64,000 nucleotides of DNA from Chamaesiphon minutus PCC 6605 (GTDB taxonomy: Bacteria > Cyanobacteriota > Cyanobacteriia > Cyanobacteriales > Chamaesiphonaceae): NCBI RefSeq assembly GCF_000317145.1, contig NC_019697.1, positions 806,001-870,000 of the forward strand. The letters run 5' to 3'. A model generated the notes under the pieces. That model did no database searches. It was not told the origin of the DNA and saw nothing but the letters and a program-made list of their open reading frames with translations. The translations under genes were made by a program, and so were the position numbers. Positions 1 through 64,000 of the stretch are shown one piece after another (within the stretch, counting starts at the first letter, position 1; each line of letters opens with the position of its first letter).

Positions 1-1
1 T

Positions 2-775
2 ATCGATCGATATGGCTTGGGCGAAGCAGCAAAAGGCTTGTATGAATTCTTCTGGGGTGACTTCTGCGACTGGTATATCGAGTTAGTCAAATCGCGTCTA
101 CAAGAAGGTGCCGATCCTCAGAGTAAATTAGTCGTACTGCAAACTTTAGCATTTGTCTTAGATGGCATTCTTAAATTATTGCATCCATTTATGCCGCACG
201 TTACGGCAGAAATTTGGCAAACATTAAGCGAGAGTGACGAAAGAAATGATATCTCGATCCAACCATATCCTACTAGCGATCTATCTCTCATTAATCCCGA
301 ACTCGATCGTGAATTCGATCTACTCATCGGTGCGACGCGGACGATTCGCAATCTGCGTGCAGAAGCCGATCTCAAACGCGCGATTAAAGTCTCGATTATT
401 CTGCAAAGCGATAGCGCAGCCGAACGCGAAATATTAGAGCGCGGCAAAACTTATCTGTGCGATTTAGCTCAAATTGAGAATCTAACGATCGTCGATAAAT
501 TAGCAGAAGAACCTACACAATCGATCGCAAGTGTCTTTGCGACGGTGCAAATTATTCTACCGCTAACTGGCGTCGTCGATCTCGAAGCTTTCAAAGCCAA
601 AATTCAGAAGAAGATCGATAAAATAGATAAAGAAATTGAATCGATTAGCGGTCGGTTAAATAATGCCAAATTTATCGAACGCGCCACGCCAGAAGTAGTG
701 CAACAAACTAAGGATATGTTAGCCGAAGCCGAGAAACAAAAAGAAATCTTACAACAGAGACTAAACCAGTTCTAA
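2..775 (+). CDS. valS: Valyl-tRNA synthetase, C-terminal part (5' end outside window)
   Basis: This is the 3' end of valS, whose product charges tRNA-Val with valine in the cytoplasm. The frame is open from base 2, so the catalytic N-terminal two thirds lie outside the window. The visible part begins in the anticodon-binding domain (RYGLGEAAKGLYEFFWGDFC, then DWYIE, characteristic of ValS). It continues through HPFMPHVTAEIWQTL and ends in about 70 residues of charged coiled coil (KAKIQKKIDKIDKEIESI), which is the ValS C-terminal tRNA-binding arm. The TTG at 17 is internal, not a start. No clear terminator follows; the next 370 bases hold an inverted-repeat element. Confidence 0.95.
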   Translation: MDRYGLGEAAKGLYEFFWGDFCDWYIELVKSRLQEGADPQSKLVVLQTLAFVLDGILKLLHPFMPHVTAEIWQTLSESDERNDISIQPYPTSDLSLINPELDREFDLLIGATRTIRNLRAEADLKRAIKVSIILQSDSAAEREILERGKTYLCDLAQIENLTIVDKLAEEPTQSIASVFATVQIILPLTGVVDLEAFKAKIQKKIDKIDKEIESISGRLNNAKFIERATPEVVQQTKDMLAEAEKQKEILQQRLNQF

Positions 776-786
776 TCTAAAATCTG

Positions 787-962
787 CCCTCACCCCCAAC
801 CCCTCTGTCTTGTCTTGCTAAACCGTCGGGAGACAAAGGCGTGCGCGCTGAGGTTTCCGTCTAGCGACACACCGAGATCCGCTCGTTTACAGCGTGCGTT
901 GCACCAAGCAAGCGAGACAAGACAGAGGGGAGCCGGAGCCGCAGGATTTGGCGGGGTGAGGG
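787..962. repeat. 176-bp inverted-repeat element downstream of valS
   Basis: The outer arms (787-796 and 953-962, CCCTCACCCC type) and inner arms (800-819 and 911-930, 19 of 20 bases complementary) form a long imperfect palindrome with a GC-rich centre. The inner arm carries the TCTTGTCTTG/CAAGACAAGA motif. The left inner half continues into TGCTAAACCGTCGGG, which recurs at about 54150-54180. No reading frame or transposase lies inside. The rest of the 776-1144 gap (963-1144) is AT-richer leader DNA before the PRC-barrel gene, with nothing else I recognise. Confidence 0.7.
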
Positions 963-1144
963 CTGAATGTTTTCTTTAATCGATCGCTAAAGGTTGATAA
1001 ATTAGGGTAGAGAAAACCGTACAATAGATGAGAGCTGCGGTCGAGATAAAATGGTAAGGATAGATCTTCACACTCACAAGCAACATTTCCTCTCTCCGAG
1101 CCACTGCGCCTGCACCCCCGTACTCCGCATCCAAATCTGGTAAT

Positions 1145-2179
1145 ATGACATCCGAACTGATTCGTCAACGCTCCGATCTGATCGATACTCAAGTTATTGC
1201 CAAAGACACTGGCAAACGCCTGGGGATTGTCAAAGAGCTACTCGTCGATATCGACACTCGCGAAGTAGTCGCCCTGGGTTTACGCGACGGTTGGCTGGCA
1301 GCTCCCGGCGGACTGGTAAAACATATGTTCTTGTCATCGATCGAAAAGATGGGCGATGTGATTCTCGTCCCTAACGATGACGCGATCGAAGATCTCGATC
1401 CCGAAAATTATACCAACTTAATCAACTGCGAAGTCATTACCGAAACTGGCGACATGCTGGGCAAAGTTCGCGGCTTCAAATTTAGCTGCGACGATGGCAA
1501 ACTCACTTCAATTATTATCGCCGCGCTTGGATTGCCACTAATTCCCGATAATGTAATTAGTACTTACGAATTCTCGATCGATGAAGTCGTCAGTAGCGGC
1601 CCCAATCGGTTGATGGTATTTGAGGGTTGCGAAGAACGCCTCGAACAGCTCTCCGTCGGCTTCCTCGAACGCATCGGACTCGGCAAAGCCCCCTGGGAAG
1701 ACGAATACAGCTATCGCCCCGCCGTCATTCGCCCCGAAAATCAATTACCTGCGGGTACACCTATCGCTCCACCCCCACCAATAGTCCGCGCCGCACCCCC
1801 AGTCGAGCAACCCGTCTGGCAGGAAGAAGAATGGCAAGAAGTTGAAGCCGCACCACTACCACCCCAACGCTTCCAAGCCGAGCAACCGCTTTATTACGAT
1901 GATGAAGACGAAGGCGAAAACTGGAACGAACCCGTTCGCGAACAGCCACGTACAGCCAAAATTTATGAGGATGTCGCCTACACGCCAATTTCTACACCCG
2001 CACAACCCATAGAGCCAGAGGATGACGATATTCTCACGCTCGATGATGATATGTGGGGCGAAGATACCAAGTCACCTGCTTATCAACCACAAAAATTAAA
2101 TATCCCCGAACCTCCGCAAAAAGTTGAGATTCCGCAAACGGTTAAGCAAGTCGAATATCAAGAAGAAGAACAACATTAA
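1145..2179 (+). CDS. PRC-barrel domain protein with acidic proline-rich tail
   Basis: This is a 344-residue cyanobacterial protein of unknown specific function. Two PRC-barrel-like segments are visible. Residues about 8-75 contain IDTQVIAKDTGKRLGIVKEL and residues about 95-165 contain INCEVITETGDMLGKVRGF. PRC barrels occur in RimM and in the photosynthetic reaction centre H subunit and usually mediate protein or RNA contacts. From about residue 195 the protein is low-complexity and rich in Pro, Glu and Asp, so probably disordered. The ATG at 1145 leads directly into the first barrel. Similar two-barrel proteins are widespread in cyanobacteria. A role in photosynthesis or ribosome biology would be a guess. 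Confidence 0.85.
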   Translation: MTSELIRQRSDLIDTQVIAKDTGKRLGIVKELLVDIDTREVVALGLRDGWLAAPGGLVKHMFLSSIEKMGDVILVPNDDAIEDLDPENYTNLINCEVITETGDMLGKVRGFKFSCDDGKLTSIIIAALGLPLIPDNVISTYEFSIDEVVSSGPNRLMVFEGCEERLEQLSVGFLERIGLGKAPWEDEYSYRPAVIRPENQLPAGTPIAPPPPIVRAAPPVEQPVWQEEEWQEVEAAPLPPQRFQAEQPLYYDDEDEGENWNEPVREQPRTAKIYEDVAYTPISTPAQPIEPEDDDILTLDDDMWGEDTKSPAYQPQKLNIPEPPQKVEIPQTVKQVEYQEEEQH

Positions 2180-2521
2180 ATGATTTTGGGTTTTGCGACT
2201 CGCGTTTGTGCGAAGGCAGACGGTGAGTCAAGACAGGATTTTGGATGACAATTCATTATCCAAAATCCGGATTGAAAAATCAAAAAATGTTTAATAAGCC
2301 GACGATACACCGCCACAAGATAGGGGAAAACCGATATATTGGCGCAGCCTCTGAGAACGAGAAAACTCAACATTATCACCCGCAATCGATCGAATGTTGG
2401 GTTTTGCGTTGCTCTCACCATCGGAAGATTTAGGATTGCAAAATCTGCAATCCGCAATCCTGTCTTGTCTGGCTCAATCTGGAGGGAACATCCAGAGCGC
2501 AATCCAAAATCCAAAATCCAC
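2180..2521. other. Repeat-rich intergenic region
   Basis: There is no gene here. The stretch holds a diverged member of the CAAGACA inverted-repeat family (about 2186-2240, ending GAGTCAAGACAGG) and short ATCCAAA-type heptamer repeats (about 2500-2521) that run up to the next start codon. An open frame continues upstream of 2522, but it is made of these repeats and is not taken as coding. Confidence 0.55.
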
Positions 2522-3082
2522 ATGACCCCACAAGATATTCAATCGTTTCTGACTAACCGTTTTGGTAGACAGCTAACAATTGCCGATGCAGATTCTTATC
2601 AGGTGGATACACCCGATTATCGGCTGCTAATAATTCTCTCCGCCCAACAATCTTGGGTGCGAATGTTGGTGCCAATCGCGCCCGCAGCCGAAGCAATGAC
2701 CTTCGTTGAGGAATTCCTATCTGCCAACTTTGATGATACCTTAGAGACGCGTTATGCGATAAATCAGGGCGTTTTGTGGGGAGTGTGGCAGCATAGCGTC
2801 GCGGGACTAACTACTGAAGATTTTAGTACGGCGATCGACAGGTCGATCGATCTCAAACGCGTCGGTATCGATCGAGCTTTTCAAGATTTTGCCACCAAAC
2901 AAGTCAAAGCGATCGTCAGTATCGCTAAACAACGTGGCGATACCCTCGAACAAACCATGCAAACACTCGACAGGTTTTATGCTGAAGGGGTAATGGGCGA
3001 TATCGGCACGACTGAAGATGTTCGCAAAGAAATGATGACGGCTTGGCAATATCAATTAGAACGATTGTGGAATGAAGAATAG
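2522..3082 (+). CDS. Conserved hypothetical protein (186 aa)
   Basis: I do not recognise a characterised family. The frame is open further upstream to 2339, but that part is built from intergenic repeats. The ATG at 2522 (MTPQDIQSFLTNRFG) starts a normal-looking protein. It is a soluble, mixed alpha/beta sequence without signal peptide or membrane segment. The first half reads like a beta-rich domain (DYRLLIILSAQQSWVRMLVP) and the second is helical and ends in a charged tail (QYQLERLWNEE). Codon use and CGATCG content match the neighbours, so it looks native. No operon partner is evident. Confidence 0.75.
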   Translation: MTPQDIQSFLTNRFGRQLTIADADSYQVDTPDYRLLIILSAQQSWVRMLVPIAPAAEAMTFVEEFLSANFDDTLETRYAINQGVLWGVWQHSVAGLTTEDFSTAIDRSIDLKRVGIDRAFQDFATKQVKAIVSIAKQRGDTLEQTMQTLDRFYAEGVMGDIGTTEDVRKEMMTAWQYQLERLWNEE

Positions 3083-3222
3083 ATTAATTGAGAATTGAGA
3101 ATTGAGGATTAAAAGATTTAGATCGATAGTTACAAATATTAAAAATATTAGTGTGGGCAGTGGCCACCCTCGATGATTCAGGTGTTTCTAGTATTTGAAA
3201 TAATTACGCAAAACTATCGATC

Positions 3223-4095
3223 TTAAATCAAAGGTAAAACTAACTTGACAAAATAGTAAACCAGCGGCGCAGTAAAGATATAACTATCAGTGCGATCGAG
3301 CATACCACCATGTCCGGGAATTAAATCGCCCGAATCCTTAACTCCAGCATCGCGCTTCATTACCGATTCGGTTAAATCGCCCAACATACTCGTCATCCCA
3401 ATCAAGCTTCCCAACGCCACACCGCCGATGTACCAATGATGCCAGTGCAGTACCCACGCGCCGCTAGCACCCATTGCCATGCTGCTGAGAATGCCAAAGA
3501 TCGCCCCTTCTACCGTCTTTTTAGGGCTGATTTCTGACAATCGCGTGCGTCCGAGCCATTTACCAAACAGATATGCGCCAATATCTGTCACCATAATGCA
3601 CATGAATGACAGCAAGGTAATCGTAAAAGCAGGCGGTAGAACGCTAATATCTAAATTGGCTAATAATGCCGTCCAATCGGTACTAAACGGAAAAGAATTA
3701 GTCGTCAACGGATCGAATCCTACTCGCAACCTAATCCAATAGCTTGGCAAATAACCGCCGTAAAACAGACCGAATAGCGAAGTAGAAATGTCCGCGATCG
3801 AGGCTATTTTAGGCAAGAACAGCAAGTAAAAGCAAATCAGAGTACCAGCCACCGGGAATAATGCATCGTCGATGCCAGAGCCAAATGCCCCGACTAGTAA
3901 CAGAGCTTGACTGACTACCAACGTAATCTTGCTCGCTGGTTCGATCCCTTTGGCACGAACTAGTTTGAAATACTCGCTCTGACCCAGATAGACAATAATA
4001 CACATCCCGATCGTAAAGTACCAGCTACCTAGCAATAACATACATAAAGCTACAGCGATCGCTACGATAGTACTAATGACGCGGGGTAATGACAT
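3223..4095 (-). CDS. cdsA: Phosphatidate cytidylyltransferase (CDP-diglyceride synthase)
   Basis: CdsA makes CDP-diacylglycerol from phosphatidate and CTP in the membrane, the precursor of phosphatidylglycerol. The 290-residue protein is hydrophobic with about eight predicted membrane segments. It carries the full family signature near its C-terminus (ESVMKRDAGVKDSGDLIP followed by GHGGMLDRTDS). The frame runs upstream to 4242, but those 49 residues come from the inverted-repeat element upstream. The ATG at 4095 (MSLPRVISTIVAIAVAL) begins the first membrane helix and is preferred. It lies in the same orientation as cbiT and the decarboxylase gene, but about 290 bases of repeat separate it from cbiT. 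Confidence 0.93.
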   Translation of the reverse strand: MSLPRVISTIVAIAVALCMLLLGSWYFTIGMCIIVYLGQSEYFKLVRAKGIEPASKITLVVSQALLLVGAFGSGIDDALFPVAGTLICFYLLFLPKIASIADISTSLFGLFYGGYLPSYWIRLRVGFDPLTTNSFPFSTDWTALLANLDISVLPPAFTITLLSFMCIMVTDIGAYLFGKWLGRTRLSEISPKKTVEGAIFGILSSMAMGASGAWVLHWHHWYIGGVALGSLIGMTSMLGDLTESVMKRDAGVKDSGDLIPGHGGMLDRTDSYIFTAPLVYYFVKLVLPLI

Positions 4096-4107
4096 TTCGG
4101 GAGGGAG

Positions 4108-4312
4108 TAAGGGTGGAGGGATTTTGGATTTTGGATTTTGCGGCTCGCGCTCTGGAGGGAACCTCCAGATTGAGCGAGACAGCGATGCATCGAACGGGAG
4201 GTTGTCTTGATGCAATTGTATGGGCGGGAAACCCGCCCACATTGCATCGCTCCCTCCCGTTTGTGTGCGTCAAGACAAGACAGGATTGCGGATTGCGGAT
4301 TGCGGATTGAGA
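4108..4312. repeat. Nested inverted repeats and heptamers between cdsA and cbiT
   Basis: Several palindromes are nested here. One is CTCTGGAGG/CCTCCAGA around 4150-4172. A larger one has GATGCAAT and ATTGCATC arms around GGGCGGGAAACCCGCCC at about 4208-4247. There is also an outer ACGGGAGG/CCTCCCGT pair. The region ends with GTCAAGACAAGACAGG and tandem GGATTGC heptamers (about 4284-4309). It belongs to the CAAGACA-associated family seen repeatedly in this window. No gene is supported. Confidence 0.6.
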
Positions 4313-4381
4313 ACAAAATGCTCCTTGTCTCCCAGGCTCCTCGCCTCCTCGTCTCCTCGTCTAGTTATTTCCCAAGCGTAC

Positions 4382-4981
4382 TTAGTCTAACTTTTCTGCG
4401 CTGAGGATAAATAGCGGATCTACAGCAGCCAGGCGGCGACTATTGCCTCTGGTTTCGAGCCGATTGACAGCAGCTTGGACGACTTCGACATTCCGTGCTT
4501 GTAGCTGCGTAAAACTTTCGGACACCTCATACAGAGCTTCTAAACTCGCTGCTGTGACGACAACTCGTCCTGTTGAGGGTAAATATTCCCAAACTTGTTG
4601 CAAAATCGGTTTAAGTCCTCTGCTACCTTCAATACAAGCTCGTTGCGGTAATGTTGCAATTTGGCTGAGACACTCAGGCGCACTACCGATCGCAATTTGG
4701 ACGTTATGCACCCCAAATCGATCGCAGTTGAGTTGAATCAGATTAGCCACTTCTTCGTCGCGCTCGATCGCGATAATTTGTCCTTGAGGGCATAGTAACC
4801 CAATTTCTACCGGAATTGTCCCCGTACCCGCTCCAATGTCCCAAACGACTGAATTTGCTTCTAATCTTAGCGCAGATAGCATCAGCAATCGAATCTCGCG
4901 TTGACTCATAGGAATCCCTGGCAATCGCTCGAATAATTCATCGGGAATCCCTGGGGAGACATATTTCCACAGTTCGGACAT
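4382..4981 (-). CDS. cbiT: Precorrin-6Y C5,15-methyltransferase subunit CbiT
   Basis: This is a SAM-dependent methyltransferase that methylates the corrin ring at C15 with decarboxylation during cobalamin synthesis. The 199-residue length matches stand-alone CbiT rather than fused CobL. The N-terminus (GIPDELFERLPGIPMSQREI) and the SAM-binding glycine loop (VVWDIGAGTGTIPVEIGL, residues about 45-62) are typical. A conserved acidic residue follows the second strand (IAIERDEE). cobQ lies 50 kb away in the same window, supporting a cobamide pathway. The neighbouring genes cdsA and the decarboxylase have unrelated roles. Confidence 0.9.
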   Translation of the reverse strand: MSELWKYVSPGIPDELFERLPGIPMSQREIRLLMLSALRLEANSVVWDIGAGTGTIPVEIGLLCPQGQIIAIERDEEVANLIQLNCDRFGVHNVQIAIGSAPECLSQIATLPQRACIEGSRGLKPILQQVWEYLPSTGRVVVTAASLEALYEVSESFTQLQARNVEVVQAAVNRLETRGNSRRLAAVDPLFILSAEKLD

Positions 4982-5054
4982 AAATTCTTGGGGTGTGGAT
5001 ACCTAGAGATATCGACAAAGGTTTGCAGTGTGTTTACTCACATCTTACACTAGC

Positions 5055-5097
5055 GACGTTTTTTTATTCGGGGGGAACCCCCAAATAAAAAAACGTC
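5055..5097 (-). terminator. Hairpin downstream of the decarboxylase gene
   Basis: The perfect-looking hairpin has arms GACGTTTTTTTATT and AATAAAAAAACGTC around a GGGGG-AA-CCCCC core. It lies between the minus-strand decarboxylase (ends 5140) and cbiT (starts 4981). The A/T-rich lower stem supplies a T run on either strand, so it may terminate transcription in both directions. It is followed by GTCAAGACAG, the motif of a dispersed repeat family, so it could equally be a repeat. Confidence 0.5.
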
Positions 5098-5139
5098 AAG
5101 ACAGCAGACGCGGTCTCTGGTTTGGTCTTGTCTAATAGC

Positions 5140-6663
5140 TTAGATGTCTACTATTTTAATTGTCTGTAAATCTGGGTCGTTACAGCCGACAAGTTCGCCG
5201 CCAAAATCAACGATCGATCGCAAGTAATCTAGAGCCTCAATGGTAATAATTTCACCAGGTATTAAGACAGGAATTCCTGGTGGATAAGGACAGATCGATT
5301 CGGCACTAACTTTACCCACCGCCTCATCGATCGATATATTAACATGACGCGATCGATCTGCTTGACGTGGTGTAATTGCCATTTTAGTTAATATTCGATC
5401 TGGTGGCTCGATCTCTGGCAATTCAAGACATTTATCTTCAGCATAATTTACAGCTAATTCGGTAAATGCGGCAACTAATCGATCGATGTCCGATCGCGTA
5501 TTTCCCAGACTAATAATAAATGTCAAATGCCGTGTAGATGGTAATTCAGCGACAACGCCTAATCGATCGGTTAAAATTTCATCGGCGGCAAATCCGGTGA
5601 GATTTAGACCAGTTACTGTTACGGTTAAACGAGTTGAATCGAGATATTTACAGCCAGAAGTGGTCGAATCTAATTCAAACACAGAAAGTCGCTCGATCTG
5701 GGCGATTTTCGATCGAGCAATTTTAGCAAGTTCGATCGTTTGAGACATCAATTCTCGACCGGATAACGCCATTTGTTGGCGCGCGGCATCGAGAGAAGCT
5801 AGTAGTAAATAACTCGGACTAGTTGTTTGAATCGATCTTAGAGCTTGACTGATTCGCTCGACATCGATCCTGCTACTATTGACATGCAACATCGCCGATT
5901 GAGTCAGGGCACCCAATAATTTGTGCGTCGATTGCACCGATAGATCTGCACCCACAGCCAATGCCGCAGGTGGAAGATCGGGATGAAAGCCAAAATGCGC
6001 TCCATGAGCTTCATCCACTAGTAGCGGAATCTGATAACTATGAACGACCTCCGCAATGGCCGCTAAATCGCCACAGGTGCCGTAATAAGTCGGATAGACA
6101 AGCATGACAGCTTTAGTGTCGGGATGCCGTTCTAGGGCGAATTTGACTGCCGCTGGCGTAATACTATGCGAGATATCTACAGCTCTGTCATATTCTGGAT
6201 CGATAAAAATCGGTACCGCACCCGCATGAACGATACCGGAAATAGCCGAAGCATGAATATTGCGAGGTAAAATAATCTTTTCCCCTTCCCCGCAAGTAGC
6301 CAAAATTGCGGCGATAACTCCGGCTGTCGAACCATTAACCAAAAACCAGGTTCGCTCCGCGCCAAACACTTCAGCGGCGAGAGCTTGCGCTGATTCGATA
6401 ATTCCTGATGGTGCCTGAAGATTGTCCAATCCTGGCAGCTCTGGTAAATCCCAGCCAAACACATCCGCACCCCAGCGGTTTTTGAGCCGCGAATTCATCC
6501 CGCTACCATGCTTATGTCCTGGAGTATAAAACGGTGCGTGGGCAGTGGTTACCCACTCCTGAAGCGCGTCGATAATTGGGGTTTGAGATTGGTTTAGAGC
6601 GTATATCATATTTCGATCGCTGACGAGTCTGTATGTATTCGGGCAAGATGCGATCGCGAACAT
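5140..6663 (-). CDS. Orn/Lys/Arg decarboxylase family, fold-type I PLP enzyme
   Basis: The enzyme belongs to the aspartate-aminotransferase-fold decarboxylases acting on ornithine, lysine or arginine, so it probably feeds polyamine or cadaverine synthesis. The 507-residue protein shows the family N-terminus (HAPFYTPGHKHGSGMNSRL). It has the PLP-contacting DEAHGAHFGFHP stretch (residues about 215-226) and the Schiff-base lysine in VQSTHKLLGALTQ (about 240-252). The usual C-terminal domain follows, including AYPPGIP-like CPYPPGIPVLIPGE. It lacks the receiver-like wing domain of E. coli enzymes, as is usual in cyanobacteria. An internal ATG at 6609 (MIYALNQSQ) is an alternative start. Substrate cannot be read from the sequence. 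Confidence 0.9.
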   Translation of the reverse strand: MFAIASCPNTYRLVSDRNMIYALNQSQTPIIDALQEWVTTAHAPFYTPGHKHGSGMNSRLKNRWGADVFGWDLPELPGLDNLQAPSGIIESAQALAAEVFGAERTWFLVNGSTAGVIAAILATCGEGEKIILPRNIHASAISGIVHAGAVPIFIDPEYDRAVDISHSITPAAVKFALERHPDTKAVMLVYPTYYGTCGDLAAIAEVVHSYQIPLLVDEAHGAHFGFHPDLPPAALAVGADLSVQSTHKLLGALTQSAMLHVNSSRIDVERISQALRSIQTTSPSYLLLASLDAARQQMALSGRELMSQTIELAKIARSKIAQIERLSVFELDSTTSGCKYLDSTRLTVTVTGLNLTGFAADEILTDRLGVVAELPSTRHLTFIISLGNTRSDIDRLVAAFTELAVNYAEDKCLELPEIEPPDRILTKMAITPRQADRSRHVNISIDEAVGKVSAESICPYPPGIPVLIPGEIITIEALDYLRSIVDFGGELVGCNDPDLQTIKIVDI

Positions 6664-6683
6664 TAATTTTGCAACTCAAAAAT

Positions 6684-6717
6684 AAAGATAGGTGAGAAAT
6701 TAATCTCACCTATCTTT
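6684..6717 (-). terminator. Strong intrinsic terminator of apcE
   Basis: The perfect 14-bp stem (AAAGATAGGTGAGA / TCTCACCTATCTTT) has a six-base AATTAA loop. On the minus strand it is followed by TTATTTTT. It sits 77 bases past the apcE stop codon and 20 bases before the decarboxylase start. ApcE is therefore probably transcribed as a single-gene unit. Confidence 0.85.
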
Positions 6718-6794
6718 CCGGCTTGGCATTGGCATAGCACGATCGAATCGATCGAACGCACTACCCCAACGCTAAACTACTCAACCAAATCTAC

Positions 6795-10597
<3,803 letters not shown>

Positions 10598-10700
10598 GCC
10601 TAAAGCCTAAAGCCTAAAGCCTAAAACCTAAAACCTAAAACCTAAAGCCTAAAACCTAAAGCCTAAAGCCTAACCCCTAAAGCCTAAAACCTAAAGCCTA
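10598..10700. repeat. CCTAAAG/CCTAAAA heptamer array
   Basis: About 14 tandem copies of a seven-base unit, CCTAAAG or CCTAAAA, with little other variation. The array enters the 3' end of the cupin gene: the TAG stop of that gene and its final Leu codon are read from the repeat itself (CTTTAG on the minus strand). The same unit recurs at 16778, 36741, 60639 and 61761. Confidence 0.9.
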
Positions 10701-11077
10701 TCCACTAGCTCGTACCCAGCATCGGATGGAGCTACGATCGAGATAAAAATTAGTGGCTCGTCGCTGTCGTTATAAACTCCATGTACGGCACCTGCGGGAG
10801 CGATGACTACATCTCCGATGACGATCGATTTTGTCGTGCCAGCGCGATCGAGATAATATTCACCTTGCCCCGATAGAATCGTCCAGGTATCCTGACCCTC
10901 TGGATGTTGATGTGCGGGAATTTCTTGTTGTGGTAGCACGTACCAGGCGACGACGGTAGCATGAGGTGAGGTAGTTATCACCGATCGGATCGGTTCTCGA
11001 TCGTTTGGTTGCAAAAATCGCGCACTTTTAAATATTCGCTCGGTATCCATTTTTGACAACATACAGATCGAATTCAT
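10691..11077 (-). CDS. Single-domain cupin protein
   Basis: This is a small beta-barrel metal-binding protein of 128 residues. Cupin motif 1 is visible in IPAHQHPEGQDTWTILSGQG, with two histidines and a glutamate. Motif 2 is in APAGAVHGVYNDSDEP, with the third histidine. Such proteins are sugar isomerases, dioxygenases or sensors, and the sequence does not tell which. An internal ATG nine codons in (11050, MDTERIFKSARFL) is a good alternative start because the preceding residues are not cupin-like. Its stop codon lies inside the heptamer array downstream, suggesting the repeat has replaced the original 3' end. Confidence 0.85.
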   Translation of the reverse strand: MNSICMLSKMDTERIFKSARFLQPNDREPIRSVITTSPHATVVAWYVLPQQEIPAHQHPEGQDTWTILSGQGEYYLDRAGTTKSIVIGDVVIAPAGAVHGVYNDSDEPLIFISIVAPSDAGYELVDRL

Positions 11078-11139
11078 ATTACCCGATTAATAAGCGATCT
11101 GTGGCACAATTACTGTCAAATGGAATACTTAATTTGGTT

Positions 11140-11400
11140 ATAAGTTGCCAACGGTTAATACCAACCTGGAGAGCCAGCTAGTTGGCGATCTCATGACGTC
11201 AGCTTGGGGTTAAAAGTGAGGACGTAGCTATCCCTCCGAGCGGGAGCTTCGGTCGGAATATTAACAAATAATAACTCATCGGGATCGCTGGAACATTTGC
11301 ATTCCAAATACTATCTAGAGCAGAGTAAGGGTTGAGTAGTTGAATTCCATTTAAGTAGAATAAAGTTCGGGAGTGAAAACTAGTTTTCACTCCTTTTTTT
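11140..11400 (+). ncRNA. Possible small RNA ending at an orphan plus-strand terminator
   Basis: The gap 11078-11409 separates two minus-strand genes, yet it ends in a terminator oriented for the plus strand (11370-11400). No plus-strand protein frame leads into it. The segment contains a GC-rich stem-loop around 11230-11260 (CCGAGCGGGAGCTTCGGTCGG) and possible promoter-like AT-rich words near 11113-11145. I infer an unannotated transcript of roughly 200-260 bases. It does not match 6S RNA, tmRNA or RNase P RNA by eye. The 5' end is a guess. Confidence 0.35.
11370..11400 (+). terminator. Perfect 24-base palindrome followed by T7
   Basis: GGAGTGAAAACT is followed directly by its reverse complement and then by TTTTTTT on the plus strand. 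On the minus strand the hairpin is preceded by A7 and followed by CCCGAAC, so it is a poor terminator for the L,D-transpeptidase gene that ends at 11410. It is therefore mainly a plus-strand terminator with no annotated plus-strand gene upstream. Confidence 0.75.
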
Positions 11401-11409
11401 CGATCGAAC

Positions 11410-12117
11410 TTATTCATTAACTACTTTAACTGTCGTACCGACCTTGACTAGCGGAAAGAGAGCTTTGACATCGCGGTTGCGCATCCGCACGCAGCCGTGG
11501 GAAGCAGCCGTACCGATCGATTTAACATTGGTAGTACCGTGGAAACCAATTACATCTTTACCGTCAGTCCAAAAGCCAATCCATCTCGCGCCGAGGGGAT
11601 TTTTGGTGCCTGGAGAGAAGACTTCGCCAGTTTTAAAGCTCGTCCACGCGGGATTCTTGATTTTCTCCATTACCTGCCATTCACCGACTGGAGTTTCCCA
11701 GCCTTTTTTCCCGATCGCGACGGGGTATTTCCTGATTACTTTATCGCCGCGATAAACATATACCCGCTTTTCTTTGAGCTTGAGCACGAGGCTGACAACG
11801 TCTTCGACGGCGGGTCGATCGCTCCCAGTGGCGACGGCAGGTTTCGTGGTAGGAGTTGAGAGCGGCTGTTGCTTGGCTGTGGGGGGGCGATCTGTCCCAG
11901 TGGCTGGTTTGGCTGGAGTAGAATTACTAGCTGCACCTGATGGGGCGATCGGCTGTTGAGAACCACCTGTAGATTTTGGCACTACATTAGTGGTGGGAGC
12001 CGAAGGTAATTTTTGAGGAGTTGGTGTTTGAGCAGAAAGCTTGGTGGAGACGGTTGCCAACATGGTTGTTAGCAAGAGTCCGGTCCTAATTAGTAAAGAA
12101 GTTGAAAATCGAGGCAT
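11410..12117 (-). CDS. L,D-transpeptidase (YkuD domain), exported
   Basis: The enzyme cross-links peptidoglycan peptides or attaches proteins to them in the periplasm, using a catalytic cysteine. The 235-residue protein starts with a signal peptide (LLIRTGLLLTTMLATVSTKL then SAQ). A Pro/Thr/Ala-rich linker of about 75 residues follows, then the YkuD domain from about residue 105. The catalytic signature is complete: HGTTNVKSIGTAASHGCVRM, with the conserved His and the SHGCVRM cysteine. The linker probably spans part of the periplasm. Upstream lies the HEAT-repeat gene on the same strand, 55 bases away, so the two could be cotranscribed. Confidence 0.93.
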   Translation of the reverse strand: MPRFSTSLLIRTGLLLTTMLATVSTKLSAQTPTPQKLPSAPTTNVVPKSTGGSQQPIAPSGAASNSTPAKPATGTDRPPTAKQQPLSTPTTKPAVATGSDRPAVEDVVSLVLKLKEKRVYVYRGDKVIRKYPVAIGKKGWETPVGEWQVMEKIKNPAWTSFKTGEVFSPGTKNPLGARWIGFWTDGKDVIGFHGTTNVKSIGTAASHGCVRMRNRDVKALFPLVKVGTTVKVVNE

Positions 12118-12172
12118 TATTAAACTCTAGTGACTCTAAGTTGTGAGTTATAAAAATATAAGTAGAATTAGG

Positions 12173-13534
12173 TTACCCACTTAAATTATCCAATCTTTCA
12201 CTGTTGGGTGGCGAGCTGCTGGAGATTGCATCTGGATCTGCATAGCGATCTAAACACATCCGCACGCCAATTTGCAGCTCTGAATCTGCCAAAGAGCGAC
12301 CCCTTTCACGATCGATTAACTGTGTTATTTCGTGCGGTACGCTCGGCGATAATTTAGAAATGGCTGTAATAGTATGTAACTTGACGCGATCGTCTGGATC
12401 GCCTAAGAGTTTAACTAAGTCTGGGACGGTATTTTTATTGCCCAGGTTCCCTAATGCGGCAGCAATCTCTTGTTTGACGATCGGCGTAAGATCGTTGCCA
12501 TTCAAATATGTGACGAGTCGATCGCTGGCATAAATCTGCTCTGGCTCTGTTTTGCCGATCGCTGTAATAATTTCGGGAAGCAGATCGAGGGTTGTAGTAT
12601 ATAGTGCGGCGATGAGACTGTCGATCGCTGTGCGAGTGCCAATCCAGCCGAGCGATAAAATTGTCGCTCGTTTTAAGTCATCGGGAGTGCGGCTTGATGA
12701 GAGTACTTCAGCCAGAACGGTGACTGCTTCTGGAGCTGTGAGTCTGGCTAAACCCAAGGCGGTAGCTTGACAGACAGTTAAATCGAGATCGAATAATAAC
12801 GGTCGTAAATGGTACAGCAGATCCAATGGCGACGCTACGTCTTCGCGACAAGATAAGGCGACTACGGCGGCTTTGCGGACACTGGCGATCGGATCGGTAA
12901 GTTTGGCGAGCAGGAGCGAGGGAATCCGCAGATCGTGGAAGCTGCTCAGTGCTTCGACGACGATGGTGCGGATTTGGGGATCGGGATCGTCGATTATTTG
13001 CAATAATGGCTCGATCGTTTGCGAGTGACGAATTTGAGCCAAAATAGTGGCTGCTAGCCGTCGATTGGCGATCGACTCATCGGTTCTAGATTGCAATATT
13101 AGCTCGGTGACGGCGGCGATCGCGGGGGTGCCGATTTTGGCTAATGCAGCAGTGGCGATCGCGCTGAGTTCGGGGTCTTCATCTGCTTGGATGATGGCAA
13201 CGAGTGCGGTGACGACTTCGGCTCGTGGAAATGCGCCTAGAATTCGGGCGGCAAACCAGCGGTCTTCGAGATCGATGTCTGGATCGTTAATGCTGTCTAG
13301 CAGGGGTTGAATGGCAATTTCGCCGAGTTTGGGGATGAGTTTGGCAATTTCCCATTGTTGCTCGAAGTCTCCCTGGCTCAATACTTGCAGGGCTAGATCT
13401 AGGGCAGTTTGGTTGGCGTGGAGTCGATCGACTGATAAGCCTTGGAGACAGTCTATGACAATCGACCACCTCTGGTTATTGGCTCCGCTTGCTGCCAGAA
13501 TAGCTCGATCGAGATCGATGGATGACATTGGCAA
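12173..13534 (-). CDS. HEAT-repeat protein
   Basis: The 453-residue protein is built of about ten helical HEAT/PBS-lyase-type repeats (for example EDRWFAARILGAFPRAEVV and DPELSAIATAALAKIGTPAI). In cyanobacteria such repeats occur in phycobilin lyases (CpcE/CpcF, IaiH) and in general scaffold proteins. This one is longer and lacks features that would assign it to a lyase subfamily. The first codon could be the ATG at 13534 or the one two codons later (MSSIDLDRAILA). There is no signal peptide or membrane segment. Most likely it is a cytoplasmic scaffold; the partner is unknown. Confidence 0.85.
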   Translation of the reverse strand: MPMSSIDLDRAILAASGANNQRWSIVIDCLQGLSVDRLHANQTALDLALQVLSQGDFEQQWEIAKLIPKLGEIAIQPLLDSINDPDIDLEDRWFAARILGAFPRAEVVTALVAIIQADEDPELSAIATAALAKIGTPAIAAVTELILQSRTDESIANRRLAATILAQIRHSQTIEPLLQIIDDPDPQIRTIVVEALSSFHDLRIPSLLLAKLTDPIASVRKAAVVALSCREDVASPLDLLYHLRPLLFDLDLTVCQATALGLARLTAPEAVTVLAEVLSSSRTPDDLKRATILSLGWIGTRTAIDSLIAALYTTTLDLLPEIITAIGKTEPEQIYASDRLVTYLNGNDLTPIVKQEIAAALGNLGNKNTVPDLVKLLGDPDDRVKLHTITAISKLSPSVPHEITQLIDRERGRSLADSELQIGVRMCLDRYADPDAISSSSPPNSERLDNLSG

Positions 13535-13589
13535 TGATTGAGAGGTGAAGAGGGTTGCTGTTTTGGGTTTACTGGTGCTAGGAGAACCC

Positions 13590-13690
13590 GGATCTGAGGG
13601 TTGTCTTGACCCGCTATATCTGAAGGAAACCTCCAGAGCGCGAGTCGCTGCATGGGGGTCGTTCGCCTAGCGTCTGTCTTGACTGAAACA
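13590..13690. repeat. CAAGACA-family inverted repeat upstream of the HEAT gene
   Basis: The segment begins with GTTGTCTTGACC and ends with GTCTGTCTTGAC. It contains a GGAGG/CCTCC-type core (GAAGGAAACCTCCAGAGCGCG) like that at 4150. It fits the dispersed family described in the findings. Between it and 14051 the 500-base gap also carries a GAGGCTACGCCAACG-type palindrome (about 13768-13800) and the 87-bp element at 13841. Confidence 0.5.
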
Positions 13691-13840
13691 CATGGGTCGG
13701 GAACCTCCGCGTGATTTCAGTCGCTCCGTTAGGAGAATCTGTTTGCGGTGGGGCGTGATTTTCTTCTCCTTTCGGAGACGCTACGCGTTGGCGGAGCCTC
13801 GCCTCTGGCGATATGCATTAATGCTTTCAGTGAGTTTTAG

Positions 13841-13927
13841 ATCTGTAGGGGTGGGTTTCTGCAATTTAATGTCGATATTACTGCTTAATATCGGACAAAA
13901 CCCACCCTCTACCAATAGGATCTCAAA
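13841..13927. repeat. 87-bp inverted-repeat element, copy 1
   Basis: The ends are complementary (GTAGGGGTGGGTTT and AAAACCCACCCTCTAC). The interior holds a second palindrome around CGATATT/AATATCG. A close copy lies at 49565-49652 and a more diverged one at 26835-26914. It has no coding potential and looks like a small mobile or REP-like element. Confidence 0.7.
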
Positions 13928-14051
13928 AGTCAAGTTAGTTGGGTGGGCACTGACCACCATCTAGGTGTCAGGCATAATTTATTTAATAAATAGTTGCACC
14001 TAACCTACTCATACACGATCGATTCCATCTGAAAAGCTTTCATCGGGATAT

Positions 14052-15149
14052 CTATAATGTCTGCCGACTTAGTAGGCTGATGATTACGAGTACGACTTCG
14101 ATCGCGTAAAAGACGCCAACGACTTGGGTTTCTGTCCAGCCGCTTAATTCGAGATGGTGGTGAATGGGAGCCATTTTAAATAATCGCTTGCCTTTGCCTT
14201 CGGCGTCTTTGGTGGCTTTGTAGTAGCCTACCTGAGCGGTTACTGATAAGGCTTCAACGGCAAAGATGCCACTTAAAATAAATAGCACCCAGAGATTTTC
14301 GGTGAGTATGCCGACAGCAGCTAGTGCGCCACCGAGTGCGAGAGAACCCGTGTCGCCCATAAAGACTTTAGCTTTGTTGCGGTTGTGTACGACAAAGCCG
14401 AGGTAACTACCGCTGAGGCAAATACACAGGATCGCGAGGCTGGGTTCTTTGGGAAGGATAACTGCGGCTAAACCTGCAAGGGCGATCGCGCCAGTACCAC
14501 CAGCCAAGCCGTCTACACCATCGGTAAGGTTGGTGGCGTTACTTTCGGCCAGGAGCGCGAATACGGCTAACCCCCAGAATAGCAATCCTAGCGGTACAAC
14601 TACATGAAAGGGTAAATGCACGTTGGTAATAGCGTTGCCTCTACTGTAGAAAGCCCAGCCGCAAAAGGCGATCGCGATTGCGGCTTGGAGTAATAGTTTA
14701 CCTTTGGGGGTCAAGCCTTCATTTTTACGGTTGCTCAAACTCTTCCAGTCATCGACGCCACCGATGGCAAAGTAGCCCAAGCTGGTGATGGCGACGGCGA
14801 TCGCATCGGGATTGAATTGCGACCAAATTACGCCTAAAAGCGTCCCGATCGGCACGACAAAGACACCACCCATGGTGGGCGTTCCCGCTTTTTTGAGGTG
14901 TGCTTGCGGACCATCTTCGCGAATGAATTGACCCATTTTTAGCTGTTTGAGCAGCGGAATGGCTTGATAACCGATCGCTGTCACTAACCCAGTAGAGACG
15001 GCAAATGGCAAGAGTAAGGATGACATTAGACTCTTCCCATTTTGCCAGTCTACCCACAGTACCGCTCCTGTTAGGAACAGCCCTAGTAAAATTAGCAATA
15101 CAGTTCCTGTAGGATTGAAACCGCGTGCCGATACCGATCTATCCTCCAT
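14052..15149 (-). CDS. mraY: Phospho-N-acetylmuramoyl-pentapeptide transferase
   Basis: MraY transfers phospho-MurNAc-pentapeptide to undecaprenyl phosphate to give lipid I, the first membrane step of peptidoglycan synthesis. The 365-residue protein is polytopic with about ten membrane segments. Catalytic motifs are present: GGVDDWKSL (residues about 130-138), SNATNLTDGVDGLAGG (203-218), KVFMGDTGSLALGG (261-274) and MAPIHHHLELSGW (326-338). Length matches the family. It stands alone here rather than in a dcw cluster, which is usual in cyanobacteria. Confidence 0.97.
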   Translation of the reverse strand: MEDRSVSARGFNPTGTVLLILLGLFLTGAVLWVDWQNGKSLMSSLLLPFAVSTGLVTAIGYQAIPLLKQLKMGQFIREDGPQAHLKKAGTPTMGGVFVVPIGTLLGVIWSQFNPDAIAVAITSLGYFAIGGVDDWKSLSNRKNEGLTPKGKLLLQAAIAIAFCGWAFYSRGNAITNVHLPFHVVVPLGLLFWGLAVFALLAESNATNLTDGVDGLAGGTGAIALAGLAAVILPKEPSLAILCICLSGSYLGFVVHNRNKAKVFMGDTGSLALGGALAAVGILTENLWVLFILSGIFAVEALSVTAQVGYYKATKDAEGKGKRLFKMAPIHHHLELSGWTETQVVGVFYAIEVVLVIISLLSRQTL

Positions 15150-15270
15150 CTATATTTCTCCCAGATAATTGCGATCGCTATAATCCTTGCATAAATTAAT
15201 CCCCAGCGATCGCAAATCGGTCAGCTTTGCCGTACCAAAGGTAATCGCCACGAGCGACTAAAAAATTTAG

Positions 15271-15726
15271 TTAGACTTCATCGACATCATCATTTTCTCG
15301 ATCGCGGCGAGCGTCTTCAAATAAGTCTGCGTCTGTGTTGGGTCGATCTAGTAGTGCCGAAATATCAGGATCGCGTTCGATTGTGTCGATCGACCGACCT
15401 TGACCTTCGAGCCATTAGATTTCATCGACATCATCGACTTCATCGACATCATCTTCTTCTCGATCGCTGCGAGCGTCTTCAAATAAGTCTGCGTCTGTGT
15501 TGGGTCGATCTAGTAGTGCCGAAATATCAGGATCGCGTTCGTCTCTGTCGATCGACCGACCTTGACCTTCGAGCCATTAGATTTCATCGACATCATCGAC
15601 TTCATCTTCTTCTCGATCGCTGCGATCGTCTTCAAATAATTCTTCGTCTGTGTTGGGTCGATCTAATGCCGAAATAGCCGGAGCGCGTTCGATTGTGTCG
15701 ATCGACCGACCTTGACCTTCGAGCCA
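15271..15726 (-). pseudogene. Three in-frame, stop-separated copies of the upstream gene's C-terminus
   Basis: Directly after the TAA stop of the acidic protein gene the same reading frame continues as three more copies of its C-terminal coding segment, at 15577-15726 (50 codons), 15415-15576 (54 codons) and 15271-15414 (48 codons). Each begins with TGG (WLEGQGRSID), keeps the DRPNTD and LFED motifs and the acidic DVDE tail, and ends in its own TAA. All unit lengths are multiples of three, so the frame is kept across all three stops. None has a start codon of its own. They may be dead duplications, readthrough extensions or a store of alternative C-termini. Confidence 0.75.
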
Positions 15727-16044
15727 TTAGATTTCATCGACATCATCGACTTCATCGACATCATCTTCTTCTTGATAGCTGCGATCGTCTTCAAATAATT
15801 CTTCGTCTGTGTTGGGTTGATCTAATGCCGAAATAGCAGGATCGCGTTCGTCTCTGTCGATTAACCGACCTTGACCCTCGAGCCATTCTAGAATCGAAGT
15901 ATTTCGCTGAACGGCAATTACTGGTGCGGGTTCGTAGCGTGGTTGTTGTTTGAGGGCTGGATTGACAAAGGTATCCAGAATATCGAGGTCTAGAGAATCG
16001 GGCATAGTAAAATTAATTGGCTTTGAGTTCTCATAGTTTATCAT
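15727..16044 (-). CDS. Small acidic protein, DUF3134-like
   Basis: The 105-residue protein has a basic/neutral N-terminal half (NPALKQQPRYEPAPVIAVQ then SILEWLEGQGRLI) resembling the cyanobacterial DUF3134 family, which has no known function. Its very acidic C-terminal tail (DRSYQEEDDVDEVDDVDEI) is low complexity. An internal ATG at 16005 (MPDSLDLDIL) is a plausible alternative start. The C-terminal 50 or so codons are tandemly repeated three more times past the stop codon, in frame (see 15271-15726). The family assignment is from memory of motif shape and is moderately certain. Confidence 0.7.
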   Translation of the reverse strand: MINYENSKPINFTMPDSLDLDILDTFVNPALKQQPRYEPAPVIAVQRNTSILEWLEGQGRLIDRDERDPAISALDQPNTDEELFEDDRSYQEEDDVDEVDDVDEI

Positions 16045-16124
16045 TTTAGGGGATGGAGGATATTTCGCTCGAACATCGCGATCTGATTTCTCTATACATC
16101 TATAGATTTAGATAGCGAATTGAT

Positions 16125-16715
16125 ATGCTCAAATCGAAGTTACTCGCCACCATCGCGGGGAAAAATCGCGGTATCTCAGCAACGCCTACCGATCGACAGG
16201 CAATCTTGGCGGCAATTACCGAGCTAGAGTTGCGCAATCCCAATCCACGTCCGTTGACGACGGCGATCGATTTTTTGGCTGGTAATTGGCGATTGTTGTA
16301 CACTAGCAGTCAGAGTTTGTTAAGCATCGATAAATTTCCCTTAGTTAAACTGGGCGATATTTATCAGTGCATTCGTCCGACTACCAGCGCGGTTTATAAT
16401 ATTGCTGAAGTTACTAGTTTGTTACCTGGTTTAGATGGTTTAGTCGCGATCGTTGCCAAATTTACGCCAGTGAATGAGTGTCGGGTAAATGTCCGATTCA
16501 ATCGATCGGTAATTGGTTTGCAACGATTTATCGACTATTCTAATCCCGATACTTTAATCGACTCGATCGAAAACGGTCGCAAGTTTACCGCGATCGATCT
16601 GCCGATTAATCGTCCAGAAGACAAAGCACCTGCATGGCTGGAGGTTACCTATCTCGATGAAACTCTGCGCATCAGTCGAGGTAATGAAGGGAGCGTGTTT
16701 GTTCTGACTAAATAA
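16125..16715 (+). CDS. PAP/fibrillin family protein
   Basis: This is a plastid-lipid-associated protein (fibrillin) homologue. In plants these lipocalin-like proteins coat plastoglobules and carry lipids or prenylquinones. The 196-residue protein has the diagnostic segments FLAGNWRLLYTSS (residues about 48-60) and GDIYQCIRPTTSAVYNI, and ends with the C-terminal strand motif YLDETLRISRGNEGSVFVL. There is no signal peptide, so it probably associates with thylakoids or lipid bodies from the cytoplasm. It lies divergent from the acidic protein gene, with an 80-base promoter region between them. Confidence 0.9.
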   Translation: MLKSKLLATIAGKNRGISATPTDRQAILAAITELELRNPNPRPLTTAIDFLAGNWRLLYTSSQSLLSIDKFPLVKLGDIYQCIRPTTSAVYNIAEVTSLLPGLDGLVAIVAKFTPVNECRVNVRFNRSVIGLQRFIDYSNPDTLIDSIENGRKFTAIDLPINRPEDKAPAWLEVTYLDETLRISRGNEGSVFVLTK

Positions 16716-16777
16716 TTACCAAGATTTAAGGATTTTAAAGGTTTTCAGGATTAGGTTATCGGTGCTATTTCCTACCT

Positions 16778-16816
16778 GCTAAAGCCTAAAACCTAAAGCC
16801 TAAAGCCTAAAGCCTA
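16778..16816. repeat. CCTAAAG heptamer array
   Basis: Five to six copies of CCTAAAG/CCTAAAA end four bases before the start codon of the nuclease gene at 16821. The ribosome-binding region of that gene is therefore repeat sequence without a Shine-Dalgarno motif. A degenerate array of the same type follows the gene at about 17674-17712. Confidence 0.85.
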
Positions 16817-16820
16817 GTTC

Positions 16821-17600
16821 ATGCTGAGAATATCCCAACGACACCTAAAAATTCTTGAAACTTGTCCGCGTCAATTTGAGTATACGTTTTGCGATCGATT
16901 GACGTTACCGATGGCTGCGGTGCAACAATCTAAAACTCAGTTGGGTAGTGATTTTCACTTATTGATGCACCAACGCGAACTGGGATTGCCGATCGAGCCA
17001 ATTTTAGCGCGATCGCCAGAACTTAATACCTGGATGCAAGCGATGCTGCGGATCGCTCCAGAACTGTTTGAAACAGACACCAACATCTGGAGACAGAGCG
17101 AGCATGTGCGGACATTAGAAATCGGTAATTATTTATTTACGGCGATCTACGATCTGTTGATTTTACAATCCGATCGGGCAGATATTATCGACTGGAAAAC
17201 TTATCCTCTGCCTAAATACAAAAAAGATATCGATCTGGAGTGGCAAACGCGACTGTATTTGTATCTTCTTGCCGAAACTAGCGATTATTTACCCAAGCAG
17301 ATTGCGTTTACTTACTGGTTCATTCAATCTACGCCGCAGCCAAAGTCAGTAAGTATTAATTACACGCTCAAGCAACACCGTCAAACTCAGATTGATTTGC
17401 TTGCTTTGCTGGAAAAATTGACAACTTGGCTCGATGCCAATCGCACTCGTCAGGAACTTTTTCCGCAAGTAGCGGTGTCAACAGGGATATGCCAGCGTTG
17501 TAGCTTTGCCGTGCGGTGCGATCGCCAAAACTTAGATGAGCCATTACGAGATAGGCTTACTAGCAGCCAGATCGATCTGATTCCAGTTATCCCTATTTAA
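16821..17600 (+). CDS. PD-(D/E)XK nuclease family protein (RecB/Cas4-like)
   Basis: The 259-residue protein resembles the RecB/AddB/Cas4-type nuclease domain. The N-terminus has ISQRHLKILETCPRQFEYTF, with Cys14. The catalytic core shows Asp and DWK in IYDLLILQSDRADIIDWKTY, followed by the conserved QTRLYLYLL helix. The C-terminus has CQRCSFAVRC. The single N-terminal and three C-terminal cysteines are arranged as in AddB/Cas4 iron-sulfur nucleases, so a 4Fe-4S cluster is likely. No cas genes or CRISPR array are nearby, so a DNA repair role is more likely than CRISPR adaptation. It is bracketed by heptamer repeats. Confidence 0.8.
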   Translation: MLRISQRHLKILETCPRQFEYTFCDRLTLPMAAVQQSKTQLGSDFHLLMHQRELGLPIEPILARSPELNTWMQAMLRIAPELFETDTNIWRQSEHVRTLEIGNYLFTAIYDLLILQSDRADIIDWKTYPLPKYKKDIDLEWQTRLYLYLLAETSDYLPKQIAFTYWFIQSTPQPKSVSINYTLKQHRQTQIDLLALLEKLTTWLDANRTRQELFPQVAVSTGICQRCSFAVRCDRQNLDEPLRDRLTSSQIDLIPVIPI

Positions 17601-17892
17601 AGATCGATCGGGATTTGCAGGATTTGGGGATTTGCAGGATGAGTTGGCTGCTAAGTGGTGTAATCCTTTCGCTGCTAATGCCTAATTCCTAATCCCTAAC
17701 ACCTAAAGCCTATCACATAGATTAAGATTTATTAATTTTACTTACATAATTGCTGTCAAAAACACTATCTATGCAGCAAAACAATCGAGATTGAGTTAAA
17801 TTAGCATTGATAGATTCGTGCTCCAAGGCGATCGCGTCCAAATAGCGATGCTCCGATCTTCATAACCTCCCAAGAATGCCATAATTGTCTCT

Positions 17893-19218
17893 ATGACCCA
17901 ACCATCCACATTCCGATTTGTTTGGCACCCTAAACTAGTTCTGCGTGGAGCGATGTTTACTGGAGCTATGCTTGCCACATTGTTACCACTTGCTGCCACT
18001 TCTTCTGTTGCGGCATTTAAAGATAGCCCGAAAGCGATCGTCGATGAAGCTTGGCAGTTAATTAATCGGGAGTATGTAGACGGGACTTTCAATCGTGTGG
18101 ACTGGCAACAAACCAGAAAGGATCTGCTCAAACGCAACTATCGCAATCGTCAAGAAGCATACGTTGCCATTCGCACTACGCTCAAGAAGTTAGGCGATCC
18201 TTATACTCGATTCATGGATCCGCAGCAGTTCCAATCGCTCAACAATCAAACTAGTGGCGAAATGTCTGGTGTTGGAATCAAGTTGGAGGCTAACCCGCGT
18301 ACCAAGCAATTAGTAGTTACCGAAGCAATCGAAAATTCACCCGCAGCTAAAGCTGGAATTAAAGCTGGCGACGCGATCGTGGCGATCGATGGTAAGTCTA
18401 CCAAAAATATGACTCTCGAAAACGCGATTAGTCTGATTCGCGGTGAAATTGGCAAGTCGATTACGCTGAAAATCGCGCGTGGGAGTAGCAGTCCGTTTGA
18501 TGTGCCGCTGACTCGCGCTCAAATCGAAGTTGCGTCGGTATTTTCGGAAGTCAAACAGGAAGGAAAATTGAAAGTCGGTTATATCCGGCTGTCTGAATTC
18601 AGCTCTCACTCTTCCGAGCAAATGCAAAAAGCGATTAAAAATCTCAATCGCAAACAAGTCAATGCTTACGTGTTAGATATGCGGGGAAATCCCGGCGGAT
18701 TGCTGCAAGCAAGTGTCGAAATCGCCCGGATGTGGCTGGATAATGGCACGATCGTCAAAACTGTCGATCGTAAAGGTACTAATGAAAATTTTCGCGCAGT
18801 TCAAGGTGCTTTAACTCAACTCCCGATGGCGGTGTTGGTAGATGGCAATTCAGCTAGTGCGAGTGAGATTCTTGCAGGCGCGCTTAAAGACAACCGTCGC
18901 GCACAAATCGTCGGCGCGCAAACTTTTGGCAAAGCTTTAGTGCAATCGGTACACTCGCTCTCTGATGGTTCGGGAATAGCGGTAACTGTCGCTCATTACT
19001 ATACTCCCAATGGCACCGATATCGGTCAGAAAGGTGTCACTCCAGATGTGAAGGTAGATCTCAACTTTATGGAGCAGAAGAACCTCTCTGAGTCGCCAAA
19101 CTTGCTGGGAAGTGCCCAAGATCCGCAGTATCAAAAAGCAGTTGCGGTACTGCAAAACAATCCCAACTTAGCTAATCCGAATTCTGTTAAGGTGCCCGCA
19201 ATGAGCAGCAATCGTTAG
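17893..19218 (+). CDS. Carboxyl-terminal processing protease (S41 family)
   Basis: This is an exported serine protease of the Ctp family; in cyanobacteria CtpA matures the D1 protein and paralogues (CtpB, CtpC) have other roles. The 441-residue protein has an N-terminal signal segment (residues about 18-45, MFTGAMLATLLPLAATSSVA). A PDZ domain follows (about 120-205, with GVGIKLEANPRTKQLVVTEA). The S41 core contains the Ser/Lys dyad: GNSASASEILAGALKDN (Ser) and GAQTFGKALVQSV (Lys). It does not closely resemble CtpA by eye, so CtpB or CtpC is more likely, but I leave the symbol open. A strong terminator follows at 19245. Confidence 0.92.
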   Translation: MTQPSTFRFVWHPKLVLRGAMFTGAMLATLLPLAATSSVAAFKDSPKAIVDEAWQLINREYVDGTFNRVDWQQTRKDLLKRNYRNRQEAYVAIRTTLKKLGDPYTRFMDPQQFQSLNNQTSGEMSGVGIKLEANPRTKQLVVTEAIENSPAAKAGIKAGDAIVAIDGKSTKNMTLENAISLIRGEIGKSITLKIARGSSSPFDVPLTRAQIEVASVFSEVKQEGKLKVGYIRLSEFSSHSSEQMQKAIKNLNRKQVNAYVLDMRGNPGGLLQASVEIARMWLDNGTIVKTVDRKGTNENFRAVQGALTQLPMAVLVDGNSASASEILAGALKDNRRAQIVGAQTFGKALVQSVHSLSDGSGIAVTVAHYYTPNGTDIGQKGVTPDVKVDLNFMEQKNLSESPNLLGSAQDPQYQKAVAVLQNNPNLANPNSVKVPAMSSNR

Positions 19219-19244
19219 ATTTTAACAATTACGAGTTAAGCCAT

Positions 19245-19279
19245 ATCCCCGACTTTTTACAGAAGTCGGGGATGTTTTT
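19245..19279 (+). terminator. Intrinsic terminator of the Ctp gene
   Basis: Stem ATCCCCGACTT / AAGTCGGGGAT (11 bp) with a seven-base loop, followed by GTTTTTTAT on the plus strand. It lies 27 bases after the protease stop and just before the end of the convergent replication-protein gene. Confidence 0.88.
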
Positions 19280-19281
19280 TA

Positions 19282-22200
19282 TCAAGCAGAACGCAAGAGT
19301 TCTCGACTTTGTTGTTTTTGCCACACTTTAAAAATCTCGTCACGACCATCATTTAATAACGCTCGATCGAGTTGATAGATATTAGTAGATTTGTCTTGCT
19401 TTTTCAAGCCAGATGCAATTGGTTGAACTTTCAATCCTAATAAGTTTAATAACCGATTGAGCACGGCAATCGGACTGACTTCACCATTACTATAGTTGGG
19501 CATGTCGATGCCAATCGCGCGTTTGATATGTTGGCTGCATAAATAACTAATTCGTTTGAGGGAGATTAGATCTGGATCGGTAATTTGTAATTGTCTCTCT
19601 GGATCTAAAAAGTTAATTATGCCTAATGCTAATAATCCCTGAATTTTGAGAATATGATGATTGGCATCGGGCAAGAAAACTTTTTCTGGTTTATCTAGAT
19701 CTCGATCCCAAACTAGATAAATAGATTGGGGCAGATATTGTTGGTGATTGAGCAAGTAAAAATGAGTTAATAGTTGGCCGTAATAACCTTTATCATCTTT
19801 GAGTTTGAGTTCGGGTGTAATTGCTACTCCATATCGCTGCTGAAGGCTATATTTCTCGACTTGCGCGCGTTCTAAGTCGGTGAGAAAGCGTTTGTTGGAT
19901 AGATATTGAAAATCGCGATGTCCGAGATCTGGGGCGGCGGCAACTGCTTGCGCGGCTTGATTCTTGACTTGTTGCTGAATCTTTTTAGTTTGCGTACCGA
20001 TCAGATTATATTCGCGATCGCGTTGCGATTTTTCTTTGTGGACGTCGGCAATTTGACGCATGATTTCCATTGACTTTTGAGGGTCGGTTTTAGTTGCCTG
20101 AATTAAGGCAGTACGTAGCTCTTGCAAGCTTTCACGATCGCGATCTTCACTAATTACATGTACTTGATGTCCTTCGCTGAGTAAACCAGCTTTGACGGCA
20201 TCACGATATAAAGTAATCGAAGCATTAATTCGTGCGGCAAATTTTGCCCAAGTCCGGAGATGGATCGGATCGAAAACAAAGGGTAAATCGACATCGATCC
20301 GCGTTAATGGACACATCAGTGCGTAATTTTCTTTATAGTTTTCCTGATACCAATATGCTAGAGATCGATAATTATTACTACCACTACCGATCGTACCCAT
20401 GCCACGTTTGGCACACCAAATATAGCGCGGTACATTGGCTCTTACTCTGGCTAATGCTTGTCGAACTTCGGTATCGGGAATGACACCTTGAAAAATACCA
20501 TATACTCGATCGAAATGTTTGACATCGATACTGACGCCAGTACCTAAAGTTGGCGTCACAAATACCGCATCGTATTCGGGAGCCTGAGTATTAATCGACG
20601 ACACAAAATCGACGGCAGGATGTCCGGTAGTATTAGTCGTATGACTGCAAACTACCAGCGTTTTGGTATAACTATCTTCGAGTTGTTTGAGAGCTTGTTG
20701 GATATAACGATCGATTGTATCGGAGCCATAACGACCAGATCGACTGTCGGTGGTAACATAGCATTTATGCCCAGCGCGCAGATCTAATTCTAGCTGGTGG
20801 ATGAGCGCGGTAGGATTGGGACTATCGTAGAAATGAACATCCCAGCCTCGCTCGGCGCGCCATTGATTGATGGCTATCCACGGCTCGATCTCGCGATCTG
20901 CCAATTTCTTGAGATAATCGATCGAGATATCGGATAAGTCAGCATCTTGAGCGATGACGAGTCCATTTGTCTCGATGACTCTAGCAATTAGGTGTTGAAA
21001 GGTTTTTAAAATCGCCAGTCGCTTCTTTTTACAAGTCGAGCTATGGAGTAAATGCCATAGCGATTGCTCGACTTCATCTAAGATAATTACCCCCCCTTCC
21101 CAGTCGTTAGGATTGAGTTTCCACATCGAATCCAGACATAAGCCGAGACTATCCGATTGTTGTTTGGGTAACTGTTCGTTAATCCAATTCACACCAATTC
21201 GCTGACATAAAAATCGTCCTAATTGAATTCGATGTGTCAATAATAATACTGGACGATTGTTTGCTTGAGCAGCAGCAACGACTGGAATTAATGCCGTAGT
21301 TTTGCCAGTACCTTTGGCAGATTTAATTCCGACAATACCAATGCTTGGAAACTCAAGACCATGTAAATATCTACTTTCTAGTGCCAGATTTGGCGGATAA
21401 CTTAATTCACTATGTCGTTTCGACTGGGCGAGATCTACTTCTAATTCTAATGCTTGTTGATAAATAGCTCGAAAAGCATCGATTCCCTGCGCGACGATAA
21501 AGTCATCAACACCTTTTTCAATTCCCGGTAATCTGACAACTTTAACATTACAGCCAGACTGCTGTAAAAGCTCGCCTAAATGAACGATCGCCGTATCTAA
21601 TAATTTGGCTTTACGGGGGATAATTTCATAATCGAAACAGATAGATAATTCTTGCTTGCGGTTGGCAAAAATAGCTAGTTCGGGAATCAGCTTTCTCGCA
21701 ATAGTATTACCCTGGAAATCGCGCACGACTCGATAGCCGCTATTAATCCCTGGTAACGCGATCGCTGGATAGCCATAAGTTAATAGAGTAGCGGCTTTTT
21801 TGACCCCCTCGCAGATAACGATCGGGATCTGTCGATCGAGAATCCACTGCCAAAATCCAATCGCCTCACCGAGCGAATCTACTTCAATTTTGGCAGGTAA
21901 TTTAACTTTAAACAAATTAGCAGTCTGCGTCCAAATTTCTTTCGTTACGCGCAAACAAAATAATCGCGTCGATACACTGGGCGGATGTTCGTATTTAATA
22001 ACTTTGCCGTCGCTATTTTTGGCAGGTAAATTGGGCTTGAAAGTCCCCCATTCCATCGGCTGCCAATCATTCAATGGATCTAGTCCATTACACCACCAAC
22101 CACCCTTCGCACAGTGGTTGTATCTTTTCATCCAACTGGGAATAACTTGTCCGCTATTATTACGCGGAATTTGGGATGAAATAAATAATCGATCGTAAGT

Positions 22201-22308
22201 AGAATTCCCCCGTAAAGATCTAAAGTTTAGGTTGACTAATTCGCGATCGATATTACTAGCTATAACTAGTTCCGTGTGATGGGCACGATCTAAATTGGTT
22301 TGGATCAT
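19282..22308 (-). CDS. CyRepA1-type plasmid replication protein (DUF3854, primase/helicase-like)
   Basis: The 1008-residue protein matches the cyanobacterial CyRepA1 replication-initiator architecture. A DUF3854/Toprim-like N-terminal domain contains GGWWCNGLDPLNDW, IPIVICEGVKKAATLLTYG and a later LSICFDYE. A helicase-like ATPase follows with Walker A in SAKGTGKTTALIP (about residue 330), a LLLTHRIQLG strand and Walker B in GGVIILDEVEQS. Homologues initiate replication of small cyanobacterial plasmids; chromosomal copies also occur. Here it is flanked by housekeeping genes and no partition or mobilisation gene is seen. A captured plasmid gene or integrated-plasmid relic is therefore my inference. 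Confidence 0.8.
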   Translation of the reverse strand: MIQTNLDRAHHTELVIASNIDRELVNLNFRSLRGNSTYDRLFISSQIPRNNSGQVIPSWMKRYNHCAKGGWWCNGLDPLNDWQPMEWGTFKPNLPAKNSDGKVIKYEHPPSVSTRLFCLRVTKEIWTQTANLFKVKLPAKIEVDSLGEAIGFWQWILDRQIPIVICEGVKKAATLLTYGYPAIALPGINSGYRVVRDFQGNTIARKLIPELAIFANRKQELSICFDYEIIPRKAKLLDTAIVHLGELLQQSGCNVKVVRLPGIEKGVDDFIVAQGIDAFRAIYQQALELEVDLAQSKRHSELSYPPNLALESRYLHGLEFPSIGIVGIKSAKGTGKTTALIPVVAAAQANNRPVLLLTHRIQLGRFLCQRIGVNWINEQLPKQQSDSLGLCLDSMWKLNPNDWEGGVIILDEVEQSLWHLLHSSTCKKKRLAILKTFQHLIARVIETNGLVIAQDADLSDISIDYLKKLADREIEPWIAINQWRAERGWDVHFYDSPNPTALIHQLELDLRAGHKCYVTTDSRSGRYGSDTIDRYIQQALKQLEDSYTKTLVVCSHTTNTTGHPAVDFVSSINTQAPEYDAVFVTPTLGTGVSIDVKHFDRVYGIFQGVIPDTEVRQALARVRANVPRYIWCAKRGMGTIGSGSNNYRSLAYWYQENYKENYALMCPLTRIDVDLPFVFDPIHLRTWAKFAARINASITLYRDAVKAGLLSEGHQVHVISEDRDRESLQELRTALIQATKTDPQKSMEIMRQIADVHKEKSQRDREYNLIGTQTKKIQQQVKNQAAQAVAAAPDLGHRDFQYLSNKRFLTDLERAQVEKYSLQQRYGVAITPELKLKDDKGYYGQLLTHFYLLNHQQYLPQSIYLVWDRDLDKPEKVFLPDANHHILKIQGLLALGIINFLDPERQLQITDPDLISLKRISYLCSQHIKRAIGIDMPNYSNGEVSPIAVLNRLLNLLGLKVQPIASGLKKQDKSTNIYQLDRALLNDGRDEIFKVWQKQQSRELLRSA

Positions 22309-22902
22309 GGCGATCTACAAGTGCGAGGAGGGATTCATATTCTAATCGAAATTTTTCCAAAAAACCGAGATTTTTAGAAATAAATCCAAACGATCGCATG
22401 TAGGGATATTGACTATTTTCAAGCACTAGCGATAGCGTAATATATCCACACTAATAGTTCATCTATTCTGTGATGAATCAATGACATCAAAAGTAAATAC
22501 GCCGATTGGCTGACTGTGACTCCACCACAAATCGATCGAGTCAGCCAGTAGACTCGATCGAACATTTGTACTTCTCTCTATCGATCGATAGATATTTTTA
22601 GTACGCGATTTAGCTAAAAATATCTCTTTGGATAGATAAAATTAGCGTTCTAATGCTTTTAGACTGAAAAAGTTAATCTATCTAAGAATTAAAAAGTCTT
22701 GTCAGGCAGCGGATGTTAGCAACTCCAAAAGCTACAGCCCGAACGTTAGTGCGAGGGATCGTCTCATGTAATATAATGTCATAAACGAGCCGCTCACTCC
22801 AAAAATAATTGCTATTTTAGTAATCTAGATGCTGATATAAATATTGACTACCATCAAGATTACCATAAATAATTTCGATCTCATCTCATCTGGGGATTTA
22901 TT
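22309..22902. other. 594-base intergenic region with two hairpins
   Basis: No gene is supported. Two perfect 11-bp stems are visible: 22532-22542 with 22551-22561 (TCGATCGAGTC arms) and 22591-22601 with 22614-22624 (GATATTTTTAG arms). The remainder is AT-rich. It lies upstream of both flanking genes, so it should hold promoters in both directions. If the replication protein is functional, its origin could be here, but I see no iterons. Confidence 0.45.
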
Positions 22903-23550
22903 TTGAACCACACTAATAAAGACGAACTAATTGCCAGCATCGCGCAAGGATTTGCTTCGCGTTTAAATCTAAATGGAATCGATCTAAGCGGCGTAGATCT
23001 CAGTAATGCTAATCTTAGTGGAATTAATTTGATAGAAGCTAATTTTAGTGGCTCTAAGCTTAACAATATAGATTTGAGTAGTTCGTATTTATACAAAGCA
23101 AATTTTAGCAATGCCGACCTTAGTGAAGCCAATTTAAGCGGAGCCTATTTGTATGGCGTCAATTTTAAAAGTACAATTTTAAGTGGACTCAATCTCAGAG
23201 ATATTAATCTAAGTAAAGCTAATCTAAGTGAAGCCAATCTAAGTGGAGCAGATTTAAGTCAAGCTAATTTGTATGGAGCAAATCTATATAAAGTTAACTT
23301 ATGTAAAGCCTATTTAGTTCGCGCCAACTTAAATGGAGCAGATCTCAATCGAGCCAATCTTATTGAAGCAGATCTGACATTAAGCGACCTTCGTTATTCT
23401 AATCTGAGCGAAGCAAATATGAGCTTTGCAAATTTATCTGACACTCAAGTTGATTTTGCGAATTTAATTGATGTTGAGGGTCTGAGTAACGATGTTTTAG
23501 AACAACTTAAAAAAAAGGGTGCAATTATTAAGCTTCTGAATTCTTATTAA
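22903..23550 (+). CDS. Pentapeptide-repeat protein
   Basis: The 215-residue protein is almost entirely pentapeptide repeats of the A(D/N)LXX type (SNANLSGINLIEANFSG and so on), from about residue 22 to 190. These form a right-handed quadrilateral beta-helix. Some members mimic DNA and bind gyrase; the role of cyanobacterial ones is mostly unknown. The start is TTG at 22903 (MNHTNKDELI), supported by GGGGA seven bases upstream. There is no ATG before the repeats. No signal peptide is seen. It ends with a short helical tail (LSNDVLEQLKKKGAII). A 310-base gap to murQ (23551-23860) holds only weak dyads and the murQ upstream region. Confidence 0.9.
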   Translation: MNHTNKDELIASIAQGFASRLNLNGIDLSGVDLSNANLSGINLIEANFSGSKLNNIDLSSSYLYKANFSNADLSEANLSGAYLYGVNFKSTILSGLNLRDINLSKANLSEANLSGADLSQANLYGANLYKVNLCKAYLVRANLNGADLNRANLIEADLTLSDLRYSNLSEANMSFANLSDTQVDFANLIDVEGLSNDVLEQLKKKGAIIKLLNSY

Positions 23551-23860
23551 ATAATTTTAAATTTATTCGATCGGACGGTACGAACGAGATCTTGATTATT
23601 GAAAATAGATAATCAATGCTATAAAATCTGTTCTTACTTAACCCAATCGGCATAGCGATCGACAGATCGTTAGGATGCGAGCTGTGGAAAATAGTTTCTA
23701 TCGATCGGGATCGATCTGGATGTACCGTCGATCGGTTTGGGTCGATAGTGCTGGAACTCGATCGAGATAATGAGCCATTTGAGCCAGTTTGAATTGGATC
23801 GAGATTCAGGTAAAGTAAGTCACGACCAGCGAATGCAGCCAGCCCATTATTATTGAAACT

Positions 23861-24784
23861 ATGACGATCGAGAATATGAATACACGCGGACACTTATTGA
23901 CAGAGCAAGTAAATGTCAATAGTGCCAATCTAGATCGACTCAGCACGTTAGAGCTGGTAGATTTATTCAACCAGGAAGATGTGAATACTTTAAATGCGAT
24001 CGCGGGTGCGAGGGTAGAATTAGCCAGCGCGATCGATACGATTGCCGATTCGCTCCGCCAAGGTGGCAGGTTATTTTATATCGGTGCGGGGACGAGTGGC
24101 CGATTGGGCGTCCTCGATGCGGCGGAGTGTCCCCCCACTTTTTGCACCCCGCCAGAATTAGTCCAGGGTATTCTCGCTGGCGGGGCGGGCGCATTAATTA
24201 AAAGTTCGGAAGGTTTGGAAGATATCGCCAGCGATGGTGCCCAGGCAATGGCAGATAATCAGATCGGCCAGCATGACGTGGTTGTAGGTATTACCGCAGG
24301 CGGCACGACACCCTATGTCCATGGCGCGATCGAAGCTGCCAAACAACGCGGTGCCAAGACAATATTTATCGCCTGTGTGCCCGCAAATCAGGTCGCTAGC
24401 ATTGCCGATATCGATATTCGATTACCTGTAGGTCCCGAAATTTTATCGGGTTCTACACGCCTCAAATCGGGCACTGTGACGAAGATGGCTTTGAATATTC
24501 TCTCGACTGGTACGATGGTCAAATTGGGCAAAGTCTACGGCAATCGGATGGTCGATGTCGCGGTGACTAACACCAAGTTACTCGATCGGGCGTTACAGAT
24601 GATTCAAGATCTAACGCAATTAGACCGGGAGAACGCTCGCAAGTTATTAGAAGCTAGCGGTCGTTCGGTAAAAGCCGCGCTACTGATGCACTGGACGCAA
24701 GTCGATCGATCCAAAGCTGAAGCAATTCTCTCCCAAAACCACGGCCAATTGCGCTCTGCTGTCGAAAGCACCAAAGACAGCTAA
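23861..24784 (+). CDS. murQ: N-acetylmuramic acid 6-phosphate etherase
   Basis: MurQ cleaves the lactyl ether of MurNAc-6-phosphate to GlcNAc-6-phosphate during peptidoglycan recycling in the cytoplasm. The 307-residue length is typical. The SIS-domain motifs are complete: RLFYIGAGTSGRLGVLDAAE with the catalytic Glu just before CPPTF, GITAGGTTPYVHGAI, and SGSTRLKSGTVTKMALNIL. The C-terminal dimerisation/UBA-like segment is present (REN then ARKLLEASGRSVKAALLM). An internal ATG at 23876 (MNTRGHLLTEQV) is an alternative start. No recycling transporter or AnmK lies nearby. Confidence 0.96.
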   Translation: MTIENMNTRGHLLTEQVNVNSANLDRLSTLELVDLFNQEDVNTLNAIAGARVELASAIDTIADSLRQGGRLFYIGAGTSGRLGVLDAAECPPTFCTPPELVQGILAGGAGALIKSSEGLEDIASDGAQAMADNQIGQHDVVVGITAGGTTPYVHGAIEAAKQRGAKTIFIACVPANQVASIADIDIRLPVGPEILSGSTRLKSGTVTKMALNILSTGTMVKLGKVYGNRMVDVAVTNTKLLDRALQMIQDLTQLDRENARKLLEASGRSVKAALLMHWTQVDRSKAEAILSQNHGQLRSAVESTKDS

Positions 24785-24858
24785 AATCGCCCATTGTTGT
24801 TGGCGAAGTATCAACAGAAACTGGTACAGCTTATGATGCCATAAATCGGCTGTTACAT

Positions 24859-24977
24859 GGGAGCATCCCACTTTCTATGATGTTCTTACATAATAGGATC
24901 GTCAGAAGCCACACCCAAGGGACTGCGGCGATCGAGACTATTGTATCTATATGGATTTTAAAAAGTTGGATGCTCCC
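24859..24977. mobile_element. 119-bp MITE with 16-bp terminal repeats and 8-bp target duplication
   Basis: The ends are GGGAGCATCCCACTTT (24859-24874) and the complement of GGGAGCATCCAACTTT (24962-24977), one mismatch in 16. TGTTACAT flanks the element directly on both sides (24851-24858 and 24978-24985), a clean eight-base target-site duplication. There is no coding capacity. End sequence and duplication length recall IS1-family elements, but that assignment is an inference. It sits between murQ and the YkvA-like gene. Confidence 0.85.
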
Positions 24978-25133
24978 TGTTACATCGACTTGAGCCAGAT
25001 CCCCAAGCGTTATGCCCTCTACCCTCTAATCGAGTGCGGACGACACGACAAAATTATCAGTTTTCCACACCTATCAAATCTCGGCAAATTTGAGATGATG
25101 TAGATAGCTCAGAAATTGCTCAAGGAGATTGAT

Positions 25134-25433
25134 ATGAACTTTTCCATCCAATCAATTTACAACTGGTACCGCGATTTGCTACGGAATCCCAAATATCGCT
25201 GGTGGGTAGTAGCTGGCTCTTTACTTTATATCGTCAGCCCGATCGATATTTCTCCCGATGTTTTCCCGATAGTTGGTTGGCTGGATGATGGGATTATTAT
25301 CTCTTTATTGATTGCCGAAGTTTCTCAAATCGCCAAAGAAAAATTACAAGCCCACAATACTAGAGCCGAGAAAGCCACAACCATGCCTGTTGAAGATGCT
25401 CCAGTTGATATTAAAGCCGTGCAAGTTGAGTAG
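25134..25433 (+). CDS. YkvA family protein (DUF1232)
   Basis: The 99-residue protein contains the DUF1232 core: RNPKYRWWVVAGSLLYIVSP, IDISPDVFPIVGWLDDGII. The latter is the conserved SPxDxxPD...GxxDD motif, inside a short membrane-associated helical hairpin. Function is unknown for the family. The ATG at 25134 has a good AAGGAG ribosome site (25120-25126); the frame extends six codons further but without a site. The C-terminal tail is charged and probably disordered. A weak hairpin follows at 25506. Confidence 0.88.
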   Translation: MNFSIQSIYNWYRDLLRNPKYRWWVVAGSLLYIVSPIDISPDVFPIVGWLDDGIIISLLIAEVSQIAKEKLQAHNTRAEKATTMPVEDAPVDIKAVQVE

Positions 25434-25505
25434 TTAATCGATCGCTGATAACTAGCTGTATCTAATTATCATAATTGAGAAACCCGACTTTTGCTGAATC
25501 GACTT

Positions 25506-25550
25506 TAGCCATTAGAAGTTTTCTACTGAGAAAGCCTCTAATGGCTATTT
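25506..25550 (+). terminator. Possible terminator after the YkvA-like gene
   Basis: An 11-bp stem (TAGCCATTAGA / TCTAATGGCTA) with a 20-base loop is followed by TTTTGG on the plus strand. The T run is short, so termination is plausible but not certain. Confidence 0.5.
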
Positions 25551-25641
25551 TGGCTCGATCGTTAATACTATTTATTTAAAATTCAACTACATATCCTTGA
25601 TGCTGTAGAAATTAAGCAAAGCCGCATATCTTTAAGTATTA

Positions 25642-26817
25642 ATGAGTAATAAATCCCCGCGTTGCGTTGTTTGCAAACAGATATTTAACGATCGGCACTG
25701 GTATTATCATCAATTATGTGAATCCTGCGGAGACTTTAACTATGACAAACAACAAGCGATCGCCGATCTCAGTGGCAAAATTGCCGTAGTTACTGGAGCG
25801 AGAGTTAATATCGGATATGGAGTCTGTTTGCGATTATTACGATCGGGTGCGAGAGTCATTACTACGACGAGATTTCCCCATCATGCAGCTCAGAAATACA
25901 GTCAGGAAAGCGATTTTGAAAAGTGGCGCAACAGGCTACAGATCTATCCTCTCGATTTGCGAGATTTAGCAAGGGTGGAAGCCTTTACACATTATCTCGC
26001 TGGCGTTTATCCACAGCTAGATATTATCGTCAACAATGCCGCTCAAACCATTCGCCGTCCTCCCGCATATTATCGCCATTTAATCGAGCTAGAATCGCAG
26101 CCTATCGCTCAATTATCCGATCGATTGCAGCCCTTAATTATAAGTCCCGAAGCTAGTCTCGATCGATCTCAAACTAACGCTCTCAATCCCACTCCTAATT
26201 TAGTCTCGATCGCACCAGGCGATCTAGTTGCTAGCTTATCTCAAATTCCCATGTTACCCGAAGATGAGGTAGATCCGGCATTATTTCCGATCGATAAATA
26301 CGATCGAGATGGTAACCAAATAGACTTGCGATCGATTAATAGTTGGTTGCTCAGAGATGATGAAATAAGTATCGTCGAATTATTAGAGGTTCATGTGGTT
26401 AATGCAATCGCACCCTTCGTCATTAATAGTCGGTTGAAAGGAATGATGACTAGACACCAAAATATCGATAAATATATCATCAACGTCTCTTCCCAAGAAG
26501 GCAGATTTAACGGTGTAGATAAACCCTGGCGGCATCCGCATACAAATATGGCAAAAGCCGCACTCAATCAAATGACTCGCACCTGCGCCAAAGAATACGC
26601 CAAACATCGCATCTTTATGAATGCTGTCGATCCAGGTTGGATTAGCTTTCAACATCCACACCCGATCGCGACTGAAATGCTCGATCGAGGTACCGAACCA
26701 CCATTTACAATTATCGATGCCGCCGCCCGAATTTGCGATCCAATTTGGACGGGATTAAATACAGGTAACAATCAATTTGGAAGATTGTTCAAAGATTATA
26801 AAATTGTCGATTGGTAA
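25642..26817 (+). CDS. Atypical short-chain dehydrogenase with N-terminal zinc-ribbon
   Basis: The 391-residue protein joins a CxxC...CxxC segment (RCVVCKQIF and YYHQLCESCGDF, residues 7-30) to an SDR Rossmann domain. The domain has the nucleotide loop AVVTGARVNIGYGV, DLRDL and VNNAAQTIRR. The region that normally holds the YxxxK catalytic pair reads HPHTNMAKAALNQM, so the Lys is kept and Thr stands in the Tyr position. The Ser motif INVSSQEGRF is intact. A long insert (about residues 150-240) follows the NNA motif. Reductase activity is therefore doubtful or altered. The substrate is unknown. Confidence 0.8.
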   Translation: MSNKSPRCVVCKQIFNDRHWYYHQLCESCGDFNYDKQQAIADLSGKIAVVTGARVNIGYGVCLRLLRSGARVITTTRFPHHAAQKYSQESDFEKWRNRLQIYPLDLRDLARVEAFTHYLAGVYPQLDIIVNNAAQTIRRPPAYYRHLIELESQPIAQLSDRLQPLIISPEASLDRSQTNALNPTPNLVSIAPGDLVASLSQIPMLPEDEVDPALFPIDKYDRDGNQIDLRSINSWLLRDDEISIVELLEVHVVNAIAPFVINSRLKGMMTRHQNIDKYIINVSSQEGRFNGVDKPWRHPHTNMAKAALNQMTRTCAKEYAKHRIFMNAVDPGWISFQHPHPIATEMLDRGTEPPFTIIDAAARICDPIWTGLNTGNNQFGRLFKDYKIVDW

Positions 26818-26834
26818 CCGCATTATTTTAAATC

Positions 26835-26914
26835 TGTAGGGGCGGGTTTATGCTAGTAATATCCGAAACCCATCCATAATATTAAAACAAACCCGCCCTC
26901 CCCACCAGTAATCA
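26835..26914. repeat. Inverted-repeat element, diverged copy 3
   Basis: Ends GTAGGGGCGGGTTT and AAACCCGCCCTCCCC are complementary, and the layout matches the elements at 13841 and 49565. It is followed (about 26918-26960) by ATCCACA-type heptamers that run directly into the LRR gene start codon. Confidence 0.6.
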
Positions 26915-26960
26915 ATCGCATATAAAATCCGCAATCCACAATCCACAATCCACAATCCAA

Positions 26961-28736
26961 ATGACTCCAGCAGAATTAGAATTAATAATCGATCGAGCCA
27001 CCCAAGATCGATCGACTCATCTAGATCTCTATCAGAAATCCATTACGAGCTTACCAGACTCGATCGGCAATCTTACCGATTTAGTCAGCCTCCGGTTGAC
27101 TGGCAATCGACTGACTACCATCCCAGCAAGTATCGGCAATCTTACCAATTTACGTGAGTTAAGACTATACAAAAATCAGCTCAAAACTTTACCAGATAGT
27201 ATTGCCAATCTCCAAAATCTCACCTGGCTGAGTTTGAGCCTCAATCGGCTGACAGTATTCCCCGAAAGCATTACCGAGCTGACTAATCTAACTGGGTTGC
27301 TGTTGAATGGTAATCAAATGGTAGTGCTGCCCCAAAGTATTACTAAGCTGACTAATTTAACCTATTTAGATATTACTGGTAATCCGCTGATGGATCTATC
27401 GGTGCTAAATAGTCTACCAAAATTAAAAACCGTCAAATTCTGGGGTGTTAATTTACCGTGTAAATATTGGAGTGATACAAAATCTTTCTCCTCAGCTTTG
27501 CAGTCAATTAATGGCAATATTGTTGAATGCCAAATCACATCCGAAAATTTAAGATTACTAGGCAAACGATCGCTAATCTGGCTGCCTAGTAATCTAGATC
27601 GGTATTTACCAGCAGAAGCTAAAAAAGATGAAAATATCGATTCTCCGCCTGAAGCTCTTAGCTTCATGGCTAAAGCTGCGAAGCAAATGTTTGGGGAATT
27701 ACTCAAAAATCTGGAGAAAAAGGCTCCAGAGTATCATCTTCATTTGTCAGGAAACAAATTAACTTCTCTGCCATCCGATATCGGCAAGCTGACTAAATTA
27801 ACTTGTATAGAACTAAGCAGCAATAAATTAACATCTCTTCCGGCAAGTATCGGTAACTTAAATAATCTGATTCACCTGGATTTACGAGGCAATCAATTAT
27901 CTTTCTTACCTAACAGTATCGATAACTTAACCAATCTCACTCATCTGTATCTTGGTGGTAATCTTTTTGATTCCTTACCAGATGCGATCGTGGAAATGAG
28001 CACACTGACTCACTTGCATCTCAATTCAAATTCGTTAACGTCATTACCAGAAAATTTGACCAATCTTTTTCAATTGATAGAATTGAATCTAAGTAGCAAT
28101 AATCTCAACAGCTTGCCGCTGCAACTCGACAAATTAACTAAGCTAAAGAAACTAGATTTATCTCATAATAAACTTACTGAGTTGCCGAGTAATGTTGGTG
28201 ATTTAACCGAATTAGTCAACCTAAATTTGAGTGGTAATCAATTGACCTCACTACCATCAAGCATGAGATTTATGATTGAATTGACTAGCTTAGATTTATC
28301 AGAAAACCCTCTTGCCGATCTATCGATTCTTCAACATTTACCCAAGTTACAGTCAATACATTTCCTAGGGTTATATTTACCGCGTCGATATTGGACTAAA
28401 TTGAGTGAATGGAAAGCCGAGTGGTTGCAGGATGAAACAAATGCAGAACTACGACGGAGATTGATTCAACAAATCGGCTACGAACGGATTTGTCAGGAAT
28501 TGGATGCAATCCAGCTTGACTCTTGGCGAGAATATACCTTACTCAAAATCGATGGCATAGAAAGATGGCACGGACATATAGATATTTATGAGTCGATGGT
28601 ATTACTCAAAATGACTTGTCCATCTACGGGACATATCCATGTCTTGCGCGTTCCGCCTGAAATGACAAGTGCGGAGGCGGCGATTACCTGGGTAAATCAT
28701 GGCATTCATCCTGACAAATTTATTGTCCAGACATGA
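26961..28736 (+). CDS. Leucine-rich-repeat protein with C-terminal DUF6745-like domain
   Basis: The 591-residue protein contains two LRR blocks (about residues 15-150 and 250-460). Units such as LPDSIGNLTDLVSLRLTGNR are of the LxxLPxxIxxLxxLxxLxLxxN type. A spacer of about 90 residues lies between the blocks. The C-terminal 130 residues (RRLIQQIGYERICQELDAI, then MTCPSTGHIHVLRVPPEM, then TWVNHGIHPDKFIVQT) match a domain I recall as DUF6745, which often follows LRRs in cyanobacteria. There is no signal peptide. LRR plus effector-like domain suggests protein recognition; the activity is unknown. Start is the ATG at 26961 right after heptamer repeats. Confidence 0.85.
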   Translation: MTPAELELIIDRATQDRSTHLDLYQKSITSLPDSIGNLTDLVSLRLTGNRLTTIPASIGNLTNLRELRLYKNQLKTLPDSIANLQNLTWLSLSLNRLTVFPESITELTNLTGLLLNGNQMVVLPQSITKLTNLTYLDITGNPLMDLSVLNSLPKLKTVKFWGVNLPCKYWSDTKSFSSALQSINGNIVECQITSENLRLLGKRSLIWLPSNLDRYLPAEAKKDENIDSPPEALSFMAKAAKQMFGELLKNLEKKAPEYHLHLSGNKLTSLPSDIGKLTKLTCIELSSNKLTSLPASIGNLNNLIHLDLRGNQLSFLPNSIDNLTNLTHLYLGGNLFDSLPDAIVEMSTLTHLHLNSNSLTSLPENLTNLFQLIELNLSSNNLNSLPLQLDKLTKLKKLDLSHNKLTELPSNVGDLTELVNLNLSGNQLTSLPSSMRFMIELTSLDLSENPLADLSILQHLPKLQSIHFLGLYLPRRYWTKLSEWKAEWLQDETNAELRRRLIQQIGYERICQELDAIQLDSWREYTLLKIDGIERWHGHIDIYESMVLLKMTCPSTGHIHVLRVPPEMTSAEAAITWVNHGIHPDKFIVQT

Positions 28737-28792
28737 GATGAGTCGATCGATTTTACCGCTCGAATTACCATCCTCTGTTAGAATTCATCTGT

Positions 28793-28865
28793 GACGGTAT
28801 AGTTTAATTGGTGAAAATACAATTCTGCTAAGGTTGCGATGGTGGTTCGAGTCCGTCTACTGTCA
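28793..28865 (+). tRNA. tRNA-like gene 1, anticodon position GCU
   Basis: The 73-base sequence folds as a full class I cloverleaf. Acceptor is GACGGTA/TACTGTC and the D-loop AATTGGTGA has GG. The anticodon stem is CAATT/GGTTG with loop CTGCTAA. A four-base variable region precedes the T-loop TTCGAGT, closed by five pairs. Position 33 is T and the anticodon reads GCT. A serine GCU anticodon in a body without the long variable arm is abnormal. CCA is not encoded. It is followed five bases later by tRNA-like 2. Confidence 0.55.
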
Positions 28866-28869
28866 CAAT

Positions 28870-28941
28870 AACAACGTAGTTTAATTGTTAAAACGCTGTG
28901 GAGTATACCCAGTCATGCAGGTGCGAATCCTGCCGTTGTTG
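28870..28941 (+). ncRNA. tRNA-like sequence 2, degenerate loops
   Basis: The 72-base sequence forms a cloverleaf with perfect acceptor (AACAACG/CGTTGTT), D-stem (GTTT/AAAC) and T-stem (GCAGG/CCTGC). Key invariant bases are missing. The D-loop AATTGTTA lacks GG, the anticodon loop GAGTATA has A at position 33, the anticodon stem has one mismatch, and the T-loop reads TGCGAAT. It may be non-functional in decoding or a specialised tRNA-like RNA. A near-identical copy is at 29042. Confidence 0.45.
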
Positions 28942-28964
28942 TTTTCTGCTAAAATCGATACTGT

Positions 28965-29037
28965 GACGGTATAGTTTAATTGGTGAAAACACCTCCCTTT
29001 CACGGATGCGATGATAGTTCGAGCCTGTCTGCTGTCA
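28965..29037 (+). tRNA. tRNA-like gene 3, anticodon UUC (Glu-like)
   Basis: This 73-base cloverleaf shares its acceptor and D-arm with copy 1 (the first 23 bases are identical). Its anticodon arm CCTCC-CTTTCAC-GGATG closely matches cyanobacterial tRNA-Glu(UUC). T33 is present and the T-loop is TTCGAGC. One anticodon-stem pair is mismatched. The acceptor GACGGTA/TGCTGTC is unlike normal tRNA-Glu, so it looks like a diverged or chimeric duplicate rather than the main tRNA-Glu gene. Confidence 0.55.
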
Positions 29038-29041
29038 CACT

Positions 29042-29113
29042 AACAACGTAGTTTAACTGTCAAAACGCTGTGGAGTATACCCAGTCATGTAGGTGCGAAT
29101 CCTGTCGTTGTTG
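29042..29113 (+). ncRNA. tRNA-like sequence 4, copy of sequence 2
   Basis: This 72-base sequence differs from copy 2 at four positions, all C/T. Two of these fall in the T-stem (GTAGG/CCTGT) and leave it pairable through G-U pairs. The same missing invariants apply (no GG in the D-loop, A33, TGC T-loop). With copies 1-3 it makes an ordered 1-2-3-4 array in which 1/3 and 2/4 are the related pairs. Confidence 0.45.
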
Positions 29114-29118
29114 TCTCA

Positions 29119-29164
29119 AAATTCGCGGTAGGGGCAATTCATGAATTGCCCCTACCGCGAATTT
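29119..29164. repeat. 46-bp perfect palindrome
   Basis: A perfect 23-bp inverted repeat without loop, with core GGGGCAATTCATGAATTGCC. It follows the tRNA-like array and precedes the end of ilvC (minus, stop at 29269). It may terminate transcription from either side, although a clear T run is missing on both. Such GTAGGGGCAATTC palindromes are common repeats in cyanobacterial genomes. Confidence 0.75.
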
Positions 29165-29268
29165 CGATCTATTAATATAGCTCCTCATTTTGAGGAACGA
29201 TAGCTAATAATCCAAGTTACTATTCATAACCTCAGCGGTTTCAATCGCTGACACATTCGTAACTCAGT

Positions 29269-30288
<1,020 letters not shown>

Positions 30289-30449
30289 TTATCTGTATAT
30301 ATCCTATCTTGCGTTGCAATTCTCTCTAGAGAGGCTACGCCAACGAGCAGATCTTCGCTCGCTGTGTATTGCCGCAGGCAGAACATTTTACCATGTTGGG
30401 TTGACGCGAATTGCGGTGGAGAAAATTGTAAATATTATTTACCCTATGG

Positions 30450-31706
30450 CTAAACCGTAAACTTCCGACGATAATTAGCAACTGATTCCACTAAGCCGAT
30501 CGCGACAAAATTGGTAATTAGAGCCGAGCCACCGTAGCTGATCCAGGGTAACGGAATCCCAGTGACCGGAGCAATCCCGATCGTCATACTGATATTGACG
30601 ACAACCTGAAAACTTATCATCAATAAAACTCCAATTGCCAATAGCGAACCAAAATTATTGGGAGCTTGACTCGCAACTCGCAGCATTCGCCAGCACAAAA
30701 CGAAAAAGGTCGCGAGTAAACATATCGCGCCGACAAATCCCAGTTCTTCGCCGATCGCGGAAAAGATAAAGTCGGTATGTTGTTCGGGGATAAAATTGAG
30801 TTGCGTCTGCGTACCTTGATTGAGTCCTTGTCCCCAAAATTCGCCCGCACCGATCGCAATTCTAGATTGGATCAGGTGATAACCCGCGCCGAGGGGATAT
30901 TTATCGGGATCGAGAAATACCACGATCCGCGCTTTTTGATAGTCTTTGAGCACATGCCATAGTACTTGTCCGAGCATTCCGGCGGCAATATTCATCGCGA
31001 TCGCGAGGATCGAGGTCACCCACCGCATCGGTAGCGTAAACCAGGCAACTACACCCATCAATACCGCCCAAGCTATCCATGCAGGCTGAGAGATACTATC
31101 GAGAATTGCCGAAGCCAGTGGCGATACTAACAGCAATAGCCAACCTGGCTTCGCATTTGCCCAGTACAACATCCCTAGCGCGATCGCGCCAAATACTAAC
31201 GATGTCCCTAAATCTGGTTGAATGAATACCAACAACCACGGGGGAATCATAATCGCTAAAGCACTGAAAAATGTCGGTAGTGTATTCGCCGGACGACGAT
31301 GCAAAATTGCTGCCAGCGTAATAATCATTCCCACTTTGGCAAATTCTGAAGGCTGCATGTTGAAGCCCGCAATGCTAATCCACCGCTGCGCACCTTTGGC
31401 ACTACTTCCCATAAAATCTACCGCAACCAGCAAGCCATTGGTCAAACCATAGGTCACCCAATGCCAGCGGAGCAAATTATTGTAAGAGATCCGCGCAATG
31501 GCAAAAGCGATCGCCAGACCGATTGCCCCAAATGACCAGTGTTGCAACCAATATGCCACAGGCTTATTCAAGCCAGTACTGCGGATCATTACTCCGCCAA
31601 AGAAGGTCAAACCCACAGCTAAAAACAAGATCGGCCAGTCCATCTGCTGCCAATGGATAAATAGATCTTGCAAAGGCGATCTCTTAAAGGATGATTTGCG
31701 GTACAT
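30450..31706 (-). CDS. rodA: Rod-shape-determining SEDS protein RodA
   Basis: This is a SEDS-family peptidoglycan glycosyltransferase that polymerises lipid II during cell elongation. The 418-residue protein has about ten membrane segments. Family motifs are present: GAQRWISIAGFNMQPSEFAK, FIQPDLGTSLVFG, PEQHTDFIFSAIGEELGFVG and GIPLPWISYGGSAL. Sequence and length fit RodA better than FtsW. The frame extends to 31781, but the upstream 25 residues are encoded by an octamer repeat, so the ATG at 31706 (MYRKSSFKRSPL) is preferred. It shares orientation with mrp, which lies about 115 bases upstream of its start. Confidence 0.93.
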   Translation of the reverse strand: MYRKSSFKRSPLQDLFIHWQQMDWPILFLAVGLTFFGGVMIRSTGLNKPVAYWLQHWSFGAIGLAIAFAIARISYNNLLRWHWVTYGLTNGLLVAVDFMGSSAKGAQRWISIAGFNMQPSEFAKVGMIITLAAILHRRPANTLPTFFSALAIMIPPWLLVFIQPDLGTSLVFGAIALGMLYWANAKPGWLLLLVSPLASAILDSISQPAWIAWAVLMGVVAWFTLPMRWVTSILAIAMNIAAGMLGQVLWHVLKDYQKARIVVFLDPDKYPLGAGYHLIQSRIAIGAGEFWGQGLNQGTQTQLNFIPEQHTDFIFSAIGEELGFVGAICLLATFFVLCWRMLRVASQAPNNFGSLLAIGVLLMISFQVVVNISMTIGIAPVTGIPLPWISYGGSALITNFVAIGLVESVANYRRKFTV

Positions 31707-31720
31707 GGGTGGAAATGGGG

Positions 31721-31768
31721 GTGGGGAGTAGATGGGTAGATGAGTAGATGGGTAGAGGGGTAGATGGG
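31721..31768. repeat. GTAGATGG octamer array upstream of rodA
   Basis: Five imperfect copies of a GTAGATGG-type octamer lie between mrp and rodA. They keep an open frame upstream of rodA, which would give a false N-terminal extension. A short CCTAAAG tail (about 31800-31825) follows and supplies the bases right after the mrp stop codon. Confidence 0.7.
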
Positions 31769-31820
31769 AACTAAGTTCCAAAGCCTAATTCCTTTCCCCT
31801 TTCTACCTCAAGCCTAAAGC

Positions 31821-32870
31821 CTAACCCAAAGCGACGATCGAGACTTTACCTGCGATCGCTTTGGCAATAGATACTAGAGCTTTTGCTGAAGCCGATTCTG
31901 GCTCGGCGATTACAATTGGAATCCCGTTATCGCCGCTGGTGCGGACGGGGATTTCGAGTGGAATCCGACCGAGTAAAGGTACTCCGACTTCGGCGGCAAA
32001 TTTTTCACCACCATCGGAACCGAAGATATCATACTGCCGATCGGGTAAATCTGGCGGCGTAAAATAACTCATATTTTCGACAACGCCCAGCACGGTGGTA
32101 AATTTCTCAAACATCCGCAATCCCTTACGCGCGTCGGCGAGGGCGACAGTTTGGGGTGTAGTTACAATTACGGCTCCAGCCATCGGGACGGCTTGAGCGA
32201 GGGTGAGTTGCGCGTCACCAGTACCGGGCGGTAAATCGACAATTAAATAGTCTAATTCGCCCCAAGCCACTTGATATAAAAATTGCCGGATAATGCCATT
32301 TAACATCGGCCCCCGCCAGATCACAGGCTGATCGCGATCGATCAAAAAGGCCATCGATACCAGTTTCACCCCATGGTTGAAAGCAGGTTCGAGAATGCCA
32401 TCGCCAGAAGCTTCCAAGCGCACATCGCTCAATCCAAACATTAACGGCGCATTGGGACCATAAATATCGGCATCGACTAGTCCGACTTTGGCACCCAACT
32501 GAGCCAGGGCGACGGCGACATTGGCCGCTACCGTACTTTTGCCCACGCCACCCTTACCGCTGGAGATAGCGATGATATTCTTGACTCGATCGATGCCCAC
32601 ACGGTCGGGTAGGCCCTTTTGTTGGGGAATTTCGGCAGTCACCTCAACTTCGACATCGGTCACGCCTGGGAGCGTTTTAACGGCCTGTTTGCATTCATCG
32701 ACGATAAACTCGCGCAATGGGCAAGCAGGTGTAGTCAACACCACCGTAAACTTCACCAACCCGCCATCTACCTCGATATTCCGAATCATATTCAGTTCGA
32801 CCAGACTCTTCTGTAGCTCTGGATCTTGGACTGGTTTGAGAACTTCTAAAACAGCACTTCGATCTAACAT
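31821..32870 (-). CDS. mrp: Mrp/ApbC/NBP35-family iron-sulfur cluster carrier ATPase
   Basis: This P-loop ATPase carries and delivers Fe-S clusters to apoproteins; the plant homologue HCF101 serves photosystem I. The 349-residue protein starts with a MIP18/DUF59 domain (LKPVQDPELQKSLVELNMI) and continues with the ATPase. The deviant Walker A is SSGKGGVGKSTVAANVA (about residue 106). VDADIYGPNAPLMFG, DLPPGTGDAQLTL and PQTVALADARKG are also present. There is no CxxC pair near the C-terminus as in some Mrp proteins. A 16-bp hairpin lies 18 bases upstream of the start. Confidence 0.94.
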   Translation of the reverse strand: MLDRSAVLEVLKPVQDPELQKSLVELNMIRNIEVDGGLVKFTVVLTTPACPLREFIVDECKQAVKTLPGVTDVEVEVTAEIPQQKGLPDRVGIDRVKNIIAISSGKGGVGKSTVAANVAVALAQLGAKVGLVDADIYGPNAPLMFGLSDVRLEASGDGILEPAFNHGVKLVSMAFLIDRDQPVIWRGPMLNGIIRQFLYQVAWGELDYLIVDLPPGTGDAQLTLAQAVPMAGAVIVTTPQTVALADARKGLRMFEKFTTVLGVVENMSYFTPPDLPDRQYDIFGSDGGEKFAAEVGVPLLGRIPLEIPVRTSGDNGIPIVIAEPESASAKALVSIAKAIAGKVSIVALG

Positions 32871-32887
32871 CAGTTTTTATATATTTT

Positions 32888-32927
32888 CGATGGTGTGATT
32901 TAGTCTAAAGCCTAAATCACACCATCG
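32888..32927 (-). promoter_or_regulatory. 16-bp hairpin in the mrp 5' leader
   Basis: Perfect stem CGATGGTGTGATTTAG / CTAAATCACACCATCG with an eight-base loop. It ends 18 bases before the mrp ATG, so it would place a stable hairpin next to the ribosome-binding region. No T run follows it on the minus strand. It may be a leader control element or an unrelated repeat. The 290-base gap 32871-33162 shows nothing else recognisable. Confidence 0.5.
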
Positions 32928-33162
32928 GTATCTTAACTGGGAATAGTTAACTCCTTAAAGCTCGATCGTCACCACAAATGTCCACCAGGTACGATCGCTC
33001 TGTAGGCGCGCCGATCTATCTAACTCAGGTAACCCAGATGGCAAAGTCTACTCATGATGCTAGATGGGGTCAATTTTTGCAAATGCTGGACTGATGACGA
33101 TTGCTGTAAATCCAAACGGTACGACTCAAGAATGCTCGTGGGGTGGGAGATCGAAACTGGCG

Positions 33163-33873
33163 TTAACGACGATACCAGTTAGCCAGCTTAGCAGGTGAAA
33201 CACCCATTAAATAACCAGCCACGATCGCTTGATTGATTAATGTCGTTTGCAACACACCACGAGTGAGCCAGCGACGTGCCGATGTTACCACTGGAGCATC
33301 GAGAATGTCGATTTGCCCCAAACCTTGCAAGCGGCGGATTAGTTCAAAATCTTCCATAATCGGGATCTCCTTAAAACCGCCCAAATCGCGAAAAGTCGCC
33401 GCACTCAGGAAAATTGCCTGATCGCCGTAGGGCATTTGTCGAGATTGCGATCGCCATGCTACCAACTGTTCGATCCAGCGAAACCGCTGCTGCGGAGCAT
33501 CGATATGTAAAGTAAAAGCTCCCGCCACAGGTACTGGCTTTTCTCCCACCAGCGGTGGCTGTAAGGTCGCTCGCACCTTCGTCTCGAAGCCTAATGGCAA
33601 AAGAGTATCCGCATGGAGAAACAGTAGGATTTCGCCCGTTGCGGCTTTAGCTCCGACATTCATTTGTCGCGCGCGTCCCTTTGCCGATGAAATTACAGTT
33701 ACGTCAAATCCCTTGGCGATCGATACTGTATTATCACTCGAACCGCCATCTACCAAGATTACTTCTACATTTGGCAGGGTGTGAATAGTATCTAGCACTT
33801 GAAAAATCGAACCCGCTTCATTCAGCGCAGGAATGACGATCGAGATTTTGGAGCCAAATCCTAATTTTGTCAT
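33163..33873 (-). CDS. Glycosyltransferase, TIGR04283 arsenosugar-biosynthesis type
   Basis: This is a GT2-family glycosyltransferase of the subfamily linked by genome context to arsenosugar synthesis. The 236-residue protein has the N-terminal fold ISIVIPALNEAGSIFQVLD, VILVDGGSSDNT, and GRARQMNVGAKAATGEIL, then LFLHADTLLP. The acceptor-side motif QMPYGDQAIFLSAATF and a MEDFELIRRL motif follow. It lies 52 bases downstream of a TIGR04282-type gene on the same strand; the two are commonly paired. No arsM or radical-SAM arsS gene is in the window. A different nucleotide-sugar substrate cannot be excluded. Confidence 0.88.
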   Translation of the reverse strand: MTKLGFGSKISIVIPALNEAGSIFQVLDTIHTLPNVEVILVDGGSSDNTVSIAKGFDVTVISSAKGRARQMNVGAKAATGEILLFLHADTLLPLGFETKVRATLQPPLVGEKPVPVAGAFTLHIDAPQQRFRWIEQLVAWRSQSRQMPYGDQAIFLSAATFRDLGGFKEIPIMEDFELIRRLQGLGQIDILDAPVVTSARRWLTRGVLQTTLINQAIVAGYLMGVSPAKLANWYRR

Positions 33874-33925
33874 GCAATATGAGCTGTTGTGCTTTGCTTA
33901 ATTACGATCGATCTTCGCATCTATT

Positions 33926-34522
33926 CTACCAATCTACTTCACTGAGTATAGACAAGTCTTCTGGACGATCGATATCCGCTAGCGTGGGTAGATAACCGAT
34001 CTCTAAATCCAAGCGATTGGCGATCGCGATCGTTTGTTGTAATACTCGATCGGTACCCCACTCGACACCTCCAAATAATTCTGGCTGAGGCTGACGCATT
34101 CCAATTAAATAATAACCTCCATCTAGTGCCACACCCAATACCAGATCGCGCGTTAATAACTCGGCAAAAGCTCGCACGAGAATATCCGCAGTTAATTTCG
34201 GACAATCCGTCCCGATGAGTACGATCCGCTCGGCTCCCTGCTGATGCGCCACGGAGATCGATCGCTCCATCCGCATTCCCAGATCTCCCTCCCCTTGAGA
34301 CTGATAAACTAAATCTGCACCCAGCCAGTTTGCCATTTGCTGGCTGTCGCTACCATCAAAATGTACGGCGATTGTTGCTGTTATTTGTGCCTGTAACGCT
34401 CGTGATTGGCGCAGGGTACGTTCTGTCATCTGACGATGTAAGGATGCAGCGGCGGCGTCTCCTATAGCAGGAATGAGGCGAGTTTTGACCTTGCCTGGAG
34501 TGGGATAGCGAGTAAATATAAT
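33926..34522 (-). CDS. Glycosyltransferase-like protein, TIGR04282 type, without a normal start codon
   Basis: This is a nucleotidyl/glycosyl-transferase-fold protein (DUF2064) that pairs with TIGR04283 enzymes. Conserved sequence starts upstream of the first ATG (34429): translated from 34525 the frame reads LIIFTRYPTPGKVKTRLIPA and then joins MTERTLRQSRALQ. That N-terminus is the nucleotide-binding loop of the family, so it belongs to the protein. No ATG, GTG or TTG lies between it and an in-frame TGA at 34562. I place the start at the ATT at 34522, but this is a guess. AACTATC heptamers occupy the expected start region. Later motifs include RIVLIGTDCPKL and ALDGGYYLIGM. Confidence 0.75.
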   Translation of the reverse strand: MIFTRYPTPGKVKTRLIPAIGDAAAASLHRQMTERTLRQSRALQAQITATIAVHFDGSDSQQMANWLGADLVYQSQGEGDLGMRMERSISVAHQQGAERIVLIGTDCPKLTADILVRAFAELLTRDLVLGVALDGGYYLIGMRQPQPELFGGVEWGTDRVLQQTIAIANRLDLEIGYLPTLADIDRPEDLSILSEVDW

Positions 34523-34561
34523 TAATTGATAGTTGATAGTTAATAGTTGATAGTTAGCGTG

Positions 34562-35359
34562 TCAAGATGTTCGATCTAGCGAGCTTTGATGTTGGCGCAC
34601 GAATCGATCCACAATATTGACTAGCCGTTGACATTCGGTCAAATTTTTACTCGATACTGAGAGCGAAACTTGCTTGGCATCGGTGGTAGCTAGATCGATG
34701 GTATACAGTGGTTGTCGATCGCCACTGATACTAAATAGTAATTCTCTGACTTGAGCTTGCTTAATTGTCGATAACGGCAATACAGTTTTTCGATCGCCAT
34801 ACAGTAAGTATTTTTTGTCGATCGTAACTCGATCGAGATCGTGCTGGAACTTGCAACTCATTTGCAGGGGAATTTGTAGAGAATATAGTCCGATAACTAA
34901 TCCCCCAACAATAAAATTACCACTCCACAGAAAATTTATCCAGCGATCGTCCTGCTCGACGCTAATTGTCTGCTGTTGGGGATTTTTGAGAAAAGCATTT
35001 AACCGATCGGCAGTGCGATATTGGCTATCTGTAACAAAGGCTTTGTACGGAGCTAAATTAACCTCACCCTGACTAGTTCCTAAAACTACTCCAGTACCAC
35101 TAGTTTTAACCGTTTTCACCGATTTCAAGTTTCCAGGAATTAGCTCTCGTTCGGTACCGAGAATACCTGCAATCGTGCGTTGACAATCGATCTGGTTGCC
35201 TGGAGCGCGTTGACATGTTAACGTAGTCACCTTAACAGTTAACGCAGTGGCGATCGAACCAATAACTACAAAAGGAGTCGCAAATAATAAACCCCATAGA
35301 CAGCGACGATTTTGGTTGGCTAATTCCAGGTATCGCTCGGTATGCTCGACAATTTTCAT
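34562..35359 (-). CDS. Two-helix membrane protein, paralogue 1
   Basis: I recognise no family. The 265-residue protein begins with a membrane helix (WGLLFATPFVVIGSIATALT, about 23-42). An extracytoplasmic domain of about 95 residues with two cysteines follows (TLTCQRAPGNQIDCQRTIAG). A second helix (about 145-165) and a cytoplasmic domain complete it; the latter has alternating strands that could be a PH-like fold. It is a tandem duplicate of the next gene upstream (35378-36142), about half identical by eye. Its TGA stop is in the same frame as the downstream glycosyltransferase, 39 bases before its presumed start. Confidence 0.75.
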   Translation of the reverse strand: MKIVEHTERYLELANQNRRCLWGLLFATPFVVIGSIATALTVKVTTLTCQRAPGNQIDCQRTIAGILGTERELIPGNLKSVKTVKTSGTGVVLGTSQGEVNLAPYKAFVTDSQYRTADRLNAFLKNPQQQTISVEQDDRWINFLWSGNFIVGGLVIGLYSLQIPLQMSCKFQHDLDRVTIDKKYLLYGDRKTVLPLSTIKQAQVRELLFSISGDRQPLYTIDLATTDAKQVSLSVSSKNLTECQRLVNIVDRFVRQHQSSLDRTS

Positions 35360-35377
35360 TGCAATAATCCGCCGCCG

Positions 35378-36142
35378 CTATTTTTTAATAAATCGCTCGA
35401 TCTCTTCGACAATCTGTTCGTATTCAGCCAAATTCTTGCCAGTAATTGAAAGTGAAACGTTCTTAGAATTAGCAGAAACCAAATCGATACTATACACGGG
35501 TTGACGATTGCGGACAAATACTGATTCTCTGACTTGCGCTCGCTCGATTGCCGATAAAGTTAATACCGTCTGACGATTGCCCAATAGAAAATACTGTTTG
35601 TCAATGATGGCTCGATCTCTGAGCCGATCTAACTTACAACTCATCCGCACCGGAACTGCCATCGCCAACAACCCGATCGCCAAGCCACCGATTAATATAC
35701 TGCCACTCCACAAAGAATTGATGAGTCGATCGTCTTGTTCTACACTCAGAGTAGTCTGTTGCGTGTCTTTCAGAAAAGCATTTATGAGATCGGCATTGCG
35801 ATCGTGTTCGCCATTGACAAATGTCCGATACGGAGCTAATTTTACATCACCCTTACTAGTGCCCAAAACGATACCAATTCCACCATTTTTGTCAACCTTA
35901 ACCGAGCGCAAATTCCCAGGAATTCCATCTTCTTTCTCACCCAAAATACTTGCGATCGTGCGCTGACAAATCACCGACTTATCGGTCTGACGCTGACATT
36001 CTAAACTAGTAGCCTCGACCGTTGCCAACATTAAACCCAAACCGACAGCAACGAATGGTAATGCTAATAACAACCGCCCTAAATATTGACGATTTCGGTT
36101 GGCTACTTCTAAATATATATTATTATTCTCAATAATTTTCAC
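35378..36142 (-). CDS. Two-helix membrane protein, paralogue 2
   Basis: This 254-residue protein has the same organisation as its neighbour: MKI(I/V)E start, helix at about 22-42, a cysteine pair in SLECQRQTDKSVICQRTIAS, a second helix at about 140-160, and a C-terminal strand-rich domain ending in a charged helix. The two genes are 18 bases apart and clearly arose by tandem duplication. Conserved GVVLGTSQGEV-like and ISVEQDDRWIN-like segments mark the family. Function is unknown. It follows the OGFr_N-like gene by 15 bases, so cotranscription is likely. Confidence 0.75.
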   Translation of the reverse strand: MKIIENNNIYLEVANRNRQYLGRLLLALPFVAVGLGLMLATVEATSLECQRQTDKSVICQRTIASILGEKEDGIPGNLRSVKVDKNGGIGIVLGTSKGDVKLAPYRTFVNGEHDRNADLINAFLKDTQQTTLSVEQDDRLINSLWSGSILIGGLAIGLLAMAVPVRMSCKLDRLRDRAIIDKQYFLLGNRQTVLTLSAIERAQVRESVFVRNRQPVYSIDLVSANSKNVSLSITGKNLAEYEQIVEEIERFIKK

Positions 36143-36157
36143 GATATCGACTCGTCC

Positions 36158-36703
36158 TTATAACTCGACAGCATCCGTCCAATATTGAAAAGTTTCACTA
36201 CTAATTAGATCGCCCTCCTCTCGATATATCTGCCGTAAGCAATTATACAACGAGCGAGCTACATCTACGCAGCCTAATATTATCAAACACTTTAAAATCC
36301 TCGTAATCCGGAGATAATTGTGGTCGAAGACATTTACCCATTCCTGCTTGCGAGTTGGATAGGTACTCGATCGTTCGATCTGCCCAGGTACGAGATTGCT
36401 AAACTGCAACCCATAGAACCGCAACATCACCTCCAGCGACTTGAGTAGATTTTGCTGCAACCTGCGATCGGTTTGAAACGCGCCGATAATTTTCGCATCC
36501 ACAACTGGCGCACGATCGTTGAATCTACTCCGTTCCGCCAGCGGAAACAACCACTGAATATAATCGTGAGTGCATTCCAACTCTTCAAAATCCCACTCCC
36601 AAATCTCCTCAATCCTGCGCCCCCGCACATCCGCCCGCTCCCCCAAATAAAACGGTACCAACATCTCCGCAAGCTGCTTCTCACTGCTCATCATCAATCC
36701 CAT
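36158..36703 (-). CDS. Opioid-growth-factor-receptor-like (OGFr_N) conserved region protein
   Basis: The 181-residue protein matches the OGFr_N conserved region known from animal OGFr and many bacterial proteins of unknown role. It shows EEIWEWDFEELECTHDYIQW followed by LFPLAERSRFNDRAPVVDA and LEVMLRFYGLQ. The domain is helical and soluble. Bacterial members are uncharacterised, so no function is assigned. Three nearby ATGs (36703, 36694, 36691) could serve as start. It is the first gene of a tight minus-strand cluster with the twin membrane proteins and two glycosyltransferases. Confidence 0.85.
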   Translation of the reverse strand: MGLMMSSEKQLAEMLVPFYLGERADVRGRRIEEIWEWDFEELECTHDYIQWLFPLAERSRFNDRAPVVDAKIIGAFQTDRRLQQNLLKSLEVMLRFYGLQFSNLVPGQIERSSTYPTRKQEWVNVFDHNYLRITRILKCLIILGCVDVARSLYNCLRQIYREEGDLISSETFQYWTDAVEL

Positions 36704-37119
36704 CTGCGAACATACTCTGCACTATCATAATTGGAGGTCGGGGATTAGGCTTTAGGCTTTAGGGGTTAAGGGTCCCCCTGTTAAAGTGAACTTATGTACG
36801 ATCGGATAACTTTAACTGGTGTTAATAAACGTCAGTTTCTTCGATCGGACTAGTACTAGACGGCGGAAATAAAGCTACCATTTCTTGCCCACTCTCCCCG
36901 CTCCCCGCTCCCCGCCAAAATAGTACCTATCGGACTGTAATTAATGTCAGTTCGGGGTCGGAAAAATAACACCCAATCTTCCCCCGTCGATCGAGATATG
37001 TTTGACAAGCTGAATGTTACTGTAGATGTCAGACACATTTTTGGCGAATTGCTAGAATATCGATCGCCGAATGTCCCGTCCTCAAAAAACTGTAATAATT
37101 AATTCCCAACTGTTGGATT
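36704..37119. other. Intergenic region between divergent genes
   Basis: These 416 bases separate the OGFr-like gene and the ExbB-like gene, which are divergent, so promoters for both are expected. It holds a short CTTTAGG heptamer stretch (36741-36772) and a GCTCCCC-type repeat (about 36892-36916). No protein gene is supported. Confidence 0.45.
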
Positions 37120-37794
37120 ATGGATGCTAGAGAACTGTTTGAAAAAGGTGGCCCCACCATGTGGCCATTATTTGCCCTATCAATTTTATCCTTAGCGACT
37201 ATTTTGGAACGGCTGTGGTTTTGGTTTAAAACGACTAGGCGAGAGGAAGAACTAGTCGAACGCGTCCTCGAAGCTAGTGCCAACGACGAGTGGGATACCG
37301 CCGCTCAGATTGCCAAACAAGAGCGCAATCGCAAACCCATCGGTAGATTTTTGTACGCACCGCTCAAACGGACGAATCCCGATCCGGAAACATTCAAACT
37401 CGCGCTCGAAGCGTCCGCAGAGGAAGAGTTAGCAACAATGCGTAAAGGCGACAAGACTTTAGAGTCGATTGTGGCATTGGCTCCATTATTAGGATTACTC
37501 GGTACGGTACTCGGTTTGATTCGCTCGCTCAGTGGGATTAGATTAGGCGATCTCGGCACTGCGGCAGGTTCTACCGTAACACTGGGGATTAGCGAATCAT
37601 TGATTTCTACAGCGACTGGCATGGTAGTGGCGATCGTCAGCCTCGGCTTTTTTCGACTTTTTCAAGGGCTAATATCCGGTCAAATTAGAATATTTCGCTC
37701 GGCGGGAAATCAGTTAGAATTATTATACCGCGAGCATTGGCTCAATACTCAAGGTAAGCCCCTCGATCGCTCAGACACAGAATTTATCAAGTAA
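37120..37794 (+). CDS. MotA/TolQ/ExbB proton channel family protein
   Basis: This is a membrane proton-channel subunit of the ExbB/TolQ family, which uses proton flow to energise outer-membrane transport with ExbD/TolR. The 224-residue protein has a first membrane helix (MWPLFALSILSLATILERLW) and a cytoplasmic helical segment. Two further helices carry the family pattern (LESIVALAPLLGLLGTVLGL and STVTLGISESLISTATGMVV). No exbD or TonB gene follows, which is unusual since the two are normally adjacent; the 460 bases downstream contain no convincing remnant. ATG at 37120 is the first available start. Confidence 0.9.
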   Translation: MDARELFEKGGPTMWPLFALSILSLATILERLWFWFKTTRREEELVERVLEASANDEWDTAAQIAKQERNRKPIGRFLYAPLKRTNPDPETFKLALEASAEEELATMRKGDKTLESIVALAPLLGLLGTVLGLIRSLSGIRLGDLGTAAGSTVTLGISESLISTATGMVVAIVSLGFFRLFQGLISGQIRIFRSAGNQLELLYREHWLNTQGKPLDRSDTEFIK

Positions 37795-38257
37795 TTTCTA
37801 CTCACTTTGGGCCGGAAGAATGCGATCGATTGTCTTGCAGACAGGCTACGCCAACGAGATAGAGATCGTGTCAATTCGCCCTCTAGAATCGATCGCGATT
37901 GCCCGATCGCAGAAATCCGGCAAAAGTTTGAGAGCATCACCCCAGAAAATTGGGGCAATCTAGATTTATGCAGATGCAGATTCAGATCGACCCCACTGTG
38001 AAGACTCTGCCAAGAGTCGCCAAGATGTGGAAATCGAGACTTTGCCGCTGCTCGATTTTGTCAGTCTAAAATAAATGTATCGATCGCAGGTATATCGATC
38101 GATAGATAATAGACAATTAAAGAATATTCTGCGGTAACTCGATGGGGCAAATCTGCCAGTAGTGGCAATGACTGAAGCTCGATTTTCCACGCCAGATGCA
38201 TACGCCAGTCCAGTAACTACAAAAATCTATCTAACTCTAAATTCGTGAGGTTTATTC
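37795..38257. other. 463-base intergenic region upstream of ilvB
   Basis: It contains a GACAGGCTACGCCAACGAG repeat (about 37838-37858) and several short frames without recognisable content. I looked for an exbD remnant in all three plus frames and found none. The ilvB promoter and leader must be here; I see no leader peptide with runs of branched-chain codons. Confidence 0.45.
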
Positions 38258-40135
38258 GTGGTCTTTCAACGTGTCATTGAAGTAGCAACTACCCAACCAT
38301 TGCCAACTCTGCCCGCGCTCGCTCAACGTCAAACTGGGGCGTATGCACTGCTCGACAGTTTACACCGTCATGGCGTCCAGCATATTTTTGGCTATCCCGG
38401 CGGCGCGATCTTGCCGATCTACGACGAAATTTATCGCTTTGAAGCCGCAGGCAAGATCGAGCATATCCTCGTCCGTCACGAACAAGGTGCCGCCCATGCT
38501 GCCGACGGTTACGCCCGCGCTACGGGCCAAGTTGGGGTCTGTTTTGCTACTTCTGGCCCTGGAGCCACCAACCTGGTAACGGGTATCGCTACAGCACAAA
38601 TGGACTCGATTCCGATGGTCGTTGTCACCGGACAAGTCCCCAGCACGACGATCGGTACCGACGCCTTTCAGGAAACCGATATCTACGGAATTACCCTCCC
38701 CATCGTCAAACATTCCTATGTCGTCCGCGACCCCGCTGACATGGCGCGCATCGTCGCCGAAGCCTTTTACATCGCCTCCTCCGGTCGTCCCGGCGTCGTC
38801 TTGATCGACGTACCCAAAGATATCGGCGCGAAAATGTGCGACTATACCCCCGTCTCACCGGGCAACGTCAAACTACCTGGCTACAAGCCGACAGTACGCG
38901 GCAATCCCCGCCAAATCAACCAAGCCGTCCAACTAATCGCCAAAAGTCGCCAGCCCTTACTCTACGTCGGCGGCGGTGCAATTTCGGCCAGCGCGCATGA
39001 AGAAGTCAAACAACTAGCCGAACTCTTCCAAATTCCCGTCACCACCACCCTCATGGGCAAAGGTGCCTTTAACGAAATCCACCCCCTCTCCGTCGGCATG
39101 TTGGGAATGCACGGCACTGCGTATGCTAACTGGGCAGTTACCGATTGCGACCTCCTAATCGCTGTCGGCGCGCGCTTCGACGATCGAGTTACGGGTAAAC
39201 TCGAAGAATTTGCCTCGACAGCCAAAGTCATCCACATCGATATCGACCCCGCCGAAGTCGGCAAAAACCGCACCCCTGATGTGCCAATTGTCGGCGATAT
39301 CAAACAAGTTCTGATTCAACTCCTCCAACGCGTGCGCGAACTAGGTTTGGGTGGCAATTCCCAACAAACCAGACCTTGGTTAGACACGATCGACGGTTGG
39401 CGCAATGATAATCCCCTAGTAGCCCCCAGCTACGAAGGTTTACTCGCACCCCAAGAAGTCGTCGTCGAATGTCGCCGTCAAGCCCCAGATGCCTACTACA
39501 CCACCGATGTCGGTCAACACCAAATGTGGGCGGCACAATTCCTCAATAACCTCCCCCGCCACTGGATTTCGAGTGCGGGTCTAGGCACCATGGGGTTTGG
39601 CGTCCCCGCCGCCATGGGCGTCCAAAAAGCCCTTCCCAACGAGCAAGTCATCTGTATCAGCGGCGATGCCAGCTTCCAAATGAATCTCCAGGAACTCGGC
39701 ACCCTCAAACAATACGGCCTGAATGTCAAAATCGTCATCATCAACAATGGCTGGCAAGGCATGGTCAGACAGTGGCAAGAAGCCTTTTATGAGGAAAACT
39801 ACTCTTCCTCCGAAATGGCACCCTCACAGCCCGATTTCATGCTGTTAGCGCAAGCTTATGGGATTAAAGGGATGAGCGTCAATAATCGCGAAGACTTGCC
39901 AGACGCGATCGCGGCCATGCTCGCTCACGATGGCCCCGTCTTGCTCAATGCCCAAGTCAAGCGCAACGAAAACTGTTACCCAATGGTACCTTCAGGTAAA
40001 TCCAATGCCGAAATGGTCGGACTCGCCAAGCCCAAGCGATCGAGTTCGGGAGCCTTTGCGATTCATTGCCGCAGTTGCGGCGCGATCCATACCGTACATC
40101 ACAAGTTCTGTCCCGATTGCGGTAGTCAGCAGTAA
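38258..40135 (+). CDS. ilvB: Acetolactate synthase large subunit, with C-terminal Cys4 extension
   Basis: IlvB condenses pyruvate to acetolactate (or with 2-oxobutyrate) using thiamine diphosphate and FAD, the first committed step to branched-chain amino acids. The 625-residue protein has [14 protein letters not shown] and [20 protein letters not shown] with the catalytic Glu. It also has [10 protein letters not shown] and the ThDP motif [15 protein letters not shown]...NN. The last 30 residues carry [19 protein letters not shown], a zinc-ribbon-like Cys4 that is not part of the core enzyme. Start is GTG at 38258 with a GAGG site. The regulatory subunit ilvN is not in the window. Confidence 0.96.
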
Positions 40136-40149
40136 TTAGCTCTAGCGTC

Positions 40150-40198
40150 AAAGCGATCGAATTAGGATCACTAAACTCCCGATTCGATCGCTTTTGAG
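40150..40198 (+). terminator. Intrinsic terminator of ilvB
   Basis: Perfect 13-bp stem AAAGCGATCGAAT / ATTCGATCGCTTT with a 19-base loop, ending in CTTTTGAG on the plus strand, 14 bases after the ilvB stop. Confidence 0.75.
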
Positions 40199-40353
40199 TG
40201 TGTATGCTCTGTAAATTCCGATCGATAACGGAATGTGGCGACGATCGGATGTAGTCTAAAAAGCGAACGGTAAAAAAGTTTTTGCTGTAGTTATACCAAT
40301 TCTCTAAATTACTGCTACAGATCTTTACCCCTCCCAACCTCCCCTTATAAAGG

Positions 40354-40516
40354 CTACCGTGTATACACAAGTCTGGAGGGAAGCGAAAACCCTAGAAATC
40401 CCCCTAAATCCCCCTTAAAAAGGGGGACTTTGACCGGATCTTAGCCCCCTTTTTAAGGGGGTTTGGGGGATTTAGATCTAGAAACGAAGTCAATCAGACT
40501 TGTGTATACACGGTAG
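40354..40516. mobile_element. 163-bp MITE with 22-bp perfect terminal repeats and 10-bp target duplication
   Basis: The termini begin CTACCGTGTATACACAAG and are perfect inverted repeats over 22 bases (40354-40375 and 40495-40516). CTTATAAAGG lies directly on both sides (40344-40353 and 40517-40526). The interior is itself a palindrome of AAATCCCCC and CCCTTAAAAAGGG motifs, a common cyanobacterial repeat. The flanks read together as a CCTCCCCTTATAAAGGGGAGG palindrome, so the element inserted into an older repeat. There is no coding capacity. Confidence 0.85.
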
Positions 40517-40601
40517 CTTATAAAGGGGAGGAGCAGATTCTAGAGCTTTATCTGTAGTCCAATTTTTTAGATTTGGTATTATTGGTGACTTATAACTAAT
40601 T

Positions 40602-41030
40602 ATGATGAATTTTAAGACTGCTGCGATCGGTGTGTCCTTATCACTGATTGGATCGATTCTCCCTAGTAGGATACTCGCACAAGATCTGCCAACCGCGCCC
40701 GATCGAAATCTAAGCACGGCAAAAATATTCGGAGCGTATCAAAGCCAAATCTGGAGTGGCGGCAGCTTCATTTCTGGAACGACAGAATTTGTGACGGCGC
40801 GGGATGGTGCGGTGAGTGGGATGTACATCCTGAACGAACCCACAGGTGCGGCTACTGGCACATTATCTCAATGCAAACCGATGAGATCGCGCGTGATGCA
40901 ATGTGTTTGGATCGATCGCTATGGCACTGGCAATCTGGAGATGACATTCTCAGAAAACTTTACTAATTTTGTCGGCTACTGGGGCACAGATCGATCGAAA
41001 CCAGAATACGTTTGGGTTGGCGCGCGCTAG
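40602..41030 (+). CDS. Small secreted protein of unknown function
   Basis: The 142-residue protein starts with a clear signal peptide (AAIGVSLSLIGSILPSRILA, then QD). The mature part, about 115 residues, is beta-rich with two cysteines (LSQCKPMRS and VMQCVWIDRYG) that could form a disulfide. It ends YVWVGAR. I do not recognise a characterised family; similar short exported proteins occur in cyanobacteria. Either of the two first ATGs (40602 or 40605) could be the start. The promoter region is next to the 163-bp transposon. Confidence 0.7.
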   Translation: MMNFKTAAIGVSLSLIGSILPSRILAQDLPTAPDRNLSTAKIFGAYQSQIWSGGSFISGTTEFVTARDGAVSGMYILNEPTGAATGTLSQCKPMRSRVMQCVWIDRYGTGNLEMTFSENFTNFVGYWGTDRSKPEYVWVGAR

Positions 41031-41051
41031 CCCACCCTTAGATCTCAGAAA

Positions 41052-41159
41052 TTACAATTGCCCCGATCCGATCTGCACTCGCGCACGAAGATCCAGCATT
41101 GCATTACGCCAATTTTCACTATTCTCCCACAGCTCACGTAGCTCTGAACGAGCGATGCT
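41052..41159 (-). other. In-frame open segment after the FMN reductase stop
   Basis: Directly past the TAG stop of the reductase (41160-41162) the same frame stays open for 35 codons to a TAA at 41052. The translation (SIARSELRELWENSENWRN then AMLDLRARVQIGSGQL) is helical and protein-like. It may be a former C-terminal extension, a remnant of a lost gene, or chance. Confidence 0.35.
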
Positions 41160-41708
41160 CTAAGAGATCGCTTGAAGATCGATCTCATTCACCAAACTAG
41201 CTAAGAGCGACATTAGTGCCCGCTCTGTCTCTAGATCCGTCAGCTCGGCTCGATCGTTAAATTTATTATAAACAGCCGGAATACACAAAATCGAGTCGTC
41301 AGCAATCTCGGCCATCATCACTCTAAGCGTCTGTACGAGTGCCGCATTGGCTTTGGCACCGCCATCTGGAGCTGGCGACGCACTGATGACAGCCGTAAGT
41401 TTGTGCATAAATTCCCCCGAAGCCACGATCCAGTCGAGCGCATTTTTAAGCGAGCCAGGTACGCCATGTGCGTATTCAGGCGTACAAAACAGGATGCCAT
41501 CAGCCGCTTGAAGTTGAGTGCGCCAATCTCGCACCGTCGCCATTGCCAACTCGTCATCGAGTTCGGGATTAAAATGTGGCAGCTCGCCCATGCCATCATA
41601 AATTGACAGCTCGATGCGATCGGCTGCTAACTCCATCATCGATCGCAAAATATTAGTATTGCTAGAATTAGACCGCAAGCTGCCAGAGATAGCCAGAATT
41701 TTTACCAC
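41160..41708 (-). CDS. NADPH-dependent FMN reductase family protein
   Basis: This flavodoxin-fold oxidoreductase uses FMN and NAD(P)H; relatives reduce flavins, quinones, azo dyes or chromate. The 182-residue protein has the phosphate-binding loop AISGSLRSNSSNTNIL (residues 5-20), the FMN-binding CTPEYAHGVPGSLKNALDWI (about 75-95) and the ISASPAPDGGAKAN loop. Length is normal for the family. The physiological substrate cannot be inferred. The upstream gap (41709-41968) holds degenerate repeats: two copies of a segment with AGGATTGACAGGATTAGG, and ATTACCC heptamers. Confidence 0.9.
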   Translation of the reverse strand: MVKILAISGSLRSNSSNTNILRSMMELAADRIELSIYDGMGELPHFNPELDDELAMATVRDWRTQLQAADGILFCTPEYAHGVPGSLKNALDWIVASGEFMHKLTAVISASPAPDGGAKANAALVQTLRVMMAEIADDSILCIPAVYNKFNDRAELTDLETERALMSLLASLVNEIDLQAIS

Positions 41709-41968
41709 GCTAGATCGGGATTTAAGGATTAAAGGATTGACAGGATTAGGCTTTTGTTACTGTCTACCCATCTAGCTATTATCCTTTATCGTTACCCATC
41801 ACCGATCGAGATTTAAGCAGATAAGGATTGACAGGATTAGGTTTTCGGTATTCCAACCTATTACCCATTACCCATTACCCAAAGTTAGACCGATCGATAG
41901 CCCCAACAGCCACGTTCGACGCGTTATAATTCTTTACGGAAGTCCCATTAATCGTAGCTATCGATACT

Positions 41969-42289
41969 ATGACAAAACCATCACTAAATAGTTTTTTTGT
42001 CGGTCGCGCTTTAGCTCAGAGCCTCAATGACAAACTAGGCGAGACTTTGACCTATACCTTGAGCGAATTAGGCAAAATTAACGCCGAACAAGGCGAAAAA
42101 CTGCGCCAGTTTACCTTAGAAGTCATCGAACGTGCCGCCAGAGAGACGACTAACGCTGGTGGGAATACTACTACAGTATCGACAGATGGGCGCACCGTCG
42201 ATGTTCAAGAAACGATCGACGAACTCAGAGCGGAAATTGCCAGACTCAGAGCCGAAATTCAAGCACATCGCCATCAAGTTAATAGCTAG
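41969..42289 (+). CDS. Small cyanobacterial protein, DUF6825-like
   Basis: The 106-residue protein (FFVGRALAQSLNDKLGETLT, SELGKINAEQGEKLRQFT) resembles a family conserved across cyanobacteria and plastids, which I recall as DUF6825. Function is unknown. The C-terminal third is a coiled coil (ETIDELRAEIARLRAEIQAH). No signal peptide is seen. The DUF number is from memory; the conserved small-protein call itself is more secure. Confidence 0.75.
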   Translation: MTKPSLNSFFVGRALAQSLNDKLGETLTYTLSELGKINAEQGEKLRQFTLEVIERAARETTNAGGNTTTVSTDGRTVDVQETIDELRAEIARLRAEIQAHRHQVNS

Positions 42290-42295
42290 TGGGAT

Positions 42296-42358
42296 TTTGG
42301 CTTTTGCGATGCGCGCTCGTCGGGTTCCCCGACGGTTAAGCGCATCAAGACAGGATTT
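42296..42358. repeat. CAAGACA-family inverted repeat
   Basis: Core CGTCGGGTTCCCCGACG (a perfect hairpin with a TTC-type loop) flanked by GCGCGCT and AAGCGCATCAAGACAGG. It follows the DUF6825-like gene closely and could act as its transcript end, though no T run follows. It is another member of the dispersed family at 787, 2186, 4108, 13590 and 54149. Confidence 0.65.
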
Positions 42359-42514
42359 TAGATTGCTCTCCAAGACGAATCTAGACAGTGGCAGCCCCAA
42401 AAAATCTGCTTGTCCCCAACTAAATTTGGCTACTTATCAGCGATTTTACGCTCGGTCAATATTAATTACCGAAAATAATCGATCGACTAACCACCAACTC
42501 CTAATATAAATTTT

Positions 42515-44371
42515 GTGACTGCTATTTCCGAACCTTGTCTCTCGCCGAGCGGCGATGCTACCGAGCGGTTAATCGAGCCTAACGGAGTTGAGGCAAGCGC
42601 GCGTTTGTCTTTACCACCTGAAGCTAATGTGTCAGAATTGTCCGCGATTTCTATGCCCCAAATTGTGACAGATCCACAGATGAGTAATGACAACCGTGCT
42701 TATCGCTGGAACCGCACTAACTATTCCAAGCGGCGGCGGACGATCGATATTTGGTCGTTTTTCTTAACCTTCTTGAGTAGTTCCTGGATCGATGGCAAGA
42801 AGTGGAGCTATATTAACGGCTACACCGAGGCAAAGCAGGCGGCTAGGCGGCGCAAACAAGCAATTTGGATTCGGGATACCTTTTTGGAATTAGGGCCGAC
42901 ATTCATCAAATTAGGGCAACTATTTTCGACCCGTGCCGATCTATTCCCGGTCGAATATGTCGAAGAACTCTCGAAGTTACAAGATCGAGTACCAGCCTTT
43001 AGTTATGCCCAAGTAGAAGAGATTATCGAGCGAGATTTGGGCAAAAAGATCCCCGAATTATTTGCTTATTTCGACCCAACTCCCCTGGCAGCGGCAAGTC
43101 TGGGGCAAGTACATTTGGCCAGACTGTATACGGGTGAAGATGTCGTCGTCAAAGTCCAACGCCCTGGACTAAATAAATTATTTACGATCGATCTCGAAAT
43201 CTTGCGCGGTATCGCCAAATATTTTCAAAATCATCCTAAATGGGGTGGCGGCGGACGCGACTGGTTGGGAATCTACGACGAATGCTGTCGGATTCTGTGG
43301 GAAGAGACAGACTATATCAGTGAAGGTCAAAATGCCGACACCTTCCGCCGGAACTTTCGATCGCAAGATTGGGTCATGGTGCCTCGTGTCTACTGGCGAT
43401 ATTCTTCCACGCGGACGCTAACTTTAGAGTATCTACCGGGGATTAAAATCAGCTCCTACGAGGGACTCGAAGCCGCTGGACTCGATCGCCAAACGATCGC
43501 CCGCCAAAGTGCTACTGCCTATTTACAACAACTGCTCACAGATGGCTTTTTCCACGCCGATCCGCATCCCGGAAATGTAGCGATCGACCCCAAAACTGGA
43601 GCCTTAATCTTCTATGATTTTGGAATGATGGGGCGAATTGCACCGGGCACCAAGGAAAAGCTGATGGATACTCTGCTAGCCATCGCCGGACGGAATGCCG
43701 ATCGCGTCGTCAGAGGTTTAGTCGGACTGGGTGCAATTGCTGCTGAGGCAGATACCGATCCGATTCGTCGCTCGGTACAGTACCTCCTCGATAATTTCCT
43801 CGATAAACCGATCGAGTCGCAATCGATCGCGCAGATAACCGACGACCTTTACGATATTGCCTACGGGCAACCTTTCCGGTTTCCAGCGACCTTTACCTTC
43901 GTAATGCGGGCATTTTCCACGATCGAAGGTGTTGGCAAAGGACTAGATCCCGATTTTAACTTTATGGAAGCCGCCCAGCCCTTTGCATTTCAGATTATGA
44001 ACACTAACGGTAATAGTAACCCCGATGCCAATACATTTCTCGCCGAGATCGGCAGACAAGCCGCTCAAGTAGGCACTTCCGCTCTGGGATTGCCCCGCCG
44101 CCTCGAAGATACGATCGATAAATTAGAGCGCGGCGATATTCGCGTGCGCGTCCGCTCTAGCGAAACCGATCGTTACTTACGCAGACTGGGTACCATGCAG
44201 CAAAACACAAATTATGCCATCTTGGTTGCGGCTTTTACATTGTCTGCTACGATTCTATTTGTCAACGCGCAAGCGATTCCGGCTGGCGTAGTCGGTACGA
44301 TGGCGGCGATCGCTCTAGTAGCCTGGTTCCGACAAATGCGAAAATTGGATCGCCAAGATCGGATGTCATAA
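42515..44371 (+). CDS. AarF/ABC1/UbiB kinase-like family protein
   Basis: This atypical kinase family (UbiB/ABC1K) acts in prenylquinone metabolism and thylakoid or plastoglobule regulation. The 618-residue protein has the family-specific KxGQ motif in GPTFIKLGQLFSTRADLFP. The alanine-rich loop is PLAAASLGQVHLA and the ATP-binding lysine is in VVVKVQRPGL. FFHADPHPGNVAID and FYDFGMMGRI (DFG equivalent) follow. The C-terminus has two membrane helices (AILVAAFTLSATILFV and GVVGTMAAIALVAWF). The first 60 residues before NRTNYSKRRRTIDIW are variable. The start is GTG at 42515; a later ATG is possible. Confidence 0.94.
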   Translation: MTAISEPCLSPSGDATERLIEPNGVEASARLSLPPEANVSELSAISMPQIVTDPQMSNDNRAYRWNRTNYSKRRRTIDIWSFFLTFLSSSWIDGKKWSYINGYTEAKQAARRRKQAIWIRDTFLELGPTFIKLGQLFSTRADLFPVEYVEELSKLQDRVPAFSYAQVEEIIERDLGKKIPELFAYFDPTPLAAASLGQVHLARLYTGEDVVVKVQRPGLNKLFTIDLEILRGIAKYFQNHPKWGGGGRDWLGIYDECCRILWEETDYISEGQNADTFRRNFRSQDWVMVPRVYWRYSSTRTLTLEYLPGIKISSYEGLEAAGLDRQTIARQSATAYLQQLLTDGFFHADPHPGNVAIDPKTGALIFYDFGMMGRIAPGTKEKLMDTLLAIAGRNADRVVRGLVGLGAIAAEADTDPIRRSVQYLLDNFLDKPIESQSIAQITDDLYDIAYGQPFRFPATFTFVMRAFSTIEGVGKGLDPDFNFMEAAQPFAFQIMNTNGNSNPDANTFLAEIGRQAAQVGTSALGLPRRLEDTIDKLERGDIRVRVRSSETDRYLRRLGTMQQNTNYAILVAAFTLSATILFVNAQAIPAGVVGTMAAIALVAWFRQMRKLDRQDRMS

Positions 44372-44600
44372 ACCAGCAATTTCGTCCGCGAGGTACTACT
44401 CGAATAGATTGTAGCAATTACACGATCGCAGCGTCCCAATTTGGGTATTATGAGATCGATAAATAGCAAACACTCAATGAAGTTGTATCGATCGCCAGAT
44501 TTGCGAACGCTGCGGCAGCCAGCTCACAAACCAACTCGCACGCTCTGACAAGTTGTCTGTTTGAAAATTTTGGATTGTTAATCGGTACAGGCATTAGATT

Positions 44601-45320
44601 ATGAAATCGCTGTTCACAGGTCTTACAGATAAAGGGATGGTGCGTAGTGCCAACCAAGATGCATACCATATCGATCCTGATGGACGATTTTTTATAGTTG
44701 CAGATGGGATGGGCGGTCATGCTGGTGGTGAAGAAGCCAGTCGGATCGCCATCGAGGTCGCACACGCATATCTCGATAATAATTGGGAGACAGAACCCGA
44801 TACCAAAAATTTGCTCGCCCAAGCTCTAATTGTCGCCAATGATGCGATCGTGGCCGACCAAGAATTGAATGCCCAGCGCGGCGATATGGGTACCACCTTG
44901 GTGATGATTCTCTTCCGCGACGATCTGGTGTGGTCGGCACATGTAGGCGATTCGCGGCTGTATCGGCTGCGCGGCGACAAGTTAGATGCTATTACCGAAG
45001 ACGACACTTGGGTGGCTAGAGCGATGAAATTGGGGCAACTCAACGCCGAAGAAGCCAAAGTACATCCTCTGCGTCACGTTCTCTCCCACTGTCTGGGGCG
45101 GCGTGATTTGCGACAAATTAATATTCAAACTCAAGATATCACTACTGGCGATCGCATTTTACTCTGTAGCGACGGTCTGACCGAAGAAGTACCGCACGAT
45201 GAAATTGCCATCCACCTCCAAGCCGAAACCGAAGAACTGGCAGCACAAGCTTTAGTAGATGCAGCCAAACAGCATGGTGGCAGCGATAATATTACTGTAA
45301 TTATTGCCACGATTCAATAA
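44601..45320 (+). CDS. PP2C-family serine/threonine protein phosphatase
   Basis: This is a Mg/Mn-dependent phosphatase that reverses Ser/Thr phosphorylation. The 239-residue protein is the compact bacterial PP2C type. Motifs in order are VRSANQDAYHI, FFIVADGMGGHAGGEEAS, RGDMGTTLV, SAHVGDSRLYRL, LCSDGLTEEV and GGSDNITVI, which supply the metal-binding aspartates. There is no membrane or sensor domain, so it is cytoplasmic. It lies 229 bases after the UbiB-like kinase gene on the same strand; functional coupling is possible but not shown. A weak hairpin follows at 45353. Confidence 0.93.
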   Translation: MKSLFTGLTDKGMVRSANQDAYHIDPDGRFFIVADGMGGHAGGEEASRIAIEVAHAYLDNNWETEPDTKNLLAQALIVANDAIVADQELNAQRGDMGTTLVMILFRDDLVWSAHVGDSRLYRLRGDKLDAITEDDTWVARAMKLGQLNAEEAKVHPLRHVLSHCLGRRDLRQINIQTQDITTGDRILLCSDGLTEEVPHDEIAIHLQAETEELAAQALVDAAKQHGGSDNITVIIATIQ

Positions 45321-45352
45321 TTCGATCGAGTCAGCAATTTTCCAGCAGAATG

Positions 45353-45381
45353 CGGGTTGAAAACACCCGCTGGTAATTTTT
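45353..45381 (+). terminator. Weak terminator between convergent PP2C and restriction genes
   Basis: Six-pair GC stem GCGGGT/ACCCGC with a seven-base loop, followed by TGGTAATTTTT on the plus strand. The stem is short, so confidence is limited. Confidence 0.4.
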
Positions 45382-45423
45382 CGATCGAAAAACAATGAGC
45401 TTTTGACGTTTACTAGGGATCTA

Positions 45424-46479
45424 TTAAACCCAAAGATCGTCCGTTAGCAAATTATAGTTTCGACTTTCATAAAACTCAGTAAAGTCTCGATTGTCGGAAG
45501 CTGGAAATTCGGCGATAATTTGCTCTTTTAATGTTAGTAAAATTCGCTTGCCAATAGCTGCACTAAAGGAGCCGCGCAAAGCTTTTTCATACCACCCTTG
45601 AAGATTATTTTCAGTTATAATACTCTGAATTTTGGCTTTCCAACCGATTTGATTGAGTAATGATACGATTAATGCCTGCTCGCTGTCCCGACAAACAATT
45701 ACAATCCGATCTGCTGTAACTGAGCCGACAATATTTTCAGCTAATTCAGGAGTTAAGGAAAGATGCTTAATTTGGATAGCCATCCCAAAATTAGCATACA
45801 TATCCAATCCTCGATCGGCGGCATTTGTGACGCCAACTCGATAAATTTTAGCTGGTAAATTTAATAAATACTTATCTTGAGTAAGCCCAATCACCATTTC
45901 AGTGAAATCCGAGAACTCCTCTAGCAAACCCAGTTTACTTTCATTAATTGAGATCGTAATTGTAACCTCTAAAGCTTCAACTAAGACTGAAAATAATGAA
46001 TAGACTACGATTTCATAAACTTTATCGATACTTCGCCGCAATCCTGGTTCGCTCCAGAATAAATCGATAAATTCTCGAACTTCAAAATCGGTAGTACTGT
46101 GAGTGTCGTAATAATTTAATGCCGACGATAGCTGCGTAAACCTTTCGGCAAATCGCCGATAAATATATGCCTCAATAATTCCACCTTTTAACCTATTCTC
46201 TTCACCTAAAATCACTAAAGTTTGAGGTGGCATGGCTTTAGTAAATAGGGCTTCCTGATACTCTGCTGAAGAGGAGCTGCTCCGCCCTACAAACCGATCG
46301 GTTATTAAATTTCGCCAAGCTTTGGACGTATTTCGGTAAGTATTTAGATCGCTCAAATCTAGATCTCGATGAACCCGATCTCGATAGAGTATTTCAGCTA
46401 TTTGAATTGGCTTGTACAAATGCACTCGGCTAATTTTAATAATCCGATCCAGGGCAGCTTTTGCTTCTGCTAAAGTCAT
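45424..46479 (-). CDS. HaeII-like type II restriction endonuclease
   Basis: The 351-residue protein resembles the HaeII restriction enzyme family, whose prototype cuts RGCGCY. The N-terminus (EAKAALDRIIKISRVHLYKP then IQIAEILYRDR) and the core VGVTNAADRGLDMYANFG, AIQIKHLSLT, are characteristic. The Asp and the QIK triad are a plausible PD-(D/E)XK catalytic site. It starts two bases after the stop of the methyltransferase gene, the normal order for coordinated expression. The gene is AT-richer and poorer in CGATCG than its neighbours, suggesting acquisition by transfer. The specificity is inferred from family only. Confidence 0.88.
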   Translation of the reverse strand: MTLAEAKAALDRIIKISRVHLYKPIQIAEILYRDRVHRDLDLSDLNTYRNTSKAWRNLITDRFVGRSSSSSAEYQEALFTKAMPPQTLVILGEENRLKGGIIEAYIYRRFAERFTQLSSALNYYDTHSTTDFEVREFIDLFWSEPGLRRSIDKVYEIVVYSLFSVLVEALEVTITISINESKLGLLEEFSDFTEMVIGLTQDKYLLNLPAKIYRVGVTNAADRGLDMYANFGMAIQIKHLSLTPELAENIVGSVTADRIVIVCRDSEQALIVSLLNQIGWKAKIQSIITENNLQGWYEKALRGSFSAAIGKRILLTLKEQIIAEFPASDNRDFTEFYESRNYNLLTDDLWV

Positions 46480-46481
46480 GC

Positions 46482-47438
46482 TTAAATAGCTTCCAAAAGG
46501 GTAAGTTGTTTGACTGTTTTTTTCAGTTGGCGTTGCTGAATTGCTTCAACCATTTTACCAGCAACAGCTTCAATTACTGGGACTGCAACGCTATTACCAG
46601 TCAATTTTCGCATGGCTTGATAACTAACCACAATTTGGAAAGTCTCTGGAAAACCTTGTAGCCTGAGCATTTCTCTAGAGGTTAACCGCCTTTTGCCATT
46701 TACCAACAGATAATTATAAGATGCGCCTGCTCTCAAGGCACATGAGTAGGGTAAAGCCGATATATTTCCGCCCTTGTTTTCATGCCAGATAGAAGGATTT
46801 GGCAATATTTTTTTGATTTTTTCTAAGCGATTAGCAACTATTTTATCAGTAGCAAAGTATGAGGGATCGACATTACACTCTTCCTCTAGCACCTTTGAGA
46901 GAGATTGATATGAAGCCAATGGTGTTGGAAAGCTAAATTCAAGATCTTCTTTAAAACCTACAATTATTATCCGTTCTCTTTTTTGTGGTAAGCCAAAATC
47001 TAGTGCATTTAAAACTGTGATGTAAATAAAGTATCCTAATGCTTCTAGCTTTTGTTTAATTACTAGTAAAGTACGACCGCGATCGTGAGATCTAAGTTGT
47101 TTGACGTTTTCTAACATAAAAGCATAAGGCTGCTTGCGCCTTAAAATCTCTTCGATATTAAAAAATAATGTTCCTCGCGTGTCGGCAAAACCTAGAGATT
47201 TACCAATAATACTAAACGGCTGACAGGGGAATCCAGCAAGTAAGATATCATGATTGGGGATATCATCAGGCGCGATTTTAGTAATGTCTCCATGTGGCTG
47301 CTCCCCATAGTTAGCTTCGTACATTTTTTGGGCATCAGCATCCCATTCTGAAGAAAAAATGCACTCACAGCCATGTGCCTCAAATCCAAGCCTAATTCCA
47401 CCGATTCCGGCAAAGAGGTCGATTATTTTAATTGTCAT
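46482..47438 (-). CDS. DNA cytosine-5 methyltransferase, partner of the HaeII-like enzyme
   Basis: The enzyme methylates cytosine C5 to protect host DNA from the neighbouring endonuclease. The 318-residue protein has all main C5-methyltransferase motifs. Motif I is DLFAGIGGIRLGFEAHG, motif IV is AGFPCQPFSIIGKS with the catalytic cysteine, motif VI is MLENVKQL and motif VIII is LPQKRERIIIVGF. The short target-recognition region (about residues 190-250) is followed by REMLRLQGFPE and motif X TGNSVAVPVIEAV. It is translated just before the endonuclease and lies 34 bases after the dndD-like gene. Low CGATCG content supports transfer of the pair. Confidence 0.94.
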   Translation of the reverse strand: MTIKIIDLFAGIGGIRLGFEAHGCECIFSSEWDADAQKMYEANYGEQPHGDITKIAPDDIPNHDILLAGFPCQPFSIIGKSLGFADTRGTLFFNIEEILRRKQPYAFMLENVKQLRSHDRGRTLLVIKQKLEALGYFIYITVLNALDFGLPQKRERIIIVGFKEDLEFSFPTPLASYQSLSKVLEEECNVDPSYFATDKIVANRLEKIKKILPNPSIWHENKGGNISALPYSCALRAGASYNYLLVNGKRRLTSREMLRLQGFPETFQIVVSYQAMRKLTGNSVAVPVIEAVAGKMVEAIQQRQLKKTVKQLTLLEAI

Positions 47439-47472
47439 ACTTTACCTAATTTCGCGATCGAATTAACTAATC

Positions 47473-49455
47473 CTACCAAAAATATCCGGTTTTAACTTGC
47501 GTGCGCTGTGCGCTGGGATCGTGCTCTAGGATATATTCGCGCGTAATTGCACCCTGTTCGCGTAATTTGGCTACCTCACTTTCGGCGACTTCGGTATCTG
47601 TAGATAATAAGATCACTTGCTCGCTGGCGGCTGGAAAATAGCGTTCGATTAGATTAGTGCGGTGCGAGGAATCTAGTCTCCCTAATGGAGTATCGATCGC
47701 GATCGGTAATTGGCGTCCTGAAACTCTAGCTAACCCCCATAATAAAGCGATCGCGAGCAGTTGTTTTTCGCCTGCGGAGAGTCGATGTTTGGGTAATAAT
47801 TTGCCATCGCGATCGTGAAGGGATAGGGTAAATGTGGTACTATCTATCGTCACGCGCCCGACGAGTTCAGATTTGTGCAGTAGATAGCGAAAACATTCGG
47901 TGACTTCGTTTTCGAGCTTGTTAATTTTTTTGAGAGTGAGTTTTTCTTTAAATACTTGTAATGTAGCTTTGACTTTAGCGATCGAATCGATAATATGACG
48001 ATCGTTTTTGAGTTGAATATTTTTCTCGGTATAATTTGCTAATTCTTGTTTGGTTTTAGTGACGATTCGATCGAGTTCTGCATAGCGACGATCGCTACTA
48101 ATTTTATCGGCTTTGAGTTGAACTACTAATTCGCGGGCGGTGGTTTCTTGAGCTTTGAGGCGGGTGTATTCTTCTGGCGATGCGGCTTCGGCAATTTGGC
48201 GATCGACAAAATCCAGTTCGATTTCGAGTTTTGTTAATTGAGTTTGTAGATTGCTAGCTTGATGAAGATCGCGATCGAGTTCGGAGGTGAGAATGCGATC
48301 TAACCGAGCCATTACTTCAAGATCTGCACCTAAATAAACCGAACTTTCTAATTCGACTTCTTTAACTAAGTTGTGGTTTTCATTGGCTAAAAAGGCGCGA
48401 ACATCGGCGATCTGGTTATCTAAAAGTTGCTGTCGATCGAGAAATTCCAGCAACCTTCGATCGCGATCCACTAATACTTCTAGTGCGGCTTTGCCTTGTT
48501 GATGGCGTAATTCGATCGCGCTTCGATCGCGAACTTCAGTTAATAAGGGTGCGATTAATCCCAATGGTAAATTACCTGCCGCTAGCTCGGCTAAATCATG
48601 CCGCAGGCGATCGATTTGAGTTTGAATAGCTTTCGATTCGAGAGCTAATTCTGTGCCTTGTGCGGCAATTTTGCCCCCTTCCAGGACAAATTTATCAAAT
48701 GCTTGTCGCTCTTGCTCGATCGCTACTACTAGTTTGGCATCGAGTCGCTCCAATTCTGACGTCAGCGTAGTTAATTCTAATTGCTGCTGCTCCAATCTCG
48801 ATTCGATTTCGTCGATCGCTTCTAATTGTTTGCTAGTCGCAATATCCCGCCGCTTTCTAGTTACCAATACATCCAAATCTGTCGCTAGTCGTTCGGCTAA
48901 TTCTAAACCCAGTAAAGACTGAATCGCATCGAATACGCCGACAGGTGGAGTTTCTTGCTCTGCTAATTCTTTGACTTGTTCGCCATCGAATAAAAATAGA
49001 TTAGAAATTCCTAACGGCAACAGATTTTCGATATATTCCTCCCAAGTATTCAGGAGCATTTTATCAGCCCAATCATTGACCAGTATTCCTAAAGTATCCT
49101 TACCATCCTTGGGATTGCGTTCCCAATATCTGACGATCCGAATCTCGCGCAACTCGCCCTCTTCAGCCACTTCAAAGGCTAATTCGACCCGCGTTTTTTC
49201 GCTTAATGGTGTTTGACGACTGACGCATTGGTCGAGGAAATCACTATAACTCAAATTTCCCCGCGTCGAACACTGGGCGCGCGCACCGTACAGAGCCAAC
49301 CGCAGGGCATCCATAATTGTCGTTTTGCCACCGCCATTCATCCCCCCAATCAAAATAATCGGACGGCTATCTGCGGACGAATCCGGTAATAAATTAATAG
49401 TGTTCTTACCTAGATAAGATCCAAAGTTTTCTAGAACCAGTTCGCGGAAGAGCAT
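47473..49455 (-). CDS. dndD: DndD-type SMC-like ATPase, without other Dnd genes
   Basis: DndD is the RecF/SMC-like ATPase of the DNA phosphorothioation (Dnd) system, where it works with DndA/B/C/E in replacing a backbone oxygen by sulfur. The 660-residue protein has Walker A in LIGGMNGGGKTTIMDALRL (about residue 35) and the DndD-type N-terminal segment up to FLFDGEQVKELAE. Long coiled coils run from about 200 to 530. The C-terminal ABC signature LSAGEKQLLAIALLWGLA and Walker B PIAIDTPLGRLD are present. The end SAQRTQVKTGYFW is DndD-like. dndB, dndC and dndE are absent on both sides. It is codirectional with the HaeII-like genes, 34 bases upstream, so they may be cotranscribed. Confidence 0.85.
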   Translation of the reverse strand: MLFRELVLENFGSYLGKNTINLLPDSSADSRPIILIGGMNGGGKTTIMDALRLALYGARAQCSTRGNLSYSDFLDQCVSRQTPLSEKTRVELAFEVAEEGELREIRIVRYWERNPKDGKDTLGILVNDWADKMLLNTWEEYIENLLPLGISNLFLFDGEQVKELAEQETPPVGVFDAIQSLLGLELAERLATDLDVLVTRKRRDIATSKQLEAIDEIESRLEQQQLELTTLTSELERLDAKLVVAIEQERQAFDKFVLEGGKIAAQGTELALESKAIQTQIDRLRHDLAELAAGNLPLGLIAPLLTEVRDRSAIELRHQQGKAALEVLVDRDRRLLEFLDRQQLLDNQIADVRAFLANENHNLVKEVELESSVYLGADLEVMARLDRILTSELDRDLHQASNLQTQLTKLEIELDFVDRQIAEAASPEEYTRLKAQETTARELVVQLKADKISSDRRYAELDRIVTKTKQELANYTEKNIQLKNDRHIIDSIAKVKATLQVFKEKLTLKKINKLENEVTECFRYLLHKSELVGRVTIDSTTFTLSLHDRDGKLLPKHRLSAGEKQLLAIALLWGLARVSGRQLPIAIDTPLGRLDSSHRTNLIERYFPAASEQVILLSTDTEVAESEVAKLREQGAITREYILEHDPSAQRTQVKTGYFW

Positions 49456-49460
49456 GAGAT

Positions 49461-49500
49461 GGGGAGGGGGAGACAGGGGGACGGGGGAGGGGAGACGGGG
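49461..49500. repeat. G-rich tract (six G runs) upstream of dndD
   Basis: The plus strand carries six runs of four to five G within 40 bases, immediately before the dndD start codon on the minus strand. It could form a G-quadruplex and leaves dndD without a Shine-Dalgarno sequence. It resembles the C-rich CTCCCCGT-type repeats at 36892 and 56724. Confidence 0.55.
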
Positions 49501-49564
49501 AGAATAGAACCCATTTAAGATCTCTACGGTTGGTGTTCAAAGTACGTCATTCTATCGTTTTTTG

Positions 49565-49652
49565 GATCTGTAGGGGTGGGTTTATGCAATTTGATGCCGA
49601 TGTTACTGTTCAATATCGGACAAAACCCACCCTCCACCACCAGGCTCTAAAA
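49565..49652. repeat. 88-bp inverted-repeat element, copy 2
   Basis: Close copy of the element at 13841, from GATCTGTAGGGGTGGGTTT to CTCTAAAAG, with base changes scattered along its length. It ends 16 bases before the stop codon of the alpha/beta hydrolase gene. Confidence 0.7.
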
Positions 49653-49667
49653 GATCCCAAATGAGTT

Positions 49668-50417
49668 CTATAGTAGATCGGCTAAATAAATGTCTTTCTC
49701 TAATAGACAAGCGTGACCGCTGTTGGGGAGGAGCTTGGTTTTGGACTTGGGTAATAGCTGCTCTAGGATTTGGACTTCTGGCACTGAGGGCAATAATCGA
49801 TCGAGTTCGCCAGCAATGAGGGAGACGGGGATATCGACGATGTTGGGTAATACGGAATGGACGTTAAACTGTCGGAGTAAATCTAGTCGCCAAGCTGCCG
49901 ACTGTGGCTGCACTGAGAGCATGGCATTGAGCAGGCACTGGCGGTCGGGCGCGGCGACGCGATCGGGGTCGATGAGGAAATTGACCAAAATCCTAGCAGA
50001 GAGGGGATAGAGGGCATCTGGGAGCAGTCTGGTTAAGGCACTGCCACTTGCCAACCAGGGCAACCGGACCAAGGAAGAAGCTGGATTGATCAGTATCAGT
50101 TCGCTGATTTTACTGGCAATTTGTCCGGCTGTTTGCATGGCGAAACACGCCCCAAACGACTCGCCACAGAAATACAACTCGCGGTCTTCGGTGAGTTCGG
50201 TTGCAATCAGATGTAAAGATCGATCGACCAATCCCGCCCAGTCGGTCAGATCGTTGCTAGCAATGGCCAAACAGCGAATATCAAACCTAGCGGCCAGAGT
50301 ATCTAGTTGTTTGTATAGTAACTTGCCTGTGCCATCCATCCCCGGAAAAAACACAAATAATGGCAGATGTGGCTGGGCGGGTCGCGGCTGAAAGAAACTA
50401 ATAGGATAAAGCTGCAT
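49668..50417 (-). CDS. Alpha/beta hydrolase, phytyl-ester-synthase-like esterase half
   Basis: The 249-residue hydrolase has the nucleophile elbow FCGESFGACFAMQ (Ser near residue 90), an oxyanion-side FFPGMDGTGKLLYKQL, AGELDRLLPS with the acidic residue, and NSGHACLLE with the catalytic His. It resembles the N-terminal esterase domain of plant phytyl ester synthases (PES1/PES2). The acyltransferase gene upstream, three bases away, resembles their C-terminal domain. The two would then act together in acyl transfer to phytol, plastoquinol or diacylglycerol in thylakoids. That joint role is inferred. Confidence 0.8.
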   Translation of the reverse strand: MQLYPISFFQPRPAQPHLPLFVFFPGMDGTGKLLYKQLDTLAARFDIRCLAIASNDLTDWAGLVDRSLHLIATELTEDRELYFCGESFGACFAMQTAGQIASKISELILINPASSLVRLPWLASGSALTRLLPDALYPLSARILVNFLIDPDRVAAPDRQCLLNAMLSVQPQSAAWRLDLLRQFNVHSVLPNIVDIPVSLIAGELDRLLPSVPEVQILEQLLPKSKTKLLPNSGHACLLEKDIYLADLL

Positions 50418-50420
50418 GGT

Positions 50421-51197
50421 TTATGCTGAGAGCAGGTCAGCAACTTGTCTTGATAAGGTGGCGGTGAGATCCTTTACTACTTTACCAGCTTGGCGACCGT
50501 GGTACTGTTGCTGGTAAGGCGCGATCGAGAACGGTTTGCCGATCCTAATCTCTGCTTGTTGGTACACTACGGCTGGATGCCAGCCATCTTTGCCAAATAG
50601 CGGCTCGGTGGGATCTAATTGATGCAGGATGCTCAATGGTATGGCTGGCCATTGCATCTCTGCTTGGGATAAGATGCCAACGGGTAAGATCTGGAGATCG
50701 GGGACAGTTGCTTGCAATGCCAGATGTGCGAACCCTCGATAGAAAGGACAGATGCCAGTAGGCTGCGGGGTGGCTAACATCGGAGCCGCACCTTCAGGGA
50801 AAATCCCGATCGTTTTACCTCGATCGAGTAGTTCGGTAGAATGGTGCAATAGTTCCGGATACCAGTCTTGATTTGTCAGCGGAAAACCGCCACAGCTTTG
50901 TAAAACTTCCCGCAAGACTGGGACATTGCCCATATAGCGATGACAGACAAAGTTGATCGGCGTATTGAGAAAACTGGTGAGAATAAAGGGATCTAGGAAA
51001 CTGCGGTGATTGGAGACAATCAATAATGGGCCAGATTGGGGCAGACGTTCGCGGTTGTAAACCTTTACATCCATCCCTAATAAGCCAATGACATCTCTAG
51101 CCATGGTGGTTACATAACCGTCGAATGGGGCGATCGACTCCAGTAAATTCATGAAGTTACCTGAAAGGATTTGGCTGGTATAGTTGAGTTGAGACAC
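50421..51197 (-). CDS. Lysophospholipid/diacylglycerol acyltransferase family protein (PlsC-like)
   Basis: The 258-residue protein is an LPLAT-fold acyltransferase. Block I is LLIVSNHRSFLDPFILTSF (HxxxxD catalytic pair), block II is CHRYMGNVPVLREVLQSCGG, and block III is KTIGIFPEGAAPML. It matches the DGAT/PES-type subgroup better than house-keeping PlsC. It is the first gene of a two-gene unit with the alpha/beta hydrolase. It may esterify phytol, plastoquinol or diacylglycerol; phosphatidate synthesis is the alternative. Start ATG is at 51197; another in frame (51152, MNLLESIAPFDG) is possible. Confidence 0.85.
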   Translation of the reverse strand: MSQLNYTSQILSGNFMNLLESIAPFDGYVTTMARDVIGLLGMDVKVYNRERLPQSGPLLIVSNHRSFLDPFILTSFLNTPINFVCHRYMGNVPVLREVLQSCGGFPLTNQDWYPELLHHSTELLDRGKTIGIFPEGAAPMLATPQPTGICPFYRGFAHLALQATVPDLQILPVGILSQAEMQWPAIPLSILHQLDPTEPLFGKDGWHPAVVYQQAEIRIGKPFSIAPYQQQYHGRQAGKVVKDLTATLSRQVADLLSA

Positions 51198-51379
51198 AGT
51201 TGAGGGACTTACTTAGTAGCCACACTCCAACTCTGCACTCAATCGAGTAAACTTAATAATTTCTTTATACTCTCAAGTTTAACTCGATTTTTTCGATCGG
51301 GGAAGCTGGAATCTCACCACCGATGGCAAAAGTTGCCCAATGGCAAGATCTAGCGTAACAATAAATAGATGAGTGGTAA

Positions 51380-51541
51380 ATGTTCCAATTGGTATATATC
51401 CCGAGGATTTTAGTCGGGTTGCGCTTGACGATCGCCCCCTTCCTGCTACTAGATGCGATCGATCGACATGTCGGCATCTGGTTTATGGTTGCCGACATTA
51501 TTGCCGTATTATCGGACATTCAGGCTATGCCAACGGGCTAA
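51380..51541 (+). pseudogene. Truncated CDP-alcohol phosphatidyltransferase
   Basis: A 53-codon frame begins MFQLVYIPRILVGLRLTIAP and continues FLLLDAIDRHVGIWF, then VADIIAVLSDI before ending AMPTG and TAA. It resembles the first membrane helix and start of the second in a CDP-alcohol phosphatidyltransferase. The catalytic DG...AR...D motif would follow directly after LSDI. Instead the sequence runs into a dispersed repeat (GGCTATGCCAACGGGCTAA, then 51535-51580), and no later part of the gene is found downstream. It is probably a remnant truncated by a repeat insertion or deletion. Confidence 0.6.
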
Positions 51542-51580
51542 TAGCGAAAGTTCACTGAAGTGAGCTAAGAGATTTTTATG
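51532..51580. repeat. Dispersed repeat, copy 1 (GGGCTAATAGC type)
   Basis: GGGCTAATAGCGAAAGTTCA followed by CTGAAGTGAGCTAAGAGATT. A near-identical copy is at 53965-54007. It contains an internal dyad (GTTCACTGAAGTGA). This copy truncates the phosphatidyltransferase remnant. From 51581 to 51876 the gap holds no gene I can support. Confidence 0.65.
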
Positions 51581-51876
51581 CTGGTGGATGAAACCACCCT
51601 GCTACAAGTTATCTGTAGGGGTGCCCCTTGTAAGTACCCTCGGGTCGCCGCAGTAATAGTATCTATGCACTGGTGTAAGATGTGAGATAATGCCTATCCC
51701 GATCGCTGTAATCTGCGATACACTTTAGGCATATAGCAATCCGATTCGATTTCCTCACAGTAGTGTTAATCTGTAGGGTTGATGCCTTTATGCCCGCCTT
51801 CCGGGTACGAAGCTTTTCAGTTAGGATCGCTATAGCAGAGCGATTCTGTGACAATCGAAAAAAGTATTGGCATCCG

Positions 51877-52773
51877 ATGATCAAAAGCCACAATCGGCAG
51901 CAGCGAACTAATTCGGCTCGAAAAGCTTTTAAAAAAGAAATTAGGGACTCGATCCGAGGAGCCTCCAGTGGTTTCTTGTTTGGGATTCCACTGTTATACA
52001 CGATGGAAGTTTGGTGGATTGGTTCTTATGCCGAACCTTTACAAATGCTGATTGCATTGGTTACTAATTTTGTCGTTGTCTTTTTGCTGATTCGGACAGA
52101 AGGGTTTCGCGGCACTGTCGATACTAAAATGCGCAATGCCTTGATGGATAGTATTGAAACTTTGGCAATTGGATTTGTCTGTACAGCCTTAACTTTGGTG
52201 CTATTACGAGAGATTAATCTAGCGACATCAATCAATGAAGCAGTTGGTAAAATTATTTTTGAAAGCGTTCCGTTTTCACTCGGCGTAGCTGTAGCAAATT
52301 CATTTTTAAGTGGCGATCGCAGCCAAAGCAGTAACGAACCAAAATCCTCATCTCCACAGTCTAAAAGCCCAGAAATTAACGCCACCTTTGCCGATGTGGG
52401 TGCAACTTCGATCGGTGCTTTGTTTATTGCATTTACGATCGCACCAACGGAAGAGGTACCGATGTTGGCGTCAGCAATGACCCCTCCTTGGTTAATAGCC
52501 ATAATCGCGGCTTCTTTACTAATTTCTTACGGGATTGTATTTGTGGCTGGTTTAACCAATCAAGATAAGCGTTACCAACAAGAAGGTCTATTTCATCGAC
52601 CGATTACGGAGACTTTAATAGCTTATCTTGTTTCATTAATGTCCGGGTTATTAATGCTGTGGTTTTTCCATCAACTCAGTCTTGAAGATCCGTGGACAGT
52701 CTGGTTGAGCCATGCGATCGTGTTGGGATTGCCAGCTACAATTGGTGGTGCAGCGGGACGGATAGTGGTATGA
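51877..52773 (+). CDS. TIGR02587-type (DUF2391) membrane protein
   Basis: The 298-residue membrane protein belongs to a cyanobacterial/proteobacterial family of unknown function (TIGR02587). It has about seven membrane helices (SGFLFGIPLLYTMEVWW, LIALVTNFVVVFLLI, and so on). The conserved APTEEVPMLASAMTPPWL segment lies near residue 225. The frame is open to 51763, but the ATG at 51877 (MIKSHNRQQRTNSARKAF) starts the conserved part. It overlaps the next gene by four bases (ATGA), the typical TIGR02587-TIGR02588 pair. Confidence 0.88.
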   Translation: MIKSHNRQQRTNSARKAFKKEIRDSIRGASSGFLFGIPLLYTMEVWWIGSYAEPLQMLIALVTNFVVVFLLIRTEGFRGTVDTKMRNALMDSIETLAIGFVCTALTLVLLREINLATSINEAVGKIIFESVPFSLGVAVANSFLSGDRSQSSNEPKSSSPQSKSPEINATFADVGATSIGALFIAFTIAPTEEVPMLASAMTPPWLIAIIAASLLISYGIVFVAGLTNQDKRYQQEGLFHRPITETLIAYLVSLMSGLLMLWFFHQLSLEDPWTVWLSHAIVLGLPATIGGAAGRIVV

Positions 52774-53168
52774 GTCAACCCGAACAAAAACAACAGCGAT
52801 CTGTGGCTGAGTGGGTAACTTTTAGCATTGCATCGAGCATTGTAGCTGGAATTGTGGGACTGGTACTTTATAGTTGGGCAAAAGTCGGAAACGAACCCCC
52901 AGTTTTAGCGATCGAACAAAGCGGTAAGATCCGTCAAGCTGCGGGCAGTTTTTATGTACCTTTTACCCTCACCAATAAGGGGGGAGAAACTGCTGATGCA
53001 GTGCGCGTAACTGCCGAATTGCAAATTGGTGGAGAAGTCAAAGAAATGGGCGAACAGCAATTTGATTTCCTCGCTGGCGGAGAAGCTGAGGAAGGGGCAT
53101 TTTTGTTTAGCCGCAATCCCCAAAACGGTAAATTAATCTTGCGCATTACGGGTTATCGCAAACCTTAG
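52770..53168 (+). CDS. TIGR02588-type protein
   Basis: The 132-residue partner of the preceding membrane protein. It has one N-terminal membrane helix (WVTFSIASSIVAGIVGLVLY) and an extracytoplasmic beta-sandwich-like domain (FYVPFTLTNKGGETADAVRV) that ends ILRITGYRKP. The start ATG at 52770 overlaps the stop of the upstream gene, so translation is coupled. The function of the pair is unknown. Confidence 0.88.
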   Translation: MSQPEQKQQRSVAEWVTFSIASSIVAGIVGLVLYSWAKVGNEPPVLAIEQSGKIRQAAGSFYVPFTLTNKGGETADAVRVTAELQIGGEVKEMGEQQFDFLAGGEAEEGAFLFSRNPQNGKLILRITGYRKP

Positions 53169-53313
53169 CCACAGTAAAATAAATTCATCGCCATAATTTA
53201 GATGAATAAGATGAAGAGAAAGCCGATTTATTGCCCGTTCCTGAATTGGCGGCGTCGTTTCAATTGACTGTCGATCGACTCTTTAGCTGATTAGAGGATT
53301 AGGGCGATCGAAA

Positions 53314-53844
53314 TTATTCCGGCACAATGCGGCGGAATGTTAGACTGATTCGGCCATCCATGACATTAGCTCTTTTGATCGCATGACTCCAAAATTCTTG
53401 GGTTTTTTGACTCATATACATCAACGAACCATGGGGTAATAAATATTGCAATCGTTGTGAATAATCCGCTTTCGATCGAAATGAAAGTTTCCGTTCGGTA
53501 CCCAAGGAGATGATGATAATCTGGGTGCCATCTTCGAGATTGTCGATTTCATCGGAGTGAAAACCCATTTTATCACGACCATCTTGATAATAATTAATCA
53601 GACAACTATTCGGCTCGAATCCCAATGTTTGTTGTAATCGATCGCAAATCGGCGTGAGAATTGGATGCATCGGCGTGACATCGTAAGTCAATCCCGAATA
53701 ATTGTAAGGTAGCCCAAAACACGCAGTTTTGCGCGCGCTAATCCGCTCGTCCCACTCGATGCGATCGCGTAATTTGATATATAGTTCGGTAGCGGCTTGA
53801 GGCGAGAAATAGTCTGGGCAAATAGTAACTTCTGGTTCTATCAT
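53314..53844 (-). CDS. AlkB-like 2-oxoglutarate/Fe(II) dioxygenase
   Basis: This oxidative dealkylation enzyme probably repairs alkylated DNA or RNA bases. The 176-residue protein has the core NYYQDGRDKMGFHSDE with the HxD iron ligands. IIIISLGTERKLSFRSK and SLMYMSQKTQEFWSHAIKR follow with the distal His, and RISLTFRRIVPE carries the 2-oxoglutarate-binding arginine pattern. The frame is open to 53925, but the upstream residues overlap an intergenic repeat. The ATG at 53844 (MIEPEVTICPDYF) is preferred. Family and size fit the short bacterial/plant AlkB homologues. Confidence 0.9.
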   Translation of the reverse strand: MIEPEVTICPDYFSPQAATELYIKLRDRIEWDERISARKTACFGLPYNYSGLTYDVTPMHPILTPICDRLQQTLGFEPNSCLINYYQDGRDKMGFHSDEIDNLEDGTQIIIISLGTERKLSFRSKADYSQRLQYLLPHGSLMYMSQKTQEFWSHAIKRANVMDGRISLTFRRIVPE

Positions 53845-53949
53845 CGATCGTCGATATCTTAACTCCCTCCCCTTTATTTTATTAAGGAGCAGGGTGATTT
53901 CATACAAGAAAAGAAGAATGTCCACACCCTAGTGCTTCGTCTTCAACCG

Positions 53950-54010
53950 CCCTGAAATAAATTTCGGGCTAATAGCAAAAGTTCACTGAAGTGAACTAAT
54001 AGATTTTTCT
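53950..54010. repeat. Dispersed repeat, copy 2 (GGGCTAATAGC type)
   Basis: CCTGAAATAAATTTCGGGCT followed by AATAGCAAAAGTTCACTGAA and GTGAACTAATAGATTTTT. The core matches 51532-51580. The 5' part adds a CCCTGAAATAAATTTCGGG palindrome. Confidence 0.65.
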
Positions 54011-54148
54011 TTTGGTATATGAAACCTCCCTACCCTTTTATTTTATCAAGGAGGGCTGAGGAATAAATCCCCTCCTGGGAGGGGTGCCCATAGGGCGGGG
54101 TGGGTAGATCTCCGCAGTAACTCTGCCACAACTTGCTTTGGTGCGTTA

Positions 54149-54245
54149 CGCTGTCTTGTCTTGCTAAACCGTCGGGGAACCCGACGTTGGCGAAGCCTCT
54201 CGGAACGAGAAACGCAAGCCGCTGACGCGATAACACACCCTACGA
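54149..54245. repeat. CAAGACA-family / GAGGCTACGCCAACG composite repeat
   Basis: It starts TGTCTTGTCTTGCTAAACCG, shared with the valS-proximal element at 808. It then has GTCGGGGAACCCGAC and CGTTGGCGAAGCCTCTCGG, so two repeat families are joined here. It lies just past the 3' end of cobQ. Together with the repeat at 53950 it fills the 430-base gap before the dioxygenase; no gene is seen. Confidence 0.6.
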
Positions 54246-54274
54246 GCTACGAGCGGTCGATTATTCACCGTAGA

Positions 54275-55753
54275 CTATTGTAATGGAGTTAAATCTAAAT
54301 ATTCACCGATCGAATCTGCCAATTTGTCGAAAATCTCCTCGCGTTGACTGGTATAGTCTGGGACATCGGTAGTAATCGGCGACAAATTACGACGCGATCG
54401 AATTTGGTTCAACCAGTTTCTCCGCCAGCTTCCATTATCAAAAATACCATGTAAATAAGTGCCCCAAAGCGTTTGGGGACGATCGACGATTCCGAGTGTC
54501 TCGTCTCCAAATAACTGCTCGTATTCGCCGCTATTAGCTCCTGCTGGGTGCCAGTGGGTAGTGCCTTGATGGATTTCGTATCCAGCGATCGACACGCCTA
54601 GAACGGGATAATTGGTGGTAGTGGTGCGTTGGCGGGTGGTTTTGGTATCGGTGATGGTGGTTTGGAGTGGGAAGAGATTCAAGCCGGGATATTCGCCAGG
54701 GATGCCTTCGATTCCGGTAAGATCGGCGATGGTAGTACCGAGCATTTGAAAACCGCCACAAATCCCCATAACGGTACCGCCACTGGCGAGGTAATTGGGG
54801 AGCGTTGCGGCGATGCCCGTTTGCTGGAGCCATTGCAGATCGGAGATCGTGGTTTTAGAGCCAGGTAAAATAATCGCATCGCAGTTATTTACTTCATCTT
54901 TGTTCGTAATATATTTAAGATTTACCGTCGGTTCGGCATCGAGCGGATCGAAATCGGTAAAGTTAGAAATGCGCGGAAATCTAACTACGCCAATAGTCAA
55001 ATCTGCATTCGGTTTTCGCGATCGCCTCTCCAACAAATCTAACGAATCTTCGGCTGGAAATACTTGGTCTAACATCGGAATCACACCGATAACGGGAATC
55101 CCCGTCCGGTCTTCTAGCCAAGTTATTCCCGATTCTAAAAGCGATCTCTGACCGCGAAATTTATTAATAACAAATCCTTTAATTAAAGCGCGTTCTTCCG
55201 GTTCTAATAACTCTAAAGTACCGACAATATGTGCAAACACGCCACCTCGATCGATATCAGCAACCAAGACAGTATTGGCTTGTAAATAGCTCGCCACCCG
55301 CATATTAGTTAAGTCGCGATGTTTGAGATTGATTTCTGCTGGACTGCCCGCACCTTCACAGACAATATAATCGAATTCTGTGGCTAATTTATCCAAACAA
55401 CTGGTTATCGCCGCCCAACCGCGATCGAAATAATCGCGATAATAATCCGCTGCCTGTACTCTCCCCACAGCGGCACCCATTAAAATCACTTGAGACGTCA
55501 TATCGCCCTGGGGTTTGAGCAAGATCGGATTCATCTCGACTCGCGGCTCGATTTTGGCTGCCCACGCCTGCACGGCTTGAGCGTGACCCATTTCTTTACC
55601 ATCGGCGGTAATATAGGCATTCAGAGCCATATTTTGCCCTTTAAAAGGGGTAACTTTCCAGTTTTGGCGGACGAGGAGGCGACAGATTGCGGCAGTAATT
55701 AGCGATTTTCCGGCGTGGGAGGTGGTACCCACAACCATGATGGATTTAGTCAT
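54275..55753 (-). CDS. cobQ: Cobyric acid synthase CobQ/CbiP
   Basis: CobQ amidates four carboxyl groups of adenosyl-cobyrinic a,c-diamide using glutamine and ATP in cobalamin synthesis. The 492-residue protein has the N-terminal ATP-binding segment MVVGTTSHAGKSLITAAICR. It contains EGAGSPAEINL, and DIDRGGVFAHIVGTL. The C-terminal class I amidotransferase domain has GICGGFQMLG (catalytic Cys) and YLHGIFDN (catalytic His). The frame continues to 55858, but the ATG at 55753 (MTKSIMVVG) starts the family N-terminus; the extension is encoded by GGGGATT heptamers. cbiT at 4.4 kb belongs to the same pathway. Confidence 0.95.
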   Translation of the reverse strand: MTKSIMVVGTTSHAGKSLITAAICRLLVRQNWKVTPFKGQNMALNAYITADGKEMGHAQAVQAWAAKIEPRVEMNPILLKPQGDMTSQVILMGAAVGRVQAADYYRDYFDRGWAAITSCLDKLATEFDYIVCEGAGSPAEINLKHRDLTNMRVASYLQANTVLVADIDRGGVFAHIVGTLELLEPEERALIKGFVINKFRGQRSLLESGITWLEDRTGIPVIGVIPMLDQVFPAEDSLDLLERRSRKPNADLTIGVVRFPRISNFTDFDPLDAEPTVNLKYITNKDEVNNCDAIILPGSKTTISDLQWLQQTGIAATLPNYLASGGTVMGICGGFQMLGTTIADLTGIEGIPGEYPGLNLFPLQTTITDTKTTRQRTTTTNYPVLGVSIAGYEIHQGTTHWHPAGANSGEYEQLFGDETLGIVDRPQTLWGTYLHGIFDNGSWRRNWLNQIRSRRNLSPITTDVPDYTSQREEIFDKLADSIGEYLDLTPLQ

Positions 55754-55926
55754 TGCGATTGGGGATTGGGGCTTGGGGATTGGGGATTTCGAGCGAATGG
55801 GAACGAATGAGAATGAAGATCGTTTAGTTATTGTATGCATAGATCGATCGCCAGCCAAATCGATCGCCTTCTACCGTGACCCCGGTTAAGATCGATCCCA
55901 GTACTTTTTCTCGTTTAATCCCAGAA
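55754..55926. repeat. GGGGATT heptamers and intergenic DNA upstream of cobQ
   Basis: About four GGGGATT/GGGGCTT heptamers (55759-55790) lie next to the cobQ start, followed by CGATCG-rich sequence. No gene is supported. Confidence 0.5.
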
Positions 55927-56003
55927 TTGATTAGTCCGCGTAGGCGGACTTTGCATCACTAGCGGCGACTTTAGTCGCTAGCAATTCTTAAATCAGAAGT
56001 ATT
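55927..56003. repeat. 77-bp dispersed repeat, copy 1
   Basis: It begins TTGATTAGTCCGCGTAGGCG and ends TTCTTAAATCAGAAGTATTG, and contains the hairpin GTCCGCGTAGGCGGAC and a second dyad (GCGACTTTAGTCGC). It is homologous over its whole length to 62421-62500. Confidence 0.7.
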
Positions 56004-56152
56004 GGCATCAATTCCACTCCAAATTTTTAGCGATCGGCTCATCGCATTGGCGACAACCAAGGCAGATTGTCAATCTAGAAACACCGACAAATATTTAACC
56101 CAAATTGGTACCCACAACCCAGCGATCGATTATCAATTATCAATTAATTTAC

Positions 56153-56677
56153 ATGTCAACGAGAAACTTTCTGTGGACGGCATTAATTGGGTTAGCAGCT
56201 ACTCTTCCGACGAGCGTGGCGATTGCTGTTGCTAAAAGTTCGATTGAAATCGGGCAGACAGTAGTTACACCGAGCGCGATTTTAATCGCCCAAGTCAAAG
56301 AACAAAGTTCGAGCGACTACTTTGCAGCGGGGGTACGGAAATACAAAAAAGGAGACGTTCAGGGCGCATTAGCAGAGTTCAACCAAGCGATAAAACTCAA
56401 TCCCAATTATGCAGTTGCTTATTATGCGCGCGGATTTATTGCCGCAGATAAACTTCAGGATATTCAAGGTGCATTAGCCGATTTTAATCGCGCGATCGAA
56501 CTCGATCCTAATAATGCAGTCGTGTACTGTGCCAGAGGCGTACTCAAGCACGAACATTTCAGCGACGCCGCAAGTGAAATTAGCGATCTCCAAACCTGTG
56601 CCAGACTGTATCAAGAACAAGGACGCACTCAAGAATATCAAGCCGCGATCGATTTGATTAAGAAATGGCAGCAATAG
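56153..56677 (+). CDS. TPR-repeat protein, exported
   Basis: The 174-residue protein has an N-terminal signal/membrane segment (TALIGLAATLPTSVAIAVA). At least two TPR units follow: GDVQGALAEFNQAIKLNPNY with AVAYYARG, and IQGALADFNRAIELDPNNAV with VYCARG. A third partial unit is near the C-terminus (YQEQGRTQEYQAAIDLIKK). TPRs mediate protein contacts. The frame opens at 56105, but the ATG at 56153 (MSTRNFLWTAL) starts the signal segment. The partner is unknown. It is convergent with the debranching-type enzyme gene. Confidence 0.85.
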   Translation: MSTRNFLWTALIGLAATLPTSVAIAVAKSSIEIGQTVVTPSAILIAQVKEQSSSDYFAAGVRKYKKGDVQGALAEFNQAIKLNPNYAVAYYARGFIAADKLQDIQGALADFNRAIELDPNNAVVYCARGVLKHEHFSDAASEISDLQTCARLYQEQGRTQEYQAAIDLIKKWQQ

Positions 56678-56750
56678 TGAGGGGATAGGGAATAGGGAAT
56701 AGGGGATAGGTTTTAGGCTCATCCAGTCTCCCCGTCTCCCCCTCCTCCCC

Positions 56751-58922
56751 TCACCACGGTTGCCAAGACTTCTGCACGATCTCCAGCTCGCCTGTTTTAA
56801 CATCGGCGTGCCAATGAGTGCGATCGTCTTCGCGCCAGCAGCGCAGCTCGATGACAGCATTACCGACGGTTAGTTGGCGCAGAGTGATATCTGGCAACCA
56901 TTTGGGTAACTGTGGATCGACATACAGCCGCCCATTAGGGGCGTCGGCTTGCAGTCCGAGCATCGCTTGGATTAAATGAAAGATCGAACCCGCCGCCCAG
57001 GCTTGGGGGACGTTTGCTTGGGCGTATTGTACGGGGAACGCGCCTTTTTGTTGGGTAATTCCAGCGTAGACTTCGGGGAGACGGTAGTTCTCAAAATAAC
57101 TAGCGGCTTCGGAAATACCCCGCGCGATTTTGGCAGTGGCAATGTCAGAGCCGTAACGTTTGCATCCGAGGGCAATAATGCCGTTATCGTGCGCCCAAAT
57201 CGAGCCGAGATGGTAAGAGTGGGGATTGAAACTGAGATGATCGGCAGATAAAGTGCGAATGCCCCACCCGCTCCACAAATCGGTAGCCATCAATCGATCG
57301 ATAACCTGCACCGCCCGTTCGGGACTGACAATGCCGCTCCACAAGCAGTGTCCGGGATTGGAGACGATCGATTTGACGGGTTGTTTATCGCCATCGAGGG
57401 CGTAGGCGTAGAACCCCAATTCCTCGCACCAGAATTGCTCCTCAAACTGCGATTGCAACGTCTTGGCTTTTTGTCTGAATTCGATCGCGCGCTCTGGCTC
57501 GCCGAGTGCGATAAAGACTTCTGCCATCCGCATCCAGGCATCAAATACATACCCCTGAAGTTCGCACAGCGCGATCGGAGCTTTGACTTGCGAACCATCT
57601 GGATACACGATCGCATCGCCTGAGTCTTTCCACCCTTGATTGTAAATACCTTGTGGAGAGCTGGTTTTGAACTCTTGCAAGCCATCGCCATCGAGATCGC
57701 CATAACGATCGATCCAATCCAAGCAGCGGAGCGCGACATCGCGATATTCATGCAGCAATCCGATGTCGCCAGTCCATTTCCAGGTTTCATGGAGCAAGAT
57801 GAGATACAGCGGCGTCGCGTCGGCGGTGCCGTAGTAAGGCGTGTGCGGAATGCGATTGAAGTGTGCCAGTTCGCCTGTGCGAAGTTCGTGTGGCATTTTA
57901 CCGGGCTGTGCATCGCGCCAGTCGTCGATTTCTGTTGCTTGGTATTGGGCGAGTTTTTTGAGGGTACCCAGGGCAAAATTGGGGCGTACCAGCATACATT
58001 GGAGGCTGGCAATTAGGCTATCGCGCCCAAAGATCGTCACAAACCAGGGGACACCCGCCGCTGGTACCCAAGTATCGGACGGTAAAGTGAGATCGTAGAG
58101 CCGCAATGCGCCCATATCTTCGACGGATTGCTGATAGAGTCGATAGACTTCTTCTTGAGCGGTGGTTACTTGGGTGGCATTGTCAAACCATTGCTGGTGC
58201 AATGCCTCGGCTTCCGGTGCCATCTCATAGCACTCGGTGGGAAACATGCTGGTGTTCGATCGATCTGTATCCGCTTGGGGATAGGCACCATCCGAACTTA
58301 AAATGTAGTAGCAGCAGGTATGCCAAGATTCTCTGGCTGCTAATTCTACCAAAAAGGTAATGCGACCATTGGCAAATCGCGCTGGGGAAGATGCGTTGCG
58401 GACTCGATACAAAAAGCGACGCTGAAAATTACGATTGATGTAAGTAGTGTTTAATTCTCCATTTTCTTCGCTCCAGCTTGTATTGATATGTCCGCGCCGA
58501 ATGTAGTGATGAGATTTAACCTCAAATATATCTGCAAAATCCGATCGCAGGGCAATTTCGAGATTGAATTTAATTGGCGTCAACCCGTGATTGGTAATAT
58601 CGATGTCTTCGTGAATGCCATCGCCCGCCACCCGGCTCAAGACTAGCTCTAGCGTGCCTTGAGGAATCGTGCTGTCTTCGGTTTCGATCTTCGGATTGGT
58701 GAGATAAACGCGAGCGGTTGAATAGCTAGTCGTACTCGAATTAAGCCGCGTCCACGGTTGACCGTTGGCGAAGATCCCATAATAGCTAACAAATCGGGTG
58801 TCGTCAGCAAACACCCCAAATTCTCCCTCAGAAATCATTTGGCCATCTTCTTGCGTCACCATAAAGGTGTTCCCTTGATTGATGGTCAATACAGGCGGGC
58901 CGACGTTTACCAGAAAAGGCAT
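56751..58922 (-). CDS. Glycogen-debranching-type amylo-alpha-1,6-glucosidase family protein
   Basis: The 723-residue protein has an N-terminal glycogen-debranching-type beta-sandwich domain (about 1-230, MVTQEDGQMISEGEFGVFAD, DTRFVSYYG). A C-terminal (alpha/alpha)6 barrel follows (about 270-700, WVPAAGVPWFVTIFGRDSLI; YGDLDGDGLQEFKTSSPQGI; IWAHDNGIIALGC). It fits the amylo-alpha-1,6-glucosidase family that occurs with glycogen or trehalose/sucrose metabolism. The exact substrate is unclear. No other glycogen gene is adjacent. The ATG at 58922 fits the family N-terminus (MPFLVNVGPPVLTINQGN). Confidence 0.87.
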   Translation of the reverse strand: MPFLVNVGPPVLTINQGNTFMVTQEDGQMISEGEFGVFADDTRFVSYYGIFANGQPWTRLNSSTTSYSTARVYLTNPKIETEDSTIPQGTLELVLSRVAGDGIHEDIDITNHGLTPIKFNLEIALRSDFADIFEVKSHHYIRRGHINTSWSEENGELNTTYINRNFQRRFLYRVRNASSPARFANGRITFLVELAARESWHTCCYYILSSDGAYPQADTDRSNTSMFPTECYEMAPEAEALHQQWFDNATQVTTAQEEVYRLYQQSVEDMGALRLYDLTLPSDTWVPAAGVPWFVTIFGRDSLIASLQCMLVRPNFALGTLKKLAQYQATEIDDWRDAQPGKMPHELRTGELAHFNRIPHTPYYGTADATPLYLILLHETWKWTGDIGLLHEYRDVALRCLDWIDRYGDLDGDGLQEFKTSSPQGIYNQGWKDSGDAIVYPDGSQVKAPIALCELQGYVFDAWMRMAEVFIALGEPERAIEFRQKAKTLQSQFEEQFWCEELGFYAYALDGDKQPVKSIVSNPGHCLWSGIVSPERAVQVIDRLMATDLWSGWGIRTLSADHLSFNPHSYHLGSIWAHDNGIIALGCKRYGSDIATAKIARGISEAASYFENYRLPEVYAGITQQKGAFPVQYAQANVPQAWAAGSIFHLIQAMLGLQADAPNGRLYVDPQLPKWLPDITLRQLTVGNAVIELRCWREDDRTHWHADVKTGELEIVQKSWQPW

Positions 58923-59067
58923 AAGCTAGATTCCATCAGCTAGAAAATTGCAGATAAACTTAATAAAAAGTTTAGATGACTAGATCTTTAAACTAGCGTG
59001 AATTCAGAATGATAAAATCTATCTTTACTCAGAGGTTTTGTAGCGATAAATACCTCATGCCACAAAA

Positions 59068-59107
59068 AGCACGCTCTTTATGGCTAGTGAGCCACAAAGA
59101 GCGTGCT
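59068..59107 (-). terminator. Intrinsic terminator of ycf66
   Basis: Stem AGCACGCTCTTT / AAAGAGCGTGCT extended by TGGCT/AGCCA across one mismatch, with an AGTG loop. On the minus strand it is followed by TTTTGTGG. It lies just past the ycf66 stop. Confidence 0.8.
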
Positions 59108-59125
59108 GTTGAGATCGATCTAGAT

Positions 59126-60055
59126 CTAGTAGCGATCGGGAAAGACGATCGGTTCGGTGCTCGAGGGCGGTAACCCTGATGGCGGATCGAGCGGTTCGTA
59201 GTCTATATAATTGGCGGTGGAACCCTCGCCGCCGATACTTGCCACTCTGTCGGCAGAACCATTCGGATCGCGTTCGGGACGGGAACGACGGCGGCTGCGG
59301 GGGCTGGGTGCTGGTTCGTCTATCATGCCCATATCTGGCTGACTATCATCCCAGTCTCGCGTCGGTTCTGCCGAATCGGGACGGTTGTTTCTGCTGCGAT
59401 TCGACGAGCGACGATTGGAACTTGCATAATCGGCATCTGGTAAAGCGCGGCGCACCTGTACTGGTTCGTCAGCATCATTCCAGTCCTGTTCGTCCCAACT
59501 GTCATTTTGGCGACGAGCGAGGTAGCCTACTTCAGAGCGAGCTGGCTCGGTGAGACGACGGCGCGGGGCTGTCTGTGCAAACCTGTCTTCAGGCAACTCT
59601 CTAGTCGCAGATCGACGACTTGGAAACTCTTCTAGGTCTTCGCGTTCGTTGTTACGACGATCTAATCTATCTTTGTTGCGACGATTGCTCCGTTCGACTG
59701 GCGCATATTCTGGCTCATCATCAATCCGCGCAGTGTAACCCGATTTCCGTGGGGAGGCTTCGCGACCAGCACTGCGACCACCACCTTTGAGCCGTTTGTT
59801 TTCGGCACGCACCTGAATAAATTGCCACATGAGGGTGATTATCGAACCAATCATCAGCAATTGCTGGAAGGCCATTGCTGCGCCCAAGTCCAGGCTAATC
59901 AGCAGCAGCAAACCACAGATAATGCCAACGATCGCATAAATGTTGTCAGATTCTTGATATAGATCGGGCTTGAACTTGCTGGTCAGAAACAGGCTCAGAG
60001 AGGCAAGAATCAAAACTAGACCAAATAGCAGAGCCGCAGGAATGCCAAAACTCAC
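59126..60055 (-). CDS. ycf66: Ycf66 family protein
   Basis: Ycf66 is a membrane protein of unknown function conserved in cyanobacteria and some plastids. The N-terminal 85 residues contain three hydrophobic segments (GIPAALLFGLVLILASLSL; IYAIVGIICGLLLLISL; FQQLLMIGSIITLMWQF). A long charged, low-complexity tail rich in Arg, Asp and Ser follows. The open frame reaches 60091, but the GTG at 60055 (VSFGIPAALL) has a GAGGA site eight bases upstream and matches the family start, so I prefer it. It is codirectional with psbX. Confidence 0.85.
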   Translation of the reverse strand: MSFGIPAALLFGLVLILASLSLFLTSKFKPDLYQESDNIYAIVGIICGLLLLISLDLGAAMAFQQLLMIGSIITLMWQFIQVRAENKRLKGGGRSAGREASPRKSGYTARIDDEPEYAPVERSNRRNKDRLDRRNNEREDLEEFPSRRSATRELPEDRFAQTAPRRRLTEPARSEVGYLARRQNDSWDEQDWNDADEPVQVRRALPDADYASSNRRSSNRSRNNRPDSAEPTRDWDDSQPDMGMIDEPAPSPRSRRRSRPERDPNGSADRVASIGGEGSTANYIDYEPLDPPSGLPPSSTEPIVFPDRY

Positions 60056-60305
60056 GGTGATTTCCTCAAAGGGTGAAACAGAACGGTGCAAACCGTTGGG
60101 ACATTAAATGCTCGACATGGTCAAAGGCTATTTAATTCTTCGTATATTTTAGCATTCACCATTATTTATGCCGATCGACCATATTCAAAACTTCTGTTGT
60201 TGCGAAAGTTTTACCACTTCTATTTTGGCTCATTGGCGGAGCCTCTCCATCAGGAGCATCGAACTCCTTCGTCCATCCATAGATTGACTAATTTTTCCAC
60301 CATAA

Positions 60306-60339
60306 AACCCCAGTTGGGTCGGACGACCGATCTGGGGTT
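60306..60339 (-). terminator. Intrinsic terminator of psbX
   Basis: Stem AACCCCAG / CTGGGGTT with an inner TCGG/CCGA stem, followed on the minus strand by TTATGG. It lies 22 bases past the psbX stop. The rest of the gap up to the ycf66 start holds a GGCGGAGCCTCTCC-type repeat at about 60233-60250. Confidence 0.75.
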
Positions 60340-60361
60340 GATTTAGCGGCGGTGGCGAATC

Positions 60362-60481
60362 TTAAGAACGTTGAATCTTATCTTTTTGACTGATGAAGAT
60401 CAGGCCGACTGTAGCGGGAACGACTACGATCAATGCGCCTGCGAGCAGACTATACATGAAGTTAGCTAATGAGGGTGTCAT
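60362..60481 (-). CDS. psbX: Photosystem II reaction centre protein X (PsbX)
   Basis: PsbX is a single-helix subunit of photosystem II near cytochrome b559 that influences quinone binding. The 39-residue frame reads [20 protein letters not shown], then [19 protein letters not shown], which matches cyanobacterial PsbX in length, helix and the C-terminal SQKDKIQRS. It is too short for routine gene finding. A terminator follows, and ycf66 lies downstream on the same strand, an arrangement found in other cyanobacteria as I recall. Confidence 0.95.
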
Positions 60482-60638
60482 AAAAGGTTTTGTCCTGCGA
60501 TCGAACTAAAAGATTATTTAATCTAATTCTAGCTACTTAGTTGCACGCTGAGAAGTGTTTGTCCAAATTTGGCCTGGAGTTAGGAGAGTGGGAGAGTGGG
60601 AGAGTGGGAAAGCAGTTACAATCCCAAATCCCAACTCC
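60482..60638. other. psbX upstream region with GAGTGGGA octamers
   Basis: It contains the psbX promoter (not resolved) and three to four GAGTGGGA octamers at 60583-60612, next to the heptamer array. No gene is present between psbX and the exported protein at 61032. Confidence 0.5.
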
Positions 60639-60790
60639 TCTAAAGCCTAAAGCCTAAAGCCTAAAGCCTAAAGCCTAAAGCCTAAAGCCTAAAGCCTAAA
60701 GCCTAAAGCCTAAAGCCTAAAGCCTAAAGCCTAAAGCCTAAAACCTAAAGCCTAAAGCCTAAAACCTAAAACCTAAAACCTAAAGCCTTT
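60639..60790. repeat. Largest CCTAAAG heptamer array (about 21 copies)
   Basis: About 150 bases of uninterrupted seven-base units, mostly CCTAAAG, with a few CCTAAAA near the 3' end. It lies 240 bases upstream of the zincin-like gene; a second array in reverse orientation (61761-61841) starts four bases after that gene. Confidence 0.92.
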
Positions 60791-61031
60791 TCTCAACCAG
60801 TAGATTAAATGTCTCTCAGCTTACTAGAGCGGACGCATCGGTAGCGAGATCGGCTATATCTATTGCCAGTGTTGGTCTGTAGCAATTTGGGCGGCAATCT
60901 ATAGCGCGATCGGTCTTAAGATTCTTTGCAAAAGAGACTTTCGACGGTCGAAGTGGGATTGTTATGATTAAGCAGTGGATTTTAGATCCGCCTTCGCCGA
61001 CTCTTCACTTTACTTCAACCTGTTTTGAGCA

Positions 61032-61757
61032 ATGATCGCGAACCTGAGAAAGTTCTGTAAATTTTGTTCGATTGTGTTAGTTACGGCATTGGTCATCGCG
61101 ATCGCGTTATCCCCGCACTCACTCCACGATCTCTTCTCTACCCAAAAGTCGGCTCTCACAGGCGCAATTCAACTCCCCCAGGTACCAGAGATCGCTGCAC
61201 CCACTCCCGAACTAGCCTGGAGTGAAACTGGGGCGACCATGCTACCGCTAGCGGCTCAAATTATGGCTTTGCGCAATCCTCAAGGCGTGCCTCTAGATGT
61301 GACTCAAAAGGGCTATTTGCGGCCATTGTTTGGAGATTTGGTCGATCGAGTGACGGTGGTATATCAAGCTCAATTACTCGATCGATGGTCGCAAGGAGGC
61401 AAGGAAACCCATATTGGGGGCGTAGATTCATCGGCGCAGACTTATTGCGATCGGATCTATATTCGCGCGCCATATCGCGCTCGCGATACCGATCGATTGG
61501 TATTATTGGCTCACGAACTCACTCATGCCCAACAATGCCGTCAAGCTGGCGGGATCGGTCAATTTGGCGAACGCTATTTTATCGGATATTATCGGGGCGG
61601 ACAAAATTATCAAAACAATCCGCTAGAGAAGTCTGCACGGGCGATGGAGGAAAAGTTCACCCATCAGTTGTGCAATTCGATCGGCTGTCCGCCTCGGAGC
61701 GGTCGATATTATGTCAACTATAAAGGCTGGGGGATTAAGTTACCAGTGAATTTGTAG
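61032..61757 (+). CDS. Exported zincin-like protein (DUF4157-like)
   Basis: The 241-residue protein starts with a signal or anchor segment (SIVLVTALVIAIALSPHSL). The C-terminal half contains LLAHELTHAQQCRQAGGIG, a HExxH zinc-binding motif (HELTH), preceded by CDRIYIRAPY. It resembles DUF4157, a family of putative peptidases often linked to contractile-toxin cargo. Here it is a short stand-alone protein with cysteines that might form disulfides. A possible third ligand is the glutamate in NPLEKSARAMEEKF. Protease activity is inferred, not shown. The gene is flanked by inverted heptamer arrays. Confidence 0.75.
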   Translation: MIANLRKFCKFCSIVLVTALVIAIALSPHSLHDLFSTQKSALTGAIQLPQVPEIAAPTPELAWSETGATMLPLAAQIMALRNPQGVPLDVTQKGYLRPLFGDLVDRVTVVYQAQLLDRWSQGGKETHIGGVDSSAQTYCDRIYIRAPYRARDTDRLVLLAHELTHAQQCRQAGGIGQFGERYFIGYYRGGQNYQNNPLEKSARAMEEKFTHQLCNSIGCPPRSGRYYVNYKGWGIKLPVNL

Positions 61758-61760
61758 AGA

Positions 61761-61841
61761 TAGGTTTTAGGTTTTAGGTTTTAGGCTTTAGGCTTTAGGC
61801 TTTAGGTTTTAGGCTTTAGGCTTTATGGTTTTAGGCTTTAG
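61761..61841. repeat. CTTTAGG heptamer array in reverse orientation
   Basis: Eleven or so copies of TTTAGGC/TTTAGGT, the complement of the CCTAAAG unit, beginning immediately after the stop codon region of the zincin-like gene. Confidence 0.9.
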
Positions 61842-61887
61842 AGGATTTGGGATTGCAACTACTTTCCCACTCTCCCCCTCTCCTCTC

Positions 61888-62379
61888 TCACCCCTTTGCT
61901 GGAGACAGTTCTAAGATCTCCTCCGCGACTCGATCGAGAATTGGCATAACCGATAATCGATTGCCCTGCTTGACGACTAGTAGCTCTGCGGGGGTGAATC
62001 GATCGCGCAGTGTGGCGAGAGTAATAACATTGCTAAAAGTGCGGACGAATTCGACTTTGACAGTATGCCAGCGCGGTGCTGTTGGGGTAGATTTGGGGTC
62101 GTAGTAGTCACCATCGGGATCGAATTGACTCGGATCGACGACTTGAGCTGCAACGATCTGCATGAGTCCGACAATTCCGGGTGGATTGGTATTCGAGTGA
62201 TAAAAAAATGCCACATCGCCGACTTGCATCGATTTGAGAAAATTTCGCGCCTGATAATTTCTGACGCCATCCCAAATAGTCGTGCGATCGCGCTCCAAAT
62301 TGCCGATCCCATAAACTTCGGGTTCGGACTTCATCAACCAATAATTCACTCGATCTTTAACTCTAACAATTAGGTGCAT
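61888..62379 (-). CDS. EVE-domain protein (thymocyte nuclear protein 1-like)
   Basis: The 163-residue protein consists of a single EVE domain, a PUA-like fold that binds modified bases in DNA or RNA. The N-terminus NYWLMKSEPEVYGIGNLERD and the segments WDGVRNYQARNFLKSM, VGDVAFFYHSNTNPPGIVGL and FDPDGDYYDPKSTPTAPRW are diagnostic. The start at 62379 gives 14 residues before YWLMKSEP, slightly longer than usual. EVE proteins are often linked to modification-dependent defence; here no such gene is adjacent, so a general role is as likely. Confidence 0.92.
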   Translation of the reverse strand: MHLIVRVKDRVNYWLMKSEPEVYGIGNLERDRTTIWDGVRNYQARNFLKSMQVGDVAFFYHSNTNPPGIVGLMQIVAAQVVDPSQFDPDGDYYDPKSTPTAPRWHTVKVEFVRTFSNVITLATLRDRFTPAELLVVKQGNRLSVMPILDRVAEEILELSPAKG

Positions 62380-62420
62380 TATACGATCTCATTAGGCAAT
62401 ACTTCTTTTGTTAATCTAAA

Positions 62421-62500
62421 AATTAGTTAGTCCGCCTACGCGGACTTCGCATCACAAGCTGCGATTTCAATCGTCAGCAGTTCTTAACCGAGAAGTATTG
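62421..62500. repeat. Dispersed repeat, copy 2
   Basis: AATTAGTTAGTCCGCCTACG to TTCTTAACCGAGAAGTATTG, homologous to 55927-56003. The hairpin arms differ in sequence (GTCCGCCTACGCGGAC versus GTCCGCGTAGGCGGAC) but both remain paired, suggesting selection for the stem. Confidence 0.7.
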
Positions 62501-62574
62501 AGATTGGAGGAGCATGTGTATCAGTCAAGACAGGGGGGTCTGGGGGTTGGCACCAACAACCTCCACATATACTT

Positions 62575-64000
62575 TTAAATCGACGCACCAAGTTGAACCA
62601 GAGCGGTTATTTGCGCGCGATTCAATCCTTCGTTGTCGCCGAGTTGCATTAGTTGATAAGGCTTAATCGACTCGATCGAGCGAACTTCAACTAACGAATA
62701 ATCTTGCAATTCCCATACCTTAATTGCACCATCCACACTACAGCTAATCGCTCTATTTAATCGATCGAGAAATGAGATCGAATTAATCTCTTTTTGGTGA
62801 GCTTGAAACCTGTCGATCCATATTTGCCGATCGAGATCCCAGACGGAGATCGTACCATCATCATTGCCACAAATGAGGAGCTGGGAGTAGAGGGGATGGC
62901 AAAGAATCGCCATCGCATCTCGATCGCCGATATTGGCACTAGTATGGAGACAATCGCGATCGAGTTGCCAACGATTGAGATGTCGATCGTCGGTAATCCC
63001 GATAATCGATCGACCATCGCGCGTAAAAGTCAGTTGCCTGAGGCGATTTCCTACGGCGGGATAACTGGTAAGCTGCCCCGTGGGGCGATGTAACAGCGCG
63101 AGCATGGGGGTATAGGTACCAAAGGCAATCCACTGACAATCGAGAGAGCGTGCTAATACCAATACCCATTGCGGCTGTAGGGCGGTAAAAATTTCTTGCT
63201 TGCCAGTTTCTAGATCCCAGTGGCGGGTAGTCGCATCATAACCGCGACTCCAGATGGTGCGATCGTCAGCAAATATCAGTTGGGGCACATAATCGGTATG
63301 CCCTTCAAAACTGTGTAGATGTTCGCCCGTAAGCGCGTCCCAAACTTTGATAATGCGATCGCTCCCCGTACTAGCGACTAGTTTACCATTAGGACTGAAT
63401 GCCAGTCCTCCTGCTAATTTTTGATGTGCCTGGAGCGTAATTGGATCTGCCAAGTCTTCCAAATTCCACAGCGATAGGGTGCCATCATCTTTACCACTAG
63501 CGACGATCGAATTGTGGGAATTAGTCGCCAAACTCATCATTCGGGGCGCGCAGCCGCCTGCCGTGGAGATACACTTGCCTGTTTCTAAGTTCCAGATCTG
63601 AATCGTGCCATTATCGCTACCTGTGGCGACAAATGGGGCGTGATAAGCGGCAGCTTTGCCACAATCGGCGGCAAAATCGATCGTCCGCAGGCAAGCACCT
63701 GTCTGGAGATTCCAGACGCGAATTTGTTCGAGACAAGTAGAGACAATTTGCCCCGTATTCTCGAAATTAATATGCCCGACTTGAGTGGGATGTCCGCACA
63801 AATCGAATAAATGTGCGCCCGTATCCACATCCCAACAATGAATCGTCCGCGAAAAATTTGCCCCCAGAATCTTTTTACCATTGGGGCTAAATGCCAGCCG
63901 CCGCAGATTGAGTGCTTGGGGGTCGCGAATCGCTTTTACCTGAACGCCCAACCAAATCTGCCAAATTCTAATTCCATCTTCCCCACAAGCCGCTAACAAC
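62575..64000 (-). CDS. WD40-repeat protein, C-terminal part (5' end outside window)
   Basis: The frame is open to the window edge. The visible 475 codons encode about ten WD40 repeats (for example LRRLAFSPNGKKILGANFSR then TIHCWDVDTG; GGLAFSPNGKLVASTGSDRI then IKVWDALTG) forming one or two beta-propellers. The end (LNRAQITALVQLGASI) is the short C-terminal motif common in cyanobacterial NB-ARC/NACHT-WD40 proteins. The missing N-terminus may therefore contain an NTPase, though this cannot be seen here. Such proteins act as scaffolds or STAND-type sensors. Confidence 0.9.
   Translation of the reverse strand, partial: LLAACGEDGIRIWQIWLGVQVKAIRDPQALNLRRLAFSPNGKKILGANFSRTIHCWDVDTGAHLFDLCGHPTQVGHINFENTGQIVSTCLEQIRVWNLQTGACLRTIDFAADCGKAAAYHAPFVATGSDNGTIQIWNLETGKCISTAGGCAPRMMSLATNSHNSIVASGKDDGTLSLWNLEDLADPITLQAHQKLAGGLAFSPNGKLVASTGSDRIIKVWDALTGEHLHSFEGHTDYVPQLIFADDRTIWSRGYDATTRHWDLETGKQEIFTALQPQWVLVLARSLDCQWIAFGTYTPMLALLHRPTGQLTSYPAVGNRLRQLTFTRDGRSIIGITDDRHLNRWQLDRDCLHTSANIGDRDAMAILCHPLYSQLLICGNDDGTISVWDLDRQIWIDRFQAHQKEINSISFLDRLNRAISCSVDGAIKVWELQDYSLVEVRSIESIKPYQLMQLGDNEGLNRAQITALVQLGASI

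Follow-up and report, generated by a model that had tools for sequence, protein, structure and literature searches.

A conserved pair of tRNA-like RNAs accompanies an SDR-fold protein gene in Chamaesiphon minutus and its relatives

The window analyzed here is a 64,000-nucleotide stretch of contig NC_019697.1 from Chamaesiphon minutus PCC 6605, whose genome of 6.76 Mb comprises three contigs. Four tRNA-like genes of two alternating types lie in it head to tail on the forward strand: A1 (28793..28865), B1 (28870..28941), A2 (28965..29037) and B2 (29042..29113). All four exceed the gathering score (29 bits) of the Rfam tRNA model RF00005, scoring 57.9, 46.6, 56.1 and 39.4 bits, respectively, the B2 match being seen in a restricted search only. 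ARAGORN calls three of the four (Ser gct, Tyr gta and Glu ttc) and misses B2. A first-pass annotation, which proposed running both tools, had described four cloverleaves at these positions from the letters alone, and the four RF00005 matches bear it out. Besides RF00005 no curated Rfam family matches, there being only sub-threshold miRNA-family matches at a palindrome downstream of B2, and a blastn search of plasmids and phages with the quartet gave no match.

The A copies have near-identical bodies and differing anticodon arms. A1 (anticodon loop CTGCTAA, discriminator A) sets a serine GCU anticodon in a body with a short variable loop, while A2 joins the A1 body to a host tRNA-Glu-type arm (UUC), sharing 18 consecutive bases with the host tRNA-Glu but differing from it in the acceptor; the first reading of both mosaics was thus correct. 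The host genome also carries a housekeeping tRNA-Glu(UUC). The window A copies keep GG, U33 and TTC, and their acceptor stem, as read from the sequence, can be extended to 10 bp (TGTGACGGTA / TACTGTCACA).

Canonical elongator tRNAs share with the quartet a cloverleaf with a 7/5 acceptor branch, but they have G18-G19, U33 and a TTC T-loop, and B lacks all three while retaining intact acceptor, D and T stems, as had been noted. A single G stands in the D-loop where G18-G19 is expected, and the T-loop has TGC, not TTC. The two B copies in the window are 94% identical, and their T-stem differences (C-G to U-G, G-C to G-U) do preserve pairing. U33 is absent, as noted, yet this arm of B is no damaged anticodon: a conserved hairpin, in which one U bulges out and six bases form the loop, replaces the anticodon arm and in B1 reads CUG-U-GG-AGUAUA-CC-CAG.

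Two forward-strand genes upstream of the quartet went unmentioned in the earlier annotation. The first (25642..26817) encodes a 391-aa protein of the SDR fold (Pfam PF00106/PF13561) and is the conserved upstream neighbour of the A-B pair, hereafter the dyad. The second (26961..28736), between the SDR gene and the dyads, encodes a leucine-rich repeat (LRR) protein with a C-terminal DUF6745 domain (Pfam). The SDR protein has an N-terminal CxxC...CxxC and keeps the nucleotide-binding TGxRxxIG. Classical SDRs have YxxxK as their catalytic motif; here TNMAK is found where it is expected, and HxHTNMxK, which from inspection by eye we take to occupy the classical YxxxK site, is invariant in alignments of 10 and 18 sequences. 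For an AlphaFold model (pLDDT 83.9, pTM 0.87) the 50 Foldseek matches listed are all SDR-type reductases or dehydrogenases, and a PDB sequence search returned SDRs matching the first half only. FabG-like SDR reductases share the Rossmann fold and the TGxRxxIG and NNAAQ motifs with the window protein, but at 14-20% identity, and the window protein adds the CxxC...CxxC and is without the catalytic Tyr. The NAD-binding motif is kept, so this SDR may still have a catalytic role. No NCBIfam model reached its cut-off among the best 25 matches listed per protein, PADLOC assigned no family to four SDRs and the LRR protein, and no phage record contained the SDR at E 1e-30.

Each dyad appears to have its own expression signals. 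Extended -10-like elements lie on the forward strand 17 bases before A1 (TGTTAGAAT, 28776..28784) and 18 bases before A2 (TGCTAAAAT, 28947..28955), as pattern matches only, and the same element is found at -17/-18 of all five dyads of the window and Chamaesiphon polymorphus. In the genus that we label f2, TATAAT or a near form stands at a similar distance. The elements are recognized by comparison of copies alone: a sigma-70 consensus scan of the quartet gave two promoter-like sites against a shuffled mean of 2.5, and these elements were not listed. Terminator-like sites number two against a shuffled mean of 0.6, one of them being the T-arm of B1. Downstream of B, both Nostoc and the f2 genus have a T-run. 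After B2, a long palindrome around GTAGGGGCAATTCATGAATTGCCCCTAC (29119..29164, forward strand), read from the sequence, may be a terminator or a repeat element; its counterpart in C. polymorphus (about 2005-2050 of locus L002) has outer arms changed in a compensating way. Because a promoter-like element stands just before A and a T-run or palindrome after B, each dyad would form one short transcript of about 150 bases, probably cut by tRNA-processing enzymes.

A blast search of 60 relatives with the quartet found three A-B pairs in C. polymorphus CCALA 037, whose SDR is 95% identical to that of the window, and, in another family, a B beside a gene resembling tRNA-Asp. Of eight further genomes in the genus, only that of C. 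polymorphus carries the array. For wider searches we prepared a covariance model, R1, from six B sequences of three genomes; B1 and B2 score 101.4 and 97.3 bits, both being training sequences. Among 291 genomes of the order, R1 gave 18 matches of at least 63 bits in 12 genomes, the next match scoring 48.7 bits; a tally at E 1e-4 (146 of 291 genomes) takes in ordinary tRNAs. R1 was used in place of a strict B pattern, which among 388 genomes of the class matched the window genome and G011 only (the same-genus genome G003 was not among the matches), and whose single match in viral contigs, inside an ORF and with no tRNA called, was rejected as chance. Named records added three more loci with B (Nostoc FACHB-152, Nostoc FACHB-973 with two B, and a cyanobacterial MAG), and the B set comprises 22 copies, 19 of them distinct, from 15 genomes or records. 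The dyad occurs in seven families of the order, one to three pairs per locus, with the same SDR gene adjacent upstream at L022, L024-L027, L029, L031 and L050. A complete A directly precedes B in 21 of the 22 copies; in the other (G521, locus L023) an insertion in the D region breaks A, leaving its 3' part, and B is intact.

B is held both in structure and in its unusual arm. In an alignment fitted to R1, 96.7% of 418 cells are paired over 22 pairs (100% of 132 cells in the six-sequence alignment), and sliding the alignment lowers pairing to 42-46%. Two-sided changes occupy 51 cells against a shuffled mean of 16.6, with some in all four helices; further pair types, one of five measures, show no excess (22 versus 23.6 shuffled). 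The first acceptor pair, at the outer end of the stem, is unpaired in 7 of 19. The arm follows the consensus UGGAG-Y-A-N-ACC in 22 of 22 copies, with the bulged U, two G-C pairs and the 6-base loop, and covariation is seen among its outer pairs; every copy has G at position 55 of the T-loop. The UGG of B might also pair with the CCA end of A in the manner of a T-box. A kissing dimer through the GUAUAC loop palindrome was considered and dropped, other copies having GUAGAC, GCAGAC or GUACAC.

These changes bear on the idea that selfish or decaying tRNA duplicates are simply carried along with the SDR gene. Damaged copies exist (the disrupted A of G521, a split SDR frame at L104, an LRR gene apparently short in Deinococcus), and the distribution of B is patchy (12 of 291 genomes), but decay would not predict that each of the four helices of B has two-sided changes, that recent Nostoc copies differ in the D stem in a compensating way, or that the dyad is present in seven families, with the SDR adjoining it at the loci listed above. 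We consider it most improbable. The first-pass annotation had named a decaying duplication as what a lack of tRNA-sized transcripts, of covariation and of the array in close relatives would imply; B covaries, and one of eight other genomes of the genus carries the array.

A behaves in the opposite manner to an ordinary tRNA gene. Among 21 copies the acceptor stem is complete (7/7) in 21, the D stem (4/4) in 21 and the T stem (5/5) in 19. Over nine within-genome copy pairs from five genomes, the A anticodon region is 57% identical (shuffled 49%; single pairs 36% to 87%), the A halves 0.89 and 0.88, and B 94%. The match of anticodon to body and the evolutionary stability expected of an elongator tRNA are thus not found in A (0.57 versus 0.88-0.89 for the body). 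Within one genus (G011, G545, G511) the arms differ in the anticodon alone: GTC, TTC and TAC. In Nostoc FACHB-973 (L124, 7100-7640) a tandem duplication of the SDR 3' end plus A plus B has accumulated one change in B, many in the A arm and compensating changes in the D stem. One A copy, G488_3, is without an anticodon stem, and in the f2 genus A carries C33 together with TTT in its T-loop.

Several A copies keep U33 and A37, and several look able to decode. It has to be weighed, then, whether A are working accessory tRNAs for GNN codons and B a by-product. A fits RF00005 well, and PMC10272220 supplies a precedent, a 26-gene tRNA operon of Anabaena induced by translational stress. Against such a role, conservation is strongest in B, where no loop could plausibly serve as an anticodon loop, an anticodon stem is lacking in G488_3 and not clear in one of two Acinetobacter tRNA-likes described below, the bodies stay constant while the anticodon changes, and a housekeeping tRNA-Glu(UUC) is already in the genome. 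This makes accessory decoding very unlikely in our judgement.

Long cyanobacterial tRNA arrays of the Anabaena trn type also cluster tRNA genes, and the first-pass annotation likened the quartet to anomalous arrays of cyanobacteria. That was the wrong class: the arrays scanned here have 5-20 mostly ordinary, differing tRNAs in 3 kb without A-B order, whereas the dyad is an ordered A-B with a near-constant hairpin and a link to SDR and LRR genes. A likeness does exist at the level of one gene. The strongest non-B matches of R1 (46-48 bits) include several array tRNA-Met(CAU) genes, and the array tRNA-Met(CAU) at L033-L037 and L040-L045 has a TGC T-loop in 7 of 11 cases by eye. Judging from these features, B and array tRNA-Met(CAU) may be linked by descent, the array tRNA being a possible source of B.

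Two other unusual tRNA loci were seen in the same genome. At L005 (G000:C1:5486000-5488500, minus strand; about 590-1605) a second odd cluster comprises four tRNA-likes, two of them near-identical tRNA-Asp genes, each interrupted in the anticodon loop or close to it by an insert of roughly 50 bases; a motif near GGGACGTAGAACGAGGGTTATCG is common to the inserts, and three of the hosts have a TGC T-loop. Group I introns are far longer than these inserts, and the insert motif was not found in viral contigs. At L006 (244-312) a 69-base tRNA receives a two-base anticodon call from ARAGORN, yet 56.9 bits from the Rfam tRNA model.

The SDR gene provides a second route to related loci. Among the 291 genomes, B is found in 10 of 13 that have the cyanobacterial SDR clade, defined by scores above 600 bits, with the split match of G488 added (Fisher p 1.8e-14, ignoring kinship and with the threshold set after scores were seen). 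SDR occurs without B in G510 (at a contig end), G059 and G527, and B without a scored SDR in G521 and G455. Scanning genome contigs with an SDR alignment gave at least 236 confirmed loci, 80 of them named; in these 80, nine ARAGORN tRNAs lie within 1 kb of the SDR (156 kb) versus three elsewhere (710 kb). tRNA-likes stand just before the SDR on the same strand in Candidatus Parabeggiatoa, cyanobacterium UBA8803, a Desulfobacterales bacterium and Chitinophaga pinensis. In an uncultured Acinetobacter MAG (L107) they follow the SDR, one of the two having no clear anticodon stem. Actinoplanes cyaneus has two before an open frame containing a second SDR copy. In other cyanobacteria, long SDRs of about 480 aa are closely preceded by one to four tRNA-likes at ten loci (L143-L147, L149, L151, L152, L154 and L157, L143 being on the contig of L061), with mostly 8-bp acceptors by ARAGORN; none was called upstream of the long SDR at L150, L153 and L155, the last having little upstream sequence. 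Viral contig L161 has two tRNA-likes divergent from the SDR, the second found by eye, together with a methylase/ParB gene (Pfam) and an integrase-like ORF (by eye). A plasmid search with this viral SDR returned a single record at E 1e-40, from Deinococcus sp. KNUC1210, in which a TGC tRNA-like ends 57 bases before the SDR and an LRR-family start follows it (by eye); this later match fits the linkage pattern. As a separate observation, the Candidatus Parabeggiatoa contig L060 has repeated Acido-Lenti-1 RNA matches at 12-307.

The link is far from universal. In wider surveys the SDR was found at E 1e-80 in 14 of 247, 3 of 321, 3 of 148 and 55 of 197 genomes, and 46 new loci examined (L177-L222), out of 71 new genomes with a match, had no tRNA-like by ARAGORN or R1. 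Rfam in permissive mode revealed no hidden tRNA at 13 unlinked loci (seven unlinked SDR loci, four named actinobacterial ones and two from the survey of the Chitinophaga class). In all, 21 of 143 SDR loci are linked to tRNA-likes, an underestimate: a manual list excluded 26 of 169 loci as duplicated or only partly matching, among them the linked L148, L149, L151, L152, L154, L157 and L133 (= G011). L052 and L107 were counted as linked through R1 matches, the window and L051 as unlinked, since the LRR gene pushes the dyads more than 1 kb away or the contig stops short. One locus is represented twice, by the contig-end copies L053 and L140. Unlinked relatives are many and, among named ones, mostly actinobacterial. 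A tree of 63 SDRs, taken from 140 proteins with a usable frame (the remainder of the sample random, the window labelled linked by hand), places linked SDRs in several deep branches, with seven changes of state against a shuffled mean of about 18. With branches this long we are unsure whether an old link was lost in some clades or several gains occurred.

At most linked loci the tRNA-likes lie close to the SDR and on its strand, and the Nostoc A begins about 10 bases after the SDR stop. Such closeness would suit a processing or stability element, punctuation cut by RNase P/Z where the SDR message ends or begins. Yet the geometry varies, the RNAs lying after the SDR, before it or, in L161, divergent from it, and in the window about 2 kb and the LRR gene intervene and separate promoter-like elements are present; anticodon hypervariability and the B hairpin would also be left unexplained. 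We hold punctuation to be quite unlikely.

The LRR partner is frequent beside the longer SDRs. Neighbour clustering finds an LRR gene after the long SDR at L061, L224, L225, L226, L227 and L229, and at Actinoplanes L223 an LRR match lies in a frame overlapping the SDR and running beyond it. By eye, an LRR gene also follows the SDR at L235 and, apparently cut short, in Deinococcus, and no LRR neighbour is visible by eye at L052, L054, L063, L107, L124, L228 or L230-L234. A 227-aa stretch before the Actinoplanes SDR was considered as an LRR/DUF6745 relative and rejected, being unrelated to the window protein. Repeat proteins that look pentapeptide or HEAT-like by eye lie just upstream of the SDR at L234 9539-10669 (G011) and L104 4683-5830 (a cyanobacterial MAG).

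Across the linked loci the changing anticodon mostly follows one rule. C36 is found in 40 of 47 ARAGORN anticodons at 29 linked loci versus 22 of 141 in array tRNAs (p = 5e-18, a value that is too small because related loci are not independent), and 28 of the 29 loci have at least one C36 anticodon. The control consists of ten loci with ordinary cyanobacterial tRNA clusters, one of which (L038) contributes just five tRNA genes. Anticodons were entered manually and related loci were not down-weighted, G452 giving four of the 47. The count omits the two-base call of G509, B-type calls, the Deinococcus TGC found later, and copies missed by ARAGORN: L052, two in L107, the second in L161, the first and third of G488, and the B-adjacent A of G013. 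The C36 anticodons cover 13 of 16 NNC types, and the 47 calls comprise 18 anticodons on several related bodies.

C36 helps recognition by the Gly, Val, Asp and Glu synthetases, and it is left unexplained by the readings offered here except for charging by these enzymes or GNN decoding. It fits both, so the charged form may matter. A and the long-SDR tRNA-likes could accordingly be aminoacyl donors, the SDR using or modifying the amino acid in a tRNA-dependent biosynthesis and B serving as a non-charged helper. In favour, GNN codons are those read by C36 anticodons, every one of the 21 A copies has an intact acceptor, an encoded CCA follows A in the f2 genus, and the SDR keeps its nucleotide-binding motif and CxxC pair. 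Against a donor role, 13 of 16 NNC types mean that even close relatives would carry different amino acids (GTC, TTC and TAC in one genus), the G3-U70 of alanine tRNAs is absent from the 21 A acceptors examined, two Nostoc A copies are without a normal discriminator plus CCA, and the SDR is without the catalytic Tyr. We regard donation as unlikely, though it accounts for a rule that a bait role does not predict.

Among known systems the allo-tRNAs come nearest to A in one respect. The review PMC7609411 describes 8/4 and 9/3 forms with a 12-bp acceptor branch and very diverse anticodons, doubts a translation role for some and reports irregular-tRNA polycistrons; the word 'dehydrogenase' does not occur in it. 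The diversity of anticodons unrelated to the body is shared with the A set, but the acceptor branch is 7/5 in A and B and, by ARAGORN, 8/5 in most long-SDR RNAs, neither 8/4 nor 9/3. For the protein there is a parallel of another kind. The SDR5C1 subunit of human mitochondrial RNase P is an SDR-fold protein working with tRNA; the present SDR is likened to it by fold and putative tRNA involvement and has its own N-terminal CxxC pair. Searches of mainly open-access literature, by title and start of abstract, brought up no paper describing a bacterial SDR gene linked to tRNA-like genes or hypervariable anticodon arms.

We are highly confident that the quartet consists of one conserved unit of two RNAs, present twice in tandem, and that this unit accompanies an SDR-fold protein and, at some loci, also an LRR protein; A is a tRNA-like body presenting a fast-changing anticodon arm, mostly with C36, and B a similar body presenting a near-constant, non-anticodon hairpin. 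The cross-family pairing of A and B, the covariation of B, the holding of the A body but not its arm, and the linked protein gene support an earlier suggestion that a tRNA-derived RNA has taken another role. What that role is can be proposed with less assurance. The variable arm of A may act as a bait or recognition surface for an anticodon reader or cutter, perhaps an anticodon nuclease from a phage or a rival, or else some component of foreign translation. B could be the constant docking element for the SDR, which would be an RNA-binding or NAD(P)-sensing partner, not a classical dehydrogenase, and the bait would be renewed by arm exchange with host tRNAs together with fast mutation.

A held body, a changing arm, a constant partner and a protein without the catalytic Tyr fit a bait better than decoding. 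The explanation as a whole, namely a conserved dyad, a joint transcript and a non-decoding bait with an SDR partner, seems to us evenly balanced between right and wrong. Its functional part, the non-decoding recognition or bait role of the RNAs, is put forward tentatively, from sequence comparison, as the likeliest of the readings considered though less likely than not; a defence role would draw on the hypervariability, the LRR neighbours and one viral contig. More doubtful still is the broadest proposal, an undescribed and widespread recognition system by tRNA mimicry, with a constant B, a diversifying A whose anticodon (N34 and N35 free, C36 held) is the specificity element, an SDR reader binding NAD(P) and RNA, a frequent LRR partner, and arms partly copied from host tRNAs; at the long-SDR loci both RNAs of the pair would diversify.

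tRNA bodies are among the most constrained of RNAs, and a held body with a diversifying arm beside a constant partner is the reverse of ordinary tRNA evolution. Tools of the ARAGORN type give such genes the names of ordinary tRNAs for Ser, Glu, Asp, Val, Gly or Ala. The C36 rule is a sharp clue to what reads the A arm, and since the RNAs go with one protein family across several phyla, the system is open to bench experiments. The tRNA-likes beside related SDR genes in several bacterial phyla point to an unrecognised RNA-protein system.
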